Of a stretch of 36,466 nt of DNA, positions 1-36,466 are shown piece by piece (position 1 is the first letter of the stretch; each line of letters begins with the position of its first letter). The position numbers and the translations under genes were made by a program. The notes under the pieces were generated by a model. The model searched no databases. It was not told the DNA's origin and worked only from the letters and a program-made list of their open reading frames with translations. Source of the stretch: Acidimicrobiaceae bacterium (GTDB taxonomy: Bacteria > Actinomycetota > Acidimicrobiia > Acidimicrobiales > RAAP-2); the NCBI GenBank assembly GCA_003134515.1, contig PLBM01000039.1, forward strand, positions 510 through 36,975. Reading direction: 5' to 3'.

Positions 1-464
1 CCGATGTCCTCGTGCCAGAGCTCGGGGTGCTGTTCAATGAAGGTTTTAAGGAGTTCGGTGCACGCGGGGTCGTCGAGCACGACGATCTCGACGCCGAGCT
101 CTTGGAGCCATTCGTGGCCACCGTGGAAGTTCTCGGCTTCGCCAATGACGACGGCGCCGATGTTGAACTGACGAACGAGGCCCGAGCAGTACCAACAAGG
201 TGACAGCGTGGTGACCATGACGCACTCGGGGTAGTCGCGGCGGCGCCCGGCCTTTCGAAAGGCGTCGGTTTCGGCGTGGACCGACGCGTCGTCTTCTTGC
301 ACCCGTCGATTGTGGCCCGATCCGAGGAGCGTGCCGTCGCGCAAAAAGAGCGCCGCACCGATCGGGATACCCCCTTCGTTAAGGCCCGTGACCGCTTCGT
401 CGTAGGCCGTGGCGAGCATCTGATGGGCGAGGATTGGTGCGAGCGGTGCCGTGGCAGGGGTCAT
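1..464 (-). CDS. Cytosine deaminase, fungal (Fcy1)-type, 3' end truncated by the window edge
   Basis: Own minus-strand translation: MTPATAPLAPILAHQMLATAYDEAVTGLNEGGIPIGAALF...GHNRRVQ...HAETDAF...TTLSPCWYCSG...VVIGEAENFHGG...VEIVVLDDPACTELLKTFIEQHPELWHEDIG; HAE and PCxxC zinc motifs; close to the remembered yeast Fcy1 pattern ending in WFEDIG. Confidence 0.85.
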   Translation of the reverse strand, partial: MTPATAPLAPILAHQMLATAYDEAVTGLNEGGIPIGAALFLRDGTLLGSGHNRRVQEDDASVHAETDAFRKAGRRRDYPECVMVTTLSPCWYCSGLVRQFNIGAVVIGEAENFHGGHEWLQELGVEIVVLDDPACTELLKTFIEQHPELWHEDI

Positions 465-1095
465 GGAATCAGTATGCTCCAGCACCGTGACCAGAGGTAC
501 GTACTCCGTCGATATCGGATCCCAGCGCGTCGATCTCCCGGTCGTGTCGTTGAATGAGAATCTGGCGTTGGCGCTGCTCATCACCGTGGACATGGGCCTG
601 GCGTTCATGACCAAGGCCGGCGAAGAGTTGGCCGAAGTGCTCGCGCCCTACGACCTGGACGTGGTGGCGACCGTGGCCACCATGGGCATACCGCTGGCCG
701 TGGAGGTGACGCGCTGCCTCGGACTGGACCAGTACGTGGTCTTGCACAAGACCCCCAAGATTCACTTGGCCGACGCCATCAGTGAATCGGTGCGTTCAAT
801 CACCACGAACGTCGAGCAGCGTCTGCTTTTTGACCGGGCCCGGCTCGGCGACGTCACTGACAAGCGCGTGGCTATCGTCGACGACGTCATCTCCACTGGT
901 GCCTCCACCGGGGCGACACTGCGGCTTCTACGCGGGGTGGGCGCGCACGTCGTGGCCATCGGCACCCTGGTCACCGAGGCCTCGCTCTGGCGCGCGGCGT
1001 TAGGCGATGACGCCACCATGGTGCGCGCGCTCGGTTCGATTCCCGTGTTTCGCCCAGACGGATCCGGGGGACTGGTGGAGGACTGGAACGGCTAA
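463..1095 (+). CDS. Phosphoribosyltransferase family protein (purine PRTase-like); start may be GTG at 487
   Basis: PRPP-binding motif VAIVDDVISTGAST, APRT-like N-terminal region (VATVATMGIPLAVEV); head-to-head with the cytosine deaminase. Confidence 0.8.
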   Translation: MESVCSSTVTRGTYSVDIGSQRVDLPVVSLNENLALALLITVDMGLAFMTKAGEELAEVLAPYDLDVVATVATMGIPLAVEVTRCLGLDQYVVLHKTPKIHLADAISESVRSITTNVEQRLLFDRARLGDVTDKRVAIVDDVISTGASTGATLRLLRGVGAHVVAIGTLVTEASLWRAALGDDATMVRALGSIPVFRPDGSGGLVEDWNG

Positions 1096-1096
1096 C

Positions 1097-1123
1097 CGTC
1101 CCTCGGACCGGGTCCGAGGGACG
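1097..1123. terminator. Bidirectional hairpin between convergent PRTase and NCS1 permease genes
   Basis: Perfect 12-bp inverted repeat CGTCCCTCGGAC-CGG-GTCCGAGGGACG. Confidence 0.75.
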
Positions 1124-1129
1124 AAACCT

Positions 1130-2683
1130 TTAGCGCGTCGGTTCGAGTTCCTTTTGACGCTTGACCTGGCGAGCGACGTTGCCCGTCAACTTTTCGAGCA
1201 CGAAGTAAACGAGAGCGGCGATGACGATACCGGCCTCAATCGAAAAGTCGGCGCCGCCGTACCAGCCAGCGCCGCACACGCCGTGCACGAGCGAGCCCGC
1301 GCACGCGCCACCGTAGTGATTCGAGACTGGCGTCATCCAGTGGAACGGAAAGTTGACCGGTGGAGGCGCCTTTGAAAAGGCCAGTGTCGCACCGACGAGA
1401 CCCGCCGCGAAGGCCACGATGGCGCTCCAATTTATGCCGCTGGCGCCGACAAAGTACAAGCTCCCTCGATCTAGTCGCTGCATCTCCGCGGCGCTGTAGC
1501 GGTACTTTCGCATTAACCAGTCGACCATCATGATGGCGAACCACGGGGCGATCCAGACAATGATGACTCCGACGAACTCTTTCATATACAAAGAGAAGGT
1601 CGACTGAAATTCGGCGTAGATCGTTAAACCGCACGCCAGGAAAGAGTCCAGCACCACCGCCTGGTAACGCTTCATTCGAAGTCCCATCGCCTGAAGCGAC
1701 ACGCCCGAGGAGTAAAGGTCCAGCGAGTTGATGCCAAAGAGCTGCACGATGGCGAACAGCAAGAACAACACGACGACCCAACTGGGGATGAAGTGCTGAC
1801 CGTGGAGGGCCTCAAAGGGATTGGCCCCGTTCCACGCCGCGACTTGGGCGTTCGTAGAGAGGAAGGTGAATGTGGCGGCGCCCAGGATCATCATGATGAT
1901 TTCCGGTATGGCCGTACTTACAAAGATCCACCACACGATTGACCACTTCTTCTCGTTGCGCGGCAGGTAACGGGTGTAGTCGTTGCCGCACTCCGTCCAG
2001 CCGAGCCCCGACAACGCGATGGTAAAGGCCAGTCCCGCGGTGTAGAGCTGCCATCCGCCGCCAAAACCTTTAAAGGTGGCTGAGCCGTGTCGAAAGTCGT
2101 AAATGGCGAGCAGGACGAAGATCGCGCCAAAGGGAATGATGAGCGTACGAAGGACCTTGATCATGGTCGCGTGGCCGAAGTAGGGCATCACCGCTTGGAT
2201 CGACGCAGCGACGATGATGAAGATGACCTTGAGTGGCGTCGATACTTGCACGCCCGCCATTTGAAACAGCACGATCGCGGCCCCCACGATGAGAATGAGG
2301 CCCTCGGTCTCAAAACCTAACTGAGTGATCCAGTTGAAGAAGCTGACGAGTCGCGACCCGCGCGTGCCAAAGGCCGCTCGAGAGATGGCAAAGGCGGTCG
2401 TTCCTCCTTCGGGACCCTGCAGCGACGCCAGTCCGAGAAGAAAGAAGGAGAGATTACCGATGATGATGATGCTGAGGGCCGTATAGAAACTGAAGCCAAA
2501 GCCCATGAGCAACGCGCCGTAAATGAAGTACTCGACGTTGATGGCCGAGCCCGCCCATAGCGCCCCAATATTTCGAGGCGTGGCCCAACGTTCGGACTCT
2601 GGAATGAAGTCGATGCCGTGCTGCTCGACGCGAAACGCCGGGTCGCCCGTGGATCCGTCATGTGAATCGAAAGTTAACGCCAC
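1130..2683 (-). CDS. NCS1 family nucleobase:cation symporter (purine-cytosine permease-like)
   Basis: 517 aa multi-TM protein, ERWATPRNIGALWAGSAINVEYFIYGALL...; GTG start with GGAGG SD. Confidence 0.85.
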   Translation of the reverse strand: MALTFDSHDGSTGDPAFRVEQHGIDFIPESERWATPRNIGALWAGSAINVEYFIYGALLMGFGFSFYTALSIIIIGNLSFFLLGLASLQGPEGGTTAFAISRAAFGTRGSRLVSFFNWITQLGFETEGLILIVGAAIVLFQMAGVQVSTPLKVIFIIVAASIQAVMPYFGHATMIKVLRTLIIPFGAIFVLLAIYDFRHGSATFKGFGGGWQLYTAGLAFTIALSGLGWTECGNDYTRYLPRNEKKWSIVWWIFVSTAIPEIIMMILGAATFTFLSTNAQVAAWNGANPFEALHGQHFIPSWVVVLFLLFAIVQLFGINSLDLYSSGVSLQAMGLRMKRYQAVVLDSFLACGLTIYAEFQSTFSLYMKEFVGVIIVWIAPWFAIMMVDWLMRKYRYSAAEMQRLDRGSLYFVGASGINWSAIVAFAAGLVGATLAFSKAPPPVNFPFHWMTPVSNHYGGACAGSLVHGVCGAGWYGGADFSIEAGIVIAALVYFVLEKLTGNVARQVKRQKELEPTR

Positions 2684-2867
2684 GCGGGTGTCCTCCCTAT
2701 TAGTTCTGTCCCCCGTGCCGACCCCGTGAGGCGCTACTCGTACGCGCCAAGTATGCCCGAAACCAAATGTCCGCGAGCGGGTAATGAAATATTTTCTTGT
2801 CCAACTTCCATTTTCTGGGATTTAGCGGCTTCTTACCCTCTTTCAATAGGCACCACAAACTCCGGCG

Positions 2868-2880
2868 TCACACTGTGTGA
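2868..2880. promoter_or_regulatory. Palindrome TCACAC-T-GTGTGA in the divergent NCS1/SBP intergenic region, possible operator
   Basis: Perfect 6-bp arms around a single central base; in noncoding DNA between divergent genes. Confidence 0.4.
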
Positions 2881-2990
2881 TGTCCAAGGAGATGGTGGCC
2901 CCGCGAGTCGACTTCCTATCCACCACGCCCATTGACAGACCGTTGGGTCACGGCAGCCCACTGAGGTAAAAGCGTTTAATTGCCCACTTT

Positions 2991-3031
2991 TTCAGGACCC
3001 AGGCGGCCCCTCCCTCCGCCTGGGTCCTGAA
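2991..3031. other. Strong 16-bp inverted repeat (stem-loop or cruciform) in divergent intergenic region
   Basis: TTCAGGACCCAGGCGG-CCCCTCCCT-CCGCCTGGGTCCTGAA, perfect arms, 9-nt loop, no U-tract downstream on either strand. Confidence 0.8.
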
Positions 3032-3149
3032 GTAGTACCCCGCCAAAAGAGTTTTCATAGGTGTACTGGCAGGTAGGCCAGTTCTTGCTAAGTTTCGCGC
3101 AGTGGGGAAACCGCACAAGGCGGTCTCTCTGGGGGAAAGCAGGACAAAG

Positions 3150-5051
3150 ATGTCGTCAACGTTCGATCGTCGTTCGTTCCTTACTCATTCAGCGGCCACG
3201 ATTGGCGGCGTCGCCATGGCAGGCACCGTGGTCGATGGTCTTCTCGCCAACGTCGCCGGCGCAACTCTGCCCGTGGGCGTCAACAATGGCAAGCCAAGGA
3301 GGGGCGGCACCCTCACTGTCGGAACACTCTCCGACGTGCCCAACTTCCACATCTTTAACGGAGCGCAAGGCAAGATGGACGCCTCGGCTTTCTGCGTGGC
3401 GAATGCACTGTACGACCCTCTTTTCGTAATGTCGCATAACGGCCGGACCGCGTTGCCGATGTTGGCACTTTCGGCGACGCCGAATGCCAATTACACGGTG
3501 TGGACGGTCGTACTTCGCCAAGGTGTCACCTTTTCCAACGGCGACCCCTTCAACGCCGCCATCTGCTTGGCGAACTACACCGCCGCGGCCGCGGACCCCA
3601 CGGTGGGTCTGGCGATTAAGCCGATCATCGCGTCGGTGACGGCGGTCAGCGCCTATACGGTGGCCTACAACTTGGTCATACCGTTTTCCGCGTTCCCGAT
3701 CTCGCTCGCGGAGTCGCAGATCTCCTACATGGCGCACCCCTCGTCGTTCTCACCGACCTACACGGGTAACCCGGTCGGCACCGGACCGTTCGTCGTGAAG
3801 TCGTGGCAAGTCGGCGTTGAGTCACAGTTCACTCGCAACAAGAACTATTGGCGCTCCGACGCGCATAACCGCCAGCTGCCGTACCTCAACGGCATCAACT
3901 TCAAGACCATCGTGGATAATCCGACTCGCAACGAGGCACTCCAGAGTGGCTCGGTGGACATGATTCTCCAGCAGGATGGCATCCAGATAGCGGCCTTTAG
4001 TCATATGAAGAACGTCTCGCACGTTACCGACATCAACGCGCCGCGCGACCCATCGGTGAACTGTCTCATCTTTAATACGACGGCGACGTTGAACCAGTAC
4101 TTTTGTTGGGCTGGTCTGTTCGCGGGCATCGGAGTGCCGGGAACCTTGCAGTACCTCTTGAAGGGCCAGGCAGCGCCCGCCGCGGTGCAAGATGCTGACT
4201 GGGTTGGCACCATGGGTGCAGTCAACCCATCGACGTTGCAGTGGGACACGACCTTAAAGCCGGTGGTGAACGACCCGTCCATTCGCAAGGCCTGCGCAAT
4301 GGCGATTAACCGCAACACGTACTTCAAGGTGATCGACAAAAAAGTGGGCTCGGTGGCGAACGGTCTCTTTCGAAAGACCTCGCAGTTCTACAAGGACCCG
4401 GGATGGCCCGCGTACAACCCCACTGCGGCCAAGGCCCTGGTGGACGCGTACAAGACAAAAAACAACGTCACCAAGGTCGGGTTTTGTATCGAGACCGTGT
4501 CGGGAAGTTCCTCGTCGGTCGCGGCGTTCTCCTTGTTCCAGCAACAGTTGGCTGCGGTGGGCATCACCGTGACGCCGCGGCCCTCAGTGCAGAGCACGTT
4601 GATCAACAACGTGATTTATGGCGAGTTCGACTGCTCTGAGTGGAACCAGTTCGGTGGCGTTGACCCGTCGCTGAACTACGTGTGGTTCATCTCACTCAAC
4701 GCCACGGCCGGGCTGGGCGCTGGCGGACTCGGGATGGGCGCACTGCCTTCGGGAACGTTCATCGCCGGAGCCGTGAACTTTGCGCACCAGGGTGACCCTA
4801 CGGTCGAAGCGGCCATGTTGGCGGCCCTTGCAGCCAAGCCCGGTTCGGCCACTGAAAAGGCGTCGTGGCAGACTGTTAACACTCAATTCGCCCAACTGGT
4901 CCCCTACCTATGGCTTGACTCCTTGGTCAACGCCTGGGCGGCGAGGAGCCACGTGCAGAACTGGGTCTCGGGTACGGCTGGTGACGGCACCACCAAGGTC
5001 CTCAGTCCCAACGGTGGCTCGGCGCGATGGGACCAAATCTGGAAGTCGTAG
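3150..5051 (+). CDS. ABC transporter substrate-binding protein, family 5 (peptide/nickel-type), Tat-type signal
   Basis: MSSTFDRRSFLTHSAATIGGVAMAG signal with RRSFL; RRGGTLTVG, DPLFVMSHNGRTALPMLALS, VVLRQGVTFSNGDPFNA typical of SBP_bac_5. Confidence 0.88.
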   Translation: MSSTFDRRSFLTHSAATIGGVAMAGTVVDGLLANVAGATLPVGVNNGKPRRGGTLTVGTLSDVPNFHIFNGAQGKMDASAFCVANALYDPLFVMSHNGRTALPMLALSATPNANYTVWTVVLRQGVTFSNGDPFNAAICLANYTAAAADPTVGLAIKPIIASVTAVSAYTVAYNLVIPFSAFPISLAESQISYMAHPSSFSPTYTGNPVGTGPFVVKSWQVGVESQFTRNKNYWRSDAHNRQLPYLNGINFKTIVDNPTRNEALQSGSVDMILQQDGIQIAAFSHMKNVSHVTDINAPRDPSVNCLIFNTTATLNQYFCWAGLFAGIGVPGTLQYLLKGQAAPAAVQDADWVGTMGAVNPSTLQWDTTLKPVVNDPSIRKACAMAINRNTYFKVIDKKVGSVANGLFRKTSQFYKDPGWPAYNPTAAKALVDAYKTKNNVTKVGFCIETVSGSSSSVAAFSLFQQQLAAVGITVTPRPSVQSTLINNVIYGEFDCSEWNQFGGVDPSLNYVWFISLNATAGLGAGGLGMGALPSGTFIAGAVNFAHQGDPTVEAAMLAALAAKPGSATEKASWQTVNTQFAQLVPYLWLDSLVNAWAARSHVQNWVSGTAGDGTTKVLSPNGGSARWDQIWKS

Positions 5052-5068
5052 TTCGACTTAGTTAACTT

Positions 5069-5106
5069 CAACGAAGGAGCGGCGCGAATGCGCCGCTCCT
5101 TCGTTG
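5069..5106. terminator. Bidirectional terminator hairpin between convergent SBP and MFS genes
   Basis: Perfect 17-bp stem CAACGAAGGAGCGGCGC-GAAT-GCGCCGCTCCTTCGTTG, followed by TCTCT on +. Confidence 0.85.
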
Positions 5107-5109
5107 TCT

Positions 5110-6270
5110 CTAGGGTGTTGCTTCGGCGATGTTGCCCTTCACGTGACGCCACCAGAACAACGTGGAGAGCGCGAGCGACGCTGATACCACCGCGATCAGC
5201 GTAAAGGGCAGGGCCGAATTGATAGTAAAGAGGAAACCCGATGCGCCCGCTCCCAGCGCCAGAGAGGCCGTGTTCGACGTGGTAAAGAGACCTTGGCGGC
5301 GGCCGAGTTCGCGGTTCGCCGCGCCTTGACTCATAAGTGATGAGATTGAAGGCACCGCGAGTGATGCGCCGATCGACTCAACGGATCCGAGCACGAGTAT
5401 GAGGTCGTTGTTATGAATATGGGGGTAGAGCGCAAGGAAGAAGGCGCCACTCAACAGCCCTACGAGAGCAATGGCGCGACGATTGGCGTGATCGGCGAGT
5501 CGACCGCCAAATCGGGCAAGTACGACCCACGGCACACTAAAGAAAGTCCAGCTCAAACGAATCTGCAGGGTGCTCGCGTGGTGAGCGTGTAGCAAGAGGC
5601 TCCAACACGCTTCGTAAACGCCAATCGCAAGACCCGAGGCACTGGCCGCGAAGAGCGAGCCCACGAGTTGAGAGTTCCACTGCATTCTGGGTAGGGGCGA
5701 GGGGTCGTACCCTTGGTCGCCGAGATTGGTTCGAAGTGCGACCAACGCGGCGCCGAGACTGACCAGGCCAGTAACAAAGAATGCCCAGCCCAATTCGTTC
5801 ACCGATGCGACGACCCCGACGACGGGACCCACGGCGAGACCAAAGAGCTGCGCCGCAAAAATTTGTGACACGGCGCGACCTCGTTCTGACTCTGGAAAGA
5901 GCGAGGCGACCGCGGACAACGACGTGACTTCGATCGCGCCGGCCGATGCGCCCTGGAACGCGCGGGTCAAGGCAAGCCATGGGGCGGTGACGGGCAGCAG
6001 ATACGTCATGCTGGCGAAGCCGTAGGTCACGAGGCTCACGACGAGTATGCGGCGTCGCCCGAACTTGTCAGCCAGATGGCCAAAGGCGAACTGAGTGGCC
6101 ACACCCGCGACAAAGAACGTGGCCATGATCAGTCCGATGATGGTCGGCGTGCCATCGCGATGCTCGAGAAAAAGCGGCAGGAGCGGCAGACCGAGGGTCG
6201 CGCCCATCCACTGGATTGCCACGATGACCGTCAGGCGGCGCAAGGTTTGTCGTGCAGTGCTCTGCGCCAT
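5110..6270 (-). CDS. MFS transporter
   Basis: 12-TM-like protein, GHLADKFGRRRILVVSLVTYG and RAFQGASAGAIEVT motifs; start ATG 6270 preferred over GTG 6279 because of a TAGCGT box 7 nt upstream. Confidence 0.85.
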   Translation of the reverse strand: MAQSTARQTLRRLTVIVAIQWMGATLGLPLLPLFLEHRDGTPTIIGLIMATFFVAGVATQFAFGHLADKFGRRRILVVSLVTYGFASMTYLLPVTAPWLALTRAFQGASAGAIEVTSLSAVASLFPESERGRAVSQIFAAQLFGLAVGPVVGVVASVNELGWAFFVTGLVSLGAALVALRTNLGDQGYDPSPLPRMQWNSQLVGSLFAASASGLAIGVYEACWSLLLHAHHASTLQIRLSWTFFSVPWVVLARFGGRLADHANRRAIALVGLLSGAFFLALYPHIHNNDLILVLGSVESIGASLAVPSISSLMSQGAANRELGRRQGLFTTSNTASLALGAGASGFLFTINSALPFTLIAVVSASLALSTLFWWRHVKGNIAEATP

Positions 6271-6316
6271 GGGGACCACGCTACCGTTCGTCGCGCGCGA
6301 TCTCAGGGTGAAGTGA

Positions 6317-6880
6317 TTAGATCGTACGGCATTCGATCAAAATGAGGACACCCAGCATCACGTACAGATAAGGCATGAACGTCGCCGCGTGTTCATTACC
6401 CCACCGCACGACGCGCGGATGGGTGGCGAACTGTACGGCACTGAAGAGAAAGACCATCTCCCAGAGGGCGAACGTGGCCACGGTTAGAAAAGCGTGCGCG
6501 ACGCCATCGGCGCGAAACAGCGGTATCCAGACGGCTAGATTATCTCCACCCAATCCCAACGCGAGCACGAACGTCGTGACGCTACCGCGACGAAACTGCT
6601 CACGGGCCGGGGCGCGATGGCGCCACGCGTGCAGCGCGAAGGCGAAGGGCGCGACGGACAGTAGTCCGATCCAGCGCAGAGGAATGGGCGCGAGGAGTGA
6701 TCCGAGGCCGCTCGCCAACATGACGATCGTGGCGATCGCCAGCGCGTGCGCCCAACCGACGCGGCGAAATCGCGACGGCTGAGTGACCACGAGTTGCGCC
6801 GCGAAGGCGAAGAAGTTGTCGAACATCGTTCCAAGAAACGCGAACGAGGCGACGAGAATGACGCCAAGCAACGTGTGCAC
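6317..6880 (-). CDS. CadD family cadmium resistance/transport protein
   Basis: MHTLLGVILVASFAFLGTMFDNFFAF... GLGGDNLAVWIPLFR ... LGVLILIE, hydrophobic and CadD-like. Confidence 0.7.
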   Translation of the reverse strand: MHTLLGVILVASFAFLGTMFDNFFAFAAQLVVTQPSRFRRVGWAHALAIATIVMLASGLGSLLAPIPLRWIGLLSVAPFAFALHAWRHRAPAREQFRRGSVTTFVLALGLGGDNLAVWIPLFRADGVAHAFLTVATFALWEMVFLFSAVQFATHPRVVRWGNEHAATFMPYLYVMLGVLILIECRTI

Positions 6881-6940
6881 TCGCCGACCTTACTTGAGAG
6901 TACGAAAAAGATAAAAAAATGGCCCGGTAGGCTGAACGAG

Positions 6941-7909
6941 ATGATTGAACTCGTGTTGCCCCCTACGAACGAAGAACTTGAGCATGCCCGAAGGGTCGTG
7001 GCGCGGTTTGTCGATCCCACGCCGACGGTCACAATTTCGGTTCGCGGAAGAAGAGTCTTCGTCAAACTGGAGAGTCTCCAGGTCACTGGCTCGTTCAAGA
7101 TTCGCGGCGCTCTCGCCGCGATCGACGCGGCGCATCGCGAAGACCCGACGGGCGCGGTCATCACCGCGTCGGCCGGCAATCATGGACTGGGCATTGCGCA
7201 CGCGTCGTCACTACTCGGCGTACACGCCACGGTCGTCGTTCCCGAGAACGCGTCGGCGGCCAAGGTTGAGAAGCTCTCGAAATACGACGTCGAACTTCTC
7301 CAATTCGGTTCGTCGTTTGATGACGCGCAGGCCTTGGCGAAGAGGCTCGCCGAGGAGCGCTCCATCCGTTTTATCTCGCCGTTTAACGACAGTGACGTGA
7401 TTGCCGGTCAGTCGACTGTCTTCGACGAGATGTTGTTCCAAGCGCCCGAGATCGAGCACGTGGTGGTGTCGGTGGGCGGCGGTGGACTCATCTCGGGCAC
7501 TCTGATCTCTCGTGACGCGCACGGTCGCTCGGACATTCGCGTGACGGGTGTGCAACCTGAAGAAAGCGCCGCGCTGTACCACGTCTTACGTGGCGCGGCC
7601 ATGAGTGACGTCGTCCATCGCCCCACGATCGCCGACGGCCTCGCGGGCGGCGGCGATGAGGGGGCAGTGACCAACGAGCTGGTCGCCAAGAGTGGCATCG
7701 AATTGGTACTGGTGCCCGAAGTTGAGATTCGCCACGCGGTTCGCGAGATCGTCGAAGTGAACGGACTCGTAATGGAGGGATCTGCTGCAGCTTCGTACGC
7801 GGCCATCGCGACCAATCGTGTGGACGACGCCACCTCGAGGATCGGCTTTATCGCGAGTGGACGCAACATTTCCCATGAGCTGCTCATCGAACTCTTGAAG
7901 CATCCGTGA
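6941..7909 (+). CDS. Threonine/serine ammonia-lyase (PLP fold type II)
   Basis: FVKLESLQVTGSFKIRGA (PLP lysine motif), SAGNHGLGIAHAS, SVGGGGLISG. Confidence 0.88.
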   Translation: MIELVLPPTNEELEHARRVVARFVDPTPTVTISVRGRRVFVKLESLQVTGSFKIRGALAAIDAAHREDPTGAVITASAGNHGLGIAHASSLLGVHATVVVPENASAAKVEKLSKYDVELLQFGSSFDDAQALAKRLAEERSIRFISPFNDSDVIAGQSTVFDEMLFQAPEIEHVVVSVGGGGLISGTLISRDAHGRSDIRVTGVQPEESAALYHVLRGAAMSDVVHRPTIADGLAGGGDEGAVTNELVAKSGIELVLVPEVEIRHAVREIVEVNGLVMEGSAAASYAAIATNRVDDATSRIGFIASGRNISHELLIELLKHP

Positions 7910-7956
7910 CGTCACCCTGGTAAAGCCCCACGAAAATGAAACGGTAGGGTAGAACG

Positions 7957-8772
7957 GTGCCAGTAAAGACGCGCTTCATGGCTCTTGCGCTCGTGGTGGT
8001 CGCCATTGCGCTGACCGTGGCCGGCGTCGTGATCGCCGTGACCGATTCGAATCCCGGCGGGCTCGCCAAGGACCCGCTGGCGCTCAATGGTTACCCGCCG
8101 TCGTCGGCGAACCTGCTCGTCACGGTCTCCACCGGCGCCCCTTTTAGCCTCAACGCGAACGTGGCAGTGAACTTCAAGTCGAATCGAATTGACGCCGTCG
8201 TGCGTTTCCCCTTGGTCGTTGTCACGGCGGCCGTGGAGCTTCGCCTCATCCACAATCACATTTTCGCGCGCTCGGCTGACGCGTCGAGTGGACCGTGGTT
8301 AGCGGCGGCGTTAAAGACGCCCGCCCTCTTTGGCCTGGCGCTTGAGATGACCAAGCCCGATATTTATCTCATTACCGGCTTCGATCACAAGACCGTGTCG
8401 AAGAGCGGGCACTCCACCACCTACGACTTCTATAGGGACCGTATAGCGGTTTCGAGCTTTGGAGGTACGGCGACGTCGTCATCAATGGCGACACCGTTGC
8501 CAGTGGTGGGATCGGTCCGTTGGATCATCACCGTCGGTAGTCAGGGCGAAGTCTCTCAGAGCACGCTCACGGTCAAAACCAAGAAGTCCGAGATGACCCT
8601 GAGCGTCACGGCTCTTTCGTATAACCGGCCCACGCACATCGCCGTGCCGCCCGCCACGAGCGTGAAGCCGATCGCGAACTCGGTATTAGAGAAACTCTTG
8701 AGCTCTCTGGGCGTGAACTCAATTCTGGTGCCTCGAGATTTCACGTCATTGGCCCAAGCCAGTCTCAGTTAG
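7957..8772 (+). CDS. Membrane-anchored/secreted protein of unknown function
   Basis: N-terminal signal/TM FMALALVVVAIALTVAGVVIAV, beta-rich remainder; GTG start preceded by TAGGGT. Confidence 0.65.
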   Translation: MPVKTRFMALALVVVAIALTVAGVVIAVTDSNPGGLAKDPLALNGYPPSSANLLVTVSTGAPFSLNANVAVNFKSNRIDAVVRFPLVVVTAAVELRLIHNHIFARSADASSGPWLAAALKTPALFGLALEMTKPDIYLITGFDHKTVSKSGHSTTYDFYRDRIAVSSFGGTATSSSMATPLPVVGSVRWIITVGSQGEVSQSTLTVKTKKSEMTLSVTALSYNRPTHIAVPPATSVKPIANSVLEKLLSSLGVNSILVPRDFTSLAQASLS

Positions 8773-8780
8773 GTTGGCGA

Positions 8781-9419
8781 ATGCAGAACGTTCGACCAGA
8801 GCCTCGGTGGCCAGCGTCGCTGGCCCTACTGGTCTGCGCCGGTCTGTACCTCGCACTACCTAACCGCGTGGCCGTCGGACCACGATGGCTACTTCCGGTG
8901 TTGGTGGTGTTGCCACTCATTCCGCTCTCGGCTAGAAGGCATCGGCACCCCAACGACGCTCCGTGGGTTCGCTATCTTTGCGTGAGCCTGGTCGCCCTCG
9001 TGACACTGGCCAATTGCGCGTCCGTCGTGCTGCTGGTGCATCACCTGTTGAATACCCACGTGTCCGGGGGTCGACAACTCATCTATTCAGCCATAGCGGT
9101 CTGGCTGACCAACGTCATCGTGTTTGGCCTTTGGCTCTGGGAGTTGGACCGGGGCGGTCCGCACATTCGCGCCGGACCCGACGAGCGGCTGCCCGATATC
9201 CAGTTTCCGCAGATGGAGAATCCCCAGTTGGCGCCGAGTGACTGGCATCCTCGCTTCTGGGACTATCTCTACACCTCGTTTGCCAACGGGACGAGCTTTG
9301 CTCCCGCCGACGCGATGCCGCTCTCCGCACAGGCCAAAGCGCTCTTCGCCTCAGAGTCGGTGATCTCACTCATTACCATCGCGGTGGTGGCGGCGCGTGC
9401 GGTCAACATTCTTCGTTAA
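8781..9419 (+). CDS. Conserved hypothetical integral membrane protein
   Basis: 4-5 predicted TM segments, YTSFANGTSFAPADAMPLS and VVAARAVNIL motifs as in actinobacterial hypothetical membrane proteins. Confidence 0.7.
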   Translation: MQNVRPEPRWPASLALLVCAGLYLALPNRVAVGPRWLLPVLVVLPLIPLSARRHRHPNDAPWVRYLCVSLVALVTLANCASVVLLVHHLLNTHVSGGRQLIYSAIAVWLTNVIVFGLWLWELDRGGPHIRAGPDERLPDIQFPQMENPQLAPSDWHPRFWDYLYTSFANGTSFAPADAMPLSAQAKALFASESVISLITIAVVAARAVNILR

Positions 9420-10816
9420 CGAGCGGAGTGGTTGTAGAGCCGATCGAGCCAGTCACTGGCTCGGCTCGAGCGACGTTGGCGTTGTTCCACCCGATCGGCC
9501 CAGCGCGCGAGGCCGAGGCCCGCGTTGATGCCCATCCAGCGAAGCGGCTCGATTTCCCACCGTCGACTCTCGTGATGCACGAAGGGAAGTGTGGTGAAGG
9601 ATGTATCGGTGCCCGGCGTGCAGAGGAGATCGGCCACGCAGTTCGCCGCGACGTAACTTAAGGTCACGCCGTCACCGGTGTACCCACCGGCGCTGGCGAG
9701 ACCGGAGTGGTAGTCGACCAGCACCGACGGCGAAAGGTCGCGCGGCATCGCGATCGGGCCACCCCAACGGTGCGTGATGTGCCCCTCAAGCGAGGGGAAA
9801 AGTTCGCGCAAGGTCGTTTCGAGCGCGCCGAAGACCTTGGCGCTTTGGTCGAAGCGTTCTTCCACGGTGGAACCAAAGTGATACAGCGCCCCGCGCCCGC
9901 CAAAGGCGACGCGGTCGTCCTTGGTGCGCTGACCGTAGATGATGAGGTGGCGATCGTCGGCGAAGGTTTCGTAGTGGCGAAAGCCGACCTCATCCCAGAA
10001 CTGGCGGCTCTGCACGTCTGAGGCGATCATGAGCGAGTAGATCGGAGCGACGCGCCGGCGCTCACCGGGCAGCGTGGTCGTGAAACCCTCGGTCGCTCGA
10101 AGAAGGAAGCGCGCGTGCACGCTCGCGCCCGAAGTGACCGCTTCGGGCTTGCGGTGAGCGTTTCCTCCCACCAGTCGCGTCACGGCCGTGTTCTCAAAGA
10201 TCTTCACCCCGAGGCGTTCGTTCACTTCGGCGAGCCCGCGTACCAGACGCGCGGGGTGAATCCGGGCGCAATGGGGCGAATAGGTGGCGCCGAGCGATCC
10301 GCTCAGCGACCCGTGCTCGGCGGCTTCCTTCTCATCGAGCCACCTCAGGTCCTCTGGACTCGCGCCGTGTTCGTGCGCCGCTACGACGCTCTCGCGCAGA
10401 CGCTGGGCCTGCACCACATTGCGCGCAAAGGTCAAGGTGCCGCCTTGGACGAAGTGCGCGTCGATGTCGTCCAGCGCGATCGCCTCGCCGAGTGAGCGGA
10501 CAGCCCGTTGAAGTTCGAGACGAAGGTGGCTAAAGACGTCTGGGCCGTAGCGCGCGAGCACGGCCTCGTCGCCGAGAGGATAGATGGCCGACGCCCAGCC
10601 GCCGTTGCGTCCCGACGCCCCAAAACCGCAGACCGACTTTTCGAGGACCGCGATACGAAGCGAAGGGTCGCGTCGTTTGAGTTCGCGCGCGCTCCAAAGC
10701 CCGGTGAAACCCCCGCCCACGATCGCGACGTCGACGTCCAGGTGTTCGCGAAGTGATGGACGGGGCGTGACTGGTTGGTCGAGCGTCGACCACCAAAGTG
10801 AGCCTGGCGCTTGCAC
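9416..10816 (-). CDS. FAD-dependent amine oxidase (DAO/PuuB-like)
   Basis: VDVAIVGGGFTGLWSARELKRRDPSLRIAVLEKSVCGFGASGRNGGW; TAGTG overlap with the upstream aminotransferase stop. Confidence 0.85.
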   Translation of the reverse strand: MQAPGSLWWSTLDQPVTPRPSLREHLDVDVAIVGGGFTGLWSARELKRRDPSLRIAVLEKSVCGFGASGRNGGWASAIYPLGDEAVLARYGPDVFSHLRLELQRAVRSLGEAIALDDIDAHFVQGGTLTFARNVVQAQRLRESVVAAHEHGASPEDLRWLDEKEAAEHGSLSGSLGATYSPHCARIHPARLVRGLAEVNERLGVKIFENTAVTRLVGGNAHRKPEAVTSGASVHARFLLRATEGFTTTLPGERRRVAPIYSLMIASDVQSRQFWDEVGFRHYETFADDRHLIIYGQRTKDDRVAFGGRGALYHFGSTVEERFDQSAKVFGALETTLRELFPSLEGHITHRWGGPIAMPRDLSPSVLVDYHSGLASAGGYTGDGVTLSYVAANCVADLLCTPGTDTSFTTLPFVHHESRRWEIEPLRWMGINAGLGLARWADRVEQRQRRSSRASDWLDRLYNHSAR

Positions 10817-12249
10817 TAGAGGTTGAGCTTGGACGCTCCGGTGAAGACTTCGCGCAGGACCCCGACGATGAAGTCAATGTCGTCGCGCGTGGAGATGAGC
10901 GGCGGCGCAAGCTGGACCACCGGGTCGCCCCGGTCGTCTGATCGACAGATGAGTCCGCGACGGAACATCTCGGGTGACACGTAGCCGCGAAGGAGCCGCT
11001 CCGCGTCGTCGCCGGCCCAGGTCTCCTTGGTCTCTTGATTCTTCACCAGTTCGATACCCCAGAAGTAGCCCGTACCTCGCACGTCGCCGACGATGGGGAT
11101 CTCCTTTAAGTCTTCGAGACTCTGGAAAAAGTACCCTTCATTCGCGCGGACATTCTCGAGAATCTTCTCGTCTTCGAGTATCTCGAGCACCTTGAGCGAG
11201 ACCGCGCACGACGCCGGATGTCCGGACCAGGTGAAGCCGTGCAGGAACGCGACGTCCTCGTGTTGAAACGGCTCGGCCAGTCGGTCCGACACGATCATCG
11301 CGCCCAGTGGCGCGTAGCCGGCGGTGATGCCCTTGGCGCAGGTGATGATGTCGGGAACGTAGTCGTACTTTTGGCCGCCGAACCACGTGCCGATTCGTCC
11401 AAAGGCACAGATCACCTCGTCCGAGACGAGCAGGACCCCGTAGCGGTCACAGATCTCGCGGACCTCTTTCCAGTAGCTCTGGGGCGGCGCGAAACACCCT
11501 CCCGCGTTCTGGACCGGTTCGAGGAAGACCGCGGCCACGGTTTCGGGACCCTCGCGAAGAATGGCCTCTTCGATTTGGTGCGCGTGCCAAAGACCAAAGG
11601 CCTCAAAGTCGTCACCGTGCTGCTCGGCCCGATAGAAGTTGACGACCGGCACCTTCACCCCGCCGGGTACCAGGGGTTCGAAGGGCTTGCGCAGCGCTTC
11701 GAGCGACGTGATCGTTAAGGCGCCAAGGGTGGTGCCGTGATACGCCACCTCGCGGCTGATGACCTTGTAGCGGTCGAGATCGCCACGAATCTTGTGGTAC
11801 TGACGAGCTAACTTCCAGGCGCTCTCATTCGCCTCGCCGCCCCCAGTGGTGAAAAAGACCCGATTGAGGTCGCCGGGCGTGAGGCTCGCGATGCGTTCCG
11901 CCAGTTCGATGGCCTTGGGGTGCGCGTACGTCCACAGCGGGAAGTAGGCGAGTGTACTGATCTGCTGGGCCGCGGCGTCGGCGATGTCGGTACGTCCGTG
12001 TCCGAGCGCATTAGTGAAGAGACCGGAAAGTCCGTCGAAGTACTCCGAGCCGTTGGCGTCGTACACGCGGGTGCCTTCGCCTCGCACCATGATGGGTATT
12101 TCATTGTGTTCGTCGTAGACGCCCATGCGCGACATCTGCAACCAGAGGTTGCGCCGCGCGCGTTCGGAGTAGTTATGGCTGGCGTGAAAATCGTCGGTGA
12201 CGAGAACTCCGTCGGTTATGGCCTCGCGCAATGTCACTTGGTGCCCCAT
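10816..12249 (-). CDS. Class-III (omega) aminotransferase, likely putrescine/GABA:pyruvate type
   Basis: FFTTGGGEANESAWKLARQYHK, VFLEPVQNAGGC, LVSDEVICAFGRIG, ITCAKGITAGYAPLGA. Confidence 0.88.
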   Translation of the reverse strand: MGHQVTLREAITDGVLVTDDFHASHNYSERARRNLWLQMSRMGVYDEHNEIPIMVRGEGTRVYDANGSEYFDGLSGLFTNALGHGRTDIADAAAQQISTLAYFPLWTYAHPKAIELAERIASLTPGDLNRVFFTTGGGEANESAWKLARQYHKIRGDLDRYKVISREVAYHGTTLGALTITSLEALRKPFEPLVPGGVKVPVVNFYRAEQHGDDFEAFGLWHAHQIEEAILREGPETVAAVFLEPVQNAGGCFAPPQSYWKEVREICDRYGVLLVSDEVICAFGRIGTWFGGQKYDYVPDIITCAKGITAGYAPLGAMIVSDRLAEPFQHEDVAFLHGFTWSGHPASCAVSLKVLEILEDEKILENVRANEGYFFQSLEDLKEIPIVGDVRGTGYFWGIELVKNQETKETWAGDDAERLLRGYVSPEMFRRGLICRSDDRGDPVVQLAPPLISTRDDIDFIVGVLREVFTGASKLNL

Positions 12250-12758
12250 TCGTACGTTTGCTTCGCCAGTTTCAAATACAAGAACGTCTCGACTTCAGTG
12301 ACGCCTGGAATGGAGCGGATCGAGTCATTGAGAAGATGAACCAAGTCGTTGTCGTCTTCGGCGATAACTTCGGCGATGATGTCAAAGCTGCCGGCGGTCA
12401 TAACGACGTAGTTCGCTTCGTCAATCGCCGCGACCTTGTCCGCGACCAATCGCACGTCGCCCTGGACCCGAATGCCAATCAACGCCTCACGGCCGTAGCC
12501 GAGTTGGAGGGGATCCGTTATCGCCACGATTTGCATGACGCCCGAGTCGCGCAGTCGCTGCACTCGACGTCGCACGGCCGCCTCAGAGAGCCCGACTTCT
12601 TCGGCGATCGCGCCGTAGGCCCGTCGTCCATCTTTTTGCAAGAGGCTGATGATCCGGCGATCGAGCGAGTCGAGCGCACCGGGGGCCGAATTGATGAGCT
12701 CGATGTTCGAACGTTCTTCGTTCGTTTGACTCGCTCGTTGTGGTTTGGTGGCTGGCAT
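12234..12758 (-). CDS. Lrp/AsnC family transcriptional regulator
   Basis: LDSLDRRIISLLQKDGRRAYGAIAEEVGLSEAAVRRRVQRLRDSGVMQIVAITDP. Confidence 0.92.
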   Translation of the reverse strand: MPATKPQRASQTNEERSNIELINSAPGALDSLDRRIISLLQKDGRRAYGAIAEEVGLSEAAVRRRVQRLRDSGVMQIVAITDPLQLGYGREALIGIRVQGDVRLVADKVAAIDEANYVVMTAGSFDIIAEVIAEDDNDLVHLLNDSIRSIPGVTEVETFLYLKLAKQTYEWGTK

Positions 12759-12789
12759 TGGCTGCTCCTCGTCCGGTGGCCCTTCGGGC

Positions 12790-12803
12790 TCCGTAACTAC
12801 GGA
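12790..12803. promoter_or_regulatory. Palindrome TCCGTA-AC-TACGGA just upstream of the Lrp/AsnC gene, candidate operator
   Basis: Perfect 6-bp arms; immediately downstream (minus strand) of a TATACT -10-like box. Confidence 0.45.
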
Positions 12804-12826
12804 TACAGACAGTATAGGCGAGTTTC

Positions 12827-12862
12827 ACGACGGATAACGTCGTAATTTGGCGTTTTGACGAC
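12827..12862. promoter_or_regulatory. Cluster of ACGAC/GTCGT half-sites between Lrp/AsnC and ALDH genes
   Basis: ACGAC 12827-12831, GTCGT 12839-12843, ACGAC 12858-12862 in alternating orientation. Confidence 0.4.
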
Positions 12863-12954
12863 CTTTTACTTACTCGGCGGTTGCGAAGCCCAATCAATCT
12901 CTGGCAGAGTGGCTAGGGGCGCGGTTGAATGACGGCCCGACTTTAGGAGGGTGT

Positions 12955-14382
12955 ATGCGACGTTTGGCCAATTTTATTGGGGGCGACTCCGTTGCGCCAC
13001 GGAGCGGGAAGTACGTCGAGTTGCTCAGTCCCGTCACCGGCCAACCCTTCGCCGAGATGCCAGTGTCGAATGAGGCTGACGTCGACCACGCTTTTCAAGT
13101 GGCGGCGGCGGCCTTCACTTCGTGGCGGCGCACGACACCCTCGCAGCGCTCGCGGGCCCTGTTAAAGATCGCCGACCTCTTCGAGGCGAACGCCGAAGAG
13201 CTCGTCGCGGTCGAGGCGGAGAACACCGGAAAGATCATCTCACTCACGATGAGTGAAGAGATTCCTCCCATGCTTGACCAGATTCGATTCTTCGCCGGCG
13301 CCGCACGCCTGTTAGAAGGGCGCGGCGCGGCAGAGTACATGGAGGGCATGACGAGCTACGTTCGCCGCGAGCCGGTGGGCGTCTGTGGCGCGGTGACGCC
13401 GTGGAACTATCCGATGATGATGGCAGTGTGGAAGTGGGCACCGGCCATCGCCGCGGGTAACACCATGGTCTTAAAGCCGGGTGACTCGACGCCGGCGTCG
13501 ACGTTGTTCATGGCCCAGCTGATGGCCGAGGTACTGCCCGAGGGCGTCTTTGGCGTCGTGTGCGGTGACCGCGACACGGGCAGGGCGCTCGTCGATCACC
13601 CGATCCCGGCGATGGTGTCGATTACCGGGTCGGTGCGAGCCGGCATGGAGGTGGCGGGCGCCGCGTCAAATAATCTCAAACGGGTGCATCTCGAACTCGG
13701 CGGCAAGGCCCCGGTAGTGGTTTTTGACGACGTCGACGTCGCCGCGGCGGTCGAGACAATCGCCGTCGCCGGCTACTTCAACGCCGGGCAGGACTGCACG
13801 GCCGCGACGCGCGTGTTGGCCGGGACGAACGTCTACGGAGAGTTTGTGGAAGCCCTCGCTGAGCAGGCGAAGAGTACCGTGATCGGGCCGCCCGAGAGCG
13901 AAGACGCGCTCTTTGGCCCCGTCAACAACCTCAGCCAGTTCGAGCGCGTCACCGGATTCTTAGCGCGCACGCCCAAACACGCGTCGTTGGTGGCGGGCGG
14001 CTCGCGCGTGGGCGACGAAGGCTATTTCATTGCGCCCACCGTCGTGGCCGGACTTCACCAGGACGACGAGATGATTCAAAGCGAAGTCTTTGGACCCGTC
14101 ATTACCGTGCAGAAGTTCTCTGACGAAGCCCAGGCGCTGGAGTGGGCCAATGGGGTTGACTACGGGTTGGCGTCCTCGGTGTGGACGAGAGATCACGGGC
14201 GTGCGATGCGTTTTGCTAGAGATTTGGACTTTGGCTGCGTGTGGGTCAATACTCATATTCCCTTGGTCGCGGAGATGCCCCACGGGGGTTTCAAGAAGTC
14301 GGGCTACGGCAAGGACCTCTCGACCTATGGCTTTGAGGACTACACGCGCCTTAAGCACGTGATGCACAACCTCGAGTTTTAA
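12955..14382 (+). CDS. NAD-dependent aldehyde dehydrogenase (aminobutyraldehyde dehydrogenase-like)
   Basis: [69 protein letters not shown] before ATG. Confidence 0.9.
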
Positions 14383-14400
14383 GAGGAGCCAACGCTCCTC
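14383..14400 (+). terminator. Short hairpin downstream of ALDH
   Basis: GAGGAGC-CAAC-GCTCCTC, no U-tract. Confidence 0.4.
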
Positions 14401-14465
14401 GCGAACGCGCTGAACGGCGATTGATTAGCGTGGATGGGCGTTCCTAAGTGAAAGGGTGATCAACG

Positions 14466-15584
14466 ATGATCATCGGCGTAGCCAAAGAGATTAAGACCGA
14501 TGAGTACCGCGTGGCACTGACGCCCGCGGGGGCTCGCGAACTCACCCTCGCGGGACATCGCGTTCTCATTGAACAAGGCGCCGGCGTGGGCTCGTCGATT
14601 CTCGACGCGGACTACGAAGCCAACGGCGCTGTGATGGTCGACGGCGCCGACGACGTCTGGAGTGAGAGCGAACTGTTGTTAAAGGTCAAAGAGCCTGTCG
14701 CCGCTGAGTACGCTCGCCTCGGCGCGCATAAGAATCAGGTGCTCTTTACTTACCTACACTTGGCGGCGTCGCGTGAGTGCACCACCGCTCTTTTAGCGGG
14801 CAACAACGTCGCGATCGCGTACGAGACGGTTCGGCTGCTTGACAACTCTCTCCCGCTCTTGACCCCGATGAGCGAGGTCGCTGGACGTATGGCCCCGCTG
14901 GTCGGCGCGTACCATCTCATGCGCCCGGGTGGCGGCCACGGCACCTTGATCGCGGGTGTGCCGGGCGTGGCACCGGCGAACGTCGTCGTTATCGGTGCGG
15001 GCGTGTCGGGGCTCGCGGCGGCGACCGTGGCGGTCGGCCTGCATGCGAACGTGAAGATTTTGGATCGCAACCTCGAGCGCCTTCGCCAGGTCGACATTCA
15101 CTTCGACGGTCGCGTCCAAACCATCGCGTCCACCGCGCATTCAATCGAGGAGGCCTGTCTCGACGCCGACATTGTGATTGGCGCGGTTCTCGTCGTGGGC
15201 GCAAAGGCCCCCAAACTGGTGAGTAATGAACTGGTTGGGCGCATGCGACAGGGATCGGTACTGGTTGACATCGCGGTCGATCAAGGGGGGTGCTTCGAAG
15301 CGACACGTCCCACTACGCACTCCAATCCGGTCTTTGAGGTCAACGGTTCGATCTTCTACTGCGTCGCCAATATGCCCGGCGCCGTCCCGGCCACGTCGAC
15401 TCGCGCGTTGTCGAACGCCACATTGCCCTACGTGTTGGAGCTGGCGCGCCACGGCTGGCGTGACGCCGTCGTGGCCGACGACGCGCTGGCCGAAGGGGTC
15501 AACGTCGTCAATGGCGCGGTCACCTACGGACCCGTCGCCGATGCGCTGGGTCTTCACTACACGCCGTTGCGCTCACTGCTCTAA
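14466..15584 (+). CDS. ald: Alanine dehydrogenase
   Basis: MIIGVAKEIKTDEYRVALTPAGARELTLAGHRVLIEQGAG...; VVVIGAGVSGLAAATVAVGLHANVKILDRN; FYCVANMPGAVPATSTRALSNATLPY. Confidence 0.95.
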   Translation: MIIGVAKEIKTDEYRVALTPAGARELTLAGHRVLIEQGAGVGSSILDADYEANGAVMVDGADDVWSESELLLKVKEPVAAEYARLGAHKNQVLFTYLHLAASRECTTALLAGNNVAIAYETVRLLDNSLPLLTPMSEVAGRMAPLVGAYHLMRPGGGHGTLIAGVPGVAPANVVVIGAGVSGLAAATVAVGLHANVKILDRNLERLRQVDIHFDGRVQTIASTAHSIEEACLDADIVIGAVLVVGAKAPKLVSNELVGRMRQGSVLVDIAVDQGGCFEATRPTTHSNPVFEVNGSIFYCVANMPGAVPATSTRALSNATLPYVLELARHGWRDAVVADDALAEGVNVVNGAVTYGPVADALGLHYTPLRSLL

Positions 15585-15791
15585 GTACGGGCAGTGGCGA
15601 CAGCCACTCTCACAACAAGTTCCCCGCGCGAGGTGCGTAGCGACGGTGAGCACGAGCAGTCCAGTGGACGGGTCCGGGTAGGCGGATTGGCCCTGGGTCA
15701 CGGCCGCTTCGTGGGCCACGATGATGGCGTCGTAGTCCTCGCGCGTGGGATCGCATCGTGAGGGATGCGGTCGTGGAATCGATGTAGACAC
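15573..15791 (-). CDS. Small Cys-rich protein, DUF5522-like
   Basis: 72 aa, C-terminal GTCCESGCRHCPY motif; convergent 12-nt overlap with ald. Confidence 0.7.
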   Translation of the reverse strand: MSTSIPRPHPSRCDPTREDYDAIIVAHEAAVTQGQSAYPDPSTGLLVLTVATHLARGTCCESGCRHCPYLEQ

Positions 15792-15810
15792 CTGGTCAAC
15801 CTAACGGCGT

Positions 15811-16758
15811 TCACGGCTCGACACGCAGTACGACCTTGCCAAATTTTCCCGGTGCGCTGAAGTACTCGTAGGCCGCCTCGCCGTCACGAAGATCAAAGAC
15901 CTTAGCGAGGGGCACGGTGAGCTCCCCCATTGTCCAACGCGGAATGAGCGTGTCATTGATGAGACGAGCCACGCGCGCTTTCTCTTCGCGAGATCGCGAA
16001 CGAAGCGTCGAGCCGGTAAACGTCGAGCGCGTTCTCATGATGTTGAGAAGGTCAATCTCGACCCGGTTGCCCGAGCCCACGCCAATCACGACCACGCGCG
16101 CGAAGGGATTAAGAATTCGTTGTGCGGCGCTGAGATGGGCCGCGCCGACGAGTTCGAGCACGACGTCCACGTCATGGAGCGAACCGACTTCGTCCAGGGT
16201 GACGGTTTCGTCGGCACCCAGGGCGCGTAATTGTGCGTGATGTTCATTCGTTCGCGTGACGGCGATGACCTCAGCGCCTAGGGCGTGAGCGATCTGCACT
16301 CCGGCCACGCCCACCCCGCCCGAGGCGCCCGAGACGACAACCCGTTCACCGAAGGCGAGGTGTCCCTGGCTGACCAGTGCGTCGTAGGCGGTGGTGAACG
16401 CTTCCGGGAACCCCCCAGCCTCTTCCCAACTCACGTGTTCGGGGAGAAAGAGGAGGTGCTCGCTCGCTACGACGCAGTGGGTCGCTTGCGCACCGCCGCC
16501 CACAATCGCGGCAACTCGTCGCCCGAGCAGCGGCTCGATGACCCGCTCACCGACCGCCGTAACGACGCCCGCGAGCTCCAAGCCGGGCACGTCGGGAGGT
16601 GATTCCGCGGGGGCCGGGTAAAGGCCCTGGCGTTGCAATACGTCGGCGGCGTTCACGCCCGCGGCGCGTACCTCGACGACGACGTCGAAGGGACCCGGGC
16701 TTGGCGTGTCGCGCTCGAGCATCTCGAGCGCACCATCTTTGATGGAGAGAGTCCACAC
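15811..16758 (-). CDS. Zinc-binding/quinone oxidoreductase (MDR superfamily)
   Basis: GVNAADVLQRQGLYPAP...PGLELAGVVTAVGERV...VVSGASGGVGVAGVQIAHALGAEVIAVTRT. Confidence 0.9.
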   Translation of the reverse strand: MWTLSIKDGALEMLERDTPSPGPFDVVVEVRAAGVNAADVLQRQGLYPAPAESPPDVPGLELAGVVTAVGERVIEPLLGRRVAAIVGGGAQATHCVVASEHLLFLPEHVSWEEAGGFPEAFTTAYDALVSQGHLAFGERVVVSGASGGVGVAGVQIAHALGAEVIAVTRTNEHHAQLRALGADETVTLDEVGSLHDVDVVLELVGAAHLSAAQRILNPFARVVVIGVGSGNRVEIDLLNIMRTRSTFTGSTLRSRSREEKARVARLINDTLIPRWTMGELTVPLAKVFDLRDGEAAYEYFSAPGKFGKVVLRVEP

Positions 16759-16810
16759 GCGACGAGCCTACGTCGGGCGCAGTTCGACGGTTCTCCGTTA
16801 GGGTTTGGTC

Positions 16811-17293
16811 ATGACCCTTTACGACATTCCACTCCAGACGCTCTCGGGCGACGCCAGTTCGTTGGCCGGCTACGAAGGTGAGACCATTCTCATCGTGAAC
16901 GTCGCGTCCAAGTGCGGACTTACGCCACAGTACGAGGGACTCGAAGCGCTGCAGAAGCAGTACGAGAACAAGGGCTTTAGCGTCGTGGGCTTTCCCTGCA
17001 ATCAGTTCGCGGGACAAGAACCCGGAAGTGCCGAGGAGATTCAAACGTTCTGCTCAACGACGTACGGCGTGACCTTTCCGCTCTTTGAAAAGATCGACGT
17101 CAACGGCGAGCACCAGAGCCCGATCTACGCCGAACTCGAGAAGGTCGCCGACGCGGAGGGCTACTCGGGTGACGTTCGCTGGAACTTCGAGAAGTTCCTG
17201 GTCGGCCGCGACGGAAACGTAACGCGCTTCGCGCCCCTGGTGACGCCCGAGGACCCCGTGCTCGTGGCCGCTATCGAATCGGCGCTGCACTAA
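16811..17293 (+). CDS. Glutathione peroxidase family protein (thioredoxin fold)
   Basis: NVASKCGLTPQYEGLEALQKQY, GFPCNQFAGQEPGS, RWNFEKFLVGRDG. Confidence 0.94.
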   Translation: MTLYDIPLQTLSGDASSLAGYEGETILIVNVASKCGLTPQYEGLEALQKQYENKGFSVVGFPCNQFAGQEPGSAEEIQTFCSTTYGVTFPLFEKIDVNGEHQSPIYAELEKVADAEGYSGDVRWNFEKFLVGRDGNVTRFAPLVTPEDPVLVAAIESALH

Positions 17294-18216
17294 CCAGAAC
17301 CAACCGTGCGGTGAAGCCGCACGTAGGTGGGTCGAAAACCGTACCGGCGCCAAAAGCTCGCCGCTCGGCGATTCGTCACCCGCCAGTTCGTCTCCACATG
17401 GGTGAAACCGGCGTTCTGCGCGTGGTTGAGCGCGTGGTCGATCAGTGCTCGTGCGACGCCGCGGTGTTCGTGCTCGGGTTTGACCGCGACGGCACTGACG
17501 AGCAGGGTACGGTCAAACGATCCGCGACGGGCTTCGAGGGGGAACGTCAGGCACTGGGCCACGCCCCGGCCCCGGTACTCCACGACGTAGTGGTGGACTT
17601 CGTCGTCGTTGAGCGCCTCAAAGAGTTCCTCGGGGCGCGACGCGTGCTCGAGAAACAGCGAGAAGCTGGGACCCAATCGCTGGGCGTCGTCGAGCACTTG
17701 GTCGAGCTCTATCGCGAGGGGTAGGTCATCGACTCCGCCGCGGCGCAGTTGATAGTCGGGTGCCAACCGGTGACGGCGCCGGTCGCCGAGGGCGAGCACG
17801 CCTCGAACGTGCATGCGCGCGAAGCCGAGTTCGTACCAGGGTGTCGTGTCGCCGATTTGGTCAAACACCCACACGTAATGTTCGAGGGCGCCTTCTCCAA
17901 TCCAACTCGTGGCCGCCGCTGCGTAAAGGTTCGCGAGCGCGTCGTCGTCATCAAAGGACACGCCGTCGGGCCCGACCCATGCGCCGTGTCCGTATTCGGG
18001 ACTCTCTAAAAGCGCACCGTAGAGATGACCGACGACCCTGTCGTTCTCCTCGGCGACCCAGGTCTGGTCGCTCGCGTGGCGCAGCGCATGGGCGAAGTCC
18101 TCATCGGAGAACATGGGACTGAGCATCGGATTATGCCGCGCGTCGTGGGTGAGTTGTGCTCGTACTCGCGCCACCACCACGTCGACGTCGCGGAGCTCGA
18201 GTGGACGCACGATCAT
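17290..18216 (-). CDS. GNAT family N-acetyltransferase
   Basis: MIVRPLELRDVDVV...; C-terminal AVKPEHEHRGVARALIDHALNHAQNAGFTHVETNWRVTNRRAASFWRRYGFRP. Confidence 0.82.
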   Translation of the reverse strand: MIVRPLELRDVDVVVARVRAQLTHDARHNPMLSPMFSDEDFAHALRHASDQTWVAEENDRVVGHLYGALLESPEYGHGAWVGPDGVSFDDDDALANLYAAAATSWIGEGALEHYVWVFDQIGDTTPWYELGFARMHVRGVLALGDRRRHRLAPDYQLRRGGVDDLPLAIELDQVLDDAQRLGPSFSLFLEHASRPEELFEALNDDEVHHYVVEYRGRGVAQCLTFPLEARRGSFDRTLLVSAVAVKPEHEHRGVARALIDHALNHAQNAGFTHVETNWRVTNRRAASFWRRYGFRPTYVRLHRTVGSG

Positions 18217-18253
18217 GCAGCCACCGTACTTCTCAGTGTGTAATGGTGGCGGG

Positions 18254-18913
18254 GTGAGATTGCGAGCGAGCCTCTTTGACATGGACGGACTCTTGATCGA
18301 CTCCGAGATCTTGTGGCACAAGGCCGAAGTCGAGATCTTCGGCTCGTTGGGCGTGACGCTCGCCCTCGACGTTGGTCGCTCGACGAAGGGAATGTTCGTC
18401 AACGAAGTCGTTAATTACTGGTTCGCCCAATTTCCGTGGACCGGCCCTTCCCCGGACGAGGTCGCCGAACAACTGCTCGCGCGCGTGGGTGATCTCGTCG
18501 AAGCGGAAGGTCGTCTCTTACCGGGGGCGCACCGGGCCCTTGATCTGGCGGGCGAGCGGGGACCCGTTGCCATCGCCAGTTCAACCCCGATCGCTCTCAT
18601 CGTTCGATGTCTCGAGCACTTTGAACTCATGGATCGCTTCTCATCGATACACTCCGCCGAGCTCGAACCCTACGGCAAGCCGCACCCGGGCGTCTTTCTC
18701 AGTGCGGCGAGCGCCCTGGGCGCCGCGCCGCGCGAGTGTTTGGTGGTGGAGGATTCGGCGGCTGGTGTTCTGGCCGCGAAGGCGGGACGAATGTGCGTGG
18801 TAGCGGTGCCGACATTCGAGGATCGTCTCGAACCCGAGTTTGCACTGGCGGATCTCGTGCTGACTTCACTCGAAGATCTCACGCCCGAGTGGCTCGACGA
18901 GCGTTTTGCCTAA
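18254..18913 (+). CDS. HAD superfamily hydrolase (beta-phosphoglucomutase-like)
   Basis: SLFDMDGLLIDSEI, VAIASSTPIALI, YGKPHPGVFLSAASALG, VVEDSAAGVLAAKAG. Confidence 0.92.
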   Translation: MRLRASLFDMDGLLIDSEILWHKAEVEIFGSLGVTLALDVGRSTKGMFVNEVVNYWFAQFPWTGPSPDEVAEQLLARVGDLVEAEGRLLPGAHRALDLAGERGPVAIASSTPIALIVRCLEHFELMDRFSSIHSAELEPYGKPHPGVFLSAASALGAAPRECLVVEDSAAGVLAAKAGRMCVVAVPTFEDRLEPEFALADLVLTSLEDLTPEWLDERFA

Positions 18914-19383
18914 AGCACCTTGGTAAATCGATAGGCCCCGGGGTAGGAAAACGCCCCGGCCGGGAACTCTTCGACCGGTGTCCAACCGGTTTTTTGATAG
19001 AGCGCCAGGGCTTCGGGCTGGGCGTAGCCGGTCTCTAAGTAGAGCTGGGCAAAGCCGCTCTCTCGAGCGCGCTTTTCGAGCGCGCTCATGAGATTGGCCG
19101 CGACGCCGTCACGGCGTTGATCGGGCCGTACCCACAGCCGCTTGACCTCACCGAGCATGAGCGCGTCGTCGCCTATGGGTCGAACGCCGACGCCGCCGAT
19201 TGGGTGACCATCAGCGCGCGCCACGAGGAAGAGACCTCGAGGCGGCAGCAACTCTTCGAACTTCAATTTGAACTCCTCGTCGCTTCCGCCGTAGCGGCGA
19301 CTCAGTTCGTCAATGGCGGCGTGATAGATGCTGAGGGCGCCATGGGTGGTAATGAGTTCGTCTTCAATTATCAGATTTGACAC
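18910..19383 (-). CDS. GNAT family N-acetyltransferase
   Basis: GEVKRLWVRPDQRRDGVAANLMSALEKRARESGFAQLYLETGYAQPEALALYQKTGW. Confidence 0.9.
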   Translation of the reverse strand: MSNLIIEDELITTHGALSIYHAAIDELSRRYGGSDEEFKLKFEELLPPRGLFLVARADGHPIGGVGVRPIGDDALMLGEVKRLWVRPDQRRDGVAANLMSALEKRARESGFAQLYLETGYAQPEALALYQKTGWTPVEEFPAGAFSYPGAYRFTKVL

Positions 19384-19456
19384 GACACCACAGTAGGTGG
19401 CGGATCGGCGCCGTCATCAGGTTCACTACGATATGAGAGTTCATTGAAGGAGATTT

Positions 19457-22400
19457 ATGTTTCGCCCGGTTAGCGCTGAACTGGATTTTGTGGCCGTTGA
19501 AGAAGCCGAACTTGCTCGCTGGCGGGCCAACAACGTCTTCGAACGCTCGATGAAACTACGCGAAGGCGCCGAACCGTGGATCTTCTACGAGGGCCCGCCA
19601 ACGGCGAACGGCAAGCCGGGACTTCACCACGTGTGGGCGCGGGTCTATAAAGACCTCTTCTGTCGTTATCAGACCATGCGCGGACGTTATGTGGCGCGCC
19701 GGGCGGGCTGGGATACCCACGGTCTGCCCGTGGAAGTCCAGGTAGAAAAGCAGCTTGGTATCTCTGGGAAAAAGCAGATCGAAGAGAAAATCGGCGTGGA
19801 AGAGTTCACGCGGCTTTGTCGAGAGTCGGTGCTGACGTACGTTGGTGAGTTCGAGCGTCTGACGGAGCGCATTGGCTATTGGGTCGACATGGAACACGCG
19901 TACTACACGTTTCACCCTTCTTACATCGAGTCGGTCTGGTGGGAACTCAAGCAACTGTTCGATCGAGGCCTGCTGTACGAGGATTTGAAAGTCATCCCGT
20001 ACTGCCCCCGGTGCGAAACCGGCCTCTCGTCACACGAACTCGGCCAGTCGGGCGTCTACACCGACGAGACCGACGAGAGTTGTTACGTCCGGTTTCGGCT
20101 CATCGACGCGAGTGAACGCACCGATTTGGGAGGCGCGACGCACCTCGCAGTATGGACGACGACGCCTTGGACGCTGATCTCCAACGTCGCCGTTGCCGTC
20201 AATCCGGAGGTGGTCTACGGCGTCGTCGACGGCGTGGTGGTGGCGAATGACCTCGTCGCGTCGGTCTTTGGCGAGAGCGCGAAGTCGAGCGCAACGTTCC
20301 AGGGCAGCGCCCTCGTGGGTTTGCACTTCGAGCGTCCCTTTAGCGACGTGCCAATGCCCGAGGGCGTGGACGTCTGTTACGTCGTGGGCGCGGAGTACGT
20401 CACGACCGATGACGGCACGGGCCTCGTGCACCTGTCGCCGGGCTTTGGCGAGATCGATCGCCAGATCGCCCAAGAGTCTGGACTGCCGACTTTGAATCCC
20501 GTAGGTCCCGACGGTACGTTCACCTCGGTCGTCGCGTGGCTCGAGGGCAAACACGTGCGCGACACCAATCATGAAATCAATGACGAATTGGACCGTCGCG
20601 GGCTCTTGATTCGACGATTCGATTACACCCACTCGCTGCCGCACTGTTGGCGCTGTGGCACGGTACTCATCTACTGGGCCAAACCCAGTTGGTACATCGC
20701 CACCAGCAAGTTCAAGGATCAACTGATCGCGGAGAACTCGACGGTGGACTGGCATCCCGCACACATTCGAGATGGGCGGATGGGCGATTGGCTCGCTAAC
20801 AACGTCGACTGGGCGCTGTCGCGCGACCGCTACTGGGGAACGCCGTTGCCCATATGGCGCTGCGACGACGGCCACCTCACTTGCGTCGCGTCACGCGACG
20901 AGCTGTCAGCGCTGGCGGGGCGAGATCTGAGCGACGTGGAACCGCACCGTCCGGCGATTGACGAAGTCGTCTTGCCGTGTCCGAGTTGTGGCGAGCCCGC
21001 TCGCCGGGTTGAACCGGTAATCGACTCGTGGTTTGACGCTGGTTCGATGCCCGCCGCCCAGGTGGGCTACCCCCACGTCGCGGGTAGCGGCGAGGCGATG
21101 CAGTTCCCCGCGCAACTCATCGCCGAGGCAATCGATCAGACGCGCGGATGGTTTTACACCCTTCTCGCTGTCAACACGCTGGTCTTTGGCGCGAAGCCCT
21201 ACGAGCACGTGCTCTGTCTAGGTCACATCGTGGACGAGAGCGGCAAGAAGATGAGTAAGTCCGTCGGCAACATCATCGACCCGTGGACCATCCTGGACAC
21301 GCGCGGCGCGGATCCCCTGCGCTGGTGGATGTTCTCTCAAGGTTCGCCGTGGACTTCTACCCGTGCGGCTCTGAGCGCGATTGACGCGTCGATGCGTGAA
21401 ACGCTCGCGACGCTTTGGAACACGTTCAGCTTCTTTACGACCTACGCGTCGCTCAATAAATTCGACCCCCACGACCCAGAGATCCCCCCCTTCGAGGAGC
21501 GAAGCGCCATCGATCAGTGGATTCTCTCTCGAGTCGAGAGCGTGACCGACGCCGTGACCTCGGCCCTTGACTCGTACGAGCCGCTCGGCGGGGCCAATGC
21601 GCTCGCGCAGTTGATTGACGATCTCTCGAACTGGTACGTACGGCGAAGCCGCCGTCGTTTTTGGCGCACCGACCCTCGCGCTCCCAGGTCGGATTCCCTC
21701 GCCGCTCAGGCGACGTTGCTCGAGGCGCTCCAGCGCATCACCATACTTTTGGCGCCTTTTTGCCCACTGCTCACCGAGCGGCTTTACCAAGAACTGAATC
21801 AGGTGAGCGATAACGACTCGGTGCATCTAGTGGACTGGCCCGCGGCGAATCCGCGGCGCCGCAACGAGACCCTGGAATCCTCCATGGACGTGGCTCGGCG
21901 TCTGACGTCGCTCGGGCGCGCGGCGCGGGCCGACGCAGGGGTCAAGGTTCGCCAGCCCCTCGCGCGCGCCCTGATCTTTCTGACGCCGAGTTCGCCGCGC
22001 CCGCCCGCGGGCATCGTCGAGGACGAACTCAACGTCGATGTTCTCGAGTACGGTCGAGAGCTCGCCGAGGTCTTGAAGTTTGAACTCGTGCCTAACTTTC
22101 GAGTCGTGGGCCCGCGCCTGGGCGAGGCGGCCAAGGAACTCAAAGGGGCGCTCGCCGCGCTCGACTCGGTGGCCGCGGCTTCCGCCCTTGAAGCAGGCCG
22201 GTCGGTGAGCGTCACGTTGTCAACGGGAATCTTTGAACTGACGAGCGACGACGTCGAGTTGCGAGTGCAGGGTCAGGGGAGTTTCGCCGTGTCGCGCGAC
22301 GGTGCCGAGGTCATTGCCCTTGATCTGACGCTCGACGACGGCCTTCGCCGACGGGGTTACCTACGAGACGTGGTTCGCCAGGTACAGGATCTGCGAAAGA

Positions 22401-22591
22401 ACTCGGGTTTCGAGGTCGCCGATCGCGTCGTGTTGAACGTCACGGGTCTCGACGACCTCGCACAGGGATTCGCGGAACTCGCGACTGAGGTGCTCGCTGC
22501 CGAGGTGCTCGTCACCCAGGGTCTCGGCGAAGGGATCGCGCTCGAACTGGACGACGGGCGCGAGGCCCGCGCGTGGGTGAGGCGCATTTAG
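19457..22591 (+). CDS. ileS: Isoleucyl-tRNA synthetase, apparent type 2 (eukaryote-like)
   Basis: 1044 aa; HHVWARVYKDLFCRYQTMRG, GWDTHGLPVEVQVEKQLG, GKKMSKSVGN; WWELKQLFDRGLLYEDLKVIPYCPRCETGLSSHE. Confidence 0.95.
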   Translation: MFRPVSAELDFVAVEEAELARWRANNVFERSMKLREGAEPWIFYEGPPTANGKPGLHHVWARVYKDLFCRYQTMRGRYVARRAGWDTHGLPVEVQVEKQLGISGKKQIEEKIGVEEFTRLCRESVLTYVGEFERLTERIGYWVDMEHAYYTFHPSYIESVWWELKQLFDRGLLYEDLKVIPYCPRCETGLSSHELGQSGVYTDETDESCYVRFRLIDASERTDLGGATHLAVWTTTPWTLISNVAVAVNPEVVYGVVDGVVVANDLVASVFGESAKSSATFQGSALVGLHFERPFSDVPMPEGVDVCYVVGAEYVTTDDGTGLVHLSPGFGEIDRQIAQESGLPTLNPVGPDGTFTSVVAWLEGKHVRDTNHEINDELDRRGLLIRRFDYTHSLPHCWRCGTVLIYWAKPSWYIATSKFKDQLIAENSTVDWHPAHIRDGRMGDWLANNVDWALSRDRYWGTPLPIWRCDDGHLTCVASRDELSALAGRDLSDVEPHRPAIDEVVLPCPSCGEPARRVEPVIDSWFDAGSMPAAQVGYPHVAGSGEAMQFPAQLIAEAIDQTRGWFYTLLAVNTLVFGAKPYEHVLCLGHIVDESGKKMSKSVGNIIDPWTILDTRGADPLRWWMFSQGSPWTSTRAALSAIDASMRETLATLWNTFSFFTTYASLNKFDPHDPEIPPFEERSAIDQWILSRVESVTDAVTSALDSYEPLGGANALAQLIDDLSNWYVRRSRRRFWRTDPRAPRSDSLAAQATLLEALQRITILLAPFCPLLTERLYQELNQVSDNDSVHLVDWPAANPRRRNETLESSMDVARRLTSLGRAARADAGVKVRQPLARALIFLTPSSPRPPAGIVEDELNVDVLEYGRELAEVLKFELVPNFRVVGPRLGEAAKELKGALAALDSVAAASALEAGRSVSVTLSTGIFELTSDDVELRVQGQGSFAVSRDGAEVIALDLTLDDGLRRRGYLRDVVRQVQDLRKNSGFEVADRVVLNVTGLDDLAQGFAELATEVLAAEVLVTQGLGEGIALELDDGREARAWVRRI

Positions 22592-23046
22592 CGCGACGCG
22601 TTGAGCTTGGTCAGCAGCGCCGTGAGCGAGAGACGTTCCGTGTCGCTCAGACGCGCGGCGAGGTGTTCGTCTAGGTATCTCAGGTGCACGCCGAGCGCTT
22701 CGTCGAGTTTGGAGTTGCCAGCGTCGGTGATGGCCACATAGATGGCGCGTCGGTCGTTCGAGCAGTGTTCGCGGCGGACGAGTTCGGCGCCCTCCAGTCG
22801 ATCGATGAGCCGGGTCGTGCCGCCGGACGAGTGAAAGATCGCCTCAGCCATCTGGTTCATCTTCAGACGACCTTCAGGCGCCTCGCGAAGTTGGATGAGT
22901 ACCTCAAACCAGGCGAGGGGCAGTTCGCACGTGTCCTCGAGCACGGTGCCCAGGTCCTTTGAAAGGCGCGCGTTCGTTTCGAGCATGAGGCCAAAGAGGG
23001 CCACTTTTTCGTTGCTGGAGGGGCACGCACCGGGCTGCATGGTCAT
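22588..23046 (-). CDS. MarR family transcriptional regulator
   Basis: LAWFEVLIQLREAPEGRLKMNQMAEAIFHSSGGTTRLIDRLEGAELVRREHCSNDRRAIYVAITDAG (wHTH plus wing). Confidence 0.9.
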   Translation of the reverse strand: MTMQPGACPSSNEKVALFGLMLETNARLSKDLGTVLEDTCELPLAWFEVLIQLREAPEGRLKMNQMAEAIFHSSGGTTRLIDRLEGAELVRREHCSNDRRAIYVAITDAGNSKLDEALGVHLRYLDEHLAARLSDTERLSLTALLTKLNASR

Positions 23047-23085
23047 GAAACCATCATAGCATTTATCTGTCTCTAAAGATATTGC

Positions 23086-23115
23086 TTGACAAGTAGTTGC
23101 AGAAGCAACTATAAT
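23086..23115 (+). promoter_or_regulatory. Sigma70-type promoter of yceI
   Basis: Perfect TTGACA (23086-23091), 18-nt spacer, perfect TATAAT (23110-23115). Confidence 0.85.
23094..23111. promoter_or_regulatory. Candidate MarR operator 1, TAGTTGC-AGAA-GCAACTA
   Basis: Perfect 7-bp arms filling the promoter spacer and touching the -10. Confidence 0.7.
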
Positions 23116-23122
23116 GGTGAAA

Positions 23123-23140
23123 CATTGCAAATGTGCAATG
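23123..23140. promoter_or_regulatory. Candidate MarR operator 2, CATTGCA-AATG-TGCAATG
   Basis: Perfect 7-bp arms, same 18-nt size as operator 1, shares TTGC/GCAA half-sites; downstream of -10, near the predicted start. Confidence 0.65.
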
Positions 23141-23157
23141 AAAAGAGGAGATCCACA

Positions 23158-23703
23158 ATGAGTAATTTTCCCGTTCCCGGTGTTTACACCATCGATCCCG
23201 TCCACTCGGGCGTCGGCTTTATCGCGCGCCACCTCGTCGCATCGAAAGTTCGCGGTAATTTCAGCGAATTTTCCGGTTCGATCACTATCGGAGAGACCGT
23301 AGAAAGCTCGTCGGTCGAGGCGACCGTCCAAGCGGCCAGCATCTCGACCAACAATGAGATGCGCGACAATCACTTGAAGAGCGCCGACTTCCTCGAATTC
23401 GAGAAGTACCCCACGCTCACCTTTAAGTCCACGAAGTTCTCGTCCAAGGGTGGCGACGACTACGAGATGGTCGGCGATCTTTCGATTCACGGCGTCACGA
23501 AGTCGGTGAACTTTGATCTTGAGTACCTCGGATCGGGTCCTTCAATGGCTCCGGGAGTGACGGTGACTGGATTTGAGGCCCGCGCGGAGATTGACCGTCG
23601 CGACTTTGGCGTCAGCTTCAATGGCACCCTCGAAAACGGCAGCGTGGTCGTAAGTAACAAGATCGTGCTCGAGCTTGCGGTGGAGGCTTCGAAGCAGAGC
23701 TAA
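23158..23703 (+). CDS. YceI family protein (lipocalin-like polyisoprenoid-binding)
   Basis: GVYTIDPVHSGVGFIARHLVASKVRGNFSEFSGSI...MRDNHLKSADFLEFEKYPTLTFKST; SD AGAGGAG. Confidence 0.94.
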   Translation: MSNFPVPGVYTIDPVHSGVGFIARHLVASKVRGNFSEFSGSITIGETVESSSVEATVQAASISTNNEMRDNHLKSADFLEFEKYPTLTFKSTKFSSKGGDDYEMVGDLSIHGVTKSVNFDLEYLGSGPSMAPGVTVTGFEARAEIDRRDFGVSFNGTLENGSVVVSNKIVLELAVEASKQS

Positions 23704-23721
23704 GTACTCCAGCGCTGTGCC

Positions 23722-23750
23722 GATGCCGGGGGCGAGTCGCCCCCGGCATC
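23722..23750 (+). terminator. Terminator hairpin downstream of yceI
   Basis: GATGCCGGGGGCG-AGT-CGCCCCCGGCATC, perfect 13-bp stem. Confidence 0.8.
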
Positions 23751-23770
23751 TTGCTCGATACGATGGTGGC

Positions 23771-23893
23771 GTGTCGGAGAACCCCAAGGGCAAGGTCGTC
23801 AAGTCGAGCATCGGCGTACTCGGCGCGCTCGCGACCATTATCTCGGTGTGGTGGTTCGCCTTTCGCCCGCGTCGCCACAAAGACGAGTCGTAG
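23771..23893 (+). CDS. Small single-TM protein (40 aa)
   Basis: MSENPKGKVVKSSIGVLGALATIISVWWFAFRPRRHKDES; GTG start with TACGAT 6 nt upstream; hydrophobic core with basic flanks. Confidence 0.6.
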   Translation: MSENPKGKVVKSSIGVLGALATIISVWWFAFRPRRHKDES

Positions 23894-23938
23894 TCCGCTG
23901 AAGGCAGGGCGCGAGTACGTCGCCCGATAGTTTGATGA

Positions 23939-25192
23939 GTGATGGCGTTGGCCTCGTTAGCTCCTTTGCGGCACCGAAGTTTCGCGCTCGCCATGACGTC
24001 GTCGTTCGTCTCGTCCGTGGGGACGTGGATGCAGAATGTGGCGCTGGGCATCTATCTCACCGAGACCACTCGCAATCCCATCTGGTTGGGACTCTTGACG
24101 GTGGCGGCCTGGGCGCCGGCCGTCATTGGTGCGCCACTCGGCGGAGTCGTGGCCGATCGCTGGAGTCGCCAGCGCTGGATACAGCTCAACAACCTGATGA
24201 TGACGGGTACGGCGAGTGCGCTCGCCGTGGCGGCCGTGACGCACCATCTCTCTCCCCGGTTGGCCTGTTTTCTCGCGGTGGGCGAAGGACTCTGTGGTTC
24301 GGCGTCGTGGGCGGCGTGGCAGTCGCTGCTGCCCGACCTCGTCGAAAAAGATGAGGTCCTCGCCGCCGTGTCGCTCTCGTCGGCCCAGTTCAATTTGGGA
24401 CGCGTCATCGGTCCAGTCTTCGCGGCGTTGGCCCTCACGCTCGGTTCCGTAAGTCTCTGTTTTGCGGTCAACGCCTTGTCCTTCTTCTTCGTGTTGGTGA
24501 TCTTCTCGTTCGTGCGCAGCGCGCCACGGCCCAAGCCCACCACGCGGGTTCACTTCATCGCGGAAACGCTCTCGGGCGCGAGGCGGGCTTGGGCCGTCAA
24601 GGGTTGTCGTCATCCCATCTTGGGCGTGGCGGTGATCGCGGTGATCGCGGGCCCCTTCATTGCCCTCGTGCCCGCGATGGCCATCATCGTGTTGCACGCC
24701 GGCAAGATCGGTACCACCTGGTTGGTGACGGCCCAGGGAGTCGGCGCCGTCACCGGCGCGTTGACGTTGCCGGCCGTCGCAAAACGTACGTCACGGCTGA
24801 AGGTTCTTCGAGGTTCCATCTACGTGCTCGCGGGCTCGCTGGCGCTGTACGCCGTGGCGCCAAATTTGGTGAGTTCGGTGGTGGTCATGGTCTTCTTAGG
24901 CGGCGCCTACATGGGAACGATGACCGGGCTTAATACCTCGGTGCAGCTGCACGCGCCACAGGCCGAACGCTCGAGGATCCTCGCTTTGTACATCTTGTCG
25001 CTGTCGATGTTCTATCCCCTGGGGGCGCTCGTGCAGGCCGACTTGGCCAAGAGTTTTGGCGTACGCCCCGTCACGCTGGTCGCGGCCGGTGCTCTTCTTT
25101 TTGTGCTGGTCCTCGTCAGAGTTTTCAGCCCTGATTTCTGGCTGGAAATGGGACCGCCCCCGGTTGAAGCGCCCATATTGCTGGCAGACTAG
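23939..25192 (+). CDS. MFS transporter (MFS_3/EntS-like)
   Basis: LRHRSFALAMTSSFVSSVGTWMQNVALGIYLTETTRNPIWLGLLTVAAWAPAVIGAPLGGVVADRWSRQ. Confidence 0.88.
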   Translation: MMALASLAPLRHRSFALAMTSSFVSSVGTWMQNVALGIYLTETTRNPIWLGLLTVAAWAPAVIGAPLGGVVADRWSRQRWIQLNNLMMTGTASALAVAAVTHHLSPRLACFLAVGEGLCGSASWAAWQSLLPDLVEKDEVLAAVSLSSAQFNLGRVIGPVFAALALTLGSVSLCFAVNALSFFFVLVIFSFVRSAPRPKPTTRVHFIAETLSGARRAWAVKGCRHPILGVAVIAVIAGPFIALVPAMAIIVLHAGKIGTTWLVTAQGVGAVTGALTLPAVAKRTSRLKVLRGSIYVLAGSLALYAVAPNLVSSVVVMVFLGGAYMGTMTGLNTSVQLHAPQAERSRILALYILSLSMFYPLGALVQADLAKSFGVRPVTLVAAGALLFVLVLVRVFSPDFWLEMGPPPVEAPILLAD

Positions 25193-25196
25193 GGCC

Positions 25197-26561
25197 ATGC
25201 CCTTTGTCTCTATAAATCCCGCCAACGAGAAGGTCGTCGCGCAGTACCCCGCGCACACGCCCCAACAGGTCGACCAAGCTCTCGACGTCGCTTCGCGCGC
25301 GTTTCAGAGCTGGAAAGCCACGTCGTTTATCGATCGCGCGCGAGTGATGGTTCGAGCGGCCGAACTGCTCGAAAGTGAGATACCGGTCGTCGGCGAACTG
25401 ATGACCAGTGAAATGGGAAAGACCTTCGCGTCGGCCAAAGGTGAAGCGATGAAGTGCGCGATGACGATGCGCTACTTCGCCGAGCACGCCGAAGGGATGC
25501 TGCAAGAGCAGAGTGTCGCCACCAGCGGCTCGCGCAGTGGCGTGCGCTTTGATCCCACGGGCGTGATTTTCGCGGTCATGCCCTGGAACTTTCCTCTCTG
25601 GCAGGTCATTCGCATGGCCGCGCCCACGATCATGGCTGGCAACGTCGTGATGTTTAAGCACGCGTCCAACGTGCCGGGCTGTGCCAAGTATCTAGAGGAC
25701 CTCTTTCTTCGAGCCGGCTTCAGTCCAGGCGTGATGACCAACGTCTTCGTCGATCACGATCGGGTGTCGTCGATCATTGGCGACCCTCGCGTCGTGGGCG
25801 TCACGCTCACGGGTTCTGAACGGGCCGGACGTTCGGTGGCCGAACTGGCGGGCACCCATCTGAAGAAGTGCGTGCTCGAGCTCGGCGGCTCCGATCCCTT
25901 CGTCGTCGCCTCGTCGGCCGACATGGACGCGACGGTGCCCTTGGCGGTGACCGCGCGGATACAAAACAACGGCCAGGCTTGCATCGCGGCGAAGCGCTTC
26001 ATCGTGGTGCGCGATCGCTCCGACGAGTTTCTCGAAAAGTTCGCCGCCGCGATGAGTGCCGTTCGTATGGGCGATCCCATGGACCCGGCCACGGGACTGG
26101 GACCACTGGTCTCTCGGTCCCAGCGCGACGAACTGGCCAATCAGGTGACCTCCTCGGTCGCGGCGGGCGCCGTGGCGATGACCGGCGGCGAGGTACCCGA
26201 AGGCGCCGGGTTTTTCTATCCGGCGACGGTCCTGACGAACGTGCCCGCGGACTCGCGCGCGGGCTGTGAGGAGCTCTTTGGCCCGGTGGCCGTCGTGTAC
26301 GTCGCCGACGATCTCGACGACGCCATTCGCGTCGCGAACGATACTCCCTGGGGACTCGGCGGTTCGATTTGGGCGAAGGACGAGCGTGAGATCAACGAGG
26401 CCATCGAGCGTCTCGACGTCGGTTTGGTCTTCGCCAATGCGATCGTCGCCTCCATGCCGGAATTGCCCTTTGGGGGCACGAAACTGTCGGGTTTTGGCCG
26501 CGAGCTGTCGAGATTTGGTACGCGCGAGTTCACGAACGCTAAGTCCTTTTTTGTCGCATGA
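25197..26561 (+). CDS. NAD(P)-dependent (succinate-semi)aldehyde dehydrogenase
   Basis: FVSINPANEKVVAQY, VIFAVMPWNFPLWQVIRMAAPTIMAGNVVMFKHASN, LELGGSDPFVVASSAD, NNGQACIAAKRFIV. Confidence 0.9.
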   Translation: MPFVSINPANEKVVAQYPAHTPQQVDQALDVASRAFQSWKATSFIDRARVMVRAAELLESEIPVVGELMTSEMGKTFASAKGEAMKCAMTMRYFAEHAEGMLQEQSVATSGSRSGVRFDPTGVIFAVMPWNFPLWQVIRMAAPTIMAGNVVMFKHASNVPGCAKYLEDLFLRAGFSPGVMTNVFVDHDRVSSIIGDPRVVGVTLTGSERAGRSVAELAGTHLKKCVLELGGSDPFVVASSADMDATVPLAVTARIQNNGQACIAAKRFIVVRDRSDEFLEKFAAAMSAVRMGDPMDPATGLGPLVSRSQRDELANQVTSSVAAGAVAMTGGEVPEGAGFFYPATVLTNVPADSRAGCEELFGPVAVVYVADDLDDAIRVANDTPWGLGGSIWAKDEREINEAIERLDVGLVFANAIVASMPELPFGGTKLSGFGRELSRFGTREFTNAKSFFVA

Positions 26562-27724
26562 GCGAGCGGTACTACTTCGACCACGGCGCGTCCGCCCCCC
26601 GGCGCCCCGAGGTGGCCGACGCCATGGCGCCCTGGCAGCACGGCGTGGTGGGCAATCCATCGGGTAGCCATCGGGCCGCGCGCGAGGCCCGCCAGGCGGT
26701 GGAAGAGGCGCGCGATGAAGTGGCGGCGTTCGTGGGCGCGAAGCCCGGCGGCGTCATCTTCACCGCCGGGGGCACCGAGTCGTGCCACCTGGCAGTGGTG
26801 GGCGTGACGAATCACCATCGCCGTACTCACGAGCGTTCCGAAATCCTCATCTCCAAGATCGAACACCACGCCGTCATGGACGCGGCCGAAGTTATGGCGC
26901 GCGATCACGACAACGTCAGTGTGCGCTACGTCGAGGTGGACGCTGACGGCGTGGTCGATCTGGACTCGCTGCACGAGTTGCTCAGCGAAGACACGGCCCT
27001 GGTCAGCGTGATGGCGGTCAACAACGAGACGGGTGTGCGCCAGCCCCTCGACGGCGTGAACTCAATCTCCAAGAGTCTTATTCCCGGCGGCGTCACGACG
27101 CACACCGACGCCGTCGCGGCGGCGCCGTGGCTGAGCCTGTCCACCATCACCGCGTCGATCGACCTCATCTCGATCTGTGCACACAAACTCGGCGGTCCGG
27201 TCAACAGCGGGGCGCTCATCATGCGCAACGACGTCGCCATGGACGCGGTGATCCCCGGCGGGGGTCAAGAACGTGGTCGACGCGGCGGCACGGTGGACGT
27301 GGCGGCGGCGGTCGGCTTGGCGACCGCGCTGCGCCTGACCAAGCGCGACATGGCCGAGGTCACCGATCGGGTCCTGGACTTTCAAGAAAAGTTGATCGCG
27401 GCGATGAGTTTTCTGCCGGGCTGTCAGGTCACGGCGTCGGGAGCTGCCCGGGTACCGGGCACGGTGCACGTGACCTTCGAGGGACTCGCCAGTGACGAGC
27501 TGCTCTTTCTCTTGGATCAAGAGGGCGTCTTTGCGTCGGCGGCGGCGAGCTGCTCGAGTGGCGCCGAGACGCAAAGTCACGTGCTGGCGGCCATGGGCAT
27601 CGCGCCCGAGCGGGCTCGGGGTTCGATCCGCTTCACCATGGGCGGTGAAACCACCGAAGGAGACGTGGACGCGCTGATTCAGATCATCTCGTCGGTGGTC
27701 TATCGACTTCGAGCCGAGGCTTAG
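26558..27724 (+). CDS. Cysteine desulfurase (NifS/IscS-like)
   Basis: YYFDHGASAPRRPEV, AVNNETGVRQPL, HTDAVAAAPWL, ICAHKLGGPVNSG, AAASCSSGAETQSHVLAAMG. Confidence 0.9.
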   Translation: MSERYYFDHGASAPRRPEVADAMAPWQHGVVGNPSGSHRAAREARQAVEEARDEVAAFVGAKPGGVIFTAGGTESCHLAVVGVTNHHRRTHERSEILISKIEHHAVMDAAEVMARDHDNVSVRYVEVDADGVVDLDSLHELLSEDTALVSVMAVNNETGVRQPLDGVNSISKSLIPGGVTTHTDAVAAAPWLSLSTITASIDLISICAHKLGGPVNSGALIMRNDVAMDAVIPGGGQERGRRGGTVDVAAAVGLATALRLTKRDMAEVTDRVLDFQEKLIAAMSFLPGCQVTASGAARVPGTVHVTFEGLASDELLFLLDQEGVFASAAASCSSGAETQSHVLAAMGIAPERARGSIRFTMGGETTEGDVDALIQIISSVVYRLRAEA

Positions 27725-27752
27725 TCACCTTTCCGCCTGGCAGAATAGAGGC

Positions 27753-30841
<3,089 letters not shown>

Positions 30842-30865
30842 GCCTTCCTTACTAGGGTTTAGCCG

Positions 30866-32713
30866 ATGGCGCCAACCTTTTCTCTCGGCTACACCCTCGC
30901 GGGACGTTACCGAATCCTCGAACTGCTCGGCGTCGGTCAGACCGCCGAGGTCTACCTGGCCGAGGATCTCTCCTTGCATCGGCGCGTCGTCGTGAAGGTT
31001 CTCTTGGCGGATCTGGCGGCCCACGAAGATCTCCGTCGAACGTTTCGCGACCACATCGTTCGTGCCTCGACGTTAAGTCACCCCCATCTCGCGCGCGTCT
31101 TTGACGGGGGACAGGAGTCCGGCGCGATCTTCATGATCAGTGAGTACTTGAGCGGGGGATCATTAGAAGACGTGCTCAGCGCAGGACGTCGTTTGAGCGT
31201 GGACGACGGCGCGCGTTTGGGCCGTGACGTCGCGAGCGCGCTGGGCTACGCGCACGAGCACGGTTTCGTGCACGGCTCGCTCTCGCCCTCAAAGCTCCTA
31301 TTTGATGATGAGGGCCGAGTGCGCGTGAGTGACGTCGCGTTGGCCGGACTCGCCACGACGTACCGCGAGCGAATGACCCTCGATGACGCGCGCTACCTCT
31401 CACCCGAGCAGGCCGTGGGCGAACCGGCGAATCCCAAGAGTGACGTCTACGCTCTCGCGTTGATCCTCTTTGAGGCAGTTACTGGCAGCGTCGCCTTTGA
31501 GGGCTCGACGCCTGAGGCCGTGTTGCGTGCTCGACTGAACGCGCCCCTGCCGGTGCGTTTGGAACTCGGCACGCTCGACATGATTCTCGCCCAAGCGGCG
31601 GTGCCCGATCCTCGCCTTCGTCTCGACGCCGAGCAGTTCTCGGCGCGACTGAGCGCGGTCATTGGTGACGTCGCGCCCCTGGTCGTTCGACCGGGCAACG
31701 ACACACTCCCGCTCTTGGCGAATTTCTCGCCCCCCGAACCGCGACACTCGATCGGCTTTCGTGCGCCCTCGCCCGATCAGATCGTGGGGGGAACGATTGG
31801 ATCGGGTGGCGGGTTTCCTCGCGCGCCTCGATCTCGCGCCGCCGGTGAGGGAACTGACTCGCGCGGGCCCCGAGGTCCCCTGGGGCGAACCCCTCGATTC
31901 GAACGGGCCCAGTACGACTTACCGCGCGCGTCACGTCGCCGATGGGGCTTTCTCATCGCGGCGCTGGTCATCGTGGTCGCGACCATCGGCGCTGGGGCCG
32001 CGTGGAAGTCGGGTCTCTTCGCGAAGAAACTGACCGTACCGAGATTGATCGGACTTAGCCTCACCCAGGCGTCCAGCGCCCTCACGGGCGACGGCTTCAC
32101 CTTGACGGTGAACCATCGCGTGCACTCAACCAGCGTGGCGGCGAACGACATCGTCAGTCAGTCGCCGCTGGCCGATTCCAGCGCGAAATCGGGCCAAGTT
32201 ATTACGGTGAGCGTCTCGGACGGACCGATACTCGTCACGATGCCGACGAACCTATTGGGCGAGACGTGCGCGAACGCCACGACGCAACTCACGGCGCTGC
32301 ACGTTATCGCGCAGTGCCCCTCGTCGGCCGCGATCTACTCGAGCACGGTCGCGCTTAATGGCGTCGCTCGCGTGCTCTATCGAACGTCCGTCAATCCGAC
32401 TTCGGTGCCCCGCGAGGCGACGGTGGTGCTCTCGCTCTCGAAGGGGCCAGCGGTCGGCACGACTACCACCACCACCACGCCGACGTCGGGGACCACCACG
32501 ACCACCATCGCCGGCGAGGGGCCAAGGGCGGTGCCGAACGTGGTGGGTGACAACCAGGCCCAGGTCTACGCGGCTTTTCACGTAGCCCAGCTGTACTTCT
32601 CGACCACTGGCCCCAATCACAATTCCACCAAGTGGACGACCGTGGTCTCGGAAAGCCCGGTCGCGGGCACCATGGTCAAATGGCACTCCTACGTGACCTT
32701 GACGGTCAAATGA
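30866..32713 (+). CDS. PASTA-domain transmembrane Ser/Thr kinase-like protein, predicted pseudokinase
   Basis: Kinase fold with GVGQTAEVY loop, K44, SPEQAVGE, SDVYALALILFEAVTG; HRDxKPxN replaced by HGSLSPSK, DFG by DVA; TM at WGFLIAALVIVVATIGAGAAW; three PASTA-like repeats. Confidence 0.88.
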   Translation: MAPTFSLGYTLAGRYRILELLGVGQTAEVYLAEDLSLHRRVVVKVLLADLAAHEDLRRTFRDHIVRASTLSHPHLARVFDGGQESGAIFMISEYLSGGSLEDVLSAGRRLSVDDGARLGRDVASALGYAHEHGFVHGSLSPSKLLFDDEGRVRVSDVALAGLATTYRERMTLDDARYLSPEQAVGEPANPKSDVYALALILFEAVTGSVAFEGSTPEAVLRARLNAPLPVRLELGTLDMILAQAAVPDPRLRLDAEQFSARLSAVIGDVAPLVVRPGNDTLPLLANFSPPEPRHSIGFRAPSPDQIVGGTIGSGGGFPRAPRSRAAGEGTDSRGPRGPLGRTPRFERAQYDLPRASRRRWGFLIAALVIVVATIGAGAAWKSGLFAKKLTVPRLIGLSLTQASSALTGDGFTLTVNHRVHSTSVAANDIVSQSPLADSSAKSGQVITVSVSDGPILVTMPTNLLGETCANATTQLTALHVIAQCPSSAAIYSSTVALNGVARVLYRTSVNPTSVPREATVVLSLSKGPAVGTTTTTTTPTSGTTTTTIAGEGPRAVPNVVGDNQAQVYAAFHVAQLYFSTTGPNHNSTKWTTVVSESPVAGTMVKWHSYVTLTVK

Positions 32714-33006
32714 GTGATGGTTGCGAACTTTGCGAAGCGGCCGTCGTCACCAGGCGCTACTTCGAAGACGACACGTGTTGGATCGGTGACTGTGAGGTCT
32801 GCCTCGTGCCGATGGTGGTCTGGCGGGTGCACGACGCCGCGCCTCCAGCCGAGGTGATACGGCACCTGCACGACGCGCTGGCCGTGGTGGCCGACGAGGA
32901 GTTCGCGGCCACGCCGTGGACCATAGATGACCATATGCGAAATATTCCCGATCACTACCACGCGCACGCGCGGCCCCCGTACTTCTGGCGCCGGGGTCTG
33001 CGTTAG
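32710..33006 (+). CDS. Small Cys/His-rich protein of unknown function, translationally coupled to the PASTA protein
   Basis: 98 aa: CELCEAA...CWIGDCEVCLVPMVV...DDHMRNIPDHYHAHARP; ATGA overlap with the upstream stop. Confidence 0.75.
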   Translation: MSDGCELCEAAVVTRRYFEDDTCWIGDCEVCLVPMVVWRVHDAAPPAEVIRHLHDALAVVADEEFAATPWTIDDHMRNIPDHYHAHARPPYFWRRGLR

Positions 33007-33059
33007 TGGGCCGGTGTTCGTCGTTACAATCGATTCACCACATCATTTAGGGAGACTTC

Positions 33060-33935
33060 ATGGGAGCACTTGACGGTCGCGTTGCCATCATCACGGGAGC
33101 CGGGCGAGGTATCGGGCGCGAACACGCTCTGCTGTTCGCCGCCGAAGGGGCCAAGGTCGTCGTGAACGATCTCGGTGGTGGACTGGACGGTTCCTCCCAG
33201 GAGGCCACACCGGCCGAGGAGGTCGTCGCCGAGATCCGCGCCATGGGCGCCGAGGCGGTCGCCAACCACGACAACGTCGCTACCTGGCAGGGTGGGGAGC
33301 GACTCGTCCAATGCGCGCTGGAGAATTTTGGCGACCTGCACGTGCTGGTCAACAACGCGGGCATCTTGCGCGATCGCGTTCTGGTTAATCTCAGCGAAGA
33401 GGACTGGGACGCGGTCATCAACGTGCACTTAAAGGGCCACTTCGTGCCGTCACGCCATGCGGCCACGTACTGGCGCGAGCAGGCCAAGTCCGGCAAGGTC
33501 GTCAAGGCGTCGATCATCAACACTTCGTCCACCTCGGGCCTCTTGGGCAACATCGGACAGTCGAACTACGGCGCCGCCAAGGCCGGTATCGCCGCGTTTA
33601 GCGTGATCATCGCCGAAGAGCTCGGCCGCTACGGCGTGCGCGTGAATGCGATCGCGCCCGCGGCGCGTACGCGCATGACCGAGTCGACGCCTGGTCTGTC
33701 GGACTACGTCGTGAAGCCCTCCGACGCGGCGGTCTTTGACAAGTGGGACCCCGCCAACATCTCGCCGCTGGTGGCGGTCCTTGCGATGGAGGACTGCCCC
33801 GCGACCGGACAGGTCTTCTTCGTTCAGGGGGGCACCGTTCGAAAGTTCCAGAATTGGACCATGACCGAGACGCTTGAACAGAACGACCGCTGGTCGGTGA
33901 GTGAGCTCGCCGCGCAACTGCCCACTTTGCTCTAG
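33060..33935 (+). CDS. SDR family oxidoreductase (MFE-2/hydroxyacyl-CoA dehydrogenase-like)
   Basis: VAIITGAGRGIGREHALLFAAEGAKVVVNDLGG, LVNNAGILRDR, YGAAKAGI. Confidence 0.92.
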   Translation: MGALDGRVAIITGAGRGIGREHALLFAAEGAKVVVNDLGGGLDGSSQEATPAEEVVAEIRAMGAEAVANHDNVATWQGGERLVQCALENFGDLHVLVNNAGILRDRVLVNLSEEDWDAVINVHLKGHFVPSRHAATYWREQAKSGKVVKASIINTSSTSGLLGNIGQSNYGAAKAGIAAFSVIIAEELGRYGVRVNAIAPAARTRMTESTPGLSDYVVKPSDAAVFDKWDPANISPLVAVLAMEDCPATGQVFFVQGGTVRKFQNWTMTETLEQNDRWSVSELAAQLPTLL

Positions 33936-35545
33936 TGAGCGACGAGGGTCCGCTGGCGCACCTCGATCGTGAGGACCCCGACGGACTCTTAAACGCGCGC
34001 ACCGATCCAGGAAGCGCCGCCTTTGGCACGCTGGGCAGCGAAGCCGGGAGTGACCTCAACTGGTTCTTGCTTTTGCGCCAGCGAGTCCAAGACAAAGCCG
34101 CCGCCTCGTCGAAGTATCCCTGGTGGGTCCTGTGGTCGTTGCTCGCGGGACTGTTCGCGCTGAATTTCACCTTCACCGTCTTTATCGTGGCGTTGCCCAC
34201 GGTCGCGGCGCAGTTTCACACCTCGGTGACGGTGCTGACCTGGACCATGGTGGGCCCGCTGCTGGCCTACGGCCTGGCCGCGCCGATTCTCGGCAAGACC
34301 GGTGACATCTTTGGTCACCGTCGTCTTTATCTCTTCGGGCTGATTGGCGCGATGGTCTCGGCGATCTTGACCGCGCTTTCACACAACGTCGACATGCTGC
34401 TCCTCGCGCGCACGCTCGACGGCGTCCAGGGCGCCGCGACCGGGACTGCCTCGGGGGCGCTCATTAATACGGTCTTCTCGCGTGAAGAACGGGTGAAGGC
34501 GATGGGATGGTGGAGTCTGGTGGGCGCGGGCGGTCCCGTCATCGGTCTCTCGCTCGGTTCGCCCATCATCGCGGCCCTCGGATGGCGTGCGCTCTTTTGG
34601 TTCCAACTGATCTTCATCGTGGTGGCCTTTGGCATCGTCGTCACGGTGCTGCCGAGTCGGCGCGGCTTCGACCACGAAGAGGCGGAGAAGAAGGCCCAAG
34701 CCCGTCAAGAGTTCAAGAAGTTGGACTGGTTCGGCAGCTGGTCGCTGTCGATCGCGGTGACGGTGTTGATGCTCGGACTTTCGATCGGGCCTTCGCTCGG
34801 TTGGACCAGTGGGTGGACGGTGGGCGCCACTGTGTTGAGTGTCGCATCGACCGCGGTGTTCATCTATCGACTCCACCACGCGGCCAATCCGCTCATTCCC
34901 GCGTACTACTTTCGACGGCGAAACTTCGTCATGCCCCTCATGCTGCGAGCGACGGCGAACTTCGCGTACTTCGGCGCGTTCTTCTTGTTCCCTCTCCTCA
35001 TGGAGCAGGGCTACAGCTACTCAATCTCTCGGGTGGGCGCCCTGGCAATCGCTCGACCGCTCACGTTCGCGCTCTCCTCGCCGATCGCTGGGTACGTCGC
35101 GATTCGAATTGGCGAACGGCGCAGCGCGGTGGCCGGCGCGGCGTTTCTCACGGCCTCGCTGGGACTCTTTGCGCTGCTCCAACCAAGCTCGGGCGTGTGG
35201 TGGGTGATCATCGCGCTGGCCCTCTCGGGACTCGGCATGGGCGTGGCGATGCCGTCGTCGAGTTCGGTCATGGCCAACGAAGTCAAGGTCACGGAGTTCG
35301 GCGTGATGTCGGCTGCGCAGCTGCTCGCCATGCAAGTAGGCGAGGTGGCGGGCATCCAAGTCCTCGAGACCGTGCAACAGTCGATTGCGCGAAAACGCGG
35401 CCTCGCCCACGCGCACCCCGGCGCGGCCCTGCTCGGCACTTTTCACACGTCATTCGTCATCGGCACGTGCGTGGCCGTCGTGGGTCTCGTGGCCGCGACC
35501 TTCATGCGTTCGGTTCCGCGCGCTCGAGCCACGAAGTCGATCTAA
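33935..35545 (+). CDS. MFS transporter, DHA2/EmrB-like
   Basis: FTVFIVALPTVAAQFHTSVTVLTWTMVGPLLAYGLAAPILGKTGDIFGHRRLYLFGL; ATGA-like overlap with SDR. Confidence 0.9.
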   Translation: MSDEGPLAHLDREDPDGLLNARTDPGSAAFGTLGSEAGSDLNWFLLLRQRVQDKAAASSKYPWWVLWSLLAGLFALNFTFTVFIVALPTVAAQFHTSVTVLTWTMVGPLLAYGLAAPILGKTGDIFGHRRLYLFGLIGAMVSAILTALSHNVDMLLLARTLDGVQGAATGTASGALINTVFSREERVKAMGWWSLVGAGGPVIGLSLGSPIIAALGWRALFWFQLIFIVVAFGIVVTVLPSRRGFDHEEAEKKAQARQEFKKLDWFGSWSLSIAVTVLMLGLSIGPSLGWTSGWTVGATVLSVASTAVFIYRLHHAANPLIPAYYFRRRNFVMPLMLRATANFAYFGAFFLFPLLMEQGYSYSISRVGALAIARPLTFALSSPIAGYVAIRIGERRSAVAGAAFLTASLGLFALLQPSSGVWWVIIALALSGLGMGVAMPSSSSVMANEVKVTEFGVMSAAQLLAMQVGEVAGIQVLETVQQSIARKRGLAHAHPGAALLGTFHTSFVIGTCVAVVGLVAATFMRSVPRARATKSI

Positions 35546-35568
35546 GGCTGCCGGTAGTCTTAGGGCCT

Positions 35569-36321
35569 ATGACCGTTGACATTCTGCCGGGCTGTGAACC
35601 CTTTTCCCACCACGGCAACTCCTCGGGGGTGCTGGTGGTGCACGGATTTACGGGCAATCCCGTCACGGTGCGCGCGATCGGCGTACGGGCGGCCGAGGCC
35701 GGGTACAGCGTTGAGCTGCCGCGTCTCGCCGGTCACGGGACGACAGTAGAAGACATGATCACTACCACCTGGGCCGATTGGTCGCGCGACGCCCTCGAGG
35801 CCTACGACACGCTGAGCGCCCGGTGTGATCGGGTGGCGGTGGTGGGCCTTTCGATGGGTGGGGCGCTGGGCGCGCGCGTGGCCGAGGTTCGCCCGACGGT
35901 CGCGGGCTGCGTCCTTATCAATCCCGTCGTCAAGGCGCTGCCCGGGGAGTTGTTGGAAGGAATTCGCCAACTCCTCGAGGCCGGCGTCCACACCGCGGAA
36001 TCGATCGGCTCGGACATCAAGAAGGCGAGCGCGGACAACGCCGGCTACGACGCCACGCCCCTCGCGCCCGTGCTGAGCCTGTCGGAGGGCTTAGAGACCG
36101 TGAACGAGCACCTGGCAGCGATCACCGCGCCAATCTTGTTGATCTCGAGCCGAGAGGATCACGTGGTCACCTCGGACAACGGCGACGAACTCGTGGCCAG
36201 GGTCTCAGGACCCATCGAGCGGGTCTGGCTCGAAAACTCCTATCACGTGGCGACGATGGACAACGACCAGCAGCTCGTCGAGTCCTTGACCTTGGACTTT
36301 CTCGCCCGAGTGCTTTCGTAA
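35569..36321 (+). CDS. Alpha/beta hydrolase (carboxylesterase/monoacylglycerol lipase-like)
   Basis: GVLVVHGFTGNPVTVRAI, VVGLSMGGALGARVAE (GxSxG), SREDHVVTSDNG, SYHVATMDND. Confidence 0.9.
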   Translation: MTVDILPGCEPFSHHGNSSGVLVVHGFTGNPVTVRAIGVRAAEAGYSVELPRLAGHGTTVEDMITTTWADWSRDALEAYDTLSARCDRVAVVGLSMGGALGARVAEVRPTVAGCVLINPVVKALPGELLEGIRQLLEAGVHTAESIGSDIKKASADNAGYDATPLAPVLSLSEGLETVNEHLAAITAPILLISSREDHVVTSDNGDELVARVSGPIERVWLENSYHVATMDNDQQLVESLTLDFLARVLS

Positions 36322-36466
36322 TGGCCTCGCCGCTACGACGAGAGGACGTCGCGAAGGTCGCCAAACTGGCGCGCCTGACCTTGAGCGAGGACGAGCTCGA
36401 TCTCTTTACCGAGCAGCTCGGCCAGGTCCTCGAACACGCTAAGGACATCGCGGCGTTGAATCTCGA
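36321..36466 (+). CDS. gatC: Asp-tRNA(Asn)/Glu-tRNA(Gln) amidotransferase subunit C, 3' truncated
   Basis: Own translation MASPLRREDVAKVAKLARLTLSEDELDLFTEQLGQVLEHAKDIAALNL; TAATG overlap with the lipase. Confidence 0.92.
   Translation, partial: MASPLRREDVAKVAKLARLTLSEDELDLFTEQLGQVLEHAKDIAALNL

Follow-up and report, generated by a model that had tools for sequence, protein, structure and literature searches.

A PASTA receptor with a degenerate kinase domain encoded downstream of ligA in Acidimicrobiales

The window, that is the whole stretch of 36,466 nucleotides analyzed here from an Acidimicrobiaceae bacterium, carries a gene for a PASTA receptor with a degenerate kinase domain (hereafter the receptor), the features of which are collected in Table 1. 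Its open reading frame begins 24 bases past the stop codon of ligA, and the upstream position of ligA is conserved in the genus and in most of the order. At the other end the stop codon overlaps the start of the next open reading frame within the sequence ATGA. The 98-aa product of the latter was without any NCBIfam match and contains the motifs CELCEAA and CWIGDCEVC. The original prediction placed the receptor gene between ligA and gatC. The ligA side of that placement was correct, but gatC, which starts at approximately 36321, is not adjacent, four open reading frames (98-aa protein, SDR, MFS transporter and alpha/beta hydrolase) lying in between.

Table 1. Features of the receptor locus, in coordinates of the window.
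Feature	Coordinates	Strand	Basis
ligA (NAD-dependent DNA ligase), upstream neighbour	28811..30841	+	ORF, conserved linkage
PASTA receptor pseudokinase, 615 aa, ATG start	30866..32713	+	ORF, Pfam, AlphaFold2, orthologues
Kinase-like domain, ~residues 8-265	30887..31660	+	Pfam, PDB sequence match, fold match
Degenerate catalytic loop HGSLSPSK	31271-31294	+	Sequence, orthologue alignment
DVA replacing DFG	31331-31339	+	Sequence, orthologue alignment
Conserved juxtamembrane motif IGFRAPSPDQIVG, ~residues 294-306	31745..31784	+	Orthologue alignment
TM helix, residues 359-381	31940..32008	+	AlphaFold2 secondary structure, sequence
Three extracellular PASTA domains, ~residues 388-452, 456-526, 557-615	32027..32710	+	Pfam, AlphaFold2
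98-aa Cys-rich protein, directly 3' of receptor in most of genus	32710..33006	+	ORF

The receptor consists, in order, of a cytoplasmic kinase-like domain, a juxtamembrane linker, a transmembrane helix and three PASTA domains. Pfam matches were obtained to Pkinase (1e-26, residues 15-218) and to PASTA (3.8e-20, in two stretches). The middle PASTA domain, which carries the cysteine pair C468/C484, lies outside both of these stretches, and its two cysteines are invariant among the genus orthologues. An AlphaFold2 model built from an alignment of 56 orthologues (mean pLDDT 85.6) showed a kinase fold with both lobes intact (pLDDT above 93 in most blocks), a G-helix at residues 216-224, a disordered juxtamembrane stretch and three confident extracellular domains. 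The nearest solved structure by sequence was PknB of Mycobacterium tuberculosis (PDB 1mru, 9.9e-36), while by fold the nearest were PknA/PknB. An intact kinase fold and three PASTA-like repeats, one with a second cysteine, had been expected from the sequence, and the Pfam search, the comparison with PknB and the structural model bear this out. Over its full length the receptor matched the NCBIfam model PknB_PASTA_kin (NF033483) with 267.7 bits, under the 450-bit equivalog cut-off, which was passed by the genome's own PknB (563) and by one intact ligA-linked orthologue (491).

Six catalytic residues were considered, namely the beta-3 Lys, the alpha-C Glu, the HRD Asp, the catalytic-loop Lys and Asn, and the DFG Asp, and only K44 (the VAIK-type Lys, here within VVVK) and D156 are kept in the receptor. 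His63 occupies the alpha-C Glu position, H136-G-S-L-S-P-S-K143 replaces HRDxKPxN, and D156-V-A replaces DFG, while SPEQ is kept (residues 179-182). All of these residue calls of the original prediction were confirmed in the sequence and the alignment. The activation loop is about four residues shorter than that of the intact orthologues, and their TEP and GT motifs are absent.

Orthologues were searched for in 99 genomes of the window's genus, and a strong match was obtained in 90. In the remaining nine the region after ligA is unassembled (six gave no match to ligA, and the contigs of the other three stop inside that gene or shortly past it), so that gene loss in these genomes is unsupported. 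An intact catalytic site is absent from all 58 distinct sequences of the genus. The HRD Asp and the catalytic-loop Lys and Asn, which all 39 intact orthologues keep, are gone from essentially all 58; the Asn is kept in no genus orthologue, the HRD Arg is replaced by Gly in 99% (weighted), and the HRD Asp position holds A, S, E, G, D or R. No single conserved substitute catalytic residue was found among the genus orthologues. K44, D156 and the GxGxxxxV loop are retained in the window protein and most of its subclade; in deep branches of the genus the beta-3 Lys has become His, Gln or Arg and D156 is sometimes lost too, with the gene kept. Pkinase and PASTA matches were retained in all 46 genus proteins scanned with Pfam. 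From these alignments, loss of catalysis in the receptor is well supported.

That the gene is a decaying pseudogene, or an artefact of sequencing, assembly or binning, might be suspected because the window comes from a fragmented draft genome that is 83% complete. This explanation is scarcely credible, since comparable substitutions occur in full-length open frames in 90 of the 99 genomes, the receptor is under strong purifying selection, and degenerate orthologues occur also in single-contig genomes of another family; the orthologues together with dN/dS rule it out. The genus orthologues lack an intact site throughout and stay linked to ligA. Orthologues with intact HRD and DFG, which the original prediction would have read as a sign of an artefact, were indeed found in other genera, but they do not imply one: because the degenerate gene occurs in 90 genomes of the genus, they point to evolutionary loss instead.

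The ligA-linked orthologue is an intact PASTA kinase (HRDxKPxN, DFG) in 18 of the 19 other sampled genera of the family, including one (g29) with HGD for HRD and all six catalytic residues, and the same holds for 18 further families of the order. Descent of the receptor gene from an ordinary intact PASTA kinase is thereby established. In trees calculated without the catalytic columns the genus forms one clade (SH-aLRT 95 and 97 in two trees). The ligA-linked kinase of L098 / L162, from another genus of the same family, reads HGDLKPSN, the HRD Arg being already Gly with the six catalytic residues kept; this kinase, sister to the degenerate genus (L099), is possibly an intermediate step.

Degeneration was also seen elsewhere. 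A second genus of the same family has HGAMKPAN or similar, with the beta-3 Lys changed to Arg, in five of five genomes. In another family, from which 44 sequences were drawn by a search of 27 genera, at least one of the six catalytic residues is missing in 43, and PASTA and Pkinase matches are kept in the 30 full-length members scanned. In members of this family (L091, L141-L156, L165-L192) the Gly loop is broken, and motifs like HTELTPSK or HGDIRPAN occur. The degree of decay varies among them, some keeping the HRD Asp or most of the residues (L166, L167). Four changes of state between intact and degenerate are required by the tree. When the kinase domain alone was subjected to AU tests, a union of the genus with the other degenerate family (p 0.26) was not rejected, nor was one with the second degenerate genus (p 0.46); the number of independent losses accordingly has to be judged from genome taxonomy and ligA linkage, with vertical descent assumed.

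For genus pairs with usable dS, dN/dS was approximately 0.03-0.16 in the kinase-like domain and approximately 0.07-0.34 in the PASTA part, the former being lower wherever both values were obtainable for a pair; of all regions of the receptor, the kinase-like domain is usually under the tightest constraint. Two pairs of intact orthologues gave kinase-domain values of 0.02 and 0.07. Purifying selection on the degenerate domain is thus established. Fifty-four positions are invariant in the 39 intact orthologues. Eight of them are catalytic, and in the genus these vary far more than sets of such positions drawn at random (P 0.00025), whereas the three N-lobe dimer positions tend to be well retained (P 0.049; 0.078 when only non-catalytic positions are compared). 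These three are R14 and D80 (100% conserved in the genus) and L37 (95%), presumably the counterparts of R10, D76 and L33 in M. tuberculosis PknB. All five proteins of the second degenerate genus keep the three, and among the 44 sequences from the second degenerate family R14 is found in 42, D80 in 38 and L37 in just 7. Conservation of the dimer residues would be compatible with a partner role, but is only modestly above chance. The loop beside D80 is newly conserved in its remodelled form (DWGE to DGGQExG), and P227, D238, A242 and R261 are new conserved C-lobe positions in the pseudokinases. Retention of the degenerate kinase domain as a protein-interaction module is supported by the selection acting on it.

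The juxtamembrane motif reads GFRAPSxDELTQ in sister genera and is retained in the genus as GFRAPSPDQIVG; its Thr has been lost in most of the genus, being kept in only about 10 of the 53 sequences in which the motif is seen. Elsewhere in the juxtamembrane region the genus sequences showed no conserved Thr. GFxxPSxD is common to the intact sister genera and the pseudokinases, which suggests a docking site predating the catalytic loss.

A canonical PknB exists in the same genome, as the original prediction had proposed to check. It lies on contig C45 directly 3' of a transpeptidase gene, whereas the receptor locus is linked to ligA, and has four PASTA repeats, HRDVKPGN and DFG. One further intact kinase, without PASTA, was identified in the family- and protein-based searches of the genome. 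Three FHA domains are encoded, two of which adjoin a PP2C phosphatase. MurJ is a 550-aa open reading frame, on reading of which no kinase-like C-terminal part was found. Encoded on C130 (approximately 30001-30396; L012:1132-1992) between a tatD-like gene and rsmA/ksgA is a protein of 286 aa that looks secreted, with two PASTA repeats and an apparently RlpA-like C-terminal part. In Actinobacteria the interval between tatD and rsmA/ksgA is the site of rpfB.

The receptor resembles the PknB/Stk1-type kinases (M. tuberculosis PknB, S. aureus Stk1, StkP) in its N-terminal Hanks fold, juxtamembrane linker, transmembrane helix and extracellular PASTA domains, and differs from them in the lost catalytic residues, the NF033483 score under the equivalog cut-off and the linkage to ligA. 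Seven bacterial pseudokinase families have been described, none of them reported with PASTA domains (PMC12599244, a 2025 review). One parallel among these is with the MviN pseudokinase of mycobacteria (ActPs3), which keeps the back-to-back dimer residues L750/D793 and is phosphorylated by PknB, whereupon FhaA is recruited (PMC12599244). Like MviN, the receptor is an actinobacterial pseudokinase with a tie to the cell wall and a shortened activation loop, and it has the dimer residues (L37/D80), although these are kept by ordinary kinases too and are not specific to ActPs3. In MviN, however, the kinase remnant is C-terminal on the lipid II flippase, has VALT for VAIK and is without PASTA (PMC12599244), whereas the receptor has PASTA domains, K44 and descent from an intact PASTA kinase.

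The ActPs1, ActPs2, DYD, DLHK, GLW and CP1 families are likewise degenerate Hanks-type domains, several of them membrane-associated and actinobacterial. As judged from the descriptions in PMC12599244, the receptor could be filed under none of the described families. For the ActPs3 signature (VALT, Lsidhps-like loop, DFG missing) it has VVVK, HGSLSPSK and DVA. ActPs2 is marked by a beta-3 Arg, an HRD Asp changed to Asn and an activation-loop insert of about 250 aa; here K44 is kept, the HRD Asp is Ser and the loop is shorter. ActPs1, in which the G-helix is missing in about 60% and the C-terminal domain is of PQQ type, is not matched either, the receptor having helix 216-224 and PASTA instead. 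The DYD / DLHK signature (beta-3 Lys replaced, HRD and/or DFG kept) is reversed, with Lys kept and HRD/DFG degenerate, and for GLW / CP1 (GLW in place of HRD, or a COG3899 fusion, no transmembrane helix) the receptor shows HGS, a transmembrane helix and PASTA. EssB/YukC of type VIIb secretion is also a membrane pseudokinase and acts as a scaffold, but belongs to another system, with other partner domains and without PASTA. A full-text search of the open-licence literature returned no PASTA pseudokinase family, which does not by itself prove that none has been reported.

Dead catalysis in several branches together with strong selection indicates that the receptor probably signals by partner binding instead of catalysis. 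That it is a non-catalytic PASTA receptor, as originally predicted, agrees with the absence of intact sites, the purifying selection on the degenerate domain and the intact PknB elsewhere. As to ligand, partner and sign of effect, we infer that the PASTA domains outside the cell would still bind peptidoglycan or its precursors, and that the dead kinase domain would relay their occupancy by using its retained back-to-back surface in the N-lobe (R14, L37, D80) to pair with a second kinase domain. The most plausible partner would be the kinase domain of the intact PknB, which the receptor might tune as an allosteric activator or as a competing decoy. Precedents are the binding of muropeptides and lipid II by the PknB PASTA domains (PMC6428115) and the allosteric activation of PknB and PknD by N-lobe dimerisation (PMC3601408). 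To a sensor of this kind, acting through protein contacts and plausibly through N-lobe pairing with PknB, we give about even credence; the pattern expected from a PASTA heterodimer with PknB would be equally expected from homodimerisation.

Three other explanations were weighed. By analogy with MviN, PknB may phosphorylate the dead kinase near the membrane and so recruit an FHA protein that regulates cell-wall synthesis. The FHA domains of the genome would suit such a scaffold, as would the conserved GFxxPSxD motif and a MurJ without an apparent kinase-like part, which would leave the job of the MviN pseudokinase vacant. Recruitment of an FHA protein through the ancestral juxtamembrane Thr is nevertheless weakened, this Thr being mostly gone, and neither the TEP and GT motifs of the activation loop nor a further conserved juxtamembrane Thr is at hand. 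Such a scaffold is less likely than pairing with PknB, and we regard it as rather unlikely.

The PASTA part alone may matter, for localisation, cell-wall binding or as a ligand sink, with an inert kinase remnant. PASTA is kept in all scanned members, and mycobacterial growth is altered when the extracellular PASTA part of PknB is overexpressed by itself (PMC4632501). An inert remnant is hard to reconcile with the kinase-like domain being usually more constrained than the PASTA part and having gained positions conserved only in pseudokinases, and an anchor of this type appears quite unlikely. Unlikely too, and slightly more so, is a residual or atypical enzyme that would still bind ATP and, by an unorthodox route, transfer phosphate or carry out some other ATP-dependent reaction. 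The Gly loop, K44 and D156 of the window's subclade favour it, and SelO and SidJ are bacterial pseudokinases with other chemistries (PMC12599244). Yet the HRD position drifts freely, the Asn is absent throughout the genus, deep branches have retained the gene without K44 and sometimes without D156, and no replacement residue is conserved. Against these alternatives stands the sensor that would pair with PknB. Extended to the order, it would mean that in Acidimicrobiales the PASTA kinase has repeatedly lost catalysis to become a co-receptor that heterodimerises with PknB and sets its activity, comparable to HER3 with EGFR, which is offered as a tentative proposal and may well not hold.

Among the sensors by which Gram-positive bacteria monitor the state of their cell wall, PASTA kinases are central, and there is still debate over how the kinase domain is controlled by PASTA binding. 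The receptor lineages amount to a natural separation-of-function experiment, in which catalysis has been lost while the kinase-like domain remains under strong selection with an active PknB alongside. Such degenerate receptors show which surfaces of PASTA kinases matter apart from chemistry, and they make the dimer-activation model testable. A group of PASTA pseudokinases is indicated beyond the seven families reviewed in 2025 (PMC12599244). If the co-receptor reading is true, non-catalytic PASTA receptors would be a general second arm of cell-wall sensing.
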